Below are positions 1-64,000 of a stretch of DNA of 64,000 nucleotides, piece after piece (position 1 is the first letter of the stretch; every line of letters begins with the position of its first letter). This DNA is from Rhodobacteraceae bacterium Alg238-R152 (lineage in GTDB: Bacteria > Pseudomonadota > Alphaproteobacteria > Rhodobacterales > Rhodobacteraceae). The DNA lies in assembly GCA_900537125.1 (NCBI GenBank), contig UNRJ01000005.1, positions 372,001 to 436,000 of the forward strand, in the 5' to 3' direction. Below the pieces are notes generated by a model, which saw only the letters and a program-made list of their open reading frames with translations, did not search any database and had not been told where the DNA came from. Both the position numbers and the translations under genes were made by a program.

Positions 1-326
1 ATTTCCGCTTTGGCTTCGGCAACGATACGCGCTGCTTCGACTTTGGCGTCGGCGAGGGCTTTGTTGTAAGCCTCTTCCGCTTCCACGGCTTTCGCCTTCA
101 GCTCTTCAGCTGCGGCGATGTCATTAGTAATGGTCCCCTGGCGTTCAGCCAGAACCGCGGCAATGCGCGGCAGCGCGATGCGCGACAGGACGAAATAGAT
201 CACAACCAGCGTGATCAGAAGCCAGAAAATCTGGTTACCCCAGTTCGAGAAATCGAGCTGTGGCATGCCCGGGGCAGAGGCGGCCTCTGCGGCGTGGCTT
301 GTGGCGTCGGTAGATGTGCTCGCCAT
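1..326 (-). CDS. atpX: ATP synthase F0 subunit b' (partial, C-terminus off the left edge)
   Basis: About 108 N-terminal codons of a b-type stator subunit are visible; the rest lies beyond the window. The protein has an acidic N-terminal tail, one membrane segment around residues 32-50 ([16 protein letters not shown]), and then the start of a long charged Ala/Glu/Lys-rich helix typical of the peripheral stalk. A perfect AGGAGG lies a few bases before ATG at 326. It follows atpI, atpB and atpE in the same direction. Phototrophic and related alphaproteobacteria carry two b-type genes, and the position right after atpE fits b' (atpX in Rhodobacter capsulatus). That it is b' rather than b rests on gene order. 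Confidence 0.93.
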
Positions 327-409
327 GTCGTCCTCCTGGGAACTTCCGTTGGGTTACGGGTGGGGCATGAAACATGCCCGCACCCGCACGTAAGGATGGT
401 TCCGTAGGC

Positions 410-634
410 TTAAACGGCGAACATCAGCAGCAGAGCAACCAGGAACGAGAAGATGCCCAGTGCTTCCGCAAACGCGATGCCGATGAAGAGAGTTGCAGTC
501 TGGCTAGCAGCTGCAGAAGGGTTGCGCAGAGCGCCGGCCAGGAAGTTGCCTGCCACGTTACCAACACCAATTGCGGCTGCGCCGGAACCGATTGCTGCGA
601 GACCTGCGCCGATGTGTGCGAGTTGACCTTCCAT
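410..634 (-). CDS. atpE: ATP synthase F0 subunit c
   Basis: A 74-residue proteolipid with two hydrophobic helices joined by a polar loop containing RNP (residues 37-39). The proton-carrying carboxylate is Glu57 in the second helix (FAEALGIF). Length and layout are normal for an alphaproteobacterial c subunit that forms the rotor ring. It sits between atpB and the b' gene and is surely co-transcribed with them. Confidence 0.97.
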
Positions 635-689
635 GTGGGTATCTCCTTACGATTGGAAGTTAATAGATAGAGTTGAGTTTCTGAGAACC

Positions 690-1454
690 TTAGTGCGAAG
701 GATGCAGCGCATCTTTCAGATACACACAGGTCAGAATGGTAAAGACGTAGGCCTGGATGAAGGCCACCAGGACCTCAAGACCGTACATTGCGGTGATCGC
801 CACCACGGACAGCGGGCTGACAACTGCGATAGCAGCGAAGCCTGCAAAAACTTTCAAAACCGCGTGGCCAGCCATCACGTTGCCTGCCAGACGAATGCTG
901 TGGCTAACGGGGCGCACGAAGTAGCTGATGACTTCGATCAGTGCCAGGATAGGGCGCAGTGCCAAAGGCGCGCTGGATACCCAGAACAGACCCAAGAAAC
1001 CTACGCCGTTTTTCACAAAGCCCACGACCGTCACGGTCAGGAACACTGCCATCGCCAGCACAACCGTCACAGCAAAGTGCGACGTGGTGGCAAAGCTCAT
1101 TGGCAGCAGGCCAAGGAAGTTAGCAGATACAATGAACATGAACAGTGTCATGATATATGGGAAGAACTTCACGGCATCTTTGCCTGCAACGTCTTCAACC
1201 ATCTTATAGACAAAACCGTAGGCCAGCTCGCCAATGGATTGGCTGCGGCTTGGAACGATGGCGCGGCGTCGGGTGCCAATCACCATCATTGCGACAACGG
1301 CGACAACCGCCAGAGCCATCCACAAGGTGGCGTTGGTGATGGTGAACAGGCCGACGTGGTCACCACCAAACAAAGGTTTGATGTTGAACTGGTCCATTGG
1401 GTGGAATACCAGACCGCCTTCTTCTGCGCCGTGTGCTTCGCTTGCCACGTTCAA
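690..1454 (-). CDS. atpB: ATP synthase F0 subunit a
   Basis: A 254-residue polytopic membrane protein. The essential stator arginine is visible as Arg188 in [14 protein letters not shown], followed by the conserved C-terminal helix ending near [14 protein letters not shown]. Together with the c ring it forms the proton path of F0. Its start overlaps the 3' end of atpI by four bases, so translation is probably coupled. The family assignment is secure. Confidence 0.97.
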
Positions 1455-1780
1455 TCCCTCTCATCTCTCTCAGCGGCCTCAGCCGCTTGTTTCTCTTCGA
1501 TCTCTTTGGCGCTGCTGAGCATCGTTTTGATACCAGCGGCCAGACCAAGCATCGTAAACAGCACCATGAAGATTGGGAGTGTCCCAAACAGGCTATCCAG
1601 CCCATATCCGATGCCAAAACCGATCCCAAGACCGGCCACCATTTCTATGACCATCCGCCAGGCCAGATTGGCCCCCGAATAGTGCTCATCAGCGCGGGGC
1701 TTTGGGTCCTGGGCCCGACGGGCCGCCTCGATCCTCTCCTCCAGACGCTGCATTTGGTCTTTTTGGTTCGTCTCGGTCAC
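1451..1780 (-). CDS. atpI: ATP synthase assembly protein AtpI
   Basis: First gene of the F0 operon: a 109-residue protein with a charged N-terminal part ([15 protein letters not shown]), two membrane segments in the middle ([13 protein letters not shown] and [14 protein letters not shown]) and a charged tail. AtpI-type proteins help assemble the c ring and may carry Mg2+. I chose GTG at 1780 as start because AAGGGG lies about ten bases upstream and the family usually begins just before the QRLEERI region. A TTG at 1840 in the same frame would add 20 residues that look unlike the family. Confidence 0.85.
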
Positions 1781-2131
1781 GCGCAATTTACCCCTTGCTA
1801 ACGTTGGCGCATTGCTACGGCGCAGCACCGCCTGAGTCAATGCGTGAATCGGCGCAGCGTCAAATCACGTAAGCTACCGAATAACAACGATATTTCCAAA
1901 ATTTTCGCGGAGACGGCGCGCCCTGGTCGATCAACCACACCCCCAAATCTCAGCTAGGCGATATTCAACCACTTGGTTGATGTTTCTCGCGAAGGTGCGC
2001 TTTCACGCGGGCCGACAAGCCTTCAGAGTATCAAGACTTGTATAAACGGTGACCTACGTAGAAAGCTTCGCTCAACCCGAACAGGCAACCCCTGTCATAC
2101 ATCCGCCGCGCGCCAAACAAGGATTTCGCTC
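1781..2131. other. Divergent intergenic region between the F0 operon and an immunity-like gene
   Basis: About 350 bases with no convincing gene. It should hold the atpI operon promoter on the minus strand and the promoter of the gene at 2132 on the plus strand. A near-palindrome CAACCACTTGGTTG is seen at about 1968-1981. No terminator or known riboswitch was recognised. Confidence 0.4.
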
Positions 2132-2800
2132 ATGACCCACCAAAAAGTCTGGGACTCCTGTTTTCTCATGGAAACAGCGAACGTGACGTATGTGAGTTTT
2201 CACCTTCCTGGTTCAGATGAGCATCCGGATCCGCTTACGCAATCGGTCGAGTTATCAAACCGCTACGGCTATGTCTTGCCTGGCAGCATACCTGGGTCTG
2301 CCCAAGATATCGATGCCGATGAATACCCAGACTACATGTACCATACGTACAACGACTCTGTGGAACCGCCTTTCAAGTGGAAAGATGTGTTCATTGGAGG
2401 AGGCGGACTGATTGTTGTTTCCGGCGCGATGTTTGACCTACTGCAGGACTTTAATCTCGGTGCCACTCGATTACACGAGGTGCCTTTGAGACAGCATGAT
2501 CAAACGACCCCAGTCGAGGGGCGTTGGTACTTTCTGCATATCCGCGAAAATCGAAACTGCCTGATCGCCGAACAATCAACCGGCGTGGAGGCTTCTCGTA
2601 GTGCTGACCGTTGGCGCGTGAACTCAGAAGCCAAATATCAACTGAGTGTTGCCCCCACAGCGGCAGCCGACTTGGACCTTTGGCGCGATAGTCGTGCGCG
2701 AAGCGTTGTCTTCTTCTCGAACCGTCTGAAAGAAGCCATCACAAAAGCAGGCCTAAGCTTCAAAAGCGGCAATGATTTTCGCGCCTGCAAAGTGACCTAA
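2132..2800 (+). CDS. Immunity-like protein, DUF1629/Imm11-type (tentative)
   Basis: A 222-residue soluble protein without signal peptide or membrane segment. I chose ATG at 2132 because AAGGA precedes it by eight bases; the frame is open further upstream but looks non-coding there. The C-terminal part, with VVFFSNRLKEAITKAGLSF, resembles the end of DUF1629/Imm11 proteins, which often neutralise polymorphic toxins. That similarity is judged by eye and is modest. No toxin gene adjoins: one neighbour is the atp operon, the other a LysR regulator. If the assignment is right this is an orphan immunity gene. Confidence 0.6.
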   Translation: MTHQKVWDSCFLMETANVTYVSFHLPGSDEHPDPLTQSVELSNRYGYVLPGSIPGSAQDIDADEYPDYMYHTYNDSVEPPFKWKDVFIGGGGLIVVSGAMFDLLQDFNLGATRLHEVPLRQHDQTTPVEGRWYFLHIRENRNCLIAEQSTGVEASRSADRWRVNSEAKYQLSVAPTAAADLDLWRDSRARSVVFFSNRLKEAITKAGLSFKSGNDFRACKVT

Positions 2801-2840
2801 TCTGTGCCAACGGCACCGCCACGTCCGACTATGGCTGCAC

Positions 2841-2860
2841 AAAAAACGGGAGCAACCCGC
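2841..2860 (-). terminator. Short intrinsic terminator after the LysR gene
   Basis: Read on the minus strand, a CGGG stem, a five-base loop and CCCG are followed by six T. It lies about 40 bases past the LysR stop codon. The stem is only four pairs, so this is a weak call. Confidence 0.4.
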
Positions 2861-2896
2861 GGCACCCCGACACACACCCATAAATTAATGTTCACT

Positions 2897-3787
2897 CTAA
2901 GCGACGTCCACGCGCAATTCCTGGGTTGCTTTCAGAAGCCAAGCCCGGAACAAACGCGCCGCCTTTTTCCGTTCTGCCTGTGACCCCATGATGAGACAAA
3001 TGGCACCATCATAAAGGGCATGGTCAAAGCAACGCACCAACCGGCCCGCCGCAACATCCCGCTGGGCACAATCCGACCCACCAAGGTACACACCCTGCCC
3101 GCACAACGCCGCTTCATAGGCAAGTTCCGCTTGCATCCGCCATCCCGTCAGGCTCCACAACGCCCCATCCAACCCTTGCCCCTCGGCCCAAAGCCGCCAA
3201 ACGTCTGCATTCCGATCCCGAAAACGGCGATACTCCAACAACTGAGAGACCTCCCCCCATCCTTCGGGACGTAAGGATGGTGCGGCATAGACATACATCG
3301 GCAGATTGCTCACCAAATCAGATGGCACGTCTAACTGTCCCCGATTTGCAAACCGCAAGGCAATGTCCGCCTCATAGTGCTCCACGTCCACAAGCGTACG
3401 AGAGGATTCCAGCCGTACATCCACCTCGGGATGACGCGCATGAAACTCTGACATCAGCGGCACCAGCACCGAGCGCGCAAATCTCGGCTCACAATTCACC
3501 ACAATGCGCCCGCGCACCGGCCCTGCTAGCTCTTCTGTCGCTTGCGCAATCAATTCAAGACCTGCACTTGCCTTGGCCAGATACACCCGCCCTGCCGCGG
3601 TTAGTTCGACACCACGCGGCAGGTCACGAAACAACGCCACTCCCAATTGATGTTCCAATCCGCGCACATGTCGACTGATCGCAGAGTGGCTGACCCCCAG
3701 CTCCTTGGCAGCCTGACTGAAGCTTTCGTGACGTCCAGCGACTTCAAACGCCTTCAGCGCATTTAGTGGTGGCAAACGTGCCGCCAT
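2897..3787 (-). CDS. LysR-family transcriptional regulator (GcvA-like)
   Basis: A 296-residue LysR regulator. The N-terminal winged helix starts LPPLNALKAFEVAGRHESFS and includes the recognition helix region VSHSAISRHVRGLE; the effector-binding domain follows from about residue 90. The opening and the general pattern match GcvA/AmpR-like members. ATG at 3787 is preferred over an upstream in-frame start because GGAGA lies about seven bases before it and it gives the usual family N-terminus. No target gene is divergent and adjacent. An 8-base inverted repeat at 3866-3888 is a candidate autoregulatory site. The effector is unknown. Confidence 0.88.
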   Translation of the reverse strand: MAARLPPLNALKAFEVAGRHESFSQAAKELGVSHSAISRHVRGLEHQLGVALFRDLPRGVELTAAGRVYLAKASAGLELIAQATEELAGPVRGRIVVNCEPRFARSVLVPLMSEFHARHPEVDVRLESSRTLVDVEHYEADIALRFANRGQLDVPSDLVSNLPMYVYAAPSLRPEGWGEVSQLLEYRRFRDRNADVWRLWAEGQGLDGALWSLTGWRMQAELAYEAALCGQGVYLGGSDCAQRDVAAGRLVRCFDHALYDGAICLIMGSQAERKKAARLFRAWLLKATQELRVDVA

Positions 3788-4216
3788 GGTCCATCTCCCA
3801 ATTTGTTCGCCCACTGGACGGGCCAACGACTGGCCAAGCACAGCATACGCAGAACTTCCCCCGTCATACGTGCCTTTTTTGCACGTATCATGTGCACTCT
3901 TGGCAATTTTTTCAAATTTGGGAGGGCATTAACGTGAAAGTCTAACAAATCCGGAAGCACACCCATGACATTCTTTAGCACATCACACGTTCCATCACTC
4001 CGGTTTTGGGATCGGGTTAGATCATCTCTGGTACGGACAAAGCCTTCCCCAACGCAGCAACAGCCACGGCCCACAAGCGTTCCGAATGCGCGTCTCGCGC
4101 GCGATGCTGGCATAACCCACTGGTCAGCTCCAACCACTGCACACGACATCCGACAACAAAGGCATCCCTATCTGTGATCTCTTCCCCCTGCGGCCTCAAA
4201 CCGCTAGGAGAGGTGC
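3788..4216. other. Intergenic region between a LysR and an ArsR regulator
   Basis: Some 430 bases with no supported gene. It contains the inverted repeat ATACGTGC-N7-GCACGTAT at 3866-3888. On the minus strand a reading frame of about 50 codons ending at 4017 (tail SERLWAVAVAALGKALS) looks faintly protein-like, but it has no good start or ribosome site and could be a gene remnant. The ArsR ribosome binding site AGGAGAG is at 4206-4212. Confidence 0.4.
3866..3888. promoter_or_regulatory. Inverted repeat, candidate LysR autoregulatory site
   Basis: ATACGTGC and GCACGTAT are exact inverted repeats separated by seven bases, about 80 bases upstream of the LysR start. The dyad spacing suits LysR-type binding sites. 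The regulator assignment is inference from position. Confidence 0.45.
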
Positions 4217-4564
4217 ATGACCGACGCCCTCGACACTGTCTTTTCCGCCCTCGCCGATCCAACCCGGCGCGCCATCCTCAACATGCTGCTTGAGGATGAT
4301 ATGGCTGTGACCGACGTGGCGGAGCCGTTTGAAATCTCTCTTGCCGCTATCAGCAAGCACCTGATGATCCTCACCAAAGCTGGTCTGATCTCGCAGGAGA
4401 AACGCGGTCGGGTAAAATGGTGCAAGCTGCAACCAGACGCGCTGCGCGCCACGTCCGTCTGGATGCAAGGCTTTGGCCAATTTGAGCCGGTCAATCTGGA
4501 TGCCTTTGAGCGGTTCTTGGAAAGTGAGCTTACCCCGCCGCCTGCCGCAGACACATCCGAATAA
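4217..4564 (+). CDS. ArsR-family transcriptional regulator
   Basis: A 115-residue winged-helix protein that opens DTVFSALADPTRRAILNML, the classic ArsR N-terminus, with the recognition helix in EISLAAISKHLMILTKAGLI and a beta wing at KRGRVKWCKL. There is no CxC metal-binding motif in the expected helix, so it belongs to the metal-independent subgroup often linked to SRPBCC or small-molecule genes. AGGAGAG precedes the start. Its 3' end overlaps the convergent DfsB-like gene by 35 bases. Confidence 0.9.
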   Translation: MTDALDTVFSALADPTRRAILNMLLEDDMAVTDVAEPFEISLAAISKHLMILTKAGLISQEKRGRVKWCKLQPDALRATSVWMQGFGQFEPVNLDAFERFLESELTPPPAADTSE

Positions 4565-5030
4565 ACTTCGCTGCTGACCGATAGTGTGACGACGCGGCCG
4601 CCTCCGCCCAGCGCCCGGTGGTCCAGTTGTTGTTGCCACCCTGCATCGGCTTGCCATAAAGCGCCTCTTGATCAAGCCGATCCACAAGCCCGTGCCAGCG
4701 TTTATGCGCCGCAGCAAACTCAGCTTTGGCCGCGCCCCACCCCACATCCTGATGCCGGGCAAGCAGATCCGCGTTGTAAGCTTTGAGCTGGTTCCATTTG
4801 TATCCCGGTGCCGGGAAGGCCACCTCTTTTCCCCCCTGGCCATCGGCATACCAACCCAAAAACAGATCAATCCAATGCGCGCGATGCACCAACACATCTC
4901 GAATGCTCCAGTTGTCCTCAAATTGGCAAAGCGCCACGTCCGGTGGCACCATCGCAATCACCTTCTGAAGCTTGGCAAATTCCTTGTCGGATACGGCCAA
5001 CAAATCCATTTTGGTTTTAGCTGCGGGCAT
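4530..5030 (-). CDS. ClbS/DfsB-family four-helix bundle protein
   Basis: A 166-residue protein of the DUF1706 (ClbS/DfsB) type, recognisable from the opening helix (LLAVSDKEFAKLQKVI), the WSIRDVLVHRAHWIDLFLGW segment and the final WAEAAASSHYRSAAKFIR. Characterised relatives protect against the DNA-alkylating toxin colibactin; most others are uncharacterised DinB-like bundles. ATG at 5030 is chosen for its GGGAGGTG ribosome site; an earlier in-frame start lacks one. The gene is convergent with the ArsR regulator and overlaps it by 35 bases. Confidence 0.85.
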   Translation of the reverse strand: MPAAKTKMDLLAVSDKEFAKLQKVIAMVPPDVALCQFEDNWSIRDVLVHRAHWIDLFLGWYADGQGGKEVAFPAPGYKWNQLKAYNADLLARHQDVGWGAAKAEFAAAHKRWHGLVDRLDQEALYGKPMQGGNNNWTTGRWAEAAASSHYRSAAKFIRMCLRQAAG

Positions 5031-5107
5031 GTCGCACCTCCCGCCCAAGGATACCCCAATCCACCCCACTCATCTTTGACTGGAGTCATGGCATGACAAA
5101 ATTGAGG

Positions 5108-5989
5108 CTACCCTTCGTTTTCAAGCAACATCCACAACGCCACACAGGTCAACGCTATCCCAATCAACACAAACCCGCTTGGCGCCCCGTGCCCCAAACC
5201 TATTTCCCACAGGATCACCCAGCTAGGAACCAAATACGTATACGCCATGACTTTGGCACTGGGCAGATGCAGCGTCGCAAACTGCAACAACACAAACGTC
5301 GTCGCAGAAGCAAACATCGCCAAATAGACAATAGTGCCCCACACCAGCGGCTCCAGAGTCAGCCACTCGGTTGTCCACAAATCGCGCCATCCAACACCGG
5401 TCAAAATCACCAACCCAGCAATCAGCGTGCCAAAGGTGAACACCACCGGGGCCTCCCCTCGGTTTAGCTTGCGCACCATCGGCGTATAGATCGCATGCAA
5501 CATACAGCCCCAGAAGTAGTAGATCTCCCCCTGCCCGACCTCAAAGCGGCGAAATGCCTGCCAGTCGGCTTGGAAAATCACCCAAAGCGCCCCGATGGCA
5601 CCAACGCCCAGCGCAACAAACATGCGTTTGGTTGTAATCTGACGCAGCAACATCCAGCCAAAACCGGCCGACATCAAAGGCGTGAGCGTAAACACCGCCG
5701 CCGTACTCACTGGATGTGCGGTCTTTAACCCCTCAAACATCAACACAAAGTACCCCGCAAATAGCCCCCCGAGGATCACATACCTCCAAGGGGCCTGCCA
5801 GGCTGTGCGCGGCAAGCCTTTTGTGGCCAGTGCCGCCACACCAATCACACCCGCAGCAATCAAAAACCGCACCGCGTTGAGCGCGGCTGGCTCCACCGCA
5901 TTTGCGCTCATCGAGCCAAGAGAAAATGAGCCGGCCACCAGTGCGGAGAACAGCAACATGGCCAAATGGCCGCGCAAATGCAGCGTCAT
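5108..5989 (-). CDS. EamA/DMT-family transporter
   Basis: A 293-residue protein with about ten hydrophobic segments arranged as two EamA repeats (roughly residues 8-140 and 150-285), the usual drug/metabolite transporter layout. Members export amino acids, metabolites or drugs; the substrate here cannot be told. ATG at 5989 overlaps the stop codon of the upstream LysR gene as ATGA, indicating translational coupling, so I prefer it to the TTG at 6004. The adjacent LysR regulator is the likely controller. Confidence 0.88.
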   Translation of the reverse strand: MTLHLRGHLAMLLFSALVAGSFSLGSMSANAVEPAALNAVRFLIAAGVIGVAALATKGLPRTAWQAPWRYVILGGLFAGYFVLMFEGLKTAHPVSTAAVFTLTPLMSAGFGWMLLRQITTKRMFVALGVGAIGALWVIFQADWQAFRRFEVGQGEIYYFWGCMLHAIYTPMVRKLNRGEAPVVFTFGTLIAGLVILTGVGWRDLWTTEWLTLEPLVWGTIVYLAMFASATTFVLLQFATLHLPSAKVMAYTYLVPSWVILWEIGLGHGAPSGFVLIGIALTCVALWMLLENEG

Positions 5990-6870
5990 CGTGAGGTGGT
6001 CCAATCCTGCGCACGCTCTTTCAGAAACGCCAAAAACGTTTGGACCTTGGTGGTCCTGTGCAAATCCACATGGGTGATCAGCCGCACATTGATGTCCCAG
6101 TCTTGTTTGGGGGCCAAGACCTGAGTCAAAGCCGCATTATCTGCCACTTCCCAAACCGGCAGGAATCCCACTCCCGCCCCCTCCCGAATGGCCGCGGCGA
6201 CGGCCCGATCCGATGTAGACCGAAACACCACATTTTCACGCGGCACCTGAGTCTTCAGCCAACGGTAAAACGGCGCGCGACTGTCAGGATTGTCGTGCCC
6301 AACAAAACGGTGGTTCACCAGGTCGGCCTCATCTTTAGGCACACCATACTTCTCAATATATCGGTCTGCGGCGTAGAGCCCCGCTGGCAGTTGTGCCAAT
6401 TGCTGTACCACATTATCGGGTTGCACCTCGCCGTCCCCGGCCCGGATCGCCACATGCGCTTCGCCATATTCCAGTCGGAACACTCGGTCTCCGGTCAAAA
6501 ATCGCACCATCAGATCCGGGTGCGCTGCTTGAAACTCCGCCAGGATCGGCGCCACCAAAGGTGCAAATCCGCCCAGCGCAGTGACCACCAATTCGCCAGA
6601 CACATCCGCACCACGGCCTTTGATGCGACCTTCAAGCTGACCAAGTTGATCATCTGTGGTCTGCGCCACCCGCATCAGGTCTTCACCGGCTTCCGTTGGC
6701 GTGTACCCGCGGGCATGCCGCTGAAACAGCTTCACACCAAGCTGCCCTTCAAGCGCATCAATGTGTCGGATCACGGTTGCATGGTGCACACCCAACACCT
6801 CCGCCGCTCCACTGACCGTCCCTTGCCGTGCCACTTGAAACGCCGTGCGCACCTCATCCCAGTTCTTCAT
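5986..6870 (-). CDS. LysR-family transcriptional regulator
   Basis: A 294-residue regulator beginning MKNWDEVRTAFQVARQGTVS, with the helix-turn-helix in SGAAEVLGVHHATVIRHIDALE and a LysR substrate-binding domain behind it. ATG at 6870 has GGAG four bases upstream. It is transcribed away from the azoreductase gene at 6996 with 125 bases between them, the usual LysR arrangement, and is coupled to the exporter downstream. Both neighbours are plausible targets. Confidence 0.9.
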   Translation of the reverse strand: MKNWDEVRTAFQVARQGTVSGAAEVLGVHHATVIRHIDALEGQLGVKLFQRHARGYTPTEAGEDLMRVAQTTDDQLGQLEGRIKGRGADVSGELVVTALGGFAPLVAPILAEFQAAHPDLMVRFLTGDRVFRLEYGEAHVAIRAGDGEVQPDNVVQQLAQLPAGLYAADRYIEKYGVPKDEADLVNHRFVGHDNPDSRAPFYRWLKTQVPRENVVFRSTSDRAVAAAIREGAGVGFLPVWEVADNAALTQVLAPKQDWDINVRLITHVDLHRTTKVQTFLAFLKERAQDWTTSR

Positions 6871-6928
6871 TTTACTCCGCTCCAATACTGACTGTGCAAA
6901 TTCAAACAACTCATGCGCAGTAACTGCG

Positions 6929-6948
6929 ATTGTGTGTGAAATTGCAAT
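6929..6948. promoter_or_regulatory. Dyad in the LysR/azoreductase divergent promoter
   Basis: ATTG-N12-CAAT lies midway between the divergent LysR and azoR starts. AT-rich dyads of this span are common LysR sites. The call rests on position and symmetry only. Confidence 0.35.
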
Positions 6949-6995
6949 AGCCCATCTTCTCCTCAATCACAGACACACACTCACGGAGAACCACA

Positions 6996-7541
6996 ATGAC
7001 CCATACAGTCCTACACATCGACAGCTCCGCACGCTTCACCGACTCTGCCTCCCGCGCGGCCTCCGCTGCTTTGGTGGAGCAGCAAAATGCCACCCACATC
7101 ATCACCCGCGACCTGTCCGCAACCACGTTGCCATTCTTGGATGAAACCTTCGCCCAAGCCACTTTTACTCCTCCAGAAGCCCGCACTGACGCACAGAAAG
7201 CCGCGCTGGAAACATCTGACACGCTGGTCGCAGAGCTTCAGGCCGCCGACACCATCGTGATTGGTGTCGCCATCTACAACTTCTCCGTCCCGGCATCGCT
7301 CAAGGCTTGGATTGATCAGGTAGCCCGCGCCGGTGTGACCTTTGCTTACACAGAAAACGGCCCCAAAGGTCTGCTTGAGGGCAAAAAGGTCATCGTCACC
7401 TTCGCCTCCGGCGGCACCGAAATTGGCTCCGACATCGACTTTGCCTCCACCTACCTGCGCTTTGTGCTGGGCTTTTTGGGCCTCACAGATGTGACCATCC
7501 TGAACAAAGACGGTGCCGAAGTGGCGGCCAAAGCCGCCTAG
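6996..7541 (+). CDS. azoR: FMN-dependent NADH-azoreductase
   Basis: A 181-residue flavodoxin-fold enzyme. It opens VLHIDSSARFTDSASRAAS, the phosphate-binding strand-loop of AcpD/AzoR, and carries IYNFSVPASLKAWIDQVARAGVTF, a hallmark segment of the family. It reduces quinones and azo compounds with NADH on FMN. It is somewhat shorter than the E. coli enzyme (about 200 residues). The divergent LysR gene probably controls it, as in many quinone-stress modules. The segment CGGAGAA serves as ribosome site. Confidence 0.93.
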   Translation: MTHTVLHIDSSARFTDSASRAASAALVEQQNATHIITRDLSATTLPFLDETFAQATFTPPEARTDAQKAALETSDTLVAELQAADTIVIGVAIYNFSVPASLKAWIDQVARAGVTFAYTENGPKGLLEGKKVIVTFASGGTEIGSDIDFASTYLRFVLGFLGLTDVTILNKDGAEVAAKAA

Positions 7542-7551
7542 GCTTCTTCTT

Positions 7552-7596
7552 GCCAAAAATATCCTGGGGGAGTCACATCTTGTATGTGACGGGGGC
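7552..7596 (-). repeat. Interspersed palindromic repeat, copy 1
   Basis: Read on the minus strand: GCCCCCGTCACA, seven bases, TGTGACTCCCCCAGGATATTT, then TTGGC. The same string, allowing for loop differences, occurs on the plus strand at 33900-33945. It lies between the convergent azoR and ybaK-like genes, and the GTCACA/TGTGAC stem may act in 3'-end formation. Confidence 0.75.
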
Positions 7597-7605
7597 AAAA
7601 GCCTC

Positions 7606-8142
7606 CTACCCCAGCTCCAACTTCTCTGGCACCACGCCCAGCTTCTCAAAAAACACCCAAAGATCAGCCACCGGCATGGCCACCGTGCGGTCATTCACCA
7701 GTGGATGCATGTAGATTTTCTCCGCCTCTTTCACCGCGCCATCTACAAAGAACCGCACGCCATGTTCGGCCCCGTTGATCATCGCCAAAGGCGTCACCGC
7801 TCCAGGCCGCACGCCCAAGTTTTGCATGAGCCGATCAGCGGAGCCAAACGACAGACCACCGACGCCCAGCTGCTTGCCAAGCGCCTTCAGGTCAATCTCC
7901 CGATCCTGCTCCAACGTGACCAGATAATTGCGCTTCTTTTTGTCCCGCAGATACAGGTTTTTCACCCGAAACGCCGCTTCACCAGGCACAGCCATCGCCG
8001 CTTCCACTGACTTGGCATCCTCAACCGTGCGCAGCGGCACATGCTCGTGCAGCACATAGCCCAGCCCCCAAGCCTCCAACTGCGCCAAAAGCGCATCGGA
8101 ACTCACCGGCAAGGTGTCCTGAAATTCAGATGATGCATCCAT
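7606..8142 (-). CDS. YbaK/ProX-type aminoacyl-tRNA deacylase
   Basis: A 178-residue single-domain protein of the YbaK/EbsC/ProX fold. Visible signatures are YVLHEHVPLRTVEDAK near the N-terminus, AFRVKNLYLRDKKKRNYLV in the middle and GAVTPLAMIN with the family GxxxP loop. Such free-standing editing proteins hydrolyse mischarged tRNA such as Ala-tRNA(Pro). ATG at 8142 is preferred to an upstream in-frame start because it gives the normal family length. Which tRNA it edits is not determinable. Confidence 0.88.
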   Translation of the reverse strand: MDASSEFQDTLPVSSDALLAQLEAWGLGYVLHEHVPLRTVEDAKSVEAAMAVPGEAAFRVKNLYLRDKKKRNYLVTLEQDREIDLKALGKQLGVGGLSFGSADRLMQNLGVRPGAVTPLAMINGAEHGVRFFVDGAVKEAEKIYMHPLVNDRTVAMPVADLWVFFEKLGVVPEKLELG

Positions 8143-8261
8143 TGATTTTACTGCCCTTGTTACACTTGCCAGACTTGATCGATCACGCATTCCATTTTTT
8201 TGCAACCCGGTGCGCACTCACCCCTTGAATTTTTCGCAGCCTCGATGCGAACACTACACCT

Positions 8262-8762
8262 ATGAGAATAACCCAACATTCCTCTGAAGGTTTGAGCTTT
8301 GAAGCTGGCCCGTCCTGGAGCGCCCTTCCAATTTGCGGCGTTTGGTTCGCGATGGTCTGGCTTATTGACAAAAGCCTCGTCGACGAACGGTCTCTTGCCT
8401 TCTACTGCTTTGCTTTCGCGTTTTCCGCTGTGGGTGTGCACGGTGTCTATAGCGCCCTACAATACAAGACTCTCTCGCTGGCCCCCAGTTCCGGCAAAAT
8501 TGCTCTACACAGGAAGACATTGCTCGGCGTACGAAAGGAAGAATACCCTTTACCGGACCTTAAAGCTGCGAAGTTTTCAAGAAAGGAAACTGAGGACGGC
8601 AGCCGCTATCTTCTTCATCTGTATTTTCACAACCACGCACCAGCCCACCTTCGCCTTGCGCTCAGTGGCGCAGAAGAAAAGCTGCACGAAGAGATCACCG
8701 CAACCATCAACACCTGGCTCGCAAACCACGCCCCTGTTGACTCTGCACCTCCACAGGCGTAA
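8262..8762 (+). CDS. Hypothetical membrane-anchored protein
   Basis: A 166-residue protein I do not recognise. Two hydrophobic segments lie near residues 21-36 (LPICGVWFAMVWLID) and 46-66, joined by a short charged loop; the remaining 100 residues are soluble and could form a small beta-rich PH-like domain (KTLLGVRKEEYPLPDLKAAKF). This layout, two N-terminal helices then a compact cytoplasmic domain, is common in uncharacterised bacterial proteins. It lies upstream of ffh with a 159-base gap and no obvious functional link. Confidence 0.65.
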   Translation: MRITQHSSEGLSFEAGPSWSALPICGVWFAMVWLIDKSLVDERSLAFYCFAFAFSAVGVHGVYSALQYKTLSLAPSSGKIALHRKTLLGVRKEEYPLPDLKAAKFSRKETEDGSRYLLHLYFHNHAPAHLRLALSGAEEKLHEEITATINTWLANHAPVDSAPPQA

Positions 8763-8921
8763 ACGCGCAGCACTTCCGGGAGTCCGTCAAACTTCCGGTC
8801 CTAGGCATCATGCCGGGATCGCCCCCCATCAGCGCGTCGCGCCCATGGGGGACATTGGCGTATGGGCGGTTCGTACCTATGTTCGGACCATGTTTGAAAC
8901 GGTGAAAAGGAACCGGTAGCG

Positions 8922-10448
8922 ATGTTTGAAAATCTAAGCGAACGCCTCTCCGGGGTCTTTGATCGTCTCACCAAGCAAGGGGCCCTGTCTGAGGACGACG
9001 TCAAAACCGCGCTGCGCGAGGTGCGCGTTGCCCTTCTGGAAGCTGACGTTTCGCTGCCCGTCGCCCGCGACTTTGTCAAAGCCGTGCAGGAGAAAGCCAC
9101 CGGTCAGTCCGTCACCAAATCGGTGACACCAGGTCAGCAAGTTGTGAAAATTGTGCACGACGCGCTGAAAGACGTGCTCGCGGGGGATGAAAACGCCGAA
9201 CCCGGCACGCTCAAAATCGATAGCCCGCCCGCACCCATCCTGATGGTGGGTCTGCAGGGTTCCGGTAAGACCACCACCACCGGTAAGCTCGCAAAACGCC
9301 TGACCGAGAAAGACGGCAAACGCGTACTGATGGCCTCGCTCGACATCTACCGCCCTGCTGCGATGCAACAGTTGGCGGTGCTTGGCACCCAGATCGGCGT
9401 CGACACGCTCCCGATTGTGGCTGGTGAGTCCGCCGTTCAGATTGCCAAGCGCGCCAAGCAACAGGCCACTTTGGGCGGCTATGACGTCTACATGCTCGAC
9501 ACCGCTGGGCGTTTGCAGATCGACGAAGTCCTGATGAAAGAAGTCGAGGACGTGCGCGACGTGGTCAACCCACGCGAAACACTCCTCGTGGTTGATGGCC
9601 TCACCGGTCAGGTTGCTGTGGAAGTCGCCGAAGAATTTGACGGCAAAATCGGCATCTCCGGCGTGGTCCTGACCCGAATGGACGGTGATGGCCGTGGCGG
9701 TGCGGCGCTCTCGATGCGCGCGGTGACTGGCAAGCCGATCAAATTTGTCGGGCTGGGCGAAAAAATGGACGCCCTCGAAACCTTCGAGGCAGACCGGGTT
9801 GCAGGTCGCATCTTGGGCATGGGCGACATCGTTGCGCTGGTTGAGAAAGCGCAAGAAACCATCGAGGCTGAGCAAGCCGAGAAAATGATGAAGCGCTTCC
9901 AAAAAGGCCGCTTCAACATGAACGACATGAAGATGCAGCTTGAGCAGATGCAGAAAATGGGCGGCATGGAAGGCATGATGGGCATGCTGCCTGGCATGGG
10001 CAAAATGGCCAAACAGGTGCAGGACGCGGGCTTTGACGACCGCATGATTGTGCGTCAGGTCGCCATGATCCAATCCATGACCAAAAAAGAACGCGCCAAC
10101 CCACAGCTGCTGCAAGCCTCGCGCAAAAAACGGATTGCCAAAGGCTCCGGTATGGAGGTCTCCGACCTCAACAAGCTTCTGAAGATGCAGCGCCAGATGG
10201 GCGACATGATGAAGAAGATGGGCAAAATGGGCAAAGGCGGCATGCTGAAGCAAGCCATGAAAGGCATGGTTGGCGGCAAAGGTGGCGCTGACATGGCCGG
10301 CATGGACCCCACCCAAATGGACCCGAAACAGCTTGAAGCCGCCGCCAAAGCGCTTGGCGGCAAAGGTGGCATTCCCGGCGGTCTTGGTGGCTTGGGCGGC
10401 GGCATGGGCCTGCCCCCCGGCCTGTCCGGCTTTGGGAAGAAAAAGTAA
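8922..10448 (+). CDS. ffh: Signal recognition particle protein Ffh
   Basis: A 508-residue SRP54 protein. The N domain (residues 1-90) is followed by the GTPase G domain with the P-loop GLQGSGKTTTTGKL from about residue 110 and DTAGR further on. The M domain is rich in methionine and glycine (MGGMEGMMGMLPGMG) and ends in a long Gly-rich tail. It binds signal sequences and 4.5S RNA and hands ribosomes to FtsY. Its stop codon overlaps the start of the NIPSNAP gene by one base. Confidence 0.98.
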   Translation: MFENLSERLSGVFDRLTKQGALSEDDVKTALREVRVALLEADVSLPVARDFVKAVQEKATGQSVTKSVTPGQQVVKIVHDALKDVLAGDENAEPGTLKIDSPPAPILMVGLQGSGKTTTTGKLAKRLTEKDGKRVLMASLDIYRPAAMQQLAVLGTQIGVDTLPIVAGESAVQIAKRAKQQATLGGYDVYMLDTAGRLQIDEVLMKEVEDVRDVVNPRETLLVVDGLTGQVAVEVAEEFDGKIGISGVVLTRMDGDGRGGAALSMRAVTGKPIKFVGLGEKMDALETFEADRVAGRILGMGDIVALVEKAQETIEAEQAEKMMKRFQKGRFNMNDMKMQLEQMQKMGGMEGMMGMLPGMGKMAKQVQDAGFDDRMIVRQVAMIQSMTKKERANPQLLQASRKKRIAKGSGMEVSDLNKLLKMQRQMGDMMKKMGKMGKGGMLKQAMKGMVGGKGGADMAGMDPTQMDPKQLEAAAKALGGKGGIPGGLGGLGGGMGLPPGLSGFGKKK

Positions 10449-10783
10449 TGATCACCTGCACCCTCACATATGAGATCGACCCAAATCAGGTCACGGCCTT
10501 TGAGGCCTACGCCAAAGTTTGGATTGGTCTGGTCAACCGGATGGGCGGCACCCATCACGGCTATTGGCTGCCATCTGAGGGGGCCAATGACGTGGCCTAC
10601 GCGATGTTCTCTTACCCATCGCTGGCGGCGTATGAAGCTTACCGCACCGCGTCAATGGAAGACGAAGAGTGTCAGAAAGCCTTTGCTTTCGCACAAAAAA
10701 CCGGCTGCATCCGCCGTTATAACCGAACCTTCACCCGCCCGGTGCTTGACGCCGCCCCCATCGCGGCTCTGGACGCGTTCTGA
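10448..10783 (+). CDS. NIPSNAP family protein
   Basis: A 111-residue ferredoxin-like (dimeric alpha/beta barrel) protein with the NIPSNAP pattern ITCTLTYEIDPNQVTAFEAYAK and the middle motif GYWLPSEGANDVAYAMFSYPS. The function of bacterial members is unknown. It overlaps ffh by one base at the start and the first GNAT gene by one base at the end, so it is translated as part of this string. Confidence 0.88.
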   Translation: MITCTLTYEIDPNQVTAFEAYAKVWIGLVNRMGGTHHGYWLPSEGANDVAYAMFSYPSLAAYEAYRTASMEDEECQKAFAFAQKTGCIRRYNRTFTRPVLDAAPIAALDAF

Positions 10784-11370
10784 TGACGTTGCACACCACA
10801 TATCCCTGGGAGGCGCCTGCCACCGGACCTGCCGCCACTTTGGCGACGCAGCTGGAAATGTGTGTGCCCATGCTGGAAACACCGCGCCTGTCCCTGCGCC
10901 CTATGCGCCTAACGGATTTTGACAGCTTCTCTGCGATCCTATCTAGCGAGCGCGCGGTCTACATGGACGGTCCATTTGAGCGTGAGGAAGCCTGGTCTGA
11001 GTTCACCCAATGTGTGAGCGGCTGGATGCTGCGCGGCGTTGGCTTCTTCACCATCCTCAAACGCGACACCGGTACCATTCTGGGCTTTGTTGGTCTGGGC
11101 ATGGAGTTTGGCGATCAGGAACATGAGCTGGGCTACTTCCTCACCCCTGAAGCCGAGGGCAAAGGCTATGCTACTGAGGCCGCTGAGGCCGTGCGTGACT
11201 TTGGACTGGGCCAGCTGGAGCTGCCCTCTCTGGTCAGCTATGTAGATCTGCCCAACACGCAGTCTGCAGCAGTCGCTGAACGCCTCGGCGCCAAACGCGA
11301 TGCGCAAGCCGAAGCGATGTTCCCGGAGCCGGTACAAGTCTGGCGCCACCAGTTGGAGGCCTACGCATGA
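10783..11370 (+). CDS. GNAT acetyltransferase, RimJ/RimL-like (tandem copy 1)
   Basis: A 195-residue acetyltransferase. It has the RimJ/RimL opening LETPRLSLRPMRLTDFDSF from about residue 30 and the acetyl-CoA loop EAEGKGYATEAAEAVRDF. About 28 residues precede the domain, so a later start is possible, but the ATGA-style overlap with the NIPSNAP gene supports 10783. It is the most divergent of four consecutive GNAT genes; it lacks the GHWxLRGYGMW segment shared by the next three. Substrate unknown. Confidence 0.9.
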   Translation: MTLHTTYPWEAPATGPAATLATQLEMCVPMLETPRLSLRPMRLTDFDSFSAILSSERAVYMDGPFEREEAWSEFTQCVSGWMLRGVGFFTILKRDTGTILGFVGLGMEFGDQEHELGYFLTPEAEGKGYATEAAEAVRDFGLGQLELPSLVSYVDLPNTQSAAVAERLGAKRDAQAEAMFPEPVQVWRHQLEAYA

Positions 11371-11912
11371 TGCGCTACGACGTGCCCCAGCTTGAAACCG
11401 AACGTCTGATCCTGCGGGCACACCGCGAAAGCGACATTGCGTCCGAGATTGAATTCTATCAGTCCGAGCCGTCCAAAATGGTCGGCGGACCAAAAGAGGC
11501 AAATGACGTCTGGCGCTATATCTCGATGATGATGGGCCACTGGGCGCTACGCGGCTATGGCCTCTGGGCGTTGGAAGAGAAAGCCACCGGCACGTATGTG
11601 GGCCGCGCTGGTCCGTGGATGCCGCTGGGCTATGACGAGCCGGAAATTGGCTGGACCCTGATGAACCACGCCACCGGCAAGGGCTACGCCACCGAAGCCG
11701 CACTGTCGGCGCGCACCTACGCCTACGATGTGCTTGGCTGGAACACCGCGATCTCGCTGACCCTGCCCGAGAACACCGCCTCCCAAGCGGTGGCCAAACG
11801 TCTCGGTGCCACGCTGGAACGCACGTTTGAAAGCAAATACGGCACCGCGCAAATCTGGCGCCATCCGGGTCCCGATGATCTCGAAAACGGCGGTATGGAG
11901 GCCTACGCATGA
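11367..11912 (+). CDS. GNAT acetyltransferase (tandem copy 2)
   Basis: A 181-residue GNAT protein starting ETERLILRAHRESDIASEI, with GHWALRGYGLWALEEK in the middle and the acetyl-CoA binding stretch GKGYATEAALSARTYAYD. It overlaps the previous and next genes by four bases (ATGA), so the array is translated as a unit. Its close likeness to copies 3 and 4 indicates tandem duplication. Substrates may be ribosomal or other N-termini, small amines or antibiotics; nothing here decides. Confidence 0.9.
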   Translation: MMRYDVPQLETERLILRAHRESDIASEIEFYQSEPSKMVGGPKEANDVWRYISMMMGHWALRGYGLWALEEKATGTYVGRAGPWMPLGYDEPEIGWTLMNHATGKGYATEAALSARTYAYDVLGWNTAISLTLPENTASQAVAKRLGATLERTFESKYGTAQIWRHPGPDDLENGGMEAYA

Positions 11913-12430
11913 GCCTCGCCCTGACCATCCCCGTAATCGAAACCGACCGCCTGCGCCTGCGCGGCCACCGCGAGAGCGATCTCGATGTGATCGCCACCTT
12001 CTTTGCGGATGACCGCAGCGCCTTTGTCGGCGGGCCAAAAAACCGCGCCGAAAGCTGGCGGGTGATTTCCGGTGCCCTGGGGCATTGGGTTCTGCGTGGG
12101 TATGGCATGTGGCTGGTGGCCGACAAGATCACAGATGCCCCCATCGGCGGCGTTGGCTTTCTCAACCCCGAAGGTTGGGACGAGGCGGAACTGGGCTGGC
12201 ATGTGTTCAACGGCCACGAAGGCAAAGGTTATGCTTATGAGGCTGCCGCCGCAGCCAAATCCTATGGCGCAGCCAACTTCGGAATTCCCGCCCCGATCAG
12301 TTATATCGCCCCTGCGAACTCCCGCTCGATCGCCTTGGCCACACGCCTTGGTGCCACATTTGAGCGGGACGGCGAAGTCCTTGGAAACGCGTGCCACATC
12401 TACCGCCACCCAAAAGCGGAGGCCGCCTGA
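11909..12430 (+). CDS. GNAT acetyltransferase (tandem copy 3)
   Basis: A 173-residue GNAT protein. It shares ETDRLRLRGHRESDLDVI, FVGGPKNRAESWR, GHWVLRGYGMWLV and GKGYAYEAAAAAKSYG with copy 2. It starts in a four-base overlap with copy 2 and ends in a one-base overlap with copy 4. The conserved shared core suggests that the copies act on similar acceptors, while the N-terminal strands and C-terminal ends vary. Confidence 0.9.
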   Translation: MSLALTIPVIETDRLRLRGHRESDLDVIATFFADDRSAFVGGPKNRAESWRVISGALGHWVLRGYGMWLVADKITDAPIGGVGFLNPEGWDEAELGWHVFNGHEGKGYAYEAAAAAKSYGAANFGIPAPISYIAPANSRSIALATRLGATFERDGEVLGNACHIYRHPKAEAA

Positions 12431-13035
12431 TGCCTAGCAAGTCCATCCCAATCCTTGAAACCAAACGTCTGATCCTGCGCGGCCCGGAGCCCGAGGATTA
12501 CCCAAATTTCAAGGCCACCTTTGCCTCATACCGCTCCCGCTTTATGGGCGGGCCGCTGAATGCCTATGAAACATGGATGCTCTACGCAGCAGAGATTGGT
12601 CACTGGAATATTCGCGGCTACGGCATGTGGATGATCCACGACAAAGAGACCGACGAAACACTGGGTATGGCTGGCGGCTGGTTCCCCGCCAAATGGCCAG
12701 AACGCGAAATTGCCTGGATCATCTGGCCCGAAAAAGCTGGCCACGGCTACGCACTGGAATCCACCCACGCGGTGCGCCGCCATTTCTATAACGACCTTGG
12801 CTGGGACGGGGCCGTGTCCTACATCGACCCGAAAAACCTCGACTCGATCCGCCTGGCAGAGCGCCTCGGCGCCGTGAAGGACAAGTCCGCCCCCTCGGTG
12901 GACGGGCATGATGTGGTCTATCGCCACCCCTCGCCCGAAACGCTGGCCTCCACTCAGATTGGCGACGCCATCGAGATGGAAATCAGCCACTACGCCGACC
13001 CGATGTTCAAACCGAAAGGGTATGCCCTTGACTGA
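12430..13035 (+). CDS. GNAT acetyltransferase (tandem copy 4)
   Basis: A 201-residue GNAT protein with ETKRLILRGPEPEDYPNFK, GHWNIRGYGMWMIHDKE and GHGYALESTHAVRRHFYND. ATG at 12430 overlaps the stop of copy 3 (TGATG), so I chose it over an earlier in-frame start. It carries about 25 extra residues at the C-terminus (EMEISHYADPMFKPKG) not present in copies 2 and 3. The acetyl-CoA loop reads GHGYA in place of GKGYA. Confidence 0.9.
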   Translation: MPSKSIPILETKRLILRGPEPEDYPNFKATFASYRSRFMGGPLNAYETWMLYAAEIGHWNIRGYGMWMIHDKETDETLGMAGGWFPAKWPEREIAWIIWPEKAGHGYALESTHAVRRHFYNDLGWDGAVSYIDPKNLDSIRLAERLGAVKDKSAPSVDGHDVVYRHPSPETLASTQIGDAIEMEISHYADPMFKPKGYALD

Positions 13036-13324
13036 TGCAGCAACCCGCGCCGCAGAGGTGCTCAAAGAGCACCGTGAAAGCATTGACCGTCTCGATGCGA
13101 TCCTCGTCTACACGTTGGGCGAGCGGTTTAAGCACACCCAGGCTGTTGGGAAACTGAAAGCCACCCACGACCTTCCCCCGTCCGATCCCGATCGCGAAGC
13201 GAAACAGATCGCACGCCTTGAAGATCTTGCAAAACGGGCCAATCTGGACCCCGAGTTTGCCAAGAATTTCCTGAATTTCATCATTGCTGAGGTCATCCAG
13301 CACCACAAGAAACATCAGGAATAA
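13022..13324 (+). CDS. Chorismate mutase (AroQ class)
   Basis: A 100-residue all-helical protein of the AroQ type: [20 protein letters not shown], then [20 protein letters not shown] and a third helix. This corresponds to the small three-helix chorismate mutase that makes prephenate for Phe and Tyr synthesis. ATG at 13022 lies inside the end of GNAT copy 4 (14-base overlap), with AAAGG just upstream. It is the last gene before rpsP. Confidence 0.9.
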
Positions 13325-13377
13325 CAAACCGTTGGACAGAGCTACCTCTGTTCTTCGACACCAACCCGCACCGCACT

Positions 13378-13404
13378 GGTGCACACTCATGCACCCCGGT
13401 GCAC
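13378..13404 (+). repeat. GGTGCAC repeats upstream of rpsP
   Basis: GGTGCAC occurs at 13378 and again at 13398, twenty bases apart, with the inverted half TGCACC at 13390 between them. They lie 25-50 bases before the rpsP start. They may be a protein-binding or autoregulatory leader site, but this is inference. Confidence 0.35.
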
Positions 13405-13427
13405 ATGCCATTATAGGAGATACACCC

Positions 13428-13784
13428 ATGGCTATGAAAATTCGTCTCGCCCGCGGCGGTTCCAAAAAGCGCCCTTTCTACCGTGTAGTCGCAGCGGACT
13501 CCCGCATGCCACGTGACGGCCGCTTTATCGAGAAGCTCGGCACCTACAACCCACTGCTGCCAAAAGACAGCGAAGAGCGCGTAAAGCTGGACATGGAGCG
13601 TGTTCAGTACTGGCTGGACCAGGGCGCACAGCCAACCGACCGTGTGGCTCGCTTCCTGGAAGCCGCAGGCACGCTGGCAAAAACCGAGCGTTCCAACCCT
13701 AAGAAAGCCGAGCCTGGCAAAAAAGCTCAGGAACGCGCTGAAGAGAAAGCTGCCAAGGCTGCTGAAGCCACAGCTGAAGAGTAA
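13428..13784 (+). CDS. rpsP: 30S ribosomal protein S16
   Basis: A 118-residue S16 protein: [19 protein letters not shown] at the start, [13 protein letters not shown] in the middle, then an Ala/Lys/Glu-rich alphaproteobacterial tail. ATG at 13428 is preceded by TAGGAG at good spacing. It opens the rpsP-rimM-trmD-rplS cluster, here interrupted by bluB directly behind it. Confidence 0.97.
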
Positions 13785-13799
13785 GACGGACTGTCCCGG

Positions 13800-14429
13800 A
13801 TGACCGAATTTACTTCTGCTTTCCGGGATGATCTGCAACGGCTCATGCAGTGGCGGCGCGATGTGCGCCGCTTCCGCACCGATCCGGTGGACGAGGCACT
13901 TCTTCGGGAGTGCCTCGACACGTTTCTATTGGCCCCCTCGGTGGGTCTGTCAGAACCCTGGCGCGTGATCCGCGTTGAAAGTGATCAAGCCCGCGTCGCC
14001 GCCCTTCGAAATTATCAAGCCGCCAACGCACAAGCCCTCACAGGCTACAGCGGTGATCGCGCGGCCATGTATGCCAACCTCAAGCTGTCCGGCATGCAGG
14101 AATCGCCTGTGCAGCTGGCGATTTATTGCGACGACGCCACACCAAAAGGTGCAGGCCTTGGCGCAGCGACCATGCCCGAAATGCGCCGTTACTCCGTGGT
14201 GGGGGCGATCACCCAGTTCTGGCTCACCGCCCGCAGTTTTGGGCTTGGGGTCGGCTGGGTGTCGATTTTGGATCCGGACCAGCTCAATCGCGACCTCGAC
14301 GTGCCCGCCGATTGGTCTTTGGTCGCCTATCTCTGCATCGGCTACCCCGAATCCCAATCTGACACGCCGGAACTGGCCAAAGTTGGTTGGGAAGACCGCG
14401 ACAAAACGCTGCCAATCCAGTCCCGCTGA
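13800..14429 (+). CDS. bluB: 5,6-dimethylbenzimidazole synthase BluB
   Basis: A 209-residue nitroreductase-fold enzyme. The flavin-binding RRDVRRFRTDPVDEALLREC at the N-terminus and WRVIRVESDQARVAALRNY are typical, and the C-terminal LCIGYPESQSDTPELAKVGWE distinguishes BluB from ordinary nitroreductases. It fragments reduced FMN with oxygen to make the lower ligand of vitamin B12. It lies 16 bases after rpsP and before rimM with no other cobalamin gene nearby, so it rides in a ribosomal operon. Confidence 0.92.
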   Translation: MTEFTSAFRDDLQRLMQWRRDVRRFRTDPVDEALLRECLDTFLLAPSVGLSEPWRVIRVESDQARVAALRNYQAANAQALTGYSGDRAAMYANLKLSGMQESPVQLAIYCDDATPKGAGLGAATMPEMRRYSVVGAITQFWLTARSFGLGVGWVSILDPDQLNRDLDVPADWSLVAYLCIGYPESQSDTPELAKVGWEDRDKTLPIQSR

Positions 14430-14509
14430 GTTGTGCCAAGCAAAGCCCACCCTTGCGCCTCACTTCGCAATCATAGAAAACGGGGCGCAAGCAAAGCAAA
14501 GGCCGCCCC

Positions 14510-15028
14510 ATGAGCGATACCCCTTCTGATCTCATCTGCGTCGCCGCTATTGGTGGTGCATATGGCGTACACGGCGATGTCCGTCTCAAAAGCTTCACCA
14601 CCGAGGTTGACGCATTGGAAGATTACGCCCCGCTTCTGACAGAAGACGGCGCCTTTGAATTCACCATCGACATCATCCGCACCATCAAAAATGGCCTGGC
14701 GGTGCGCCTGTCCGGCATCGCCACCAAAGAGCAAGCTGACGCCCTCAAAGGTGTGAAACTCTTTGTGCCGCGTGATCGTTTGCCAGAGGCTGATGACGAT
14801 GAATACTACTACACCGATCTGGTTGGTCTCGAGGTGCGCGACACCGGTGGCAACGTGCTGGGGTCTGTGAAATCTGTACAGAACCACGGCGCCACGGACC
14901 TTTTGGAAGTGAAGCCCGCAAACAGTCCGGAAACCGTACTCCTGCCGTTTACACTGGCCGCCATTCCCACCGTGGACATCGGCGCAGGCCGCATCATTGC
15001 TGATCCGCCTGAGGGCCTGTTTGACTGA
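14510..15028 (+). CDS. rimM: 16S rRNA processing protein RimM
   Basis: A 172-residue protein with the RimM N-terminal beta barrel ([21 protein letters not shown]) and a C-terminal PRC-barrel ([17 protein letters not shown], then [14 protein letters not shown]). It binds S19 and assists 30S maturation. It is separated from rpsP by bluB and from trmD by a sulfotransferase-like gene, but keeps the overall rpsP-rimM-trmD order. Confidence 0.96.
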
Positions 15029-15034
15029 TCTGAC

Positions 15035-15829
15035 ATGCGGCTCCTGATCCACACCGGCTTTCACAAAACCGGCACGACCAGCCTGCAACATGGCCTGCAA
15101 GACAACCACGCTCTGCTTGAGCCACACATGCGCATCGTTCTTTACAAGGACATCAGCCCTGTTGTGAACGCGGCGCGTGATTTCTCTGCTGACCGCACCG
15201 CAGACAATCTGCGGTGCTTTTGCATGCGGCTACACCGCTACCTTGTTGGTCTGGACACAACCGATCCGCGCCCCCTTGTGATCAGCGCCGAAGATCTCTG
15301 TGGCCATATGCCCGGGCGGGAAGGCCTCACCAGCTACACAGCCGCACCCATTCTGATGCGCGCGCTGACAATGACCACGCTTGAAACCTTGGGGCCAGAG
15401 ACAGACCTCACACTCATGCTTTCTCTTCGCGCACCGGGAAGCTGGCTCCAAAGCTGCTATGCGCAGCACCTGCGCGTGATCCGCATGACCGACTCGTGGG
15501 AGGCCTATCAACAGGCCTATATCGAGTCCGCAGATCTCACCACCATCGCCGATCGCATCCAAGCACAAATCGGGGATATCCCGCTCATCCGCGCATCGCT
15601 CGAAGACAGCAAAGACCGGCCACACGGTCCCATGTCCCCCCTTTTGGACGCATTGGACCTGCCGCCAGATGTGCTTTCCGCAATCAAGCCTCCGTCACAG
15701 GCCAACCCCAAAGAGCCAAGCGAATTGCGAGAGCTATACCTGGAAGCCAACCGATCTGACCTGTCAAACAAAAAGGTCCGCGACGCCAAAGTTGCAGCAC
15801 GCAATATCTGGCTGCAAACACGCAACTGA
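15035..15829 (+). CDS. Sulfotransferase-like protein
   Basis: A 264-residue protein opening RLLIHTGFHKTGTTSLQHGL. The segment HTGFHKTGTTSLQ (residues 6-18) matches the 5'-phosphosulfate binding loop of PAPS-dependent sulfotransferases. A middle strand (LTLMLSLRAPGSWLQSCYAQH) fits the 3'-phosphate site region. The acceptor is unknown. It is inserted only six bases after rimM and before trmD, inside a normally tight translation operon, and so probably shares its transcription. Confidence 0.72.
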   Translation: MRLLIHTGFHKTGTTSLQHGLQDNHALLEPHMRIVLYKDISPVVNAARDFSADRTADNLRCFCMRLHRYLVGLDTTDPRPLVISAEDLCGHMPGREGLTSYTAAPILMRALTMTTLETLGPETDLTLMLSLRAPGSWLQSCYAQHLRVIRMTDSWEAYQQAYIESADLTTIADRIQAQIGDIPLIRASLEDSKDRPHGPMSPLLDALDLPPDVLSAIKPPSQANPKEPSELRELYLEANRSDLSNKKVRDAKVAARNIWLQTRN

Positions 15830-15914
15830 CCCATCGCCCTGATTTTTCTGGACCTCACGGCTGTTTTCGGCCACAGACCAGCCCCAACACCCGTGATCAT
15901 CAAAAGGCTGCCCC

Positions 15915-16712
15915 ATGTCCGACAAACCCAAATCCCATGGACGCCTGTCAATCTCTGCATCCCTAAAACCGCGCGAGTTGATGTCACACAATCCCCGCCT
16001 GGCCGGGGTCTGGACCGCCCGCATCATCACACTGTTCCCTGATGCCTTCCCCGGTGTCTTGGGCGAAAGCCTCACCGGCAAAGCCCTCAAAGACGGCAAA
16101 TGGCAACTCGAAACCACAAACTTGCGCGACTTTGGCCTGACCAAGCACCGCAACGTGGACGACACACCCGCTGGCGGCGGCGCTGGTATGGTGTTGCGCC
16201 CCGATGTGCTTGGCCCGGCGATTGAACACACCATGCGCGGCGCGCGTGGCAACTGGCCTTTGGTCTACCTGTCCCCACGCGGACGTCGATTTGACCAGAA
16301 AATGGCCCGTGCTTGGTCCCAAGCAGACGGTATCACCATGCTTTGTGGCCGCTTTGAAGGTGTCGATCAACGTGTGCTGGATCACTACAACATTCAGGAA
16401 GTCAGCCTTGGCGATTTTGTCCTGACCGGTGGCGAAATCGCTGCACAGGCTATGATCGACGCTTCCGTGCGCCTGCTGCCTTCTGTGCTGGGCAATGCGG
16501 ACAGCATCGAGGAAGAAAGCCATTCCAACGGCCTGCTGGAACATCCGCAATACACCAAGCCAGCTCAATGGGCGGGACGCGATATCCCCGAAGTGCTGAT
16601 GTCCGGTCATCACGGCAAAATCGAAAAATGGCGCCGTGAAATGGCAGAGTCCATCACCAAAGAGCGCCGCCCGGATATGTGGGCCGCTTTGCACGCCGAC
16701 CAAGACAGTTAA
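15915..16712 (+). CDS. trmD: tRNA (guanine-N1)-methyltransferase TrmD
   Basis: A 265-residue SPOUT methyltransferase that makes m1G37 in tRNA. After a 30-residue N-terminal extension it reads TARIITLFPDAFPGVLGESL; the knot region shows YLSPRGRRFDQKMA, LCGRFEGVDQRVLDHY and SLGDFVLTGGEIAAQ, all diagnostic. The ribosome site is weak (AAAGG). A start nearer TARIITLF cannot be excluded, since most TrmD proteins begin close to that point. Confidence 0.96.
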   Translation: MSDKPKSHGRLSISASLKPRELMSHNPRLAGVWTARIITLFPDAFPGVLGESLTGKALKDGKWQLETTNLRDFGLTKHRNVDDTPAGGGAGMVLRPDVLGPAIEHTMRGARGNWPLVYLSPRGRRFDQKMARAWSQADGITMLCGRFEGVDQRVLDHYNIQEVSLGDFVLTGGEIAAQAMIDASVRLLPSVLGNADSIEEESHSNGLLEHPQYTKPAQWAGRDIPEVLMSGHHGKIEKWRREMAESITKERRPDMWAALHADQDS

Positions 16713-16784
16713 CCAAGTCCTTGCACGACCGCCCCTGTCCATGTTTTTGTTCGCGCATAGTAATTTTGCACAGGGACCACAGAC

Positions 16785-17120
16785 ATGGCCGCCAAATTCG
16801 AGCTCTACACTGACAAAGCTGGTGAATTCCGTTTCCGCCTGAAAGCAGGCAACGGCGAAAACATCCTCGCCTCCGAAGGCTACAAGCAGAAAGCCAGCTG
16901 TGAAAACGGCATCGAGTCGGTGAAGAAAAACGCCGGTGATGACGCGCGTTATGAGCGCAAAGAAACCGCCTCCGGCAAATTCATGTTCAACCTGAAAGCC
17001 ACCAACGGTCAGGTCGTGGGCACATCTCAAAGCTACAGCAGCGCCTCCGGCCGCGACAACGGCATCGAAAGCGTTATGCGCAACGCACCTGAAGCCTCTG
17101 TGGTCGAACTCGACAGCTAA
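16785..17120 (+). CDS. YegP family protein (DUF1508 repeat)
   Basis: A 111-residue protein made of two DUF1508 repeats: FELYTDKAGEFRFRLKAGNGE then YERKETASGKFMFNLKATNGQ, each ending in a GIESV helix (ENGIESVKKN and DNGIESVMRN). The fold is known from YegP; its role is not. It has its own promoter space after trmD and is followed by a clear terminator at 17162. Confidence 0.9.
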   Translation: MAAKFELYTDKAGEFRFRLKAGNGENILASEGYKQKASCENGIESVKKNAGDDARYERKETASGKFMFNLKATNGQVVGTSQSYSSASGRDNGIESVMRNAPEASVVELDS

Positions 17121-17161
17121 GCCAACCCTTTCCACGCATCGGAAGGTCTAAGACAAACGCC

Positions 17162-17192
17162 GCCGATCTCCTTATGGAGGTCGGCTTTTTTT
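17162..17192 (+). terminator. Intrinsic terminator after the YegP gene
   Basis: GCCGATCTCC and GGAGGTCGGC form a ten-pair stem (one G-T pair) with a TTAT loop, followed by seven T. It lies about 40 bases past the YegP stop codon and closes the block that starts at rpsP. Confidence 0.9.
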
Positions 17193-17296
17193 GTGCCAGA
17201 AAAGCCCCCAAGTGACAGCACACGCCATTTCCGCTATGCTGTGGTCATATTTTTGAACACCAATTTTTTGAGTTCTAGTTTAGTTAAGGTGCTTCC

Positions 17297-18268
17297 ATGT
17301 TGTTTATCACCAATCGTTTTCCCACCCAGAGCATTCGCACGCGTGTCGGTCGCAACTTCAGTTTCGACCTGAAAAACAACGCGCCAAGCAACTCCGTGTT
17401 CTTCTGTGAGAAAGGTCAAGACGGGGACCACACCGAAGTCGGGTCCCAGAATTTTCTAAAAGCTCTCAAAGACAACGAGTACCGCCAGATCCTCCTTTAC
17501 GTTCACGGGTTCAACAACTTGCCAGATCAGGTGTTTGACATGGCACAGGAACTTCAGGCGCTGTGCGACAAAGCCAAAAGCAAAGAAGCGTTGGTCGTGC
17601 CGTTGATTTGGCCGTCCGACAATGATTTTGGCATCGTTGAGGATTATTGGGACGATCAAAAATCCGCCGACCAAAGCGGGTTCTCCTTTGCGCGTGTTCT
17701 GCAAAAATTCATCGACTGGCGCAATTCCTCAGAAAACGAGCCAGACATTGCGCCTTGCTTGAAACGCATCAATCTGTTGGCGCACTCCATGGGCAACCGC
17801 GTGCTGCGCCAAACTCTTGTGGCCTGGAACCAATATGATTTGGCATCGGGGGTCCCGATGATGTTTCGCAACACGTTTATGGTGGCCGCCGACGTGGTGA
17901 ATGAAACACTGCAAGAGGGCGAACCAGGCGAGTTGATCTCCCACGCGTCACGCAACGTTGTGACCTACTATGCCTCCGACGACCTGGCGCTGCGCGCCAG
18001 CAAAGCCGCAAATCTGAAGAACAAAGTGGCCTCCCGTCGTCTTGGCCACACAGGACCCGAGAACCTCTCCCGCACCCCACGCAATGTCTTTCAAGTGGAT
18101 TGTGATGACATCAATACCAGCTACGATTTCCCCAAGGGACACAACTATTTCCGCTCCGGCAAAACCAAGGGGCAATCTGGTCTGGTGTTTGACCACATCT
18201 TCCAGTGCCTGACGGTTGGACGCGTGTTTCCCGATGACCCACACCAGCGCTCCATCATTCTGAACTAA
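17297..18268 (+). CDS. Alpha/beta hydrolase, DUF900 family
   Basis: A 323-residue alpha/beta hydrolase. LLYVHGFNN (residues 67-74) is the oxyanion-hole strand and NLLAHSMGNRVLR the nucleophile elbow with Ser164. A likely catalytic His lies in RRLGHTGPEN and an Asp in VVTYYASDDLALRAS. This matches DUF900 esterase-like proteins of unknown substrate. No signal peptide is seen, so it is probably cytoplasmic. The convergent lysozyme gene ends nine bases away. Confidence 0.85.
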   Translation: MLFITNRFPTQSIRTRVGRNFSFDLKNNAPSNSVFFCEKGQDGDHTEVGSQNFLKALKDNEYRQILLYVHGFNNLPDQVFDMAQELQALCDKAKSKEALVVPLIWPSDNDFGIVEDYWDDQKSADQSGFSFARVLQKFIDWRNSSENEPDIAPCLKRINLLAHSMGNRVLRQTLVAWNQYDLASGVPMMFRNTFMVAADVVNETLQEGEPGELISHASRNVVTYYASDDLALRASKAANLKNKVASRRLGHTGPENLSRTPRNVFQVDCDDINTSYDFPKGHNYFRSGKTKGQSGLVFDHIFQCLTVGRVFPDDPHQRSIILN

Positions 18269-18276
18269 ACAGGGAC

Positions 18277-19104
18277 CTACCGACCTTCCCGCCAGCGCAC
18301 CCAAGCTTCCGGGCTGCCGCGAAATACATTGATGTCCACCTTACCTGTGATCCCGGGCACCAGCCCTGTTCCGGTGTATTGCCAAAATGTCCAGCGTGCA
18401 CCGGGGTAAACTTTCTGTGGATGGCCCGCCACTGAGCGCAACCAAAACTCGGTGCCGCCTAAGCTGCCAATCCCGGTGTCGTGAAAGAAATCCACTGTGG
18501 TATAAACTATGGGCCGCCGCCCGTAGTGGGCTTCCAATATCGACAGAAACTTGCGGGCCTCGCTGCGCACTTTGCTGCCACTGGGCCGCAACCGGCAGGT
18601 CCGCGACTGCGGAGTCCACTCCATGTCCAACACATGTGGCAAAGGCGCACCGCGTGGCACATTCTTGATAAACCACGCCGCCTGTTCTTCGGCTGGCCGA
18701 CAGAAATAGTAGTAGTGATAGCCACTCCAGGGCACGCCCGCCTGCGCCGCACCAGCCCGGTGTGTGTCAAACATCGGATCCGCCAGATCACCGCCCTCAG
18801 TGGCTTTCAAAAACGCAAAGCTGACGCCAGACCGCCGCGCTTCCTGCCAATTGATGTCAGTCTGCCAGCGCGACACATCGATGCCATGTACCGGATAACT
18901 CTCCGGTGGTCGGCGATCCCACTCATGCGGATCGGCATCGCCATATTTGGGATAAGTCACAATTTGCGATGCCAAGCTCTGCACCCGCGCCGCCTCAACC
19001 GCCGCCGCCTGCGCAGCCGCCTGTGCCGCCGGATCATCTGGCACCGACCGGCCACAGCTTGCCAAAACCATTAGAGCCAACAAACCTGTCTTAAAAACTC
19101 GCAT
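18277..19104 (-). CDS. GH25 lysozyme lipoprotein
   Basis: A 275-residue muramidase. A short signal sequence ends in the lipobox LASC (Cys17), so it is a predicted lipoprotein. The GH25 barrel begins at HGIDVSRWQ with Asp76 and shows the catalytic pair in VLDMEWT (Asp160, Glu162), followed by WTFWQYTGTGLVPGITG and DINVF near the end. It would cut the peptidoglycan glycan chain in the periplasm. GH25 enzymes are better known from phages and Gram-positives, but lipoprotein versions exist in alphaproteobacteria. Confidence 0.9.
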   Translation of the reverse strand: MRVFKTGLLALMVLASCGRSVPDDPAAQAAAQAAAVEAARVQSLASQIVTYPKYGDADPHEWDRRPPESYPVHGIDVSRWQTDINWQEARRSGVSFAFLKATEGGDLADPMFDTHRAGAAQAGVPWSGYHYYYFCRPAEEQAAWFIKNVPRGAPLPHVLDMEWTPQSRTCRLRPSGSKVRSEARKFLSILEAHYGRRPIVYTTVDFFHDTGIGSLGGTEFWLRSVAGHPQKVYPGARWTFWQYTGTGLVPGITGKVDINVFRGSPEAWVRWREGR

Positions 19105-19196
19105 ATCACACCCAAACCAAACTGTTGCGCTCCCTCAGTAAACCGAGAGAGCGCATCTCTTTGCAAGCAAAGCTTTTTTGAATGGCAAAGCCTCGC

Positions 19197-19586
19197 CTAA
19201 GCGGCTTTCTTCGCCGCCAAAAACGCTTCTTTCGCCTGATGGCCCTTCAAGGCTGGCAAGCCAATCGCATGTACGGTCAACACACCCAGCTTGTTCAGCG
19301 CCGCAAACACCAGCGCATCCATGAACCACGCCAGCGGCGCACCCAAACCGCCCCAGAATGCGGGCAACTCGGCAAAACCCGCAAACAGATAGGTCCCAGT
19401 GGCCGCATGCACGGCCAACCCAATCCAAAACCCAGCGCAATACGGACAGCGCCACTGCTCATAGAGGGACTGCAACGGTTGCGGCAGAAACTTCATCCCC
19501 CGCATGAACCACGTGCCCCAATGGGGCAGATGCTCCCAAAACAACTGATGGATCGCTATTCCCAACAAAAGATTTTCAATCGCCAT
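19197..19586 (-). CDS. Hypothetical membrane protein with CPYCxGFW motif (DUF1360-like)
   Basis: A 129-residue protein with about three hydrophobic segments. The paired cysteines in CPYCAGFWIGL (Cys47, Cys50) resemble DUF1360 proteins. Two ATG codons lie close together; I chose 19586 because AAGGA is then at a normal distance. Upstream, at 19608-19620, is a perfect palindrome that recurs in degenerate form before the adjacent MarR gene, so this gene is probably the MarR target. Function unknown. Confidence 0.72.
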   Translation of the reverse strand: MAIENLLLGIAIHQLFWEHLPHWGTWFMRGMKFLPQPLQSLYEQWRCPYCAGFWIGLAVHAATGTYLFAGFAELPAFWGGLGAPLAWFMDALVFAALNKLGVLTVHAIGLPALKGHQAKEAFLAAKKAA

Positions 19587-19607
19587 GGTCATTTCCTTTC
19601 TTTATTT

Positions 19608-19620
19608 AGTTAGCCTAACT
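19608..19620 (-). promoter_or_regulatory. Palindromic MarR operator, site 1
   Basis: AGTTAGCCTAACT is a perfect 13-base palindrome about a central base, 22 bases before the start of the membrane protein gene. It is followed by TACTTGAA, which also follows site 2 in front of marR. Sharing of both operator and flank suggests one regulator controls both genes. Confidence 0.6.
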
Positions 19621-19664
19621 TACTTGAAGGACCAGAGTAGTCGGCCAGCCACCACTCTACCCCG

Positions 19665-20060
19665 CTACAGGCCTGGCACGTCACTGAGGTCCTTTTCAAA
19701 ACGGGCCGCGATCTGCTCATACACCCGTGCACCACGCGCCAGCTTCATCTGCCCCTGCGGTGTCAAAACGATATGCTGCGCACGCGCGTCCATCATACAT
19801 TGAAACCGAGAGACAAGTTCCCGCGTCTCCAACTTGGCAATCATCGTGCTCGCGCTGGCCTTGGTCACCCCAAGTACCTCCACAATATCCTGCAAATGCT
19901 GGCCGTGTTTGTCCTCATACCGTTGCAAATCCGCTTGCTCCTGCACGGCACTGAGGTATTCAAACTCACTGAAACTCAGTTCCAAATCCCGCGCCGCTTT
20001 GGCCCAGGCCCGATGGCAAGACTGATGCACTTTCTGCAGTTTCTTGGCGAGATCAGACAT
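19665..20060 (-). CDS. MarR-family transcriptional regulator
   Basis: A 131-residue winged-helix protein. The recognition region is [25 protein letters not shown] and the wing follows with [20 protein letters not shown], a standard MarR pattern. The ATG at 20060 has only a weak GGGAA in front. It is transcribed toward the CPYC membrane protein gene, and both carry similar operator-like sequences upstream, so autoregulation plus control of the neighbour is likely. Ligand unknown. Confidence 0.88.
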
Positions 20061-20365
20061 ATGATTCCCATTTAGTTCGCCAACCTAACTACTTGAACCA
20101 TGTCATACTGTCAAATCCCTTGCACGCTTGGCACATCTGCCCTAAACACCGCCTGTCCGCGTCTCTCATGAGTCGTTCGGACGTGCTGTGCATTGCATGG
20201 GTTGCCGGTTTCTTCGTCGGTGATGGCAAAAGCAGCAACACAAAGACAAGAAAAGACGACCTGAACTCTGGCGGGCGCAACATGCGGACCCGGAAGAAGA
20301 CCGAGAGCTCTGAGGTGCATCAAACCTTTGTGGATATAACCACAAGCAGTATAGGAGATGATCCA
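20061..20365. other. Divergent region and rplS leader
   Basis: About 300 bases between marR and rplS. It holds MarR site 2 at its left end and a leader of 200 or more bases for rplS-rpmE ending in a TAGGAG ribosome site at 20352-20357. An open frame runs through the leader into rplS but reads unlike any L19 protein. No known ribosomal-protein leader fold was recognised. Confidence 0.4.
20074..20090 (-). promoter_or_regulatory. MarR operator, site 2 (marR promoter)
   Basis: AGTTCGCCAACCTAACT keeps the AGTT...CCTAACT arms of site 1 with a wider centre, 14 bases before the marR start, and is followed by ACTTGAA as at site 1. Autoregulation of marR is inferred. Confidence 0.5.
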
Positions 20366-20740
20366 ATGGATCTGATCGCACAGCTCGAAGCGGAGCAGAT
20401 TGCTACGCTGGGGAAAGACATCCCCGATTTCAAAGCCGGTGACACCATCCGTGTTGGCTTTAAAGTGACCGAAGGTTCGCGCACCCGTGTGCAGAACTAT
20501 GAAGGTGTTTGCATCAGCCGTAAAAACGGCCACGGCATCGCTGGCTCGTTCACTGTTCGCAAGATTTCCTTTGGCGAAGGTGTGGAGCGTGTGTTCCCAC
20601 TGTTCTCGACCAACATCGACAGCATCACTGTCGTGCGTCGCGGTCGTGTTCGTCGCGCCAAACTGTACTTCCTGCGCTCCCGTCGTGGTAAATCCGCGCG
20701 TATCGCAGAAGACACCAACTACAAAGCCAAAAAAGCGTAA
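20366..20740 (+). CDS. rplS: 50S ribosomal protein L19
   Basis: A 124-residue L19 protein starting [20 protein letters not shown], with [20 protein letters not shown], the [16 protein letters not shown] segment and the C-terminal [21 protein letters not shown] at 20366 is preceded by TAGGAG. A longer in-frame opening exists upstream but reads as non-coding leader. It is followed 11 bases later by rpmE. Confidence 0.98.
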
Positions 20741-20751
20741 GGAGCGGTATT

Positions 20752-20973
20752 ATGAAAGCAGACACTCATCCCGACTACCACTTCATCGACGTGAAAATGA
20801 CCGATGGTACCATCGTCAAGATGCGGTCCACCTACGGCAACGAAGGCGACACTCTGGCGCTCGACGTGGACCCTTCCGTGCACCCAGCATGGAACGGCGG
20901 ATCCACCCGCTTGATGGATGCCGGCGGTCGCGTCTCCAAGTTTAAAAAGAAATACGAAGGCCTGGGCTTCTAA
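20752..20973 (+). CDS. rpmE: 50S ribosomal protein L31
   Basis: A 73-residue L31 protein ([20 protein letters not shown] ... [21 protein letters not shown]). It lacks the CxxC zinc motif of the zinc-binding form, so it is a C-minus type L31. AGGAGCGG precedes the start. It is co-transcribed with rplS and followed by an unusually folded 3' region and a strong terminator. Confidence 0.96.
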
Positions 20974-20976
20974 AGA

Positions 20977-21079
20977 ACTTTGCGTTCAATGCGACAATAA
21001 AGGATCGCTTTTCGCGTTCGACCGTCAGGGAGAGACAGCGAACAAGCGATCCAAGTCTAACGCAAAGTGCTCTAAGCAC
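20977..21079 (+). ncRNA. Nested stem-loop structure in the rpmE 3' region (candidate sRNA)
   Basis: Directly after the rpmE stop codon, ACTTTGCGTT (20977-20986) pairs exactly with AACGCAAAGT (21059-21068). Inside it GGATCGCTT (21002-21010) pairs with AAGCGATCC (21044-21052), and inside that GTTCG (21016-21020) pairs with CGAAC (21039-21043). GTGCT and AGCAC (21067-21079) give one more hairpin that would compete for two bases of the outer stem. A Rho-independent terminator follows at 21097. This much nested exact pairing suggests a folded RNA, perhaps a 3'UTR-derived sRNA. I cannot match it to a known family. Confidence 0.5.
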
Positions 21080-21096
21080 AGTTACCATCGTAACAG

Positions 21097-21128
21097 AAAA
21101 CGCCGCCTCCCTCGGGGCGGCGTTTTTT
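21097..21128 (+). terminator. Intrinsic terminator of the rplS-rpmE transcript
   Basis: ACGCCGCC (21100-21107) pairs with GGCGGCGT (21116-21123) and is followed by a T run. It closes the structured rpmE 3' region. Confidence 0.92.
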
Positions 21129-21147
21129 GTTGGGTGGGCATCAGAGG

Positions 21148-21792
21148 TTAGGCCCCCACCGTCTCCGGCACTGCGCGCCCCGCCCGGTATCGCGCATAAA
21201 GAAACATCCCAAACCCGGCACTGGTTTCCAGGATTTCTTCCATCTCTACCGCCAGATGTTTGAACCCCAACACATGCGCATCAATCATCATCGCCACGGC
21301 CACCGCCAGACAGGCAACAACGCCTAGGCTATCCTCTGCGTCCCAGCGCCAGGAGAACCTGCGCGCCATGTGGTAAATGCCCCAGAGCGCCAGCCCAACA
21401 AGCACCAGCAACAGCGCCAGGTGCGCCCCCTTGCCAAGGCCCAGCACCTCTTTGGGCACAATCCGCAGGAACTCGATTAGGTCATGCGCCCCGTCGATTT
21501 TCACCCCGCCGACACTCGGTGCGACAAAGCCAAAGATCCGCTCGCCAAAGCTGATCTCATCCAAAGCCGCCAACAAACACAGCGCCCCAACGGCAATATC
21601 CTTGGTGGTGCGCGCACTGACTCTCAGCAAAAGCACAAAGGCCGCTGCTCCAAAAAATAGAAAAGACGCCCAATCAATCCACTGATCTTCATTCATCCAG
21701 AATCCGCGCCAAACAGGAAAGGCTGCCCAGGCAACTACCAGGCTTAGAAAGAATACGCCCAACGCGATGTGATGCTTGATCAGCCTCGACAT
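21148..21792 (-). CDS. Hypothetical multi-spanning membrane protein
   Basis: A 214-residue protein with about six hydrophobic segments. Acidic motifs stand out between membrane segments: LAALDEISFGERIFGF near residue 80 and AVEMEEILETSAGFGMF near residue 185. Such buried acidic residues could bind metal or protons, but I do not recognise the family. It is convergent with rpmE; the rpmE terminator lies between them. Confidence 0.68.
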   Translation of the reverse strand: MSRLIKHHIALGVFFLSLVVAWAAFPVWRGFWMNEDQWIDWASFLFFGAAAFVLLLRVSARTTKDIAVGALCLLAALDEISFGERIFGFVAPSVGGVKIDGAHDLIEFLRIVPKEVLGLGKGAHLALLLVLVGLALWGIYHMARRFSWRWDAEDSLGVVACLAVAVAMMIDAHVLGFKHLAVEMEEILETSAGFGMFLYARYRAGRAVPETVGA

Positions 21793-21994
21793 GCACCCTC
21801 AATGTCTAATTTCAATATGATCTGCAGCCCCAATAGCTTTCCCGCAATTGCCACTACTCTGAGAGAATTGGCCGTTTCCTGTCAATGTTTCTGCACACAG
21901 CGCACGCGAAGCATCACCTGCCAATCCTTGCTTTGTGTTCACGCCATCACATGCAAGACTGTGATCTTTCAGAGCGTACCCGCCGGAGGCCCAC

Positions 21995-23272
21995 ATGCTC
22001 AAAGATCATTACGGAAACCCAATTTCGACATCCTCCTTCAAAGCGCAATCCAGCTATGATCGCGCGGTTCACCTTTTTCTGGGGGCCAACTACGGTGCTG
22101 TTGAAGCCTTCTCCGACGCCGCCGCTGAGGACCCCGATTTTGCTCTTGCCCACGCGGGGAAAGCTCGCGCACTGATGATGACGGGCGATATGCCCGCCGC
22201 CAAAGCGACCCTAACACAGGCCCAATCTTGCGCAGGCCAATCCTCACACCGTGAAAAAGCGCACATCAATCTGTTTGCCTTGTTGCTATCCGGCAAAGCC
22301 GCCGAAGCTCGCGGCGCTGTCTGGGAGCATGTCCGAGACTACCCGCGCGACGCCCTAGCCGCACAGCTATGCTCCAACGTCTTTGGCCTTATTGGGTTTT
22401 CAGGCAAGGTTGGACGCGAAGCTGAATTGCTGGCCTACACCACATCTCTACGGCCTCACTACGGCGACGATTGGTGGATGATGTCGATGCACGCGCTTTC
22501 GCTTTGCGAAACCGGCCAAACGGACGCTTCACTCACACTGATGGAAGCCTCACTTACGCTCAATAATCGCAATGCCAATGCCTCCCACTTCAAAGCCCAT
22601 GCCCAGTATGAGGCGGGTGCCACAGAAGACGGGCGCGCCTATCTCTCTAACTGGATAAAAGACTACGACGACCGCGGCGTCCTTCATGGCCACCTCAGTT
22701 GGCACGTCGCTCTCTGGGCTTTGCAACAGGGCGACGAAGCCGCGATGTGGGAGGCCGTGGACTCGCGCATTGGCCCCGGTGGAGCCAAAGGCTTGCCGAT
22801 CAATGTGCTGACCGACACAGCCGCCATTCTGTATCGCGCTGAACTGGCCGGGTTTGAGGTCCCCACCACACGCTGGACATCCCTCAGCGACTACGCAGCT
22901 CGGTGTTTTCCTGAAACCGGTCAAAGCTTTGCCGATCTTCATGCCGCCCTCAGCCACGCCATGGCTGGCGAAGGCGACCGCCTCGCTTATGTCGCGGACA
23001 CCGCCAAAGGCTTTGCCGGGGATTTAATCAAACCCATGGCCGCTGCCTGGGGGCAAATTGCCAGATCTGATTGGACAGGAGCGTTGCACAACCTTGTTCC
23101 GGTTATGGCACAAACCGAGCGCCTTGGTGGCAGTCGCGCCCAACGTGACCTGCTCGAACTGAGCTACGCCAATGTATTGATGAAACTGGGCAAAACTGAT
23201 GAGGCACAGCGCAGCCTGTCAACCCGCCGCCCGGTGTTGGCAGACGCGCCACCGCTTGCGATCACACCGTGA
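21995..23272 (+). CDS. TPR-repeat protein, TTC38-like
   Basis: A 425-residue soluble protein built of degenerate tetratricopeptide-like helical pairs (for example AFSDAAAEDPDFALAHAGKA and ANVLMKLGKTDEAQRSLS). The central parts DDWWMMSMHALSLCETGQTD and RGVLHGHLSWHVALWALQQG resemble the TTC38 family found in bacteria and eukaryotes. No signal peptide. GGAGG lies five bases before the start. Its 3' end overlaps the convergent MFS gene by 11 bases. Role unknown. Confidence 0.82.
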   Translation: MLKDHYGNPISTSSFKAQSSYDRAVHLFLGANYGAVEAFSDAAAEDPDFALAHAGKARALMMTGDMPAAKATLTQAQSCAGQSSHREKAHINLFALLLSGKAAEARGAVWEHVRDYPRDALAAQLCSNVFGLIGFSGKVGREAELLAYTTSLRPHYGDDWWMMSMHALSLCETGQTDASLTLMEASLTLNNRNANASHFKAHAQYEAGATEDGRAYLSNWIKDYDDRGVLHGHLSWHVALWALQQGDEAAMWEAVDSRIGPGGAKGLPINVLTDTAAILYRAELAGFEVPTTRWTSLSDYAARCFPETGQSFADLHAALSHAMAGEGDRLAYVADTAKGFAGDLIKPMAAAWGQIARSDWTGALHNLVPVMAQTERLGGSRAQRDLLELSYANVLMKLGKTDEAQRSLSTRRPVLADAPPLAITP

Positions 23273-24473
23273 CTGTGTTGCCGCCCCGCGTGCGTATCAA
23301 AATCAGTCCCATAATGGCGATGTTGAGGGCGTTCCAGGCAATGCCGTTAATGAACGCCAGCTCATAGCTGCCGCTCACGTCATATATCCAGCCTGACATC
23401 CAACCGCCAATCGCCATGCCCAGGATGGTTGCCATCATCACAAAGCCCACCCGGCTCCCGGCCTCTTTGGAGGGCATATACTCCCGCACCACCAGCGCAT
23501 ACGCTGGTACAATGCCGCCCTGCGCCAACCCAAAGGCCAGGCTGACCAGATACAGCGGCACCAACCCATCAAACGGCAAAAACAGGAATAGCGCACCCAA
23601 CTGCAAGATCGACCCGATGATCAATGTCAGAACGCCGCCCAATTGGTCCGCCACCAGCCCACTGATCAGCCGGCTGACCACGCCGCCCATCAGCATCAGC
23701 GCCAGCATCTCAGCCCCCACCGCCGCGCCATAGCCCAAATCCACACAGAAACTAACGATATGCACCTGTGGCATGCTCATCGCCACACAGCAGCCAATCC
23801 CGGCCAGCCCCAATATCCACATCAACGGTGCGGGCTTAAACGGCGCCCCCGCCTGCCGTGCCTGTGCTGCAGTGTCCTGCGCCGCCAAAGCCTCTTCCGG
23901 CACCTTCGGGCGCAACAGAAACGCCAGAGGCACCACCGCTACAACCGTCATCACAGCCAAAACAACAAACACCGCGCGCCAACCGTGATCGCTTAGCACG
24001 CCGGACAACAACACTGGCCAAATCGCCCCGGACAAGTAATTCCCGCTGGCCGCAACCGCCACCGCAATTCCGCGTCGCTTCTGAAACCACAGCGACACAT
24101 CCGCAATCAGCGGCCCAAACCCCACCGCCGTGCCAAAGCCCAAAAACAGATGCACAAACGACAGCATCAACACCGAGCCGCTCAGCGCCGCAGCTCCATA
24201 GCTTACCGCGCTGAGCACCGCTGCGCCAATCAACGCTTTGGTCACGCCCCACCGGTCCACCGCTTGCCCAATAACAAAATTGCCAAGCGCAAAGCCAACC
24301 ATGGTCAGCACATAGGGCAATGAGGCATCTGCGCGATCAATGCCAAATTCTTCCTGCACTCCCGGCATCACCACAATCACCGCCCACATGCCGACATTGG
24401 CAAACACGCCAATCAAAAGCGTGATGGCGAGGCGGATCCAACTGTAACGGCTGTCGAGAATGGGATGTGTCAT
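23262..24473 (-). CDS. MFS transporter (OxlT/MCT-like)
   Basis: A 403-residue protein with twelve predicted membrane helices. The early part FANVGMWAVIVVMPGVQEEF and the GQAVDRWGVTKALIG loop are typical of the major facilitator superfamily, and the pattern resembles the oxalate/monocarboxylate transporter group. It is the last gene of a three-gene unit: SRPBCC protein, TetR regulator, MFS. The substrate is unknown; the TetR partner suggests a small effluxed or imported molecule. Confidence 0.88.
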   Translation of the reverse strand: MTHPILDSRYSWIRLAITLLIGVFANVGMWAVIVVMPGVQEEFGIDRADASLPYVLTMVGFALGNFVIGQAVDRWGVTKALIGAAVLSAVSYGAAALSGSVLMLSFVHLFLGFGTAVGFGPLIADVSLWFQKRRGIAVAVAASGNYLSGAIWPVLLSGVLSDHGWRAVFVVLAVMTVVAVVPLAFLLRPKVPEEALAAQDTAAQARQAGAPFKPAPLMWILGLAGIGCCVAMSMPQVHIVSFCVDLGYGAAVGAEMLALMLMGGVVSRLISGLVADQLGGVLTLIIGSILQLGALFLFLPFDGLVPLYLVSLAFGLAQGGIVPAYALVVREYMPSKEAGSRVGFVMMATILGMAIGGWMSGWIYDVSGSYELAFINGIAWNALNIAIMGLILIRTRGGNTVTV

Positions 24474-24553
24474 GCCGCCACGCTAGGGGGGACGCGCACG
24501 GGTGTATAGGGCCAGTGTGCTGCGCCCGATGCCAGGGTCTGGATTTGCAGACC

Positions 24554-25156
24554 TTAATTAGAAACGGCCGCAGGTCCGGACAACCCAAAGATCAACACAG
24601 TGACATTGGCGGCCAGCCAGCGCTCAGCATAGGCCTCGTCAGAGAGCACATTGGGCCCCTCTTCCTTGGTGGTGGCCGCATACATGATCTGATTGCCCAG
24701 CCGGTCCAGCACCACCCCGGTGATCATTTCAACCCGCATTTCCTCTGCCATAAACCCAGCGTCCTGCGCTTGGGTCAGATACGCGGCCAGCCCATTGTGA
24801 AACCGCGACATGCCAACAAACCCTTTGCTCTCGCGGATCAAAATGCGAAACACCGGTGCCTGCGCCACCAGCGCTCGAAAGGTCTCGGAGATGAACATTT
24901 CCAACCGAAGGCGGAACTCATCCGCCGTCTGCGGAGGTTTGGCAATCAGCCGAAGCGGCACGTCAAAGGTCGCCCCGCTGAACTCCTCAAGAATGGCGTC
25001 AAATAACCCCTCTTTGCTGCCAAAGTAGTGGTGGATCATTGTGGCACTGGCATCCGCAGATTTGCAGATCTCTCGCACGGATGCCCCCGCATAGCCACGG
25101 TCTGCAAACAGGGTTTTCCCGGCCTCAATCAATCGGCTTTTGATGGATGCGTCCAA
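24554..25156 (-). CDS. TetR-family transcriptional regulator
   Basis: About 200 residues: TetR helix-turn-helix in GYAGASVREICKSADASATMIHHYFGSKEGLFDAI, followed by an all-helical ligand domain. No ATG fits the N-terminus. I chose TTG at 25156 because GGAG precedes it by eight bases; another TTG ten codons upstream has no clear ribosome site. It lies between the SRPBCC gene and the MFS gene in one direction, and probably controls the unit through the dyad at 25745-25760. Confidence 0.87.
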   Translation of the reverse strand: MDASIKSRLIEAGKTLFADRGYAGASVREICKSADASATMIHHYFGSKEGLFDAILEEFSGATFDVPLRLIAKPPQTADEFRLRLEMFISETFRALVAQAPVFRILIRESKGFVGMSRFHNGLAAYLTQAQDAGFMAEEMRVEMITGVVLDRLGNQIMYAATTKEEGPNVLSDEAYAERWLAANVTVLIFGLSGPAAVSN

Positions 25157-25194
25157 AATGGAATCTCCAGAATTTCCGCACCCCAAAGCGCAGG

Positions 25195-25716
25195 TTACGC
25201 CGCCGCCGCGGCCTCAAGTTGCATTTTTTCTACCTTCCTGGGGTGCGGTTGGCCAGTCTCTACAAAGTGCTGAATTTCTTCCAGACTGCGAATAAAACCC
25301 GCATCCAACCCTTTGGTCAGCATGCGCTTCATTGGCTTGGCAAACCACTTTGGTGTGGCGTCCCCAATCCATGTCACCTCACAGCTGGCGTCGTTGAACG
25401 CCCGCACAATCACAGTTGAGGTGTAGCCTTTCATCGGCATTGCCTTGGGGCCATGGTGCAATGTCACATCCACGCTGATGGTCATCGCCGCCGCATCATA
25501 TGCGGTTAGGATTTCTTCTTGATACATCGGCGCAAACTTCTTGAACAAGTATGAAATGCGCCCCTTGGCCGGGGCACCGGGCAACGCCGGGCCGTCAATT
25601 GCTTCCGCTCTGGGGATCGCAGCCATCCAGCGGTCTACCGCAACAAAATCTTCACCAATCAGCTTCCAGGCATCAGCTGCCGGGGCTTTCACACGTATCG
25701 TATTTTTCGAGGTCAT
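25195..25716 (-). CDS. SRPBCC family protein
   Basis: A 173-residue START/Bet v1-like protein: IRVKAPAADAWKLIGEDF at the start, WMAAIPRAEAIDG, then the curved sheet segment CEVTWIGDATPKW and a long C-terminal helix. Such proteins bind small hydrophobic ligands. It is the first gene of the SRPBCC-TetR-MFS unit, with a 6-base-arm inverted repeat 29 bases upstream. Confidence 0.85.
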   Translation of the reverse strand: MTSKNTIRVKAPAADAWKLIGEDFVAVDRWMAAIPRAEAIDGPALPGAPAKGRISYLFKKFAPMYQEEILTAYDAAAMTISVDVTLHHGPKAMPMKGYTSTVIVRAFNDASCEVTWIGDATPKWFAKPMKRMLTKGLDAGFIRSLEEIQHFVETGQPHPRKVEKMQLEAAAAA

Positions 25717-25744
25717 GAGGTTATCTTTCGGTTGATCTAACTAG

Positions 25745-25760
25745 CCTAACAATCGTTAGG
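25745..25760 (-). promoter_or_regulatory. Inverted repeat, candidate TetR operator
   Basis: CCTAAC-N4-GTTAGG is a perfect dyad just upstream of the SRPBCC gene. It adjoins CTAACTAG so that TAGCCTAAC, also present in the MarR site at 19608-19620, is repeated here. It could serve the TetR regulator of this unit or the distant MarR. Confidence 0.5.
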
Positions 25761-25848
25761 TATAATTGCACAATCGATAAGTCAATGCCTAGCAGCCCGC
25801 TGCCGCGCCTAGGTCCACACGTCAAAAACTTACATTCATGAAGAAGAG

Positions 25849-25885
25849 ATAGCGGGCGTAACCTCTTGGTCCGCGCGCCCGTTAT
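25849..25885 (-). terminator. Stem-loop after the VOC gene
   Basis: ATAGCGGGCG and CGCCCGTTAT can pair over ten bases with one G-T pair, just past the VOC stop codon on the minus strand. No long T run follows, so its action as a terminator is uncertain. Confidence 0.4.
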
Positions 25886-25887
25886 GA

Positions 25888-26304
25888 TCAGCCCACCTGC
25901 TGATGCACCTCAATCACATTGCCTTCAGGGTCTTGGAAAAACACCTGATGCCATTCTTTGGCAAATGCCGTGCCATAATCGGAATAGGGCACATCATTGG
26001 CCTCAAGCACCTTCAGGAACGCTGCCAGATCATCGGTGCGAAAGGCAATATGCCCGCGATCCACCGGGTTGATCACCTGCCCGTTTACAAACGCCACATC
26101 CAGCCGCCGCTCCGCTAAATGCATCTGCATATCCCCATCCGTGGCAAAGCGGATTTTGCCATCATAGCCGGTATTTTCATCCGCCTTGGTACGCGGAAAA
26201 TCTTCCTGCGGAATATCCGCCAATCCCAACACCTTGGTGTAGAAATCATGCAGCCGATCCACATCGCGAGAGACAAAATTGATGTGGTGGAATTCGAGTT
26301 TCAT
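25888..26304 (-). CDS. VOC-superfamily (glyoxalase-like) protein
   Basis: A 138-residue single-module VOC protein with two beta-alpha-beta units: FHHINFVSRDVDRLHDFYTK opens the first, RGHIAFRTDDLAAFLKVLE the second, and the end DPEGNVIEVHQQ carries the conserved Glu. Candidate metal ligands are the His near residue 6, the His of RGHIAF and that Glu. Members include dioxygenases, glyoxalases and resistance proteins; the substrate is not predictable. ATG at 26304 has AGGGA upstream; an in-frame extension looks non-coding. Confidence 0.87.
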   Translation of the reverse strand: MKLEFHHINFVSRDVDRLHDFYTKVLGLADIPQEDFPRTKADENTGYDGKIRFATDGDMQMHLAERRLDVAFVNGQVINPVDRGHIAFRTDDLAAFLKVLEANDVPYSDYGTAFAKEWHQVFFQDPEGNVIEVHQQVG

Positions 26305-26470
26305 GGCGCGGTCCCTACGTTTAGATCTGCAACGACCGGTATTGAGACCACTCCGCCACACAAATTCAAGCGCAAACCGATCCGATCACACGACCCCGCG
26401 ACATAAACCGTCGGCTGTATCCACCCGAGTTCAATTTTTGAGAAATATCGCGCCCACGCCGACGGTCAAA

Positions 26471-27046
26471 TCACGCCCCGCCAGACCCACTGGCCCGCTT
26501 CACCATCTGCTCTTGAAACGGCGGTTCGCCAAAGCTGCGAAACTCCCCCGTGTCTGAGTTAAACGCCCAACGCGCCACCAGCAGCTGATATTCTTTGGTG
26601 TACAATTCCTGCGCGTCCTCATCGTCTACCTCAGCAACACGCATGCGCCAGGATCCCTGCACCCGCGTCGGCAGGCGCACCTCTTTGCGCGCCGGTGTTT
26701 TCGCAACACGGTAGTTTGCGTTGTCCCACTTGCGTTTCAGAAGTGTCACCAGCTCGCCAGACTCACTTTTGCGACGCCCGGCAAAAATAACATCGACCTC
26801 TACGTCATGGACGTCTCGCTTCACCAACCCTTTGATGATGACGTCGCCCCGAGAATTTTTGCCAAACTTCGGAATCAGATCGACCACCAATTCCGTAGGT
26901 GGCTTCTTGAACAGCCCCCCATCTTCGTAATCCGGGGTGATCAAGGAGGGGGTATCGATGCGTTTCTTCAATGTCCTGTTCTCGCCGCTGTGTTGGGGAA
27001 TGCAACCGATAGTGCTGCGCCAATAGTCGCTGAAACGCCTTAACAA
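26471..27046 (-). CDS. Hypothetical protein
   Basis: Up to 191 residues, not recognised. It is soluble, rich in charged residues, with alternating hydrophobic stretches that suggest beta strands (TELVVDLIPKFG, RGDVIIKGLVK, VEVDVIFAGRR). There is no ATG near the expected beginning; TTG codons at 27046 and 26971 are the candidates, and I list the longer one without strong support. It stands alone between the VOC gene and the PLP enzyme gene. Confidence 0.6.
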   Translation of the reverse strand: MLRRFSDYWRSTIGCIPQHSGENRTLKKRIDTPSLITPDYEDGGLFKKPPTELVVDLIPKFGKNSRGDVIIKGLVKRDVHDVEVDVIFAGRRKSESGELVTLLKRKWDNANYRVAKTPARKEVRLPTRVQGSWRMRVAEVDDEDAQELYTKEYQLLVARWAFNSDTGEFRSFGEPPFQEQMVKRASGSGGA

Positions 27047-27204
27047 TTGATTGTCAGCCTGCGGCCAGACGCCACAGCCAGAGCAATTTTCCGGCAGTCA
27101 AATCTGTGCGGATCCGCACAACGGTGATTCCACGTCTCTCCAAATCGCCACCGTCGTAAAACAGCCGCGATACAGACGTAATACCGACACGAGAATTGTA
27201 CCCG

Positions 27205-28347
27205 CTACTGCCCCAAGGCCTGCCCCAAATCCGCGATCAAATCTCCGGCATTTTCCGCCCCCACAGAGATCCGCAACAACGTTTCCGGAATGCCAGTATG
27301 TGGCTCAATGGTATGGCGGTGCTCCACCAGGCTTTCGACCCCGCCCAAAGACGTCGCGCGGTGAAAGAGCTTCATCTTTCCAGCCACTTGCAATGCTGTC
27401 TCTTTATTTCCCCTCACAAGGAAAGACATCAGGAACCCCGCTCCGCCCGGCATCTGCGCCTTGGCAAGCTCGAATTGCGGATGGCTCTCCAATCCCGGAA
27501 ACAGTACGTGGTCAACTTTTGGGTGGTCTTCCAGAAACCGTGCTATTTTCATAGCGTTAGCCACCATACGCTCCACCCGCAACGCCATCGTGCGCATACC
27601 CCGCAACAGCAGCCACGCCTCAAACGGCCCCATCACCGCGCCCGCACTGGCCCGGTCCACTTCGATCTCTTTCCAGACCGGCGTGACCTCTTTGGTCACC
27701 AACACCCCCCCCAGCACATCGGAATGCCCATTGATCACCTTGGTGGTGGAATGCATCACCATATCTGCGCCTAATTTCAACGGGTTGGTTAGGATCGGAG
27801 AGGCCGCTGTGCTGTCCACTGCCAACAGCGCCCCGCAGCCTTCCGCTGCCTTTTTCGCCGCCGCAACATCGGTGATTTTCAACCAAGGGTTCGAAGGCGT
27901 CTCCACCCAAACCACATTGGCGGGCCCTTGGGCACAAACCGTTGCCAAAGCCTCTGTGTCACTTGCATCCACCTCGTCGATAACAATCTGACGCCGCTCA
28001 CAAAAATCCCGAATCCACTTGGTTGTATTCCAATAGATACCACTTTGCACAATCACCCGCCCGCCACAGGGTACAGTGCGAAACAAAGCAGCTATCGCCG
28101 CCATACCAGAGGGAAACAAAAGCGCCGCATCTCCACCTTCAAGTTGCGCCAATACAGCTTCTGCCTGACGCGCCACATCATTGTGAGGGCGGGCATAGAT
28201 ATTGTTTTCATTCAGAGGGTTGTAATTCTCATCCCGCGCGAAAGTGGTCGCCGGCTGAATCGGTGGCACCACACCACCGCTTTGCTGATCAATTGCGCCA
28301 CCGGCCTGCGCCAACAACGTCTCCGGCATCATGTCTTTGAATTCCAT
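27205..28347 (-). CDS. Cys/Met metabolism PLP-dependent enzyme (cystathionine gamma-synthase type)
   Basis: A 380-residue fold-type I PLP enzyme of the trans-sulfuration family. Visible marks are the phosphate and ring-binding region FPSGMAAIAALF, the PSNPWLKITDV segment, the Schiff-base Lys203 in HSTTKVINGHSDVLGG and TSLGGVESLVEHR near the end. It could be a cystathionine synthase or lyase, or methionine gamma-lyase; these cannot be separated by eye. ATG at 28347 follows AGGGGAAG. It is divergent from rluE with 86 bases between. Confidence 0.9.
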   Translation of the reverse strand: MEFKDMMPETLLAQAGGAIDQQSGGVVPPIQPATTFARDENYNPLNENNIYARPHNDVARQAEAVLAQLEGGDAALLFPSGMAAIAALFRTVPCGGRVIVQSGIYWNTTKWIRDFCERRQIVIDEVDASDTEALATVCAQGPANVVWVETPSNPWLKITDVAAAKKAAEGCGALLAVDSTAASPILTNPLKLGADMVMHSTTKVINGHSDVLGGVLVTKEVTPVWKEIEVDRASAGAVMGPFEAWLLLRGMRTMALRVERMVANAMKIARFLEDHPKVDHVLFPGLESHPQFELAKAQMPGGAGFLMSFLVRGNKETALQVAGKMKLFHRATSLGGVESLVEHRHTIEPHTGIPETLLRISVGAENAGDLIADLGQALGQ

Positions 28348-28433
28348 GGTCTTCCCCTCACGGTCTTGCCGCGCACCAGACCGCAGAGAATGCAAACTTG
28401 CAACCCCAGCGCACGCCCGTGTAGGAGGATGAC

Positions 28434-28982
28434 ATGACCCGCGTGATACTCTTCAACAAACCCTTCGATGTGCTGTCGCAATTCACCGACAAAGGCCTCG
28501 ATGGTAGCAAACGCCGCACCTTGTCGGACTTTGTCGACGTGCCCAAAGTCTATCCCGCAGGCCGTTTGGACCGAGACAGCGAAGGATTGATGGTGCTCAC
28601 CGATGACGGAAAGCTCCAGGCCCGCATCGCTGACCCGCGCCACAAAACGGCCAAGACCTATTGGGTGCAGGTTGAGGGGGAACCCGACGATGCGGCGCTC
28701 ACGGCGCTATGCAAAGGGGTCGAGTTGAAAGACGGACTTACCAAACCTGCGAAAGCGCAACGCATTGACGAACCAGTAAATCTTTGGCCCCGCACCCCGC
28801 CTGTCAGGTTCCGAAAATCAGTCCCCGATTGCTGGATATCGCTGACAATCCGCGAGGGCCGCAACCGTCAGGTCCGCCGCATGACCGCTGCTGTTGGCCA
28901 TCCAACCTTGCGCCTTATCCGGGCACAGGTCGGAAATTGGACCCTTGATGGGCTAGAAACCGGGGCCTGGCGCGATGCCTAG
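28434..28982 (+). CDS. rluE: 23S rRNA pseudouridine synthase, RluE-like
   Basis: A 182-residue RsuA/RluE-type pseudouridine synthase without an S4 domain. It opens [13 protein letters not shown], has the catalytic Asp46 in [18 protein letters not shown] and the later [20 protein letters not shown]. The small size and missing S4 domain match RluE, which modifies U2457 (E. coli numbering) of 23S rRNA. TAGGAGGATGAC gives a strong ribosome site. Confidence 0.9.
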
Positions 28983-29085
28983 TGCATCAATCGCTTTTCC
29001 TGTGGATAAACACAACATATAGTAGACACCAACAAACCCGCGCCGTAAGAGCCGCGGCATTGGAACACGAGCAGGGACAACGGGC

Positions 29086-29895
29086 ATGGCACATATCATT
29101 GTGGTCGGAAACGAGAAGGGCGGCGCAGGCAAATCCACCCTGTCGATGCACATCGCCACCGCGCTTGCGCGCATGGGTCACAAGGTGGGCGGTATTGACC
29201 TCGACCTGCGCCAAAAAAGTTTTGGCAGCTACGTCGCCAATCGACGAAAGTTTCTACAGAAAGCCGGTCTCGACCTGCCCAGCCCGAACTATCACGACCT
29301 GCCGGAAGTTGATCAAAGCACGCTGCAACCGGGCGAAAACGTCTATGACCACCGCCTCTCAGCAGCCGTCTCGATGCTGGAGCCGGACAACGACTTTATC
29401 CTAATCGATTGCCCCGGTTCCCACACCCGATTGAGCCAAGTGGCACACTCTCTGGCCGACACTTTGGTGACCCCGCTAAACGACAGCTTTGTCGATTTTG
29501 ACCTCCTCGCCAAAGTGGATGCGGACGCCGAAAAAATCATCGGCCCCTCGGTCTACTCGGAGATGGTCTGGAATGCCCGCCAACTGCGCGCGCAGGCTGG
29601 TCTCAAGCCGATCGACTGGATTGTGATGCGCAACCGGATGGGCGCGCAACAGATGGTCAACAAAGAGAAAATGGGCAAAGCACTCGACCGCCTGGCCAAA
29701 CGCATCGGCTTTCGTGTCGCGCCTGGTTTCAACGAGCGTGTGGTCTTTCGCGAGCTGTTTCCACGGGGTCTGACGTTGCTGGATCTGCGTGACATTGGCG
29801 TGAAGCAGCTCAACATCTCCAACGTGGCTGCCCGGCAAGAATTGCGGGACCTGATTAAGGCGCTGAACCTGCCCGGTGTCTCGATAGATTTCTAA
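29086..29895 (+). CDS. mipZ: Division plane positioning ATPase MipZ
   Basis: A 269-residue ParA/MinD-type ATPase. It opens HIIVVGNEKGGAGKSTLSMH with the deviant Walker A (Lys11, Lys16) and has IDLDLRQKSF, ILIDCPGS and DSFVDFDLLAKVD, matching Caulobacter MipZ, as does the later GFNERVVFRELFPRGLTLLD. MipZ dimers on DNA form a gradient that keeps FtsZ away from the poles. The exosortase gene begins four bases after its stop, an odd partner that may share its transcript. Confidence 0.95.
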   Translation: MAHIIVVGNEKGGAGKSTLSMHIATALARMGHKVGGIDLDLRQKSFGSYVANRRKFLQKAGLDLPSPNYHDLPEVDQSTLQPGENVYDHRLSAAVSMLEPDNDFILIDCPGSHTRLSQVAHSLADTLVTPLNDSFVDFDLLAKVDADAEKIIGPSVYSEMVWNARQLRAQAGLKPIDWIVMRNRMGAQQMVNKEKMGKALDRLAKRIGFRVAPGFNERVVFRELFPRGLTLLDLRDIGVKQLNISNVAARQELRDLIKALNLPGVSIDF

Positions 29896-29899
29896 GACC

Positions 29900-31489
29900 A
29901 TGACATCGCGCGGCCAAGCGACCCAAGCTCCCGCCCGACCAACGCGCCTCATGACCATGGCAGCTTTGGCCGTTGCGGAATTGCTTCTGGTCATTCTAGC
30001 TTATCAAGTCATGGCTTCCATCGAATGTCGCCAGACCGAGATCGAAGCCGCCTGTCGCGCCCTGCGGTCGATGACCGCGCGTGGCCTGGCCGTGCTCACG
30101 GTGATGGCGCTGTATTTCTGGTTGAGGCCACACGCTTACCGCGCCCTCACGGACCGCACCGCAGACCAGCCTGGCCACCGTATGTGGTTGTTGGGTCACC
30201 TCTTGGGGTTGGCCCTGATTTTCTCGCCACTTCCTCTGTTTGGAGCTGCGGAAATCTCCCGCGCCTTCACACCAACCCTTATTTTGCTGACAACAGGTGG
30301 CGTGCTTACCGCTGCAGGCGCGGTTTTTTGGGTCACCTCCGCATCCACTTGGCGCAACTGGATGCGCAATGACAGTTACCTACTGCCCTTGGCCCTTCTA
30401 ATCGGCTTTCTGGTCCCGGACCTCGCAGACCTGATGCGCCCCTTGTGGGAATGGAGCACACTCAGCAGCCTGACTTTCTTCTTGGTCTTTTTGGTTCTGA
30501 CTCTCAGCGGGTTTGACGTCGGCGTGCACCCGCCCACCTACGAGATCGGTGTCGAAGGTTTTTGGGTGCAAATCGCCAGCCAGTGCTCCGGTGTTGAGGG
30601 CATTGCGCTGATCACCATCTTTATGGGCTTCTACGCCACGCTCATGCGTTTGGACCTGCGCCAAAAACGTTTCTGGCTCATCCTGTTTCCTTTGGCGGTA
30701 CTGGCAAGCTGGCTCTTTAACATCCTGCGCATTGCCATCCTGATTGTGATCGGCGCACGGGTGTCCCCGGAACACGCGCTCAACGGGTTTCACTCCTACG
30801 CTGGTTGGCTGATGTTCACGGCTTTGGCATTGGGCATTGTCTTGATCGCCCATCGCGCACAATGGCTGCACCGTGCGCCACTGCCCAAACATACAACTGC
30901 CCCCCTCCGCGAGGATTCTTTGGCAGCCAAGATAGTGCCGTTCATTGTGATGATGATGTCTGGAGTGTTTGTCTCCGCCTTCTGGCCCGAGCCCGATGCA
31001 GGCTACCCAATCCGCGCCGCTCTCATGGCTTTGGCGCTGCTTTTCTTCTTCCCAGCCCTCTGTCTGGTCTGGCGCAAACCTTCTTTGGAATCCGTTGCGG
31101 TTGGCCTTGTGATTGGTGTTGCCTGGATTATCACCGCGCCGACACAAAACCTCCCAATCACAGAGACACCTACCGTTGTCTGGATTGCCACCCGCCTGCT
31201 TGGCACAATTCTGTTGGTGCCAATCATCGAAGAGCTGTTCTTTCGCGGCTACGTGCTGCGCCGCCTGCACCGGGACAATGTGCTCTGGACAGTTGCTGCT
31301 GTTGCCATTTCCAGCCTGCTGTTTGGCCTGATGCACGACCGTTTGTTCGCAGGCACGCTGGCAGGTGTGGCCTTTGGCCTTCTCTACTTGCGCCGCTCAG
31401 AAACCAGCGACGCCATTGCCGCGCATGTGATAGCCAACGCCACCATCGCAATTGTGGCCCTACTGACAGCAAAATGGGCGCTCATCTGA
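29900..31489 (+). CDS. xrtE: Exosortase E fused to CPBP/CAAX protease (XrtE, VPEID-CTERM system)
   Basis: A 529-residue integral membrane protein with two enzyme halves. The N-terminal half is an exosortase with the catalytic triad Cys229 (SQCSGVEG), Arg277 (NILRIA) and His298 (FHSYAGW). The C-terminal half is a CPBP intramembrane protease with Glu444-Glu445 and Arg449 (EELFFRG), His479 (FGLMHDRLF) and His509/Asn513 (HVIANA). This fusion is the known exosortase E/protease type that recognises VPEID-CTERM proteins. A VPEID-CTERM gene lies convergent 37 bases away. The start is the ATG four bases after mipZ; another ATG at 29951 is possible. Confidence 0.94.
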   Translation: MTSRGQATQAPARPTRLMTMAALAVAELLLVILAYQVMASIECRQTEIEAACRALRSMTARGLAVLTVMALYFWLRPHAYRALTDRTADQPGHRMWLLGHLLGLALIFSPLPLFGAAEISRAFTPTLILLTTGGVLTAAGAVFWVTSASTWRNWMRNDSYLLPLALLIGFLVPDLADLMRPLWEWSTLSSLTFFLVFLVLTLSGFDVGVHPPTYEIGVEGFWVQIASQCSGVEGIALITIFMGFYATLMRLDLRQKRFWLILFPLAVLASWLFNILRIAILIVIGARVSPEHALNGFHSYAGWLMFTALALGIVLIAHRAQWLHRAPLPKHTTAPLREDSLAAKIVPFIVMMMSGVFVSAFWPEPDAGYPIRAALMALALLFFFPALCLVWRKPSLESVAVGLVIGVAWIITAPTQNLPITETPTVVWIATRLLGTILLVPIIEELFFRGYVLRRLHRDNVLWTVAAVAISSLLFGLMHDRLFAGTLAGVAFGLLYLRRSETSDAIAAHVIANATIAIVALLTAKWALI

Positions 31490-31497
31490 GCGCCCAT
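31474..31497. terminator. Bidirectional hairpin between xrtE and its substrate gene
   Basis: ATGGGCGCTC and GAGCGCCCAT form a perfect ten-pair stem with an ATCT loop. The xrtE stop codon lies in the loop and right arm. T runs are short on both strands, so termination would be modest. Confidence 0.6.
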
Positions 31498-31526
31498 CTA
31501 TGTTTCTTCAGCCTGTTGAGACTGGC

Positions 31527-31796
31527 CTAATTTTGTTTTTGACGACGACGGCGCAGTTCCCAAACCAGCGCCAGCGTGGCAAGCACAGCTGCCACAGCCA
31601 AAAGCCCAGCACCTGCATCGATTTCCGGAACAGCGTTTGAACCACCACCGGTGTTATCGCCACCGCTGCCGCCGCCCCACCAGCGCCACCACCAACCGGA
31701 CCAGCTGCCAGAATCCTGCGCAAAAGCTGCAGGCGCGTTAAGCATCACTGTCAAAGCTGCGACAATTGCAGCATTCGCTTTGTTCATCAGACCCAT
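31527..31796 (-). CDS. VPEID-CTERM sorting-domain protein, tryptophan/glycine-rich
   Basis: An 89-residue precursor. A signal peptide ends near Ala26 (NAPAAFA/QDSG). The exported middle is only about 29 residues: SGSWSGWWWRWWGGGSGG and more glycine. Then comes the sorting signal VPEIDAGAG (residues 56-64), a membrane helix and the basic tail RRRR. This is the layout of a VPEID-CTERM exosortase substrate. I chose ATG at 31796 because GGGAG lies seven bases before it; an ATG eight codons upstream is open too. Convergent with xrtE. Confidence 0.88.
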   Translation of the reverse strand: MGLMNKANAAIVAALTVMLNAPAAFAQDSGSWSGWWWRWWGGGSGGDNTGGGSNAVPEIDAGAGLLAVAAVLATLALVWELRRRRQKQN

Positions 31797-32005
31797 AAGA
31801 AAACTCCCGGACCTATCCATTTTTATTGCGCTAAAAATGCCATACGAAACCTACTCAACTCAAGCAATTTGCTGCCATTGCACTGTATTAGTCCAGCCCA
31901 GCCGCTCATTGTTGCGATGCTCAACACAATGGCGCGCGCACCACCATACTGTCGCCACCCTGTCATGATCCAAACCGCGAATCACCTTATCGGCGAGTCC
32001 CGCGA

Positions 32006-32443
32006 TCAGAGTCGCCCCGCCAATTTGAGCAGCATTGCCTTTAGCACCCGCATTTCATCGTCTGAAAGTTTGACCTGCAAGCTGCTCTCGTATTCTTGCG
32101 CCACCTCGCGAAGGTCACGATACACTTTTTCTCCCACAGGCGTGAGCTCCAGCCACTCCACCCGCCGGTCGTCTTCGCTGCGCGCACGTTTCACCAAGCG
32201 TCGGTCCGCCAATCGCTGCACCGCCCGACTGACTTTGGTTTTATGCACCTTACCTTTGGCCCCAATCTCGGTGGCGGTCAGTCGCCCAAAAATCCCAAGA
32301 TGAAACAGCACCCGCCACTCGCTGCGCAACAGCCCATAGCGATCTTTGTAGATCTGTTGAAAGCCAAGGCTGGCCTCTTCTGCTGCTTGATTGAGCAAAT
32401 AGGGCAGAAAAGCCTGCAAGTCGAAGTCATCAGGTTTTGTCAT
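32006..32443 (-). CDS. MarR-family regulator of the homogentisate genes (putative)
   Basis: A 145-residue MarR protein: [20 protein letters not shown] leads into the recognition part [22 protein letters not shown], then the wing [19 protein letters not shown]. It is divergent from hmgA with 79 bases between the start codons, and a TAGTT-N8-AACTA dyad lies there. MarR-type repressors of homogentisate genes are known from other proteobacteria, so this is the likely controller. AGGAGG sits 11 bases before the ATG. Confidence 0.88.
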
Positions 32444-32466
32444 TTTGCGCGCGTCCTCCTGCTTGT

Positions 32467-32484
32467 TAGTTACAAAAACAACTA
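32467..32484. promoter_or_regulatory. TAGTT-N8-AACTA dyad in the hmgA/marR promoter
   Basis: TAGTTACAAAAACAACTA contains exact inverted arms TAGTT and AACTA. It lies midway between the divergent MarR and hmgA starts and is the natural operator for the MarR protein. The link is inferred from position and symmetry. Confidence 0.55.
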
Positions 32485-32522
32485 TTACCACCGCAACCAA
32501 ATTCGAACTCAGGAGCGACCAC

Positions 32523-33878
32523 ATGACCAAGCACTCTGTTCCGACCCGCATGCAGAAGGCCCCTTCGATGGCGGGCCCACACGAAGGCTACATGCCCGGT
32601 TTTGGCAATGACTATGAAACCGAGGCCCTGCCGAATGCCCTGCCACAAGGCATGAACAGCCCGCAGAAATGCAATTACGGCCTCTATGGCGAGCAGCTCT
32701 CTGGCACCGCCTTCACCGCCGAAAATGTCGAACGCACATGGTGTTACCGCATCCGACCTTCGGTGAAGCACAACAACCGCTATGAGAAAATCGACGTGCC
32801 CTATTGGCAATCCGCCCCCAACGTCGATCCGGATCTGGGCAGCTTAGGCCAATATCGCTGGAACCCGGTGCCCCACACCGAAGAAGCGCTGACCTGGATC
32901 ACCGGCTTGCGCACGATGACATCCGCCGGGGACGTGAACACACAGGTTGGCATGGCCACGCACATCTACCTGGTGAACACCTCAATGGAGGATGATTACT
33001 TCTTCTCCGCCGATTCCGAACTACTGGTTGTCCCCCAAGAAGGTGTGCTGCGCTTCTCAACCGAGCTGGGCATCATCGACGTGGAACCCAAAGAGATTGC
33101 CATCCTGCCCCGTGGGCTAGTGTACCGCGTCGAAGTGCTCGACGGTCCGGCCCGTGGTTTTGTCTGCGAAAACTATGGCCAAAAGTTTGAACTGCCCGGT
33201 CGCGGCCCCATTGGCGCCAACTGCATGGCCAACCCGCGTGACTTCAAAGCCCCTGTTGCGGCCTATGAAGACCGCGAAGTGCCCTCCACCGTAACCGTCA
33301 AATGGTGTGGTCAATTCCACCGCGCCAATATTGATCAGTCGCCCTTGGACGTTGTCGCTTGGCACGGCAACTACGCCCCGGTGAAATACGACCTGCGCAC
33401 CTATTGTCCGGTTGGCGCCATCCTGTTTGACCACCCAGACCCGTCGATCTTCACCGTGTTGACCGCGCCCTCAGGCCAACCAGGCACAGCCAACATCGAC
33501 TTTGTCTTGTTCCGCGAGCGTTGGATGGTGGCCGAGGACACCTTCCGCCCGCCGTGGTACCACAAAAACCTCATGTCTGAGTTGATGGGCAACATCTACG
33601 GCCAGTATGACGCCAAACCGGAAGGCTTTGTTCCCGGCGGCATGAGCCTGCACAATATGATGATGCCACACGGCCCGGACAAAAACGCCTTTGAGGGTGC
33701 GTCTAACGCCAACCTTGGTCCGGACAAGCTCGACAACACCATGTCGTTTATGTTCGAAACCCGCTTCCCGCAGCACCTCACCAAATTTGCCGCCAACGAA
33801 GCGCCGGTGCAGGACGACTACATCGACTGCTGGACTGACATCGAAAAGAAGTTCGACGGCACCCCGGGCAAGAAGTAA
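32523..33878 (+). CDS. hmgA: Homogentisate 1,2-dioxygenase
   Basis: A 451-residue non-haem iron dioxygenase that opens the ring of homogentisate to maleylacetoacetate. Diagnostic stretches include [34 protein letters not shown], the jelly-roll part [17 protein letters not shown] and the C-terminal metal region with [19 protein letters not shown] and [12 protein letters not shown] (His and Glu ligands). ATG at 32523 has AGGAGCG upstream. It leads the aromatic catabolic cluster with fahA and maiA. Confidence 0.97.
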
Positions 33879-33899
33879 GCTCATGTGGATGGGGGCGTT

Positions 33900-33945
33900 G
33901 CCCCCGTCACAGCACACTGTGACTCCCCCAGGATATTTCTGGAAA
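33900..33945 (+). repeat. Interspersed palindromic repeat, copy 2
   Basis: GCCCCCGTCACA, six bases, TGTGACTCCCCCAGGATATTT and CTGG match copy 1 at 7552-7596 on the other strand. Upstream GGGGGCGTT gives a further hairpin. It lies between hmgA and the MBL gene and may act as a partial terminator or processing site inside the operon. Confidence 0.75.
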
Positions 33946-33990
33946 GTGAATGAATTGGGGGCGTTTGACACCCTTTTTTTGAGAAGACAC

Positions 33991-34848
33991 ATGAGCGCGA
34001 ACCAAGTCACTCTTCTGGGCACCAAAGGTGGCCCTGCCATCAGACCCGGCACCCGCATGCCCACCTCTATTCTGGTTGAGATGGATGGCATGACCATTCT
34101 TGTGGACGCAGGCTTGGGCGTGAGCCGCGGGCTGTGTGATGCCGGTGTGGCCCTGACCGATCTGGATGCCATCCTGATCACCCACCTGCATTCCGACCAC
34201 TATCTGGAACTTGGCCCCCTCCTGCACACCGCCTGGACCGCAGGGCTAAACAAAACCATCCCAATTTACGGTCCTGAAGGGCTGGATCACTATTGGGCCG
34301 GGTTCCTCAACGCCATGTCCTTTGACGTGGAGCTGCGCCTGCGCGACGAAGGCCGCCCGGCACTGGAACCATTGGCTCAAATCCATGTGTTAGAGCCGGG
34401 TCAGATGGACCTTGGCCCGCTCAAACTCACCACCCTGCGCAACGCACATCCGCCCATCACCGACAGCTATGCGCTGCGGTTTGATGGCGCACAGTACAGC
34501 GTTGTACTCTCCGGCGACACCGCGCCAATTGCCGAAATGGTCGAACTTGCCAAAGGCGCCGACCTGCTGGTGCATGAGGCGATGTTGTCGGCAGGCATCG
34601 ACGCGCTCTGCGCCCGTGTGGGCAACGGTGACGACCGCCTGCGCATCCACCTGGAACGCAGCCACACCCCCGCCGCCGAAGCCGGCCGCATCGCCACCGA
34701 AGCAGGCGTCAAACAGCTCGCCCTCAACCATCTCGTCCCTTGTGACGATCCCAACTTCACCGAGACCCACTGGCAGGAAGAAACCTCCCGCACCTGGTCC
34801 GGCCCCCTCTTCATCGGCACCGACGGGATGTCCCTCCCGCTCGACTGA
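33991..34848 (+). CDS. MBL-fold metallohydrolase
   Basis: A 285-residue metallo-beta-lactamase fold protein. The canonical zinc motif ITHLHSDHYLELG is intact, with SGDTAPIAEM supplying the bridging Asp and a late HLVPCDD providing the last His. RNase Z/arylsulfatase-like features are seen (TSILVEMDGMTILVDAGLG). It sits between hmgA and fahA; a role in the pathway, such as hydrolysing a lactone or thioester side product, is possible but unproven. Confidence 0.88.
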   Translation: MSANQVTLLGTKGGPAIRPGTRMPTSILVEMDGMTILVDAGLGVSRGLCDAGVALTDLDAILITHLHSDHYLELGPLLHTAWTAGLNKTIPIYGPEGLDHYWAGFLNAMSFDVELRLRDEGRPALEPLAQIHVLEPGQMDLGPLKLTTLRNAHPPITDSYALRFDGAQYSVVLSGDTAPIAEMVELAKGADLLVHEAMLSAGIDALCARVGNGDDRLRIHLERSHTPAAEAGRIATEAGVKQLALNHLVPCDDPNFTETHWQEETSRTWSGPLFIGTDGMSLPLD

Positions 34849-34869
34849 CCGCACAAAAAGGAAACGCGC

Positions 34870-36135
34870 ATGTCTTTGTTAAAATCCTGGATCGCAAGCG
34901 CCAACGACGCTGCCTGCCCCTTCCCACTCAACAACCTGCCGTATGGCGTGTTCTCCGTCGGCGATGGTGAACTGCGCTGTGGCACCGCCATTGGCGACCG
35001 CATCATCGACCTCACTGGTCTGGAGGAAATCAGCACCCTGCGCGCTGACCCGGACGCTGATGTTCTCGACGCACCGTATTGGAACGACTTCATGGAGCTG
35101 GGCCCAGAGGCTTGGGCGGCCTATCGCACAAAGCTTCAGAAAATGCTCTCAGCGGATGCCCCTGAAGACGTCCAAGAGGCGCTGACCTATTTCTCACTCC
35201 CCTTGGCCGATGCCACGCTGCACATGCCCATGGCGGTGAGTGAATACACCGATTTTTATGCAGGGCGTCACCACGCCACCAATGTGGGCACCATGTTCCG
35301 CGGCGCCGAAAACGCCCTGCCACCCAACTGGCTGCACATCCCGATTGGCTACAACGGCCGCGCCTCCTCCGTGGTGGTCTCCGGTACCGATATCCGCCGC
35401 CCTTGGGGGCAGCTCAAATCCCCAGATCACGACACACCCGCCTTCTTGCCCTGCCGTCGGTTTGACATCGAGCTGGAAATGGGCGCGATTGTTGGCCAAT
35501 ACTCCGACCACCCCGTGACCGTGCAAGAAGCTGACGACATGATCTTTGGCTATGTGTTGCTCAACGACTGGTCTGCGCGAGACATTCAGGCCTGGGAATA
35601 CCAGCCGCTTGGCCCGTTCCAGGCCAAAGCCACCGCCACATCGATCTCCCCATGGATCGTGACCAAGGCCGCGCTGGAACCCTTCCGCACCAACACGCCC
35701 AAGCGCGAATTTGAGCTGCTCGATCACCTCAAAGATGTCGGCCCGATGCTCTATGACATCGACCTGTCGGTGAGCATGGCCCCCGAAGGCAAAGACGCCA
35801 CCGAGATTGCCTACACCAATTACAATCAGATGTACTATTCCGCCGCGCAGCAACTGGCCCATCACAGCACCTCTGGCTGCCCAATGAACGCAGGCGATTT
35901 GCTGGGCTCTGGCACTATTTCTGGCCCAACTAAACCAGAGCGTGGCAGTCTTTTGGAACTCAGCTGGGGCGGAAAAGAACCCCTGACCCTTGATAGTGGC
36001 GAGACCCGTACCTTCATTGAAGATGGAGACACGCTCACCCTCCATGGCGCTGCCAAAGGGGACGGGTACACCATCGGATTTGGAGACTGTACCGGCACGC
36101 TTTTGCCTGCGCTTTCGGACCCTTTCGAAAGGTAA
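34870..36135 (+). CDS. fahA: Fumarylacetoacetase
   Basis: A 421-residue hydrolase that splits fumarylacetoacetate into fumarate and acetoacetate. It has the N-terminal SH3-like domain (NNLPYGVFSVGDGELRCGTA) and the catalytic domain with VSEYTDFYAGRHHATNVGTM, RFDIELEMGAIVG and VLLNDWSARDIQAWEYQPLG, which carry the catalytic His and the metal-binding acidic residues. AAAGG precedes the start. Downstream genes follow within a few bases. Confidence 0.97.
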   Translation: MSLLKSWIASANDAACPFPLNNLPYGVFSVGDGELRCGTAIGDRIIDLTGLEEISTLRADPDADVLDAPYWNDFMELGPEAWAAYRTKLQKMLSADAPEDVQEALTYFSLPLADATLHMPMAVSEYTDFYAGRHHATNVGTMFRGAENALPPNWLHIPIGYNGRASSVVVSGTDIRRPWGQLKSPDHDTPAFLPCRRFDIELEMGAIVGQYSDHPVTVQEADDMIFGYVLLNDWSARDIQAWEYQPLGPFQAKATATSISPWIVTKAALEPFRTNTPKREFELLDHLKDVGPMLYDIDLSVSMAPEGKDATEIAYTNYNQMYYSAAQQLAHHSTSGCPMNAGDLLGSGTISGPTKPERGSLLELSWGGKEPLTLDSGETRTFIEDGDTLTLHGAAKGDGYTIGFGDCTGTLLPALSDPFER

Positions 36136-36140
36136 GACCT

Positions 36141-36692
36141 ATGCCTGCGCGCCCTCGTTACGTCGGATATATCGCACAAAGTCTGGACGGTTATATCGCC
36201 ACGCCGGACGGCGGGGTGGGCTGGCTCGATCCGTTTAACGCAGCCCTTGCCGAATGCAGCTGCGAAGATGCTGGCGGCTACAATGCCTTCATCGAAGAGG
36301 TGGACGCGGTTCTGATGGGCCGCGCCACCTATCGTCAGGTTTTGGGCTGGGGCTGGCCTTATGGCGACCGGGCAGGCTACGTGCTGACCCACCGCCATGA
36401 CTACAAAGGCGACCACATCACCGCTGCCGGTCCGATCGATGGGCTGCGTGCCGCGATTGAAGAAAACGGCCACCAGAAAGTCTGGATCATGGGCGGCGGA
36501 GAAACCCAACGCGCAGCGCTGGATGTGGGCATGTTTGACGCGCTTTCCATCTTTGTTATGCCCACGATCTTGGGTGATGGCCTGCCCTGTTTTGCCAAGG
36601 GGGCACAGCACAACCTAACCCTGGAAAAATCGAGCGAAAAGCCGGGCGGCATTCTGCAATTGGACTACACTTTCAAGGATCGCGCCGCATGA
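36141..36692 (+). CDS. Dihydrofolate reductase family protein
   Basis: A 183-residue RibD C-terminal/DHFR-like reductase: YVGYIAQSLDGYIATPDGGV opens it, VLMGRATYRQVLGWGWPY carries the helix after the NADPH loop, and KVWIMGGGETQRAAL is the dinucleotide-binding glycine loop. Members of this group are NADPH reductases of unknown substrate. It lies five bases after fahA. Confidence 0.88.
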   Translation: MPARPRYVGYIAQSLDGYIATPDGGVGWLDPFNAALAECSCEDAGGYNAFIEEVDAVLMGRATYRQVLGWGWPYGDRAGYVLTHRHDYKGDHITAAGPIDGLRAAIEENGHQKVWIMGGGETQRAALDVGMFDALSIFVMPTILGDGLPCFAKGAQHNLTLEKSSEKPGGILQLDYTFKDRAA

Positions 36693-36701
36693 GCAACCCA
36701 C

Positions 36702-37220
36702 ATGGTGACGCTCCACGACATGGCCAAAAAACGCATGATTGAGTTCCTGACCGGCTGCACCCATTTTGGACACACCCAAGTGCTGCGTAAAGGCAATCGC
36801 CCGTTTGCTTCCGTTGAAGAAATGGACGCCACGCTGATCGCCAATTGGAACGCGGTGGTTGGCAAAGACGACACCGTATTTCATTTGGGTGATTTTGCCT
36901 GGCCACGGGACCGCCCCCGTGAACCGTATCTCGCACAGCTCAATGGCACCATCATCTGCCTCAACGGCAACCGTGACGAAGCTGACTGGGGTCGTGACCT
37001 GATCACACTCAAACGCAATGACCGCGAAATTGTGCTGTTTCACTATCCCATCGAGGAATGGAACGGCTGGTGGCGCGGCACCTTGCATTTCCACTGCCAC
37101 ACCCACGACACCGCATTCCACAGCGCCCCGCGTCGTTGCAATGTTGGCGTCGAAGCTCATAATTACACGCCCATCCGTCTCGACTGGGCGGTTGACCAAC
37201 TCTTGCAAAAGGACCGCTGA
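36702..37220 (+). CDS. Metallophosphoesterase family protein
   Basis: A 172-residue calcineurin-like phosphoesterase. Metal-binding motifs are visible in order: GCTHFGHTQVLR (in place of the usual DxH), VFHLGDFAW (GD), CLNGNRDEAD (GNxD-like), LFHYPIEEW and HFHCHTHDTAF (GHxH-like). The first motif has Cys-Thr-His where most members have Asp-x-His; relatives with T-x-H exist. The start could also be ATG at 36720. Confidence 0.85.
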   Translation: MVTLHDMAKKRMIEFLTGCTHFGHTQVLRKGNRPFASVEEMDATLIANWNAVVGKDDTVFHLGDFAWPRDRPREPYLAQLNGTIICLNGNRDEADWGRDLITLKRNDREIVLFHYPIEEWNGWWRGTLHFHCHTHDTAFHSAPRRCNVGVEAHNYTPIRLDWAVDQLLQKDR

Positions 37221-37222
37221 CC

Positions 37223-38173
37223 ATGGCCAAAGCCTTCGCCTCCCAAGGGGACATGACCGAAAAGAAAACCTCTTTTACCGAAGTTGGGGAGGGGCTTTAT
37301 GCCTTCACCGCCGAGGGTGATCCAAACTCCGGTGTGATCATCGGCGATGACAGCGTGATGATCGTCGAAGCGCAGGCCACGCCCCGTTTGGCCAACAAGG
37401 TCATTGAATGTGTGCGCTCTGTCACCGACAAGCCGATCTCCCATGTGGTGTTGACCCACTACCACGCCGTGCGCGTGCTTGGCGCGTCCGCCTATGGTGC
37501 GGACCAGATCATCATGGGCGACGCCGCCCGTGCCATGGTGGTGGAACGTGGACAAGAAGACTGGGACAGCGAATTCCAACGCTTCCCGCGCCTGTTTGAA
37601 GGCCATGAAAGCATCCCCGGCCTGACCTACCCCACCACCACTTTTTCCGACGACATGACCGTGTATCTCGGCAACCGCCGCATTGACCTCATGCATTTGG
37701 GTCGCGCCCACACCGCTGGCGACATCGTCATCCATGTGCCGGACCAGAACGTCATGTTCACCGGCGACATCGTCGAATACCACTCCGCCTGCTACTGCGG
37801 CGACGGGCATTTTGCTGATTGGGGCGACACGCTCGACAACATCGCCTCTTTTGACGTGGACGCCATTGCCCCCGGTCGTGGCGACGCATTGATCGGCAAA
37901 CAGATGGTCAACGCCGCCATTGAAAACACCCGCGACTTTGTTGAAAGCACCTACCGCCCAGCCGCCAAGGTTGCGGCCCGCGGCGGCACCCTGAAAGAGG
38001 CCTGGGACGCGGTACGCGCCGAATGTGATCCGAAGTTCGCAGACTACGCGATTTACGAGCACTGCCTGCCCTTCAACGTCGCCCGCGCCTATGACGAAGC
38101 CCGCGGCATTGACACACCCCGCATTTGGACTGCCCAGCGCGATCTGGAGATGTGGGAGGCATTGCAGGGGTAA
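37223..38173 (+). CDS. MBL-fold protein with altered metal motif
   Basis: A 316-residue metallo-beta-lactamase fold protein. The fold markers are clear (SGVIIGDDSVMIVEAQATP, LGRAHTAGDIVIHVPDQNVMFTGDIVE), but the motif that should read HxHxDH reads HYHAVR (residues 79-84): the zinc-2 Asp and His are Val83 and Arg84. It may bind a single metal or have another activity. It lies in the homogentisate operon two bases after the phosphoesterase. Confidence 0.87.
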   Translation: MAKAFASQGDMTEKKTSFTEVGEGLYAFTAEGDPNSGVIIGDDSVMIVEAQATPRLANKVIECVRSVTDKPISHVVLTHYHAVRVLGASAYGADQIIMGDAARAMVVERGQEDWDSEFQRFPRLFEGHESIPGLTYPTTTFSDDMTVYLGNRRIDLMHLGRAHTAGDIVIHVPDQNVMFTGDIVEYHSACYCGDGHFADWGDTLDNIASFDVDAIAPGRGDALIGKQMVNAAIENTRDFVESTYRPAAKVAARGGTLKEAWDAVRAECDPKFADYAIYEHCLPFNVARAYDEARGIDTPRIWTAQRDLEMWEALQG

Positions 38174-38479
38174 ATGACTATGAAGATTGAAAGCAATGTT
38201 TCACGCGGATCTTCTGCAGGTGAGACACAAGAACCTTGGTCGAATTCTGAAGGGCAATACGCGTTATCAGCTGTGCCAAAAGACACAACAGAGGCCGGCC
38301 ATCATGAAGCCCATTACATCTTGGTTTCAGACTTGAAGAGCGTTGCCAACGGCTTGAGAGCGGGATTGTGCCTTCGAATGAAATCTCAAAACGTTGCACC
38401 CAGCATGAGGAAGGCAAGCGAGATAACCATTGATGGACGTCCCGTAAGCGCTTTCGACCCTTCAAAGGGACGAGATTAG
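38174..38479 (+). CDS. Small hypothetical protein (doubtful)
   Basis: A 101-codon frame starting at the MBL stop. The N-terminal half looks random. The C-terminal half, LKSVANGLRAGLCLRMKSQN then ITIDGRPVSAF, looks more like protein. Codon use is less GC-rich at third positions than in the neighbours. There is no good ribosome site. It may be a decayed or laterally acquired small gene. The remaining 112 bases before 38592 contain only the GGAGGAG ribosome site of the next gene. Confidence 0.35.
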   Translation: MTMKIESNVSRGSSAGETQEPWSNSEGQYALSAVPKDTTEAGHHEAHYILVSDLKSVANGLRAGLCLRMKSQNVAPSMRKASEITIDGRPVSAFDPSKGRD

Positions 38480-38591
38480 TCGACGGGGTAACACAAAACC
38501 CCACGTCCTTGATCTATGTCGTGGTGCGCCGCCCTTTGTCACGCCACGATAATCGCCAACAAAAGCGCCCGTTATTGGGAGGAGGAGCCCT

Positions 38592-40202
38592 ATGAGCAAG
38601 ATTTTTGACGTCCCGCTCTACGCCTACACGCGCAGTCCGGATCAAGACGAAGGCATGCCTGTCCGCCATCCGGTGGTGATTATCGGGGCCGGTCCCGTCG
38701 GCCTCGCCACCGCCATCGATCTGGCACAGCAAGGCATCAAAACCGTTATTTTGGATGACAATGACCGCGTGTCTTTTGGCTCCCGCGCGATTTGCTTCGC
38801 CAAACGTCCACTGGAAATTCTCGACCGGCTTGGCTGCGGTGAAGCCATGGTCAAACGCGGCGTGCAATGGGACACCGGCAAGGTCTTCTTTGACACCCGG
38901 CAGGTTTATGAGTTCAGCCTGACCGAAGAAGAAGGCCACAAAAACCCGGCCTTCATCAACCTGCAACAATACACCTTTGAGCAGGTCTTGGTGGAACGCA
39001 TCCGCGAGATGCAGGCTGACGGCGCCCCCATCGAAATTCGTGGCCGCAACAAGGTAGAGGCCATTGGCCAACACGACGATCACGTCAAACTCGAGGTGGA
39101 GACGCCCGAAGGCAGCTACACCATCGAAGCCGATTGGCTGGTCGCTTGTGACGGGGCCAATTCCCCCACCCGCCGTATGCTGGGGTTGGATTTTGACGGG
39201 CAGGTTTTTGAGGACAATTTCTTAATCGCCGATGTGGTGATGAAAGCCGATTTCCCGTCAGAGCGTTGGTTCTGGTTTGATCCGCCGTTTAATCGCGGCC
39301 AATCTGCCCTGCTGCACAAACAACCGGACAACGTCTGGCGCATCGATTTGCAACTGGGCCGCGACATCGACAAGGAGCGTGAGAAACGCCCTGAAAATGT
39401 GGTCCCCCGTCTCAAGGCCATGCTGGGGGATGATGCAGAGTTCAACCTCGAATGGGTCAGCATCTACACCTTCCAATGTTGCCGCATGGACCGGTTCCGC
39501 CACGGCCGCACCCTGTTTGCCGGTGACTCGGCCCACCAGGTTTCTCCATTTGGTGCACGCGGTGCCAACTCCGGCCTGCAAGATGCCGACAACATCGCCT
39601 GGAAGCTCAAGCTGGTGCTGGACGGCAAAGCGCCCGAAACCTTGATGGACAGTTACAACATTGAGCGGGTCCACGGAGCGGATGAAAACATCCTCAATTC
39701 CACCCGCTCCACCGAGTTTATCACGCCAAAATCAGAGATGAGCCGCATCCTCCGGGATGCCATTCTAGACCTCTCCGCACATCACGAATTTGCGCAGCCG
39801 GTGGTGAACTCTGGCCGCCTCTCGGTGCCCTGCACCTACGACGGCAGCATGCTGAACTCTGCGGACGCCCTTGCGGCACCAGATCTCACGCGCCCCGGCA
39901 GCCCCTGCCCGGACGCGCCTTTGGGAGACGACCACCTGCTGGACAAGCTCGGCAATGACTTCGTTCTGTTGACCATCGATGCGGACGCGCCCGAGAGTTT
40001 TGAGGAAAACGGCGTCGCCGCCAGCCGCCTCGCGCTTTCAGTGCGCGACGACCCATCGCTCACACTCAAGCGGCAATACCTCGGCGATGCCCCCTCTGGC
40101 GTCTACCTGATCCGCCCGGATCAACACGTCGCCGCCCGCCGTGAAGCTTTTGATGAGCCCCATTTCCGCGCCGCATTGCGCCGCGCCACAGGCAAGGAGT
40201 GA
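38592..40202 (+). CDS. FAD-dependent aromatic hydroxylase (MhpA-like, class A)
   Basis: A 536-residue flavoprotein monooxygenase. The dinucleotide fold VVIIGAGPVGLATAIDLAQ starts at residue 28, DG-type motif WLVACDGANSPTRRMLGL follows, and the FAD ribityl motif LFAGDSAHQVSPFGARGAN has Gly311-Asp312. The C-terminal thioredoxin-like extension matches phenol and 3-(3-hydroxyphenyl)propionate hydroxylases. It is coupled to DUF2783 and maiA. Since the cluster lacks HppD, this enzyme may hydroxylate an aromatic acid to homogentisate, for example 3-hydroxyphenylacetate; that is inference. Confidence 0.9.
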   Translation: MSKIFDVPLYAYTRSPDQDEGMPVRHPVVIIGAGPVGLATAIDLAQQGIKTVILDDNDRVSFGSRAICFAKRPLEILDRLGCGEAMVKRGVQWDTGKVFFDTRQVYEFSLTEEEGHKNPAFINLQQYTFEQVLVERIREMQADGAPIEIRGRNKVEAIGQHDDHVKLEVETPEGSYTIEADWLVACDGANSPTRRMLGLDFDGQVFEDNFLIADVVMKADFPSERWFWFDPPFNRGQSALLHKQPDNVWRIDLQLGRDIDKEREKRPENVVPRLKAMLGDDAEFNLEWVSIYTFQCCRMDRFRHGRTLFAGDSAHQVSPFGARGANSGLQDADNIAWKLKLVLDGKAPETLMDSYNIERVHGADENILNSTRSTEFITPKSEMSRILRDAILDLSAHHEFAQPVVNSGRLSVPCTYDGSMLNSADALAAPDLTRPGSPCPDAPLGDDHLLDKLGNDFVLLTIDADAPESFEENGVAASRLALSVRDDPSLTLKRQYLGDAPSGVYLIRPDQHVAARREAFDEPHFRAALRRATGKE

Positions 40203-40206
40203 GCCG

Positions 40207-40413
40207 ATGTCTGACAAACTGATCCTAAGCCCAAATCTGAACAACGCTGACGGCTTCTTTGACGCCCTCGCCCGCGCCCACGATGGCCTTGAGAAATCCA
40301 CCAGCGACGCGTTTAACGCCCGGCTGATTTTCCTGCTCGCCAATCACATCGGCGACAACGAGGTGTTGGACGAAGCCCTGACAGCGGCGCGAAACAGCGG
40401 CCATTATCGATGA
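40207..40413 (+). CDS. DUF2783 domain protein
   Basis: A 68-residue small helical protein: LSPNLNNADGFFDALARAHDG, then FNARLIFLLANHIGDNEVL. It matches DUF2783, which is often found right after MhpA-like monooxygenases. The ATG at 40207 lies four bases after the hydroxylase stop. It may be an accessory subunit of that enzyme, but no activity is known. Confidence 0.82.
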   Translation: MSDKLILSPNLNNADGFFDALARAHDGLEKSTSDAFNARLIFLLANHIGDNEVLDEALTAARNSGHYR

Positions 40414-40423
40414 GAACAATCAC

Positions 40424-41059
40424 ATGAACACTGTGCTCTATGACTACTGGCGCTCCTCCGCCAGCTATCGCGTGCGGATCGCATTGCACCTCGCAGGAGA
40501 GCCGTTTGACAGTGTTCCTGTGGATCTCCTTGCGGGAACGCACCGCGCGCCAGAGCATCTGGCGCGCAATCCACAAGGCTTGGTGCCGGTGTTAGAAATA
40601 GACGGTGCGCAGTTTACCCAATCCCTTGCCATTCTCGAATACCTCAATGACACCCGCGCGCTTGGCCTTTTGCCGGAAGATCCAATCCAGCGCACAAAAA
40701 TTCGTGCCCTGGCGCACAGTATCGCCGTGGACATTCACCCGGTGTGTAATCTCTCCGTTGTGCGCCACGCCACCGCTGAGGCCAAAGACAAACCCGCTGC
40801 CACCCGCGCCTGGATGCAACATTTCATCCGCCCGGGACTGGTCGCCTTCGACACGCTTCTAGAAGGGTTCGAGCAAACACCATTTTGCTGCGGTGACACC
40901 CCATCGCTGGCTGATCTCTGCCTGATGCCTCAGCTCTACAACGCCCACCGGTGGGAAGTAGACCTCTCTGATCTCGCCCGTCTTCAAGCCGTCGAAACAG
41001 CCTGTGCCAGACACCCGGCCTTCGCCGCTGCGCATCCTGACAATGGACGTCCTGACTGA
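40424..41059 (+). CDS. maiA: Maleylacetoacetate isomerase
   Basis: A 211-residue zeta-class glutathione S-transferase. The active-site motif SSASYRVRIALHLAG (family SSCSxRVRIAL) lies at residues 10-24, with NPQGLVPVLEIDG and QSLAILEYLNDT typical of MaiA. It isomerises maleylacetoacetate to fumarylacetoacetate, the step between hmgA and fahA. The second Ser of the usual SSCS motif is preceded by Ala in place of Cys. It ends the operon. Confidence 0.94.
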   Translation: MNTVLYDYWRSSASYRVRIALHLAGEPFDSVPVDLLAGTHRAPEHLARNPQGLVPVLEIDGAQFTQSLAILEYLNDTRALGLLPEDPIQRTKIRALAHSIAVDIHPVCNLSVVRHATAEAKDKPAATRAWMQHFIRPGLVAFDTLLEGFEQTPFCCGDTPSLADLCLMPQLYNAHRWEVDLSDLARLQAVETACARHPAFAAAHPDNGRPD

Positions 41060-41062
41060 AAT

Positions 41063-41503
41063 TTAGAGTTCAATCTCGTTCAGCTCATTGAGCAGCGTCA
41101 AAAGCTGCTCATACCCATCCGTCCCAAGGTGGTCGCGCAGCTTTTCCGCATAACTTTTGGCCGCAGGAATGTTGTCCGCAATCAACTTACAGCCTTCGGA
41201 GGTGGCTTTGATCACCTGACGGCGCCCATCCTGTTCATCCCGCGCGCGCGTGATGTAGCCCTTTTCCTCAAGCTTCTGTAAAATGCGCGTCAGGCTTGGC
41301 AGCAACAACACCGCCCTTTCGGCAATCGTTGTTGGGTCCATTGGCCCTTCTTCCACCAACACACGCACCACACGCCACTGCTGTTCGGTCACACCTGCAT
41401 TCGCAAGTAATAATCGCGCAGGTTTCATCACTTTCTCTCTGGCGCGCAAAAGCGCGATGGGAAGCGATTGAGATGTATCGGGAATATTGGTCTTGCCTGT
41501 CAT
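41063..41503 (-). CDS. MarR-family regulator, HpaR-like
   Basis: A 146-residue MarR protein resembling HpaR of homoprotocatechuate pathways: LPIALLRAREKVMKPARLLL, then the DNA-binding part AVLLLPSLTRILQKLEEKGYI and wing RDEQDGRRQVIKATSEG. It is convergent with maiA (four-base gap) and divergent from the ABC transporter. The ATG at 41503 has no ribosome site and lies inside a dyad, suggesting a leaderless or tightly autoregulated message. Confidence 0.85.
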   Translation of the reverse strand: MTGKTNIPDTSQSLPIALLRAREKVMKPARLLLANAGVTEQQWRVVRVLVEEGPMDPTTIAERAVLLLPSLTRILQKLEEKGYITRARDEQDGRRQVIKATSEGCKLIADNIPAAKSYAEKLRDHLGTDGYEQLLTLLNELNEIEL

Positions 41504-41515
41504 GTTACATACATG
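41501..41515. promoter_or_regulatory. Dyad over the HpaR-like start codon
   Basis: CATGT-TACAT-ACATG has exact five-base arms, and its first three bases are the start codon of the regulator on the minus strand. Binding there would block translation start or transcription of its own gene. Confidence 0.35.
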
Positions 41516-41739
41516 CACTGGAATGTTTCAAAAGGCAATTTGTTTGCCGCACACAGCCTTACCCCACGACACTCATCAGCGGAAAACTGCATTTTGTTAC
41601 ACCATCACAAATTGGTCTGGTTTTATCCCACCGCCCGACCTACGTAGTTTCCCCGAATTGACCCATTTCCTCCCTGCCAACTACCATGTTCACAATCGCC
41701 GTGATCCCAAATCGCGGTAGAGTTCAGGGAGGAACACTC

Positions 41740-42912
41740 ATGAAGAAATGGCTCATCTCGGGCGCGATTTCTGCTTTGGCGCTGACCAGCGCCGCATCCG
41801 CAGACATCAAGATCGCCCACGTTTATGGTAAAACCGGCCCCTATGAGGCCTACGCCAAACAGTCCCACGATGGCTTGATGCTCGGGCTGGAGTACGCCAC
41901 CGGCGGCACCATGGAGATCAACGGCGAAAAAATCGTCGTGATCGAGAAAGACACCCAGCTGAAGCCGGACAACGGCAAAGCCCTGCTCGAAGAAGCTTAT
42001 GGCGATGACGAAGTGGATCTCGCCGTTGGTCCAGTCAGCTCCGGCGTCGCGCTAGCCATGCTGCCGGTCGCCGAAGAATACGAAAAGCTGCTGATCGTTG
42101 AGCCTGCCGTGGCTGACAGCATCACCGGCGCCAACTACAACCGCTACATCTTCCGCACCGGCCGCAACAGCTCGCAAGACGCCGTGGCCAACGCCATCGC
42201 ACTGGCGGGTGAAGACGTACACATTGCAACCCTGGCCCAAGACTACGCCTTTGGTCGTGACGGCATTTCCGCCTTCCGCGAAGCACTCGAAGGTCAAGGT
42301 CAATCAATCACCCACGAAGAATACGTCCCCACCGACACCACCGACTTCACGGCTGCGGCAGAGCGTATCTTCACCGCAATGAAAGACCTCGAAGGCGACA
42401 AAAAGCTCTTCATCATCTGGGCCGGTGGCGGCAACCCAATGGGCAAAATTCAGGCCATGGACCCGTCGCGCTTTGGCGTTGAGATCGCCACAGGCGGCAA
42501 CATCCTGGCGGCGATGAAAGCCTACAAAGACTTCCCGGGCCTCGAAGGGGCGACCTACTACTACTACGACATCCCGAAAAACGACGTGAACGACTGGCTG
42601 GTGAAAACCCACCAGGAGCGCTTTGGCACCCCGCCTGATTTCTTCACCGCAGGCGGCATGTCCGCAGGCATCGCCGTGGTTGAGGCCATCAAAAAAGCTG
42701 GCGGCACTGACACCGAAGAGCTGATCACCGCGATGGAAGGCATGGAGTGGGAAACCCCAAAAGGCACCATGAAATTCCGCGCAGACGATCACCAGGCGAT
42801 GCAGACCATGTACCACTTCAAGATCAAGGTGGATGACAACGTCGAATGGGCCATCCCAGAGCTGGTGCGTGAGCTGAAGCTCGAAGATCTGCCCATCCCG
42901 GTCCGCAACTAA
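41740..42912 (+). CDS. ABC transporter substrate-binding protein (Liv/aromatic type)
   Basis: A 390-residue periplasmic binding protein of the branched-chain amino acid class. The signal peptide ends near residue 21 (LTSAASA/DIK). The mature protein opens IKIAHVYGKTGPYEAYAKQS and has VDLAVGPVSSGVALAMLPVA. This subgroup also contains binders of aromatic acids. GGGAGG precedes ATG at 41740. It heads the operon with livG, livF, livH and livM homologues and adjoins the homogentisate cluster. Confidence 0.9.
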   Translation: MKKWLISGAISALALTSAASADIKIAHVYGKTGPYEAYAKQSHDGLMLGLEYATGGTMEINGEKIVVIEKDTQLKPDNGKALLEEAYGDDEVDLAVGPVSSGVALAMLPVAEEYEKLLIVEPAVADSITGANYNRYIFRTGRNSSQDAVANAIALAGEDVHIATLAQDYAFGRDGISAFREALEGQGQSITHEEYVPTDTTDFTAAAERIFTAMKDLEGDKKLFIIWAGGGNPMGKIQAMDPSRFGVEIATGGNILAAMKAYKDFPGLEGATYYYYDIPKNDVNDWLVKTHQERFGTPPDFFTAGGMSAGIAVVEAIKKAGGTDTEELITAMEGMEWETPKGTMKFRADDHQAMQTMYHFKIKVDDNVEWAIPELVRELKLEDLPIPVRN

Positions 42913-42991
42913 GACCGTCCATTTACCTCCATGGCTGGTTCCGGATTTCTTGCCGGGGCCAGCCTCCTTTCCCTCTCAGGGACCGCAAAAA

Positions 42992-43768
42992 ATGCCCCAC
43001 CCCATTCTGGAAACCACCGACTTGACCGTGCGCTTTGGCGGTCACGTGGCGGTCGACCACATCACCTGCAATTTCAATGCTGGCGAATTGACCGCGATTG
43101 TTGGCCCCAACGGCGCAGGCAAAACCACCTATTTCAATCTGATCTCCGGTCAGATTCCCGTCTCCGAAGGCCGCGTAAAACTGAACGGCAGCGACATCAC
43201 CCGCATGTCCGTCGCCCAGCGCACCCACCGCGGTATTGGCCGCGCCTTCCAGCTCACCAACCTGTTCCCTAACCTCTCGGTGCTGGAAAACATCCGCCTT
43301 GTGGTGCAGTCCAAAGCTGGCCGCGGTTTCAACATCCTGTCGATGGCAGACAGCCACGCCGAACTCACCGGCCCGGCATATGCGATTCTCGAGCGAATCC
43401 GCATGACCGATCAGGCGGACCAAGTGGTCTCCGAGCTGTCCCACGGCGACCAGCGCAAACTTGAAGTCGCGCTGCTGATCGCGCTGGACCCGCTGGTCTA
43501 TATGTTTGACGAACCCACCGCTGGCATGAGCGTGGACGAAGCCCCTGTGGTGCTCGACCTAATTGCCGAACTCAAAACCCGCAAAGACCGCGCCATCCTG
43601 CTGGTGGAACACAAAATGGACGTGATCCGCACGCTGGCAGACCGCATCATTGTGCTGCACAACGGCGCTTTGGCCGCAGACGGCGACCCCGCTGAAGTGA
43701 TGGCCTCTGATGTGGTGCAAGAAGCCTATATGGGCCGCGATCTTGAGGAGGCGCTCGCCAATGTCTGA
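42992..43768 (+). CDS. livG: ABC transporter ATP-binding protein, LivG-like
   Basis: A 258-residue ATPase. Walker A is GPNGAGKTTYFN, the signature reads ELSHGDQRKLEVALLIAL and Walker B is YMFDEPTAGM. The segment GIGRAFQLTNLFPNLSVLEN is typical of LivG. The second GNAT-like repeat found in other ABC classes is absent. ATG at 42992 follows AGGGA; an upstream in-frame start lacks support. It overlaps livF by eight bases. Confidence 0.92.
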   Translation: MPHPILETTDLTVRFGGHVAVDHITCNFNAGELTAIVGPNGAGKTTYFNLISGQIPVSEGRVKLNGSDITRMSVAQRTHRGIGRAFQLTNLFPNLSVLENIRLVVQSKAGRGFNILSMADSHAELTGPAYAILERIRMTDQADQVVSELSHGDQRKLEVALLIALDPLVYMFDEPTAGMSVDEAPVVLDLIAELKTRKDRAILLVEHKMDVIRTLADRIIVLHNGALAADGDPAEVMASDVVQEAYMGRDLEEALANV

Positions 43769-44483
43769 TCCCATCCTGAAACTTGAGGGCGTCTTCACCA
43801 ACATCGCCCAATATCACATCCTGCAGGGTGTTGAGCTGACCGTACCGCGCGGCGAAGTCACCATGCTTTTGGGCCGCAACGGCGTGGGCAAAACCACCAC
43901 GCTGCGCACCATCATCGGCCATTGGCGCGCCCATCAAGGCAGCGTCATGTTTGACGGTCAGGACATCACCAAACTGCCCACGCCGGCGATCGCCCGTGCG
44001 GGCATCGGCTTTGTGCCCGAAGACATGGGCATCTTTGCTGACCTGACAGTCGAGGAAAACATGATCCTCGCCGCTGTGTCAGGCGCAATTGACGACAACC
44101 GTCTGCAATGGCTCTTCACCGTCTTTCCCGCGCTGGAAACCTTCTGGAAAAAAGACGCAGGCACTTTGTCCGGCGGCCAAAAACAAATGCTGTCCATCGC
44201 CCGCGCCATGATCGAAGAGCGTGCGCTCTACCTAATTGACGAGCCGACCAAAGGCCTCGCCCCCGCGATCATCACCACCATGGCCCGCGCCATCAAAGAG
44301 CTGAAACAACAGGGGGCCTCGATTCTTTTGGTGGAGCAAAACTTTGCCGTGGCCAAAGCCCTAGGTGACAGCGCCAACGTCATGGATGACGGCCGCATGG
44401 CCTGGTCCGGCCAAATGGCAGAACTGACCCAAGATGCCGAGCTGCAAGAGCGGCTGATGGGCCTCAGCATGGAGGCCCACTGA
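43761..44483 (+). CDS. livF: ABC transporter ATP-binding protein, LivF-like
   Basis: A 240-residue ATPase: Walker A GRNGVGKTTTLR, signature TLSGGQKQMLSIARAM, Walker B YLIDEPTKGLAP. GIGFVPEDMGIFADLTVEEN is the LivF pattern. AGGAGG inside the end of livG provides the ribosome site. It pairs with LivG to power the importer. Confidence 0.92.
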   Translation: MSDPILKLEGVFTNIAQYHILQGVELTVPRGEVTMLLGRNGVGKTTTLRTIIGHWRAHQGSVMFDGQDITKLPTPAIARAGIGFVPEDMGIFADLTVEENMILAAVSGAIDDNRLQWLFTVFPALETFWKKDAGTLSGGQKQMLSIARAMIEERALYLIDEPTKGLAPAIITTMARAIKELKQQGASILLVEQNFAVAKALGDSANVMDDGRMAWSGQMAELTQDAELQERLMGLSMEAH

Positions 44484-44517
44484 TGCCAATGAACACACTT
44501 AAACTGGAGGTCCGCCC

Positions 44518-45549
44518 ATGAGCGCAGCCCCCAAACACGCCCCCACCATGGCGCAAATGTCCCTCGCGGAACGGCTTGCCCCCTATGCGCCGATCCTTTT
44601 GGTTGTCGGCCTTGTGATTGCCGGTTTCGTCGCCATCCCCGCGACCTCAAGCTGGCTCACGTTGACGGTTTCCGGCCTCGCCATGGGCATGATGATCTTC
44701 ATCATGGCCTCAGGCCTCACGCTGGTCTTTGGCCTGATGGACGTGATCAACTTCGGCCACGGCGCCTTTGTCTCCGTTGGGGCCTTTGTCGGCGTCTCTT
44801 TCCTGCTCCTGCTGGAGCACATGACCGGCGCGCCCAACTTGCTGTGGAACCTGACCGCGCTGATGGTTGCGATTGTTGGCGCCATGGCCGCCACCGGCCT
44901 CATGGGCTACGCCTTTGAGCGGGTGATTGTGAAGCCGGTCTACGGTCACCACCTCAAACAAATCTTGGTCACCATGGGCGGCCTGATCGTTGTCGAGCAA
45001 CTGATCATCGTGCTCTGGGGGCCGGAAGAGATCTACATCACCCGCCCCGAAGCGCTCAAAGGCGCAATCACCTTTGCAGGTGCCGCGCTTGAGAAATACC
45101 GGCTTGTGGCCGTTGCCATTGGCCTCGTGGTGTTTCTTGCCATGCGCTACACTCTACGCCGCACCAAAATCGGCCTGATCGTGCGGGCCGGTGTGGAAAA
45201 CGGCGAGATGGTGCAGGCGTTGGGCTACAACCTGCGCATGGTCTTCATTGGTGTCTTTGTTGCAGGTTCCGCGCTGGCCGGTCTCGGCGGCGTTTTGTGG
45301 GGCCTCTACCAGGAAGTCATCACCGCCCATATGGGCAACCAGACCATGATCCTTGTGTTTATTGTGGTGATCATCGGTGGGCTTGGCTCGGTCGAAGGCT
45401 GCTTCATCGGCGCGCTGATGGTGGGCTTGTTGCAAAACTATGTGGCCTTTCTGGAACCCAAAGCCGCCCTGATTTCCAACATCGCCCTGATGGTGGCGAT
45501 TCTGATGTGGCGCCCTATGGGCATGATCCCCGTGGTAAAGGCGAAATAG
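44518..45549 (+). CDS. livH: ABC transporter permease, LivH-like
   Basis: A 343-residue permease with about eight membrane helices. LTLVFGLMDVINFGHGAFVS (the LivH hallmark), and GLIVRAGVENGEMVQALGYN (the coupling loop to the ATPases) are visible, followed by GGLGSVEGCFIGALMVG. GGAGG precedes the start. Order J-G-F-H-M differs from the common J-H-M-G-F order. Confidence 0.92.
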   Translation: MSAAPKHAPTMAQMSLAERLAPYAPILLVVGLVIAGFVAIPATSSWLTLTVSGLAMGMMIFIMASGLTLVFGLMDVINFGHGAFVSVGAFVGVSFLLLLEHMTGAPNLLWNLTALMVAIVGAMAATGLMGYAFERVIVKPVYGHHLKQILVTMGGLIVVEQLIIVLWGPEEIYITRPEALKGAITFAGAALEKYRLVAVAIGLVVFLAMRYTLRRTKIGLIVRAGVENGEMVQALGYNLRMVFIGVFVAGSALAGLGGVLWGLYQEVITAHMGNQTMILVFIVVIIGGLGSVEGCFIGALMVGLLQNYVAFLEPKAALISNIALMVAILMWRPMGMIPVVKAK

Positions 45550-45551
45550 AC

Positions 45552-46607
45552 ATGCTGAAAACCCTTGTTTCCGGCGATACCCCGCGCTCGCCCATCCTTC
45601 TTGCGATCCTGATTGTGATCCTGATTTGCCTCGCTTTTGCGCCCTTCCTGTTCCCCGGCGTTCGCTCGGTCGACACCGCCGCCCGCATCTGCATCTTCAT
45701 CGTGCTGGTGGCCTCTTATGACCTGCTGCTAGGATATGGCGGGATCGTCAGCTTTGCTCACACCATGTTCTTTGGTCTTGGCGCCTACGGCGTGGCACTG
45801 GCGTCCACCCACATGGGCCGCGGCTTTGATGCGCTGCTGGTTGGCTCAGTTGCAGGCGCAGCTTTGGCCGCTCTCCTTGCTCTGGTGATCGGTCTCTTCA
45901 GCCTGCGTGTCCGCGCCATCTTCTTTGCCATGATCACCCTCGCCGTGGCCTCCGCTGTGGCCGTGCTGGTCAGCCAACTCTCCAGCCTCACAGGCGGTGA
46001 AGACGGCCTGTCCTTCAAAATCCCCCGCGCCTTAGGTCCAGCCTTCAAATTCATGGACGGCGAACTCTTCGGCGTGAAAGCCAACGGCAAACTGCTGAAA
46101 TACTACCTCGTCTTCATCTCCTGCTTTGTGCTGTTCCTGTTCATGCTGCGCGTGGTGAACTCACCTTTTGGCCGGGTGTTGCAAGCCATCCGCGAAAACG
46201 ACTTTCGGGCTGAGGCCATTGGTTACCGCGTGGTGCACTACCGCGTCGCCGCCACCTGTCTGTCCGCCGCCATCGCAGCCCTCGCAGGCGCGCTTTACGC
46301 CATCTGGCTGCGTTACGTTGGCCCGGACACCACGCTCTCCATGGAGATCATGATCGACATCCTGCTGATGGTGGTGATTGGCGGCATGGGCACTATGTAC
46401 GGGGCGGTGATTGGCGCGACCTTATTCGTGCTAGCGCAAAACTACCTGCAAAACGTGCTCAGCCTCGCAGGCGAAAGCGTCGCCAACCTGCCGCTCCTGC
46501 CAGACCTGCTGAACGCAGACCGCTGGCTTCTGTGGCTTGGCGTGCTCTTCATCCTGTCGGTCTACTTCTTCCCCACAGGCATTGTTGGTCGCCTGCGCGG
46601 GAAGTAA
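45552..46607 (+). CDS. livM: ABC transporter permease, LivM-like
   Basis: A 351-residue permease. DLLLGYGGIVSFAHTMFFGL is the LivM hallmark, SPFGRVLQAIRENDFRAEAI is the coupling loop, and GGMGTMYGAVIGATLFVLAQ is near the end. It starts two bases after livH and completes the importer. Confidence 0.92.
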   Translation: MLKTLVSGDTPRSPILLAILIVILICLAFAPFLFPGVRSVDTAARICIFIVLVASYDLLLGYGGIVSFAHTMFFGLGAYGVALASTHMGRGFDALLVGSVAGAALAALLALVIGLFSLRVRAIFFAMITLAVASAVAVLVSQLSSLTGGEDGLSFKIPRALGPAFKFMDGELFGVKANGKLLKYYLVFISCFVLFLFMLRVVNSPFGRVLQAIRENDFRAEAIGYRVVHYRVAATCLSAAIAALAGALYAIWLRYVGPDTTLSMEIMIDILLMVVIGGMGTMYGAVIGATLFVLAQNYLQNVLSLAGESVANLPLLPDLLNADRWLLWLGVLFILSVYFFPTGIVGRLRGK

Positions 46608-46621
46608 CCGTCAGCCCTTGC

Positions 46622-46666
46622 ATTTCCCCGTCGCTTGCGGTCCTGTCACCGCTGCGATGGGGAGAT
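46622..46666 (+). promoter_or_regulatory. Hairpin covering the ribosome site of the MFS gene
   Basis: ATTTCCCCGTCGC (46622-46634) can pair with GCGATGGGGAGAT (46654-46666) over 13 positions with two G-T pairs. The right arm contains the GGGGAGAT ribosome binding site of the gene starting at 46674. It lies directly after livM, so it could gate translation of the MFS gene or weaken read-through. Confidence 0.5.
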
Positions 46667-46673
46667 AGTTAAC

Positions 46674-47846
46674 ATGCGCATTGATTTGATTCTGTTGTGC
46701 CTGGCCTATGTGCTGAGCCAGTTCTTCCGCGCCTTCCTTGCGGTGCTCACCCAAGTGCTTGAGACCGACATCGGTGCCACACCCGCAGACCTCGCTTTTG
46801 CCTCCGGCCTCTGGTTCATTGTGTTTGCCGCAATGCAAATCCCAGTTGGGGCCGCCTTGGACAGCATTGGCCCCCGCCGCACCTCAGCGCTTCTGTTGCT
46901 GATCGGCGGCGGAGGCGGCGCAGCACTTTTTGCCATGGCCACCACACCGTTGCATGTTGCCATTGCCATGGGGCTGATTGGCGTCGGCTGTGCGCCCGTT
47001 TTGATGGCGAGCTACTTCATCTTCGCCCGCATGTATCCGCCTGCCCGCTTTGCCACATTGGCCGCGCTCATGCTGGGCGTCGGCTCTGTTGGCAACCTGA
47101 TCGCCGCCTACCCCACCGCTTGGGCTGCCGAAACCATCGGTTGGCGCGCCACGCTCTGGGTGTTGGCTGCGATCAGCTCCAGCATCGCAGTCGGCCTCTG
47201 GGCCTTGGTGCAAGACCCACCCAAAGCCAATGGCACCGAAAAAGGCTCCGTGCTGGACCTCCTGAAAATCCCAGCCCTGTGGCTGTTGTTCCCGCTGATG
47301 TTTGTGAACTACATGCCCGCCGCAGGCATCCGCGGGCTGTGGATTGGCCCGTACCTATCAGACGTCTTTACCCTGACCACCAGCGAAATTGGCCAAGCCA
47401 CGCTGGTCATGGGCCTCGCCATGATCTGTGGCACATTTTGTTACGGCCCTGCCGATCGCATCTTTGGCACCCGCAAATGGGTCATCATCGCGGGCAGCGT
47501 CACCGGAGCGACAGCCCTCACCGCCCTCGCCGTCTTCACCGACGTGAGCGCCCTACGCTCGGTCCTCTTTATGTCGGTGGTTGGCTTCTGCGGCGCCGCC
47601 TTCCCGGTCCTCATCGCCCACGCCCGCAGCTTTTTTCCGGAGCATCTCACCGGGCGCGGAGTGACGCTGATGAACCTGTTTGGCATCGGCGGCGTGGGTG
47701 TGATGCAGTTTGGCTCCGGCAAGTTGCACAACGCCATTGCCCCCACCAGCCCACTGTTGGCCTACCAAACTCTATTTGGCGTGATGGCGGCCTGTGTGTT
47801 TCTCGGAGCTTTGATTTACTGCTTCTCACAAGACCGAATGGATTGA
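46674..47846 (+). CDS. MFS transporter
   Basis: A 390-residue protein with about twelve membrane helices. Motif A-like AALDSIGPRRTSALLLLIGG and FARMYPPARFATLAALMLGV place it in the major facilitator superfamily. ATG at 46674 follows GGGGAGAT, which can be masked by the hairpin at 46622-46666. It is 66 bases after livM and may be read from the same message; its substrate is unknown. Confidence 0.88.
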   Translation: MRIDLILLCLAYVLSQFFRAFLAVLTQVLETDIGATPADLAFASGLWFIVFAAMQIPVGAALDSIGPRRTSALLLLIGGGGGAALFAMATTPLHVAIAMGLIGVGCAPVLMASYFIFARMYPPARFATLAALMLGVGSVGNLIAAYPTAWAAETIGWRATLWVLAAISSSIAVGLWALVQDPPKANGTEKGSVLDLLKIPALWLLFPLMFVNYMPAAGIRGLWIGPYLSDVFTLTTSEIGQATLVMGLAMICGTFCYGPADRIFGTRKWVIIAGSVTGATALTALAVFTDVSALRSVLFMSVVGFCGAAFPVLIAHARSFFPEHLTGRGVTLMNLFGIGGVGVMQFGSGKLHNAIAPTSPLLAYQTLFGVMAACVFLGALIYCFSQDRMD

Positions 47847-47977
47847 TCAAAACCCGCACCTCAAACGCATAGATCGCAAAACGGAATAGGCCCCATAAGC
47901 AATTTCCCTTGCCCGCCCCCTTTTTTCTTGGGCCAAACAGGGCTAAGAGAGCGCGTCGTTAGAAATGGAGACCTCAG

Positions 47978-49000
47978 ATGGGTTATCGCATCGTCGTCGC
48001 TGGCGCCACGGGCAACGTGGGCCGCGAAATGCTGAACATTCTGGAGGAACGTCAGTTCCCCGTGGATGAGATCGCTGTATTGGCAAGCCGCCGCAGCCAG
48101 GGCACCGAGGTCACCTTCGCCGACAAAACCCTGAAAATTCAGGACATTGATCAGTTTGACTTTGCGGGTTGGGACATGGCGCTGTTTGCCATCGGCTCTG
48201 ACGCGACAAAGAAATATGCCCCCATCGCAGCAGCGGCCAACTGTGTCGTGATCGACAACAGCTCTCTCTACCGCTACGATCCGGACGTGCCGCTGATCGT
48301 GCCAGAGTGCAACGCCGACGCGATCCACGGCTATTCCAAGAAAAACATCATCGCCAACCCAAACTGCTCCACCGCGCAGATGGTTGTCGCGCTGAAGCCA
48401 TTGCATGATCGCGCCAAAATCAAACGCGTGGTGGTCTCCACCTATCAATCCGTGTCCGGCTCCGGCAAAGAGGCCATGGACGAGCTCTGGGATCAGACCA
48501 AAGCGGTCTACAACCCAACCTCTGACGTGCCCGCCAAAGTCTACACCAAAGAGATCGCGTTTAACGTGATCCCGCACATCGATGTGTTCATGGAAGACGG
48601 CTCCACCAAAGAAGAGTGGAAAATGGTGGCCGAGACCAAAAAAATCATCGACACCAAAATCAAAGTCACCGCCACCTGCGTGCGCGTGCCGGTCTTTGTA
48701 GGCCACTCCGAATCCATCAACATCGAATTCGAAGAGTTTCTGGACGAGGACGAAGCCCGTGACATCCTGCGCGAAAGCCCGGGTATCATGGTGATCGACA
48801 AGCGCGAAGACGGCGGCTACGTCACCCCCAAAGAGTGCGTTGGCGATTTTGCCACCTTCATCTCGCGCATCCGTCAGGACAGCACGCTCGACAATGGCCT
48901 GAACCTCTGGTGCGTGTCTGACAACCTGCGCAAGGGCGCGGCGTTGAACGCCGTGCAGATTGCCGAGACCCTGGGCCGAGAAGTGCTCAAAAAAGGCTAA
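47978..49000 (+). CDS. asd: Aspartate-semialdehyde dehydrogenase
   Basis: A 340-residue enzyme of lysine, threonine and methionine biosynthesis. YRIVVAGATGNVGREMLNIL is the NADP-binding start, catalytic Cys130 sits in ANPNCSTAQMVVALKPLHD, and VSTYQSVSGSGKEAMDEL plus RVPVFVGHSESINIEFE hold substrate-binding and catalytic residues. The length is normal. GGAG lies upstream and a clear terminator follows. Confidence 0.97.
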   Translation: MGYRIVVAGATGNVGREMLNILEERQFPVDEIAVLASRRSQGTEVTFADKTLKIQDIDQFDFAGWDMALFAIGSDATKKYAPIAAAANCVVIDNSSLYRYDPDVPLIVPECNADAIHGYSKKNIIANPNCSTAQMVVALKPLHDRAKIKRVVVSTYQSVSGSGKEAMDELWDQTKAVYNPTSDVPAKVYTKEIAFNVIPHIDVFMEDGSTKEEWKMVAETKKIIDTKIKVTATCVRVPVFVGHSESINIEFEEFLDEDEARDILRESPGIMVIDKREDGGYVTPKECVGDFATFISRIRQDSTLDNGLNLWCVSDNLRKGAALNAVQIAETLGREVLKKG

Positions 49001-49022
49001 GCCCTTTACACAACCAATTGCT

Positions 49023-49048
49023 AAGGGCGTCCTCGCGGGCGCCCTTTT
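49023..49048 (+). terminator. Intrinsic terminator after asd
   Basis: AAGGGCG (49023-49029) pairs with CGCCCTT (49040-49046), followed by a short T run. It lies 22 bases after the asd stop codon. Confidence 0.82.
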
Positions 49049-49170
49049 GCTTGCGCGATGTCTGGCGCATGTCCGGCAACTCCCCGCCCAAGCCTTCCCA
49101 ACACACAAAGCTGACTTGCCACTCTCCGCTGTCCGTGTTGGTCTCACGTCAAACAACACACAGGTGATTG

Positions 49171-50811
49171 ATGAAACACGTGATTTTTGCCACAGCTCTT
49201 TTTCCACTGGCCACCCCGCTTTGGGCAGACGACATCCGCCTCAATGCCCCAGTCACAGCAGCCACGCTTTATTCCGAAGGCGCAACCCTGACCCGCGAAG
49301 TCCCATTTTCCGCGCCAGCAGGCACCCATGACATCTTGATCGCCAACCTACCAGAAAGCCTCGACCCGATGTCGGTACGCGTGGCTTTGGACGGGGCCAA
49401 ACTTGGCGCCGTCACCGTGCGTCACGAACGCACTCTACCCAACGCACAAGAGGACAGCCCTGAGCTAACCGCTGCCAAAGCCGCACTGGAACAAGCAGAA
49501 ACAGATCTGCGCGCCGCCGAAGACGCCCGCGCTGATGTGCTCATGACCGCCGAAGCCGCCAAAGCCCGCCTTGCCTATCTGTCAACGTTACAAGGCCCCA
49601 CGGACACAGCGGCAACGCCTGACACCATCACCGCCACGCTGGCCTTGATCGGGCAAGAAACCCTTTCCGCCCGTCAGGACATCGCAACGGCTGAACGCGA
49701 AGCTCGCGCCTCCATCAAGCCCTTAAAAGAGTTGCAAGAGGCCTATGCAGACGCGCGCCAATTGGTCGACGCGCTGACCCCCAGTGCAAGCGACAACGCC
49801 ATGCTGGCGATCTCGATCTCTGCAGACGCCGCCACCGAAGGCACACTTACCCTGACCCATCTCACACAATTTGCCCGCTGGGTGCCGGCCTATGATGTGC
49901 ACCTCAACAACGTCGAGACGCCGCAATTAAACATCGACAGAGGTGCCTTTGTCAGCCAATTCACCGACGAGGATTGGACCGACGTCGCCATCACCCTCTC
50001 CACCAGCCGTCCGGACGCGCAATCGGACCCTAGCACCCTTTACCCCTGGCGACGCCAGATTGAGGAAAAGCAACCTGCACGACCCAAAACCGCAGGCCGT
50101 CTCGCGGAGCTCAGCATGTCAGAGCAGCCTATGGCGGAACCGGCCATGGTAGAAGATTCGGCGGGCTATGCCGCCAGCCATTCATTTGGCGACGGCATCA
50201 ACGCCACCTACGTCTATCCGACCCCCGTGTCCGTATCCTCCGCCTCCGACGCGCTGCACCTTGCACTTGGCACCTTGGAGCTGACCCCAGACACCTATGC
50301 CTTCGCCAATCCCATGCGCGACGAAACCGCCTTCCTGATGGCGGAGGTCACAAACGATGCAGGCGAATTGATCCTGCCAAGCTATGAGGCCAACTTCTTC
50401 ATCAACGGCACCTATATCGGCCAACAGAACATGCCGCTTATCGCGGAGGGTGACGTCGTCGACTTCTCCTTTGGTCCGATCAATGGTCTGCGCCTGTCGG
50501 ACAAAGTCACCCACAAAGTCACCGGTGACAAAGGTGTGCTCACCACCCGCAACGAGCAAAGCGAAACCCGCGTGCTCACGGTGGAAAACCTCACCACCCG
50601 CGACTGGGATCTGCGCCTGCTGGGTCGCGTGCCATATAGCGAGCAGGAAGACCTTGAGATCACGCATCAAGCCGCGCCAACGCCGACGCAAACCAACTAC
50701 GAAGACCAGCGTGGCATTCTGCTGTGGGAGCGGACGCTTGATGCAGGCGAGAGTTTTGAAGTCGAATTGGCCCACAAAATTCAGTGGCCGTCAGAAATGA
50801 TTCTGCGCTAA
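49171..50811 (+). CDS. MuiA-family protein (DUF4139)
   Basis: A 546-residue exported protein with a signal peptide ending near Ala19 (ATPLWA/DD). The N-terminal DUF4140-like part includes VTAATLYSEGATLTREVPF, followed by an Ala/Glu-rich coiled coil at about residues 95-200. The C-terminal DUF4139 part contains ARWVPAYDVHL, the FINGTYIGQQNMPLIAEG segment and DQRGILLWERTLDAGES. Named after the mucoidy inhibitor A homologue; biochemical role unknown. ATG at 49171 is used; TTG one codon earlier is unlikely. Confidence 0.88.
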   Translation: MKHVIFATALFPLATPLWADDIRLNAPVTAATLYSEGATLTREVPFSAPAGTHDILIANLPESLDPMSVRVALDGAKLGAVTVRHERTLPNAQEDSPELTAAKAALEQAETDLRAAEDARADVLMTAEAAKARLAYLSTLQGPTDTAATPDTITATLALIGQETLSARQDIATAEREARASIKPLKELQEAYADARQLVDALTPSASDNAMLAISISADAATEGTLTLTHLTQFARWVPAYDVHLNNVETPQLNIDRGAFVSQFTDEDWTDVAITLSTSRPDAQSDPSTLYPWRRQIEEKQPARPKTAGRLAELSMSEQPMAEPAMVEDSAGYAASHSFGDGINATYVYPTPVSVSSASDALHLALGTLELTPDTYAFANPMRDETAFLMAEVTNDAGELILPSYEANFFINGTYIGQQNMPLIAEGDVVDFSFGPINGLRLSDKVTHKVTGDKGVLTTRNEQSETRVLTVENLTTRDWDLRLLGRVPYSEQEDLEITHQAAPTPTQTNYEDQRGILLWERTLDAGESFEVELAHKIQWPSEMILR

Positions 50812-50827
50812 CCGGCGCCTCCACGTG

Positions 50828-50860
50828 AAAAAAAGCCCGCGTAATTCGCGGGCTTTTTAA
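50828..50860. terminator. Bidirectional intrinsic terminator (muiA-like / carbonic anhydrase)
   Basis: AAAAAGCCCGCG and CGCGGGCTTTTT form a perfect 12-pair stem with a TAATT loop between convergent genes. A and T runs on both sides make it work in either direction. Confidence 0.93.
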
Positions 50861-50890
50861 GTACTAAGTTCGAATGCAAACCGGAATGGT

Positions 50891-51541
50891 TTAAACCTGC
50901 GAAAATCCGTCTTTGCCGCTGTCATAGGCCTCAAGCCCGCCCTCAGCGATGTTGTGCCACAACCCGTGCAACGTCAGCGCACCGGCATCCACTCGTTCTT
51001 TCACAAATGGGAATGTCATCAGGTTGTCCAGCGACACCAGCACCGACCGTTTCTCCAACGCTCGTGCCTGTTCTGCGCTGTCTTCAATGTCCGCCACATC
51101 CTCATAACCTGGACGCAAAACATCCATCCAGCGACCAACAAAGCTGTCTTTGGCTTCCAACGCCGGGGCGTTGCCTTTACACATATCAATGCAGCCCTGA
51201 ACCCCGCCACACTGGCTATGGCCCAGCACAATAACATGCGCGACCTTAAGCGCGGTGACCGCATATTCCACAGCCGCACTGGTGCCGTGCTGATTGCCAT
51301 CCGGCTTAAACGGCGGCACCAAATTGGCAATATTGCGGTGAATAAAGAATTCACCTTGGTCAGCGCCAAAGATCGACGTTACGTGCACGCGGCTGTCACA
51401 ACAGCTGATAATCATCGCACGGGGATGCTGTCCTTCGGTGCCCAAATGACGATACCAGCTCTGGTTCTCTTCATAGGTTGTGGCCTTCCACCCTTGGTAT
51501 CGTTGCACCAAATACGTTGGCAGGGGTTTTACATGATCCAT
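50891..51541 (-). CDS. Beta-class carbonic anhydrase
   Basis: A 216-residue beta carbonic anhydrase that interconverts CO2 and bicarbonate. Zinc ligands are Cys48 (SCCDSRV, with the Asp49-Arg51 dyad), His108 and Cys111 (LGHSQCGGVQG). IHRNIANLVPPF and AAVEYAVTALKV fit the family. It is divergent from a small conserved hypothetical gene, with 150 bases of promoter space. Confidence 0.95.
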   Translation of the reverse strand: MDHVKPLPTYLVQRYQGWKATTYEENQSWYRHLGTEGQHPRAMIISCCDSRVHVTSIFGADQGEFFIHRNIANLVPPFKPDGNQHGTSAAVEYAVTALKVAHVIVLGHSQCGGVQGCIDMCKGNAPALEAKDSFVGRWMDVLRPGYEDVADIEDSAEQARALEKRSVLVSLDNLMTFPFVKERVDAGALTLHGLWHNIAEGGLEAYDSGKDGFSQV

Positions 51542-51691
51542 GGATTCTCCTCACGCGGTTTCAGGGGGAATAGTGCATATTTATCAGTAATTCGAGGGAT
51601 AATCACGCCCCCTAGAAACCATTTGAGAAGGTTTCCCCGCCAATGATGTTCCTAACCGTCAGGGGTGAAACGGATAACTATAGGGTGAGAT

Positions 51692-52072
51692 ATGTCACAG
51701 GTGGCAAAACTAATATTAAGCGAGCAGGCCGTCGTCGATCAAGACGAACTGGCCCGTGTCTTTATACGCATGAATCCAGATGAGGCCGAAGAGACCTTCA
51801 TGGGGCTGATCAAGTCACTGACAGATCACCTCGCGATGGCCGAGCATCATCTGAATGCCGACAATCTGTCGGAATTGGCGGACACCATGTCTTTGGTCGA
51901 GCTGATAGCCGGACGTCTTTGCATGACCGCGCTTTCGCAGGTCGCGGGCGACGTGGTGCTCTGCTGTGATCGCGGCGATCACGTGGCTCTGGCAGCCACC
52001 CAAGCCCGCCTGATCCGGGTTGGCGAAGGTGCGTTGCGCGAAATTTGGGATCTGAAGCGCACCTACATCTGA
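51692..52072 (+). CDS. Conserved hypothetical protein
   Basis: A 126-residue soluble, probably all-helical protein. The run AVVDQDELARVFIRMNPDEAEETF followed by a helical hairpin and CMTALSQVAGDVVLCCDRGD reads as a real gene, but I do not recognise the family. AGGGTGAG precedes the ATG. The central part (MGLIKSLTDHLAMAEHHLNA) could be a response-regulator or two-component accessory helix pair. Divergent from carbonic anhydrase. Confidence 0.68.
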   Translation: MSQVAKLILSEQAVVDQDELARVFIRMNPDEAEETFMGLIKSLTDHLAMAEHHLNADNLSELADTMSLVELIAGRLCMTALSQVAGDVVLCCDRGDHVALAATQARLIRVGEGALREIWDLKRTYI

Positions 52073-52157
52073 ATGGCGCGCCAATCCTGCTTGCAGGGGG
52101 CGCACCAACCGTTAGGCTGTAGGTCGAACAGCTTACGACCGGTCAGAAAGGTGCGCC

Positions 52158-53549
52158 ATGTCCCTCACATTTGCTTCCGCGGAAAGCAGCTCCGCCATTC
52201 CTTTGCATGTGGTGGACAACAACAGCTTTGACGCCTGGCGCGATACACAGCCTCAGGCCGCACGCACTTATCTGATCACAACAGGTTTCAAGCCCGCCAT
52301 TGGCAAATCCCTCCTGATTCCTGATGCGCAAGGCGCACCACTGATGGCGGTGGTTGGATTTGGCACTGCGCAGACCCGCGCGCGGGGTCGATTTGCGTTG
52401 GCCGCCGCTGCCGCATCCCTGCCCGCGGGCACATACTCTCTTGTCGGTGGTCTGCCCGCAGGCGATCTGGAAACCGAAGCCCTCGGCTGGCTCTTGTCCC
52501 AATACGCCTTTGATCGCTACGCCAAAGCCTCCGGCACGAGCGCCCAACTAATCTGCCCCCACGGCGTGGATAAAGCCAAAGTTGAAGCCAAGGCCGCTGG
52601 CGAAGCCCTGACGCGCGATCTGATCAACACACCTGCTTCTGACATGGGCCCGCAAGAGCTAGAAGACGCCACCCGCGCCCTCGCTTTAAACTATGGCGCC
52701 ATTTGCACCGTGACCAAAGGTGCCGCCCTGCTGGAACAGAACTTCCCGATGATCCACGCCGTGGGCCGCGCCGCCGCCGAGCACCGCGCGCCGCGCCTGA
52801 TCGATATGCGCTGGGGCAGCGACGGGCCAACACTCACCTTGGTTGGCAAAGGCGTGTGTTTTGATACCGGTGGGTTGAACCTCAAACCCGGTGGTTCCAT
52901 GGCACTGATGAAAAAAGATATGGGCGGCTCCGCCACCGTGCTTGGCCTTGCGCAAATGATCATGGCGCTGAATCTACCGTTGCAGTTGCGCGTCCTGATC
53001 CCCGCCGTGGAAAACTCTGTCTCCGGCGACAGCTTCCGCCCCGGCGACATCTTGACCGCCCGCAATGGCCTCACGGTGGAGATCAACAACACCGACGCCG
53101 AAGGCCGCCTTGTGCTGGCCGACGCGCTGGCCTTGGGCTCTGAAGAAAATCCCGACATGATGCTTTCCATGGCCACCCTCACCGGCGCCGCCCGCGTGGC
53201 CGTGGGCCCTGACCTCTCGCCGTATTACACGGATGACCCAGATTTCGTGTCCGTGCTGGAAACCGCCGCCACCGCTGTCGCGGACCCTGTCTGGCGCATG
53301 CCGTTCTGGGAGCCTTATGAGAAAATGATCGAACCGGGCATTGCAGACCTCGACAACGCGCCCGCGGGCGGCTTTGCCGGCTCTATCACCGCCGCGCTTT
53401 TCCTGCGCCGCTTTGCCAAAGACCAACGCTATGCACATTTTGACATTTACGGCTGGAACCCAACCCCATCCCCCGCCCGCCCCAAAGGTGGCGTTGGCAT
53501 GGGCGCCCGCGCGATCCTCGCCGCCTTGCCGGAGGTTCTGTCCCTCTGA
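52158..53549 (+). CDS. Leucyl aminopeptidase family protein (M17)
   Basis: A 463-residue cytosolic metallo-aminopeptidase. The C-terminal catalytic domain shows VGKGVCFDTGGLNLKPG, MKKDMGGSATVLG and the diagnostic INNTDAEGRLVLADAL (Asn311 to Leu318 as NTDAEGRL region), which hold the two-metal ligands. The N-terminal domain is shortened compared with PepA. It overlaps the NlpC/P60 gene by one base, and that gene overlaps agmatinase by four: one operon. Confidence 0.93.
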   Translation: MSLTFASAESSSAIPLHVVDNNSFDAWRDTQPQAARTYLITTGFKPAIGKSLLIPDAQGAPLMAVVGFGTAQTRARGRFALAAAAASLPAGTYSLVGGLPAGDLETEALGWLLSQYAFDRYAKASGTSAQLICPHGVDKAKVEAKAAGEALTRDLINTPASDMGPQELEDATRALALNYGAICTVTKGAALLEQNFPMIHAVGRAAAEHRAPRLIDMRWGSDGPTLTLVGKGVCFDTGGLNLKPGGSMALMKKDMGGSATVLGLAQMIMALNLPLQLRVLIPAVENSVSGDSFRPGDILTARNGLTVEINNTDAEGRLVLADALALGSEENPDMMLSMATLTGAARVAVGPDLSPYYTDDPDFVSVLETAATAVADPVWRMPFWEPYEKMIEPGIADLDNAPAGGFAGSITAALFLRRFAKDQRYAHFDIYGWNPTPSPARPKGGVGMGARAILAALPEVLSL

Positions 53550-54412
53550 TGGATAAACGTCTGACCCCCAGCACTGGCAAAGTTGCCGCCGCACATCTGC
53601 GTGGTTTGGTCAGCGCTGACCGCTTTGTCGAGCCCACGCCATACCGCGTCGCCATGGTGGTCACCGACTTGCTCTCGCACCCGCACGGCAGCCGCGAACG
53701 CCAACTCCTGCGCGGTGAGGTCGTCAATGTGGTGCACACCGAAAACGGCATGGCTTTTGGCTATACGGAGAAAGACGGCTACGTCGGCTGGGTTGATATT
53801 GGCGATCTGCTCAGCCATCCCAAACAAACCCCAACCCACAGCATCGCCGCCGCGCGCAGTTACGCCAAAACCACGCCGGGTCTCAAATCCATGGGCCACG
53901 TGACCCCTCTGTCTTTTGGCACCCGCCTTGTGGTCCTCTCCGAAGATGACGGTTGGGCCCGAATCGCCTGGGACGGCGGCAAAATCACCCGCGATCTCTA
54001 CGTGCCGAGCCAACATCTCGCCCCAATCGATTACCTCGAAACGGAAGCTGCTACTGTTGCCGAACGCCTAATCGGCTCCCCCTATCTCTGGGGGGGCAAC
54101 TCCTCCTTTGGCATCGACTGTTCCGGCCTTGTGCAAGCCGCCCTCCTCGCCTGCGGCACCCCCTGCCCCGGCGACAGTGACCTACAGGAGGCCACCTTCC
54201 CTGACGCCACTGGCCTTTACCAACGCGGCGACCTGCTGTTTTGGAAAGGCCACGTTGCTTTGGTCACGGACACCGACTCAATGATCCACGCCAACGCGCA
54301 TCACATGGCCGTGGCTTATGAGCCCATCGCCGAGGCCATCACCCGCATTCAGGTCCAAGGCGACGGGCCCGTCACCTCCCACAAACGCCCCAACTACGGA
54401 GCTCAAACATGA
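53549..54412 (+). CDS. NlpC/P60 family peptidase with SH3 domains
   Basis: A 287-residue C40 peptidase. Two SH3-like segments cover about residues 30-160 (for example YTEKDGYVGWVDIGDLL), then the papain-like domain: catalytic Cys191 in GIDCSGLVQAALL, His235 in WKGHVALVTD and a third polar residue His247. These enzymes cut peptide stems or cell-wall dipeptides; with an aminopeptidase upstream, recycling of muropeptides is plausible. No signal peptide is seen, so it may be cytosolic. Confidence 0.9.
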   Translation: MDKRLTPSTGKVAAAHLRGLVSADRFVEPTPYRVAMVVTDLLSHPHGSRERQLLRGEVVNVVHTENGMAFGYTEKDGYVGWVDIGDLLSHPKQTPTHSIAAARSYAKTTPGLKSMGHVTPLSFGTRLVVLSEDDGWARIAWDGGKITRDLYVPSQHLAPIDYLETEAATVAERLIGSPYLWGGNSSFGIDCSGLVQAALLACGTPCPGDSDLQEATFPDATGLYQRGDLLFWKGHVALVTDTDSMIHANAHHMAVAYEPIAEAITRIQVQGDGPVTSHKRPNYGAQT

Positions 54413-55374
54413 GCCGCGGGTTCTTCCAACCTGTCTCCGGCATGGACCTGCCGCGGTTTGCCGGTGTACCGACTTTCATGCGCCTGCCGGTCATGGGGCT
54501 GGGCCATGACCGCATCAAAGAGGTCAACGTTGGCCTGATCGGCGTGCCTTGGGACAGCGGCACCACCAACCGCCCCGGCCCCCGCCATGGCCCACGCCAG
54601 TTGCGCGACGCCTCCACCATGATCCGCGCCCAAAACGGCGCCACTGGCGTGCGCCCTTTTGATCTCATCAACTGTGCTGATCTGGGTGATGTTGGCCCCA
54701 ACCCAGCTGACATCCACGACAGCATGGACCGCATCACCGCCTTTTATGACGACGTGCGCGCCCAAGGCATAACGCCCCTGACCGCTGGCGGTGACCACCT
54801 GACCTCCCTGCCGATCCTGCGCTCCCTGGCCAAAGACAGCCCCCTTGGCATGGTGCATTTTGACAGCCACACAGACCTCTACCACAGCTATTTTGGCGGC
54901 ACGATGTTCACCCATGGCACGCCTTTTCGCCGCGCAGTAGAGGAAGGCCTGCTGGATCCCAAACGTGTGGTGCAAATTGGCATCCGTGGCTCCACCTACG
55001 ATAATGAAGACACCGATTTTGCCAAATCCGTCGGCATCCGCGTGATCCGCATCGAAGAGTTCTTCAGGCGTGGCCTCGAAGACGTCATGGTCGAAGCGCG
55101 TGAGATTGTTGGAGATCAGCCGACCTACGTCAGCTACGACATCGACTTTGTCGATCCCACCTTTGCGCCGGGCACCGGCACGCCCGAAGTTGGCGGCCCC
55201 AACAGTTTCCAGGCTTTGGAGGTTTTGCGCAAGCTGGACGGTCTCAACATCATCGGCGCGGACATGGTCGAAGTCTCGCCCCCATTTGACAGCTCCGGCG
55301 GCACCGCCTTCCTCGGCGTGTCCATCATGTTTGAACTTCTCTGTGTGATGGCCACCCACCTCAACCCACGCTGA
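54409..55374 (+). CDS. speB: Agmatinase (ureohydrolase)
   Basis: A 321-residue arginase-superfamily enzyme. The manganese sites are visible in GGDHLTSLPIL, VHFDSHTDLYHSY and SYDIDFVDPTFAPGTGTPEV. Usual agmatinases have FDAH where this has FDSH. It would make putrescine and urea from agmatine; guanidinobutyrase is an alternative. It starts four bases inside the NlpC gene. Confidence 0.9.
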   Translation: MSRGFFQPVSGMDLPRFAGVPTFMRLPVMGLGHDRIKEVNVGLIGVPWDSGTTNRPGPRHGPRQLRDASTMIRAQNGATGVRPFDLINCADLGDVGPNPADIHDSMDRITAFYDDVRAQGITPLTAGGDHLTSLPILRSLAKDSPLGMVHFDSHTDLYHSYFGGTMFTHGTPFRRAVEEGLLDPKRVVQIGIRGSTYDNEDTDFAKSVGIRVIRIEEFFRRGLEDVMVEAREIVGDQPTYVSYDIDFVDPTFAPGTGTPEVGGPNSFQALEVLRKLDGLNIIGADMVEVSPPFDSSGGTAFLGVSIMFELLCVMATHLNPR

Positions 55375-55395
55375 TCCCGCACATTCATTGTCCCC

Positions 55396-55420
55396 AAATA
55401 TCCCGGGGATGAATTGGCAC
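55396..55420 (-). repeat. Degenerate copy of the palindromic repeat
   Basis: Read on the minus strand ATCCCCGGGATATTTGGGGA resembles the CCCCCAGGATATTT core of the repeats at 7552 and 33900, though the GTCACA dyad is missing. It lies between convergent speB and GNAT genes. Confidence 0.4.
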
Positions 55421-55456
55421 GGCCAAGAAGGGGCTGGCCCCTTCCTCAGTACGGCG

Positions 55457-56293
55457 TCAGCCCAGCTCCAGCGTGCTCACGGCAAAATACCCACTCTGGG
55501 CCTGCCCAACGGGCACCGGTGTGCCGCGATACATGCGCGCAGTGGCAAACCCCGACATCAGCCCCATCTCCTGACACATCGCCTTCAACGGCGCCGATGT
55601 GTCCGGCACATCTAACGTCACCGGCCCGTCCATCTTGGCCGCCACATGCGCAATCAATGCCTGTGCGGCCTCTGCGGTTTCCGCGTAAAGCGGGCCAATT
55701 TTCACGCCCTCACGACACCGCCGTGAGGTGCAAAATCCGTCAATGCCACCCGTACCCTGCATCACCCATGTCTGCCGACTGTCCGCAGATGTAAACCAGG
55801 CCTGCAAATACCTGGGCTTACGCACCCCCGATGCCGCCGCCTCCCTGTCAATTAACGCCGCCACATCCGCAGGCCCTGCCCTGCGTATCACAGCATGGTC
55901 CGCAGCCGCGACCTGCCCCGTGAACCGCGTCGTGGCGGTGACCAACTCAAACCCCGACGCCGCATAATTGGCCTGCTGGTCCGGCACGCCATCCAAGCCC
56001 ACCACACGTGCCCCCGCATGTTTCAGCGCATGTTGCCATAGCCTATAGCCGATGCCTTGCCCCCGAAACGTAGGGAGCGCGATGTACAATCCAAGAAACG
56101 CAAAGACCTCTGTGTGGTTCACCACCGAGATCGCCGCCGCAAGCTGATCCTCCACGGTGGCGACAAAAAAACCGCCCGGGTCTGCCTGCCAAAAGGCCGC
56201 TGCATCCTGAAGCCCGGGGTTCCAGCCCTCCCGTGCGGCCCACTCCAGAATGGCGGCCAACTCGTCTTGTGTCGCGTTGCGAAAAACTACCAT
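55457..56293 (-). CDS. GNAT-family N-acetyltransferase (two-domain)
   Basis: A 278-residue protein with an N-terminal GNAT domain (acetyl-CoA loop PTFRGQGIGYRLWQHALK) and a second, GNAT-like C-terminal domain (FCTSRRCREGVKIGPLYAET). This matches YitH-like acetyltransferases of unknown acceptor. ATG at 56293 is preferred; the frame extends to a TTG at 56320. It follows the DUF2794 gene by 20 bases and is probably co-transcribed. Confidence 0.87.
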   Translation of the reverse strand: MVVFRNATQDELAAILEWAAREGWNPGLQDAAAFWQADPGGFFVATVEDQLAAAISVVNHTEVFAFLGLYIALPTFRGQGIGYRLWQHALKHAGARVVGLDGVPDQQANYAASGFELVTATTRFTGQVAAADHAVIRRAGPADVAALIDREAAASGVRKPRYLQAWFTSADSRQTWVMQGTGGIDGFCTSRRCREGVKIGPLYAETAEAAQALIAHVAAKMDGPVTLDVPDTSAPLKAMCQEMGLMSGFATARMYRGTPVPVGQAQSGYFAVSTLELG

Positions 56294-56312
56294 GGAAGAC
56301 CTGCCTGCTGGC

Positions 56313-56660
56313 TCACTCAACCGCGCGAATAAGCTTGCGCTCCAACACCCGCAGCACGGTTTTCAGGTCATGCCCCCGTTTGAGCACCTGACCGTCCATG
56401 GCTATCAGCGCATAAAGCCCCTGTTTGTTGCGCAGCTTTGGGCGTTTCTCAATGCGGTAGAGCGGGTTTTCCGCCGCCCGGCGAAACACCGAGAACACCG
56501 CCACTTCGCGCAACGACGACATGCCATAGTCGCGCCACTCTCCCGCTGCCACCATACGTCCGTAAAGGTTCATGATGACCGACAGCTCGGTGCGGTGAAA
56601 CGCAACCTGTTCGGGGGGCTTAGGGGACGGGTGAAGTGCGGTGGGGGGACGAGCATTCAT
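56313..56660 (-). CDS. DUF2794 domain protein
   Basis: A 115-residue protein: VAFHRTELSVIMNLYGRMVA, EWRDYGMSSLREVAVFSVFRR, ENPLYRIEKRPKLRNKQGLY. It is a strong eye match to DUF2794, a small alphaproteobacterial family without known role. It leads the GNAT gene. Confidence 0.88.
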   Translation of the reverse strand: MNARPPTALHPSPKPPEQVAFHRTELSVIMNLYGRMVAAGEWRDYGMSSLREVAVFSVFRRAAENPLYRIEKRPKLRNKQGLYALIAMDGQVLKRGHDLKTVLRVLERKLIRAVE

Positions 56661-56826
56661 AGGCCCAGCCTCGCGCCAATTGGCGTCAGAATCAAGCCCA
56701 TGGGTCGGAATCTGCCATTAACCGTGCCCCAATTTAGCCACAAATTCTTCCACAAAAGGTCGTGGTGCCTTCCTTTTGTTGCCGCAACTGACCGGCATCT
56801 TAACTTCATAGCGAAACGAAACGCTA

Positions 56827-56876
56827 CCTCCGGCGGCGCGGCACTATTGCCCCCACCCAGTCTGCGCCGCCGGAGG
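56827..56876. repeat. Long inverted repeat (CCTCCGGCGGCGC)
   Basis: CCTCCGGCGGCGC (56827-56839) and GCGCCGCCGGAGG (56864-56876) are exact inverted repeats with a 24-base loop. Followed within 25 bases by a second hairpin with flanking A and T runs. It might be part of an untranslated RNA or a double terminator; function unknown. Confidence 0.6.
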
Positions 56877-56894
56877 GCACTTTTCTTAAGACCC

Positions 56895-56926
56895 AATAAA
56901 GCCGCCCTTCGGGGCGGTTTTATTTT
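56895..56926. terminator. Intrinsic terminator, usable in both directions
   Basis: AAAGCCGCCC and GGGCGGTTTT form a ten-pair stem closed by the stable TTCG loop (56898-56921), with A/T runs on both sides. No gene ends right before it, which raises the question of which transcript it stops. Confidence 0.85.
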
Positions 56927-57106
56927 TGCGCGCAGCACTGTTTCCATTTTTCGCAAGGCCATCCCGCGCGATACGGATCTGGCGCGCAGCGCCCCAATGC
57001 AGCCCCCAAATCAACTGTCCGTGTCTTCCGCTTCTGCCGCTATATTTCCACTTGCGTCCGCCCCCCTGCATAGGCTGCATAGGGGCAGCCAATTCAAGGA
57101 GCCAAA

Positions 57107-57541
57107 ATGCGCCGTCCCATTCTGATCGCCGCCTTACTGATCACCACCTCAGCCCACGCCCACAACGGCGTAAAAGACCCCGAGGTCATGGCGCGTATGA
57201 TGGCGATGGAGAAAATTGGCGCAGCCTTCAAAACCCTGGTCAGCATGGCGAAACAGGAAATCCCCTTGCATCAAGCCAAAGCCCGCATGGCACGCGACAC
57301 TATTGTGATGCAATCCGGCAAAATCAACGCACTGTTCGAAAACCCGGCCACCGATCCAAAATCTGAGGCGCTGCCCACAATTTGGGAAGACTGGGCCCAC
57401 TTCAGCGCAAAGTCTGACGATCTGACCAAAGCAGGCCTTGCGTTGGATTTCACAGATCGCGCCGCGCTGGCCAGCACGCTGGGCAGTGTGGGCTTGGCCT
57501 GTAAAGCCTGCCACAAAGACTACCGCCTAAAGAAAGATTAA
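57107..57541 (+). CDS. Cytochrome c' family protein
   Basis: A 144-residue exported four-helix cytochrome. The signal peptide ends near residue 18 (SAHA/HN); the single haem site CKACH is near the C-terminus (Cys132, Cys135, His136), as in cytochromes c' and c-556. MEKIGAAFKTLVSMAKQEI is helix A. Such proteins bind NO or transfer electrons. CAAGGAG precedes the ATG. Confidence 0.93.
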   Translation: MRRPILIAALLITTSAHAHNGVKDPEVMARMMAMEKIGAAFKTLVSMAKQEIPLHQAKARMARDTIVMQSGKINALFENPATDPKSEALPTIWEDWAHFSAKSDDLTKAGLALDFTDRAALASTLGSVGLACKACHKDYRLKKD

Positions 57542-57586
57542 AGACGTTGATGGCCCTCTTTAAGAGAGGGCCACCCCGTCACTTCA

Positions 57587-57868
57587 TCACCCGCAGGTAA
57601 CTTTCAAAATCTTGCCGTCGGCATCATGCACCACGTTCAGCCGATTCTCGTGGAAATCCATGGTGGCTGGCGAATTCTCTGCCATCACCCGCACCATCTC
57701 CGGTACGGTCACACCCTCAAGCGCGCTTTTGTCCTGCCCCACGAGGAACTCAAACGTCGCCGGATCACAGGTTGTGCTGCCTTTCACCACTGCCTCTTCC
57801 TCGCCTTTGCAAGCGGTCAACGCCGCCAAGCCCACAAATCCAGCTGCTACCAAAACCACAAACCGCAT
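57587..57868 (-). CDS. I78-type peptidase inhibitor lipoprotein
   Basis: A 93-residue small lipoprotein (lipobox LTAC, Cys20). The mature part [20 protein letters not shown] and [20 protein letters not shown] match the I78 peptidase-inhibitor fold. ATG at 57868 has AGGAG upstream; longer in-frame starts are unlikely. It probably sits in the periplasm and inhibits serine proteases, but no target is known. Convergent with the cytochrome gene. Confidence 0.85.
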
Positions 57869-58009
57869 AATGCCACTCCTTGTCGCAAACACTCTAATTT
57901 GCTTCGTCCTCGCCGTGCCAATCACGTGAGGCCTTGCTACACCTCCAATAAGGTTGCAAAGACCAGATCTTTCAACCACGCTTCACTGCAAACAGGGAGG
58001 ATAGGCAAA

Positions 58010-59146
58010 ATGATGCGCACCCGTGCCGCCGTCGCTTTGGAAGCCGGCAAACCACTCGAAATCATGGACGTGAACCTCGAAGGCCCCAAGGCGGGCGAGG
58101 TTCTGATTGAAATCAAGGCCACAGGCCTCTGTCACACCGATGAGTTCACCCGCTCCGGGGCTGACCCCGAAGGGCTGTTCCCGTCCATTTTGGGCCACGA
58201 AGGCGCAGGTGTGGTGGTGGAATGTGGTGAAGGCGTCACCACGCTGAAGCCCGGCGATCACGTCATCCCGCTCTACACCCCGGAATGTCGCGAATGCCAT
58301 TCTTGTCTGTCCGGTAAAACCAATCTCTGCACCGCCATCCGTGGCACCCAAGGTCAGGGCCTGATGCCAGATGGCACCACCCGCTTTACCATGCTCGATG
58401 GCACGCCAATCTACCACTACATGGGCTGCTCGACCTTTGCGAACCACACTGTAATGCCAGAAATCGCGCTCGCCAAAGTGCGCGACGACGCGCCGTTTGA
58501 CAAAATCTGCTACATTGGCTGCGGCGTCACCACCGGCATCGGCGCGGTGATAAATACCGCTGGTGTGGAGATCGGCTCCTCTGCCGCGGTCTTTGGCCTC
58601 GGCGGCATTGGCCTCAACGTGATCCAAGGCCTGCGCATGGCTGGCGCGGACACCATCATCGGTGTCGACCTGAATGACGACAAAGCCGAGATGGCCAAGA
58701 AGTTTGGCATGACCCACTTTGTGAATCCCTCCAAGCTGGGCGACCAATCCGTCGTGGATGCGATTGTCGAAATCACCAAGACTGAGAAAGACCAGTTTGG
58801 CGGCGTCGACTATTCCTTTGACGCCACGGGGAACGTGCAAGTCATGCGCGACGCGCTGGAATGCTCCCACCGTGGCTGGGGTGTCTCTGTGATCATCGGC
58901 GTCGCGCCCGCAGGAGCCGAAATCTCCACTCGCCCGTTCCAACTGGTCACCGGTCGCGTCTGGAAAGGCACCGCCTTTGGCGGCGCCAAAGGCCGCACCG
59001 ACGTGCCAAAATTTGTCGACTGGTACATGGACGGCAAAATCGAAATCGATTCCATGATCACCCATAAGCTCAGCCTTGATGAGATCAATCACGGCTTTGA
59101 CCTGATGCACGCAGGCAAGTCCATCCGTGCGGTGGTGGAATTCTAA
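58010..59146 (+). CDS. adhC: S-(hydroxymethyl)glutathione dehydrogenase / class III alcohol dehydrogenase
   Basis: A 378-residue zinc alcohol dehydrogenase of class III. Catalytic zinc ligands are Cys41 (TGLCHTDEF), His63 (GHEGAG) and a later Cys (YIGCGVTTG); structural zinc cysteines are Cys93, 96, 99 and 107. [19 protein letters not shown] binds NAD. It oxidises the formaldehyde-glutathione adduct. A second ATG at 58013 is an equally good start. GGGAGG lies upstream. Confidence 0.96.
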
Positions 59147-59197
59147 TCAGCCTGCACGCGGTCTCTCAAATGGGACCGCGCGCGCATTTTCCTTGAC

Positions 59198-59268
59198 GTA
59201 TCTCCCAAGTACCCCAAGATACTCCCAGAAAGAGCACTTCATCCCGCCTCCCGTACTTGGGGATACCC
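59198..59268. repeat. Imperfect inverted repeats before the AAA ATPase gene
   Basis: GTATCTCCCAAGTACCCCAAG reappears in opposite sense as CCCGTACTTGGGGATACC at about 59250-59267. The segment also resembles the CCCCAGGATATTT family seen at 7552 and 33900. It may be a decayed repeat or an operator of the following gene. Confidence 0.4.
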
Positions 59269-60381
59269 ATGGCCACCAACCACCACATCCCGCGCCCGTT
59301 TGAAGCGAACCAGGTTGCCAGTCTGCTCAATCCCGATCCTCTGGTCGGCGAAAGCGCTGGGCTATTCCTTGCTGCCCCGCGCCGCACCGGCAAAAGCACC
59401 TTCCTACGCCGCGACCTCGCGCCGCTTTTGGAGCAGCAGGGCAAATGCGTGCTCTACGTGGACCTCTGGGCCGACCGCAGCTCTGATCCTGCCAAACTGA
59501 TCACCGCCTGCCTCACCACGGCACTCAAAGACAACGACAGCCTGATCGCAAAGCTGCACCGCAATGTGCCCTTCACCTCCGTTGGCGCGCTGGGCTTTAG
59601 TGTGAACCTGAAATCCGCCGGCCAATGGGAAGGCACCATCCCCGACGCGCTTCTACTCCTGTGTCAGGCCACCCAAAAAGACGTGGTGTTGATCATCGAC
59701 GAGGCGCAGCAAAGCCTCGCCACCGAGGCGGGCAAAAACGCCATGTTTGCCCTCAAAGCTGCGCGCGACGCTGTGAACCAATCCGGCTTGCCCAATCATC
59801 TCTATCTGGTGATGACCGGCTCCCACCGCGACAAGCTCGCCGCGCTGATCCACGACCAGCAAGCCCCCTTCTTTGGCGCCCGCGTGCGCGATTTCCCGAC
59901 CCTAAGCAGCAGCTACAGCACCGCACTCACGCATCGCATCAACGCCCGCCTTGCGCCTGACGCCCAACTCACCGCCGCCACTGTTGAGGCGGTGTTTGAC
60001 GACCTCGGTCGCCGCCCGGAAATCCTCAACGATTGTCTGCGTGATCTGATCCTGGAACCCACCGCAGGCGACGCCGCACTACGAACCATCGCTTTGCGCA
60101 AAAAACTCCAGATGCGCGAAGCCCTGCTGGCAGAAATCGGCACGCTCACCAAATTGCAACAGGCCGTATTGCACAAAATGGCCGTCGAAGGCATCCAGTT
60201 CTCACCCTACACCGACGCCACCCGCCAAGCCCTCGCCGGACCGGACCGCAAGCCCTACTCCAAAGGCGGCGTGCAAAAGGCGCTGGATGTGCTGCGTGAT
60301 CGCGGGCTGGTCTGGCGCCCCAGTTTTGGCAACTACGTGCTGGAAAACGCCGACCTGGCCCAGGCTCTGCGGGGCGAATAG
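59269..60381 (+). CDS. AAA-family ATPase, uncharacterised
   Basis: A 370-residue protein. Walker A is PRRTGKST (residues 37-44) and Walker B VVLIIDEAQQS (Asp144, Glu145). The stretch LYLVMTGSHRDKLAALI is sensor-1-like. The C-terminal part (YSKGGVQKALDVLRDRGLVW) looks like a winged helix. It resembles orphan ATPases related to Orc1/Cdc6 and to the DUF815/STAND types; function unknown. It lies between adhC and a convergent DUF3604 gene (four-base gap) with no partner. ATG at 59269; TTG upstream is less likely. Confidence 0.82.
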   Translation: MATNHHIPRPFEANQVASLLNPDPLVGESAGLFLAAPRRTGKSTFLRRDLAPLLEQQGKCVLYVDLWADRSSDPAKLITACLTTALKDNDSLIAKLHRNVPFTSVGALGFSVNLKSAGQWEGTIPDALLLLCQATQKDVVLIIDEAQQSLATEAGKNAMFALKAARDAVNQSGLPNHLYLVMTGSHRDKLAALIHDQQAPFFGARVRDFPTLSSSYSTALTHRINARLAPDAQLTAATVEAVFDDLGRRPEILNDCLRDLILEPTAGDAALRTIALRKKLQMREALLAEIGTLTKLQQAVLHKMAVEGIQFSPYTDATRQALAGPDRKPYSKGGVQKALDVLRDRGLVWRPSFGNYVLENADLAQALRGE

Positions 60382-60385
60382 CGCC

Positions 60386-62311
60386 TTACCCCGGCGTGTA
60401 CCAAATCGGCGACGTATACGCCCGCTCGGTGGTGGTCATCGGCACCGTCGCATCCATCTCCACCCCAAAGCGCTTGGCCTCATAGGCGGTCCAGCGCGGC
60501 GTTGGGATTTCAATCACCCGCACGTAGTAAAACGCTGACTGACTGGCCTCAAAATCCGGGTCTTGCCAGGTCCCAATCAGCTCAGCCGCACCAATACTGT
60601 TGGTCCAGGTCGCATTGGCCACATCCACCGTGTTGCCCACGTCCGGCAGTTTCCCGTCCGCACCAATCTGCCGCTCTCCGGACCAGGCCACATCATAAAT
60701 CTGCTCCTGGGTTTCTCCGGCAGAGTCCAGCCAACCTTTCACAATTTGTATCCGGTCCAGATTGCCCGACAGAGGGTCTTTGAGTGCGGCAAACAAAAAC
60801 GTTGGCGCCTTGCCATCTTCTGTTACCGCCAAATTTCCGCCCATCGGCACGCCTTTGGCGTAGCCCGCATCCGCAGGCAGGCGGCTCAACGCATCTTCAT
60901 CCGTGAAATTGTACCCACCAAAGAACCGCACCATCATACGCGATCCGGTGGTGGCATAAGTCTCTTTGCGCATCATCGCGTCAAAAATGGCCGCCCGCGT
61001 GTTCTCCCGCGCCCAAACCGCGCCAAGTCCGCCAGCCGCCTGTTTCCAACCGTAAATCGACAACTCTGGGTCCGGCGCTTCAATCACGACGTGCTTCCAC
61101 CGCTGCGGCTCCGGCTCCACGCCGGAGTGTTTGCCAAAGAAATTATCCTCTTGCGCAGTGGCCATGCCGGTATGGGAATCCGTCGCCCCTACCATGCCAA
61201 ACTTGAACGGGTTAACGCCCAGATCTTGCTCGATCTTCAAGCCACGTTTGAGTGCCTCGCGTGCGTATTCCGCGGCCAACATCTCCGGCACTTTTAACTC
61301 GGTGCCGTTCAAATTGGACGCATCCCAAGTGTCAAAATCCGCAAACTCATCATCCGGACTCAGGAACGGATGTGCCTCTCCATCCCCTTTGATCTGCGTC
61401 GGCTCATAAATCGGCTCAAACCGCGCCCGCATCTCGGCAATCTCTTTTGTCAGCTCCGACCCATCCCAGGCATTCATCGAAAACATGCGCCCATTGGACA
61501 GGTTGCCATTGTGCGCAATTGCCAGCACCTCGCCCCCTGTGCGGGCTTCGTATTCCGCAAGCGAATCCCACAGATCCTCGGGGTTTTTACTGTCAAACTG
61601 CGAGAAGGGTCGCGTCTGATTGGCCCGCACGCTGTCATCCCGAAACAGCACATTACGGTGCAAATTGTTGCCCCCTTCAGTGGTATATTCATAACCAATA
61701 ATGGCGGAAAACACCCCGGGGTCGTTGAAGCGATCCGCCAACGCCGTGTAAGTCTCCCACGCGTGCTTTATTGCCTTGGGGTTGTCGATCGGTGCCACAT
61801 CTCCGGAAAGGGACGCAACAATCTCCATCGCAGTATCAAACGCCACCTGCGGGTCACCCGCCGTGAGCTTTTCGTACCATTCTTTGCCTTTGGGCGTGGC
61901 CAGTATCTCAGCATTCCCCCCCAATAGCTGCGGCATCAGCCCATACATCTCTGCGTGGTCCGACACCACCAACCAATCCAAGGGCCGCGACAGTTTGGCG
62001 CGTAAACCATGTGTGGTGGTCACCTCCTCGCCGCGCGCAAAGCGGAAGGCATCCTCTTGTGACAACCGCGTCATAGTGCCTGCATCCACAGACACCATCG
62101 TGTGCAAATGGCTGTCACCCCAAAGCGGCACCTGCGGGAAGTTCCGCCCTGCGTAGGGCGAATACCCATCCGGCGCGAGCACCACCTCAGTGTCTTCTTT
62201 TTCGGTGCTGTATTCTTGGGCAACGACACTGGTTGTGAGCGTCAAACCCGTCACAGAAAGGACGGCTAAAAAATAGTGTGCATTACGTGAGTTCCAAAGA
62301 GCCTTAGGCAT
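60386..62311 (-). CDS. DUF3604 (PHP-like) exported protein
   Basis: A 641-residue exported protein with a signal peptide ending near residue 31 (TSVVA/QEY). The PHP-like metal site begins LWGDSHLHTMVSVDAG (His68, His70), followed by PLDWLVVSDHAEMYGLMPQL, AIAHNGNLSN and GMVGATDSHTGMATAQEDN, all histidine/aspartate motifs expected in DUF3604. The activity is not known; a phosphoesterase or hydrolase of large periplasmic substrates is possible. ATG at 62311 has GGAGG. Confidence 0.9.
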   Translation of the reverse strand: MPKALWNSRNAHYFLAVLSVTGLTLTTSVVAQEYSTEKEDTEVVLAPDGYSPYAGRNFPQVPLWGDSHLHTMVSVDAGTMTRLSQEDAFRFARGEEVTTTHGLRAKLSRPLDWLVVSDHAEMYGLMPQLLGGNAEILATPKGKEWYEKLTAGDPQVAFDTAMEIVASLSGDVAPIDNPKAIKHAWETYTALADRFNDPGVFSAIIGYEYTTEGGNNLHRNVLFRDDSVRANQTRPFSQFDSKNPEDLWDSLAEYEARTGGEVLAIAHNGNLSNGRMFSMNAWDGSELTKEIAEMRARFEPIYEPTQIKGDGEAHPFLSPDDEFADFDTWDASNLNGTELKVPEMLAAEYAREALKRGLKIEQDLGVNPFKFGMVGATDSHTGMATAQEDNFFGKHSGVEPEPQRWKHVVIEAPDPELSIYGWKQAAGGLGAVWARENTRAAIFDAMMRKETYATTGSRMMVRFFGGYNFTDEDALSRLPADAGYAKGVPMGGNLAVTEDGKAPTFLFAALKDPLSGNLDRIQIVKGWLDSAGETQEQIYDVAWSGERQIGADGKLPDVGNTVDVANATWTNSIGAAELIGTWQDPDFEASQSAFYYVRVIEIPTPRWTAYEAKRFGVEMDATVPMTTTERAYTSPIWYTPG

Positions 62312-62478
62312 GGCATCCTCCAAGCAACAATCTAAGCAAAGGTATTCTGGTACGCGCCGGGCCATAAATTCACGCCAAACGCGCAAGTCAATTGACGGCA
62401 GCCTAACACAACTGCCCGCCAATCCATCAACTTATACTTGAAACAGCCTTAAAAGACCGGTGCCGCCAGCTCTGAGTG

Positions 62479-63102
62479 CTACCGCCGCGCCCCATAGCGC
62501 GCCATGAACATCTCCACAGCACCATCGACAACATAGTCGATTTCTTCCCGGGTAAAGTTGGTTTGCACACCAGTCACCTGTCGCAAAAACAGACCCGCTT
62601 TGCACAACTCCGCAAATTGGTCCGCTGCAAGGGCAAAATCGTCGACTTTCAGCTCGCCACGCTCCTCGGCCATGACAAAAAACTCAATCAACCGGGTTTT
62701 CAGAATCCCGGGTCCGGTCTCATAAAACTGCTGCCCAATGTCAGGAAACCGCTCCCCTTCGGACACACAGACCCGAAACATATTGCGCCCAAACTCCGAC
62801 AGAATGATTTCCATCAATCCCCGCCCGACTATACCCAACACCTCCGGCACGGGCCGTTCCAAATCCACCGAAGCTTCCAAGCCTTCAGCTTGCAGCGTGC
62901 ACTCCCGCCGCGCCACTTCTGCAAACAACATCCGCTTGTCTGGAAAGTAATTGTATAACGTCGCCTTGGAGACCCCGGCTTTCTGCGCAATCACATCCAT
63001 GCTTACGCTTTCAAAGCCATGCGACATGAACAAAGCCCGCGCGCTGTCCACCACCTGCGCAAATTTGCGCCCCTTTTTCAGGATCGCCACAGTGCCCGTC
63101 AT
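62479..63102 (-). CDS. TetR-family transcriptional regulator
   Basis: A 207-residue regulator: helix-turn-helix in SVSMDVIAQKAGVSKATLYNYFPDKRMLF and an AefR-like C-terminal domain (GRNMFRVCVSEGERFPDIGQ). It is divergent from mbfA with 136 bases between starts. The perfect palindrome at 63176-63187 is a candidate operator. The DUF3604 gene downstream could be its target. Ligand unknown. Confidence 0.9.
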   Translation of the reverse strand: MTGTVAILKKGRKFAQVVDSARALFMSHGFESVSMDVIAQKAGVSKATLYNYFPDKRMLFAEVARRECTLQAEGLEASVDLERPVPEVLGIVGRGLMEIILSEFGRNMFRVCVSEGERFPDIGQQFYETGPGILKTRLIEFFVMAEERGELKVDDFALAADQFAELCKAGLFLRQVTGVQTNFTREEIDYVVDGAVEMFMARYGARR

Positions 63103-63175
63103 AGATCAGTCATAGGCGTTATCCGGCCTCCCGGTGAGAGTGTAGGGTCACAATACACCGCCGACTTCCTTGGCG

Positions 63176-63187
63176 GCAAGCGCTTGC
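63176..63187. promoter_or_regulatory. Perfect palindrome GCAAGCGCTTGC
   Basis: A 12-base perfect palindrome, 74 bases before the TetR start and overlapping the probable -35 of the mbfA promoter (TTGCGC at 63184-63189). Fits a TetR-type operator; inference. Confidence 0.45.
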
Positions 63188-63213
63188 GCCTCACAAAACA
63201 GTATGCTTATTTA
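63184..63213 (+). promoter_or_regulatory. Candidate mbfA promoter
   Basis: TTGCGC (63184-63189), an 18-base spacer and TATTTA (63208-63213). The -10 overlaps the Irr box at 63210-63226, so Irr bound there would block RNA polymerase. Confidence 0.5.
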
Positions 63214-63226
63214 GAATTGTTCTAAA
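63210..63226. promoter_or_regulatory. Irr box (iron control element) before mbfA
   Basis: TTTAGAA-TTG-TTCTAAA is a perfect 7+3+7 dyad and matches the alphaproteobacterial iron control element bound by Irr. It lies 12 bases before the mbfA start. Irr represses mbfA in low iron in other alphaproteobacteria, so iron-dependent control is expected here. Confidence 0.85.
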
Positions 63227-63238
63227 TTGGAGCCCTTC

Positions 63239-64000
63239 ATGCGCTTTCTGCCTGCCCGCAAACGCCTCAAAGACCTCAGCGAACAAGACATCCTGGCCCT
63301 GGCGATTGCCTCAGAAGAGGACGACGCTCGCATTTATCGCAATTTTGCCCAACATCTGCGCGCCGACTATCCAGCGTCTGCGGCGGTGTTTGACGACATG
63401 GCGGCGGAAGAGGACAGCCACCGCCAGTCCCTGATCGACCAACACCGCACCCGTTTTGGCGACACAATCCCTCTGATCCGCCGCGAACATGTCGCTGGAT
63501 TTCACAGCCGTGCGCCGCTTTGGCTGACCGCAAACCTGTCACTGGAGGCGATCCGCGCACAGGCCGCAGGCATGGAGCAGGACGCTGAAAATTTCTACCT
63601 CAACGCCATGAAACAAGTGAGTAATGCCGACACCCGAAAACTGCTGGGAGATCTGGCCGCCGCCGAAGCTGGCCACCAGAACACCGCCGTTGAGATGGCT
63701 GAGAAACACCTAGACCCCGCCGCGCGCGCTGAAGAAAACGACAAAGCCAACCGACAGTTTCTCCTAACCTGGGTACAACCCGGCCTCGCGGGCCTGATGG
63801 ATGGCTCCGTCTCCACCCTCGCGCCGATTTTTGCCACCGCCTTTGCCACCCAAGACACCCACACCACCTTTCTCGTAGGCCTCGCCGCCTCTGTCGGCGC
63901 GGGAATCTCCATGGGCTTCACCGAAGCTGCCAGCGACGACGGCGAACTCTCCGGTCGCGGCTCTCCCGTGAAACGTGGCTTTGCCTCTGGCATCATGACC
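63239..64000 (+). CDS. mbfA: Membrane-bound ferritin MbfA (Er-VIT1), partial
   Basis: 254 codons are visible and the gene runs off the right edge. The N-terminal rubrerythrin-like di-iron domain holds the Glu/His motifs [35 protein letters not shown] and AAAEAGHQN. From about residue 180 the VIT1-type membrane domain starts ([20 protein letters not shown]). MbfA exports iron and protects against iron and peroxide stress. GGAG lies six bases before the ATG, and a perfect Irr box lies just upstream. It is open to the end of the window. Confidence 0.93.

Follow-up and report, generated by a model that had tools for sequence, protein, structure and literature searches.

Exosortase E (XrtE) and the VPEID-CTERM tag are known by name as a family in NCBIfam (TIGR04162 with TIGR04161), and fusions of EpsH with a CAAX-type protease have been in print since 2006, according to the available part of that article (PMC1569441). 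In the open PMC library neither VPEID-CTERM nor "exosortase E" occurred and "xrte" appeared only in unrelated texts; no relevant paper on VPEID-CTERM/XrtE, and none testing XrtE, was found there, in line with a preliminary description of this DNA that had called the physiological role essentially undescribed. Comparable systems have been described: MrtJ and one JDVT-CTERM protein likewise form a two-gene pair (PMC11980579, in the part available), and XrtD/VPLPA-CTERM, from the same bacterial family, likewise combines an exosortase with a tripartite C-terminal tag.

The window (the whole 64,000-nucleotide stretch of DNA analysed here, from a marine bacterium) carries an XrtE/VPEID-CTERM pair that is real and complete, belongs to the named family as an ordinary member and differs from it in nothing. 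The pair, its parts and the gene upstream are as follows:

29086..29895, + strand: mipZ, context only (Pfam MipZ, 391.4 bits); its stop codon precedes xrtE by 4 bases
29900..31489, + strand: xrtE, 529 aa, an exosortase E with a fused CPBP glutamate protease (TIGR04162, 609.6 bits)
30068..30853, + strand: exosortase half, residues 57-318 (PF09721 match), with Cys229, Arg277 and His298
31181..31441, + strand: CPBP/Rce1-like half, residues 428-514 (Pfam match), with Glu444, Glu445, Arg449, His479, His509 and Asn513
31527..31796, - strand: VPEID-CTERM mini-protein of 89 aa, with no other in the genome (TIGR04161, 48.6 bits; whole-genome searches)
31719..31796, - strand: signal peptide, residues 1-26, ending in A-F-A (set by eye; the A-x-A position is common to relatives)
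31632..31718, - strand: passenger, residues 27-55, 29 residues, Trp- and Gly-rich (sequence and comparison)
31530..31631, - strand: tail, residues 56-89, with VPEID, membrane helix, Trp-Glu and basic cluster (TIGR04161 match; lowest pN/pS of the parts)

The two genes are convergent with a stop-to-stop gap of 37 bases (31490-31526), and each exceeded its curated NCBIfam cut-off, so that the arrangement and both identities given in the preliminary description were borne out. XrtE matched TIGR04162 over residues 21-529, spanning both halves (609.6 bits, cut-off 150), as well as TIGR03008 pepcterm_CAAX (98.6 bits, cut-off 81.05), Pfam Exosortase_EpsH (66.3 bits, cut-off 25.7) and Pfam Rce1-like (63.6 bits, cut-off 22.4). 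It has both the exosortase Cys/Arg/His triad and the residues and fold of a CPBP glutamate protease; the catalytic residues named beforehand (those listed above, Asn513 apart) were all found at their expected positions, and the triad and the CPBP residues were invariant in 51/51 aligned rows, a few of which are copies of one genome. Proteolytic or transpeptidase activity is predicted for XrtE. The charge pattern of the helices, a rough hydropathy estimate of topology, set the triad at the membrane's outer face, with Glu444/445 lying more towards its inner half. A PDB profile search with XrtE returned nothing at E 1, and Foldseek with the whole predicted model nothing below E 2; an Rce1 structure was absent among the Foldseek matches listed, which excludes nothing. 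The best-matching named relatives of the window xrtE were from Shimia (83-84% identity), and the genome was therefore assigned to Shimia. The mini-protein matched TIGR04161 over residues 56-85 (48.6 bits, cut-off 33), with VPEID at residue 56 followed by a hydrophobic helix and a basic end, and a putative N-terminal signal peptide was clear when judged by eye from the sequence. An alternative upstream ATG at 31820 would extend the protein to 97 aa; the MGL start was kept in 7/11 loci (L033-L043).

The expectation of a single substrate held at the level of the genome, which contains one XrtE, one exosortase of any kind and one VPEID tail. The curated model recovered only this tail, the next best match (15.7 bits) having a stop inside, and a broader profile built from 25 tails recovered it at 1.9e-16, with the next match at E 0.76; VPLPA-CTERM gave no match in this genome at E 0.001. 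Among 248 genomes of the bacterial family, the VPEID tail was present in 31 (34 at E 0.01 minus the three weak matches G104, G218 and G183), XrtE over cut-off in 32, and both in 29 (Fisher p = 4e-32, with genomes taken as independent and relatedness not corrected). The tail gene lay within 1 kb of xrtE in 27 of the 29 genomes with both, and 2.5 Mb away in G034. XrtE and the mini-protein are very probably a dedicated pair, with three genomes counting against it: G034, on account of that distance, G134, which has a VPEIS mini-protein but in which no exosortase was found, and G048, where a similar tail is accompanied by an XrtD-like exosortase.

Over a wider range, a class-level sample of 385 genomes contained four with XrtE over cut-off, the same family accounting for three of these and G298 lying outside it, and xrtE was present in 12 plasmid records, all annotated as such by NCBI. 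TIGR03008 was detected in 6/299 genomes of a phylum sample, namely three XrtE genomes of the family, G888, G844 and G720. The last of these, from outside the class, carries a complete XrtE fusion over cut-off (192.3 bits), next to a 53-residue frame in which only a few residues separate the signal peptide from an APEID tail, which no NCBIfam model matched at E 0.001. G888 and G844 carry free-standing TIGR03008 CPBP proteins, with no exosortase detected by an XrtE-half profile in the 18 kb around their genes (a farther one could be missed). As to why a CAAX-type protease is fused to the sortase, a question raised in the preliminary description, such fusions had been reported in 2006 (PMC1569441, available part) and the protease half also occurs free-standing.

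By its sequence, the mini-protein appears to be nearly all sorting signal, with almost no mature protein. The passenger, counted from the signal peptide (end set by eye) to VPEID, ranged from 5 to 35 residues over 33 relatives, with a median of 24 residues and 12.5% Trp in the Shimia group (n = 15), a median of 11 residues, no Trp and 9.9% Cys in the other group (n = 16), and 5 and 7 residues in two outlying genomes. This count was made before the plasmid cases were added; it left out the four G027 mini-proteins, the G216 frames, the G141 large proteins, G017, L041, L044, L045, L046, the Shimia relatives and G048, and it retained G134, which lacks XrtE, and L051, whose assignment to the second group came solely from its tail. 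Exactly two Cys were present in 11/33 passengers, against 3.9 in shuffles (0/20000 as high, rows taken as independent). Three of the four mini-proteins of G027 stand in tandem adjoining xrtE (L117, 10288-11273), none with an evident signal peptide. The XrtE locus of G141 (L112, 11290-17393) contains several large VPEV-tailed proteins with frames of 203-539 aa, one of them with FG-GAP repeats, and the XrtE family thus also accompanies ordinary-sized proteins.

VPLPA-CTERM proteins from 61 genomes of the same family served as control, with 73 frames over cut-off of 181-431 aa (median 243), whereas the VPEID frames over cut-off (n = 25) were of 63-268 aa (median 96); both were measured from stop to stop, which inflates both lengths. 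An acidic residue at most three positions from the basic cluster was observed in 23/25 XrtE-type tails and in 0/23 VPLPA tails, and a Trp in 18/25 versus 0/23, in small sets comprising hand-chosen XrtE-type tails and the VPLPA tails of those among 30 loci whose motif a script could place. The same control ruled out a stronger-than-usual conservation of XrtE tails across genera (0.53 vs 0.52). Within the Shimia clade, pN/pS was 0.068 for the tail, 0.40 for the passenger and 0.59 for the signal peptide (13 loci), and 0.108 for mipZ and 0.35 for xrtE (12 loci); the tail was the lowest of the five, and only this ranking is usable because synonymous sites were near saturation.

A one-enzyme, one-substrate surface-processing module with two cuts is the explanation that we favour, and taken as a whole it stands at about an even chance; every biochemical step is one that we infer. 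The mini-protein would be exported by Sec and lose its signal peptide, staying in the inner membrane via the tail helix with the basic end inside. On the outer face XrtE would use Cys229/Arg277/His298 to cut at the VPEID motif, probably by transpeptidation, and the Trp/Gly-rich peptide of ~29 residues would be passed to an acceptor or released, while the fused glutamate protease would make a second cut in the same helix, nearer the cytoplasmic end. The acidic residue of the tail and the two invariant active sites suggest two cuts, without showing them, and a second cut would account both for the acidic motif, often Trp-Glu, that precedes the basic cluster and for the lack of variation at the two sites. 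Two cuts on this helix are a tentative proposal, which we would place somewhat below an even chance.

With a single cut, the exosortase half alone would act on the mini-protein, and the CPBP half would serve another substrate or the general removal of leftover helices. Such a division is consistent with the resemblance of the CPBP half to the free-standing TIGR03008 proteins of G888 and G844, for which no exosortase was detected in the surrounding 18 kb, and with the ordinary-sized tagged proteins that adjoin the G141 XrtE; the invariant CPBP residues and the unlikeness of XrtE tails to VPLPA tails at the inner end argue against it, and we regard it as an unlikely account. It is distinctly improbable that the short passenger is a peptide signal, cut at both ends, released and sensed by other cells or competitors: no receptor or exporter gene was seen beside the window pair, passengers across genera are alike in composition and not in sequence, and the VPEV tails of G141 sit on large proteins, even if passengers of 5-35 residues with little common sequence, the paired or absent Cys of the other group (two in 9/16, none in 7) and the occurrence of MroQ, a CPBP protease, among the weak matches of XrtE point in that direction. 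The tail helix could itself be the working part, its regulated cleavage releasing or removing a membrane signal that the passenger merely delivers. The strongest purifying selection does fall in the tail (0.068 vs 0.40 in the passenger), but a recognition signal would be constrained as well, and across genera these tails show no greater conservation than those of VPLPA type; we regard a working helix as very improbable.

The surroundings of the pair were compared with those of its relatives. The position of xrtE beside mipZ, part of the preliminary description, is correct for the window, with mipZ 4 bases upstream, but is not a general trait, being found in 15/50 related loci, among them named ones from Shimia, Phaeobacter and Alg231_30. 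marR and hmgA follow in 14 of these 15 loci, in Phaeobacter with an intervening gene, and xrtE loci without mipZ have different neighbours. The mipZ linkage is lineage synteny, and mipZ as a functional partner of xrtE was ruled out, since only those 15 loci are linked. Similarly, the reported absence of polysaccharide genes applies around the pair (26000-37000, by eye) but not to its annotated relatives in Leisingera sp. S132, Rhodovulum sp. P5, Alloyangia pacifica and Limimaricola variabilis, which lie in or near polysaccharide genes; further relatives' loci contain genes, recognised by eye, that we take to be of this kind. The mini-protein of Leisingera sp. S132 is Gly/Asn-rich, as in Phaeobacter.

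In a tree of 45 XrtE rows, 24 Shimia-type and 14 adhesin-linked rows lay each on one side of a branch (support 100/99), while 7 rows carried neither label, some of them nested inside. In the second of these groups a large gene, with a frame of 471-1732 aa in XrtE genomes, adjoins the VPEI mini-protein and xrtE. Such genes, which encode large SdrD_B/Big_9 proteins whose C-terminal region resembles a thioester domain, occur in Rhodobacteraceae-type genomes and plasmids; examples are:

L053, 1816-5445
L049, 2863-5526
L196, 4164-7061
L201, 5166-7187

SdrD_B domains were found in 8/9 adhesins scanned (two of the nine from genomes without XrtE), and no Sec signal was evident by eye. In the C-terminal domain one Cys (in a [YF]C motif), a Q-x-A-[IV]-W motif, a later QP-hydrophobic motif and a final C-x-C were invariant in 13/13 rows, which thus all have the conserved Cys and Gln motifs of a thioester domain (TED), as defined in the available part of PMC4450167. 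For the PF08341 thioester domain, 10 of the 13 rows gave matches with E no higher than 1, the best at 4.1e-7. The domain is probably thioester-like, with a candidate thioester bond; this grading reflects PF08341 row scores that, among those shown, ran from 14.1 to 20.6 bits, all below the cut-off of 22, a PDB profile search that gave no TED and one chance match, and motifs that resemble those given for TEDs.

The adhesin-domain profile matched 15/248 genomes, 12 of them with XrtE where about 2 were expected (Fisher p = 9e-10, genomes taken as independent and relatedness not corrected). In 10 of the 12, adhesin, mini-protein and xrtE follow one another in that order on the same strand; G228 has a convergent xrtE, and G146 has the genes split over two contigs. 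The adhesin genomes without XrtE were G134, G001 and G063. In G134 the VPEIS mini-protein and a thioester-like adhesin lie side by side (L114, 14717-16990) and no exosortase was found in the genome; the enzyme may have been lost, or another may be used. In G001 (L169, 5016-9580) the same type of adhesin precedes a VPLPA-CTERM protein (26.7 bits, cut-off 25.35), and another exosortase tag may stand in place of VPEI. As an independent check, 10 of the 12 plasmid records were inspected, data not used to find the link (H6 and H7 were left out, both P. pantotrophus like H5). A VPEI mini-protein was near xrtE in 9/10 plasmid loci, the exception being Rhodovulum sp. P5, and the adhesin was present in 4/10, all four repeating the arrangement of adhesin, then mini-protein, then xrtE. 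In Rhodobacter sp. CZR27, genes for type I secretion were found immediately upstream. The final C-x-C was kept in three of the four plasmid adhesins, that of Limimaricola ending in DCLIL, and was also missing from the G063 adhesin. In the passengers of the adhesin group Cys were paired or absent (two in 9/16, none in 7/16, one in none), and the passengers of the four plasmid adhesin loci had, by eye, 2, 0, 2 and 2. A disulfide between the passenger Cys pair and the adhesin C-x-C was not supported as a rule, since 7/16 passengers have no Cys, and is further weakened by the two adhesins without C-x-C. The window's own Shimia genome (G000) and G210 had no such adhesin at E 1e-5 and lie outside the adhesin-linked group.

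The adhesin-linked group offers a genomic hint of the purpose of the XrtE family. XrtE systems may be machines for anchoring or assembling surface adhesion, the sorted protein being a minimal anchor and not the cargo, a reading that we hold as possible though rather doubtful. In the second group, the large thioester-type adhesin, which has no evident Sec signal and may leave the cell by type I secretion, would be held at the surface through the XrtE-processed VPEI mini-protein or assembled with it. For the Shimia group, this reading would make the Trp/Gly-rich passenger the binding part, or have it hold an unlinked partner.

The value of the window pair lies in its minimal make-up: with a single exosortase and a single substrate of 89 residues, the sorting question comes down to two genes, and a second protease with a fitting tail motif yields the sharp prediction that one helix is cut twice, once towards each end. 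To what was known, the comparison added a substrate nearly devoid of mature protein, a tail motif that suits a second protease and a sister group linked with what is probably an adhesin. Among known systems, the C-terminal half of XrtE matched MrtJ at 34.6 bits and the myxosortase core at 27.7 bits, both weak and below cut-offs; MrtJ and the myxosortase MrtX differ from XrtE in having no exosortase half, and VPEID tails lack the Cys that is invariant in the JDVT and MYXO tags (PMC11980579, in the part available). XrtD/VPLPA-CTERM differs in its 1-18 tags per genome in the 16/61 genomes with any, in frames of 181-431 aa and in having no acidic residue before the basic cluster. As to the adhesins of the second group, no report linking thioester adhesins and exosortases in Gram-negatives was seen in the available text of the open PMC matches listed, and in a 2015 TED survey matches were exclusively in Gram-positives, as given in the available part (PMC4450167). 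These adhesins, and only they, resemble Gram-positive TED adhesins in their [YF]C, Q-x-A-[IV]-W and QP-hydrophobic motifs and in their SdrD_B domains, and differ from them in a C-terminal instead of N-terminal position of the domain, the lack of LPXTG and their alphaproteobacterial hosts.
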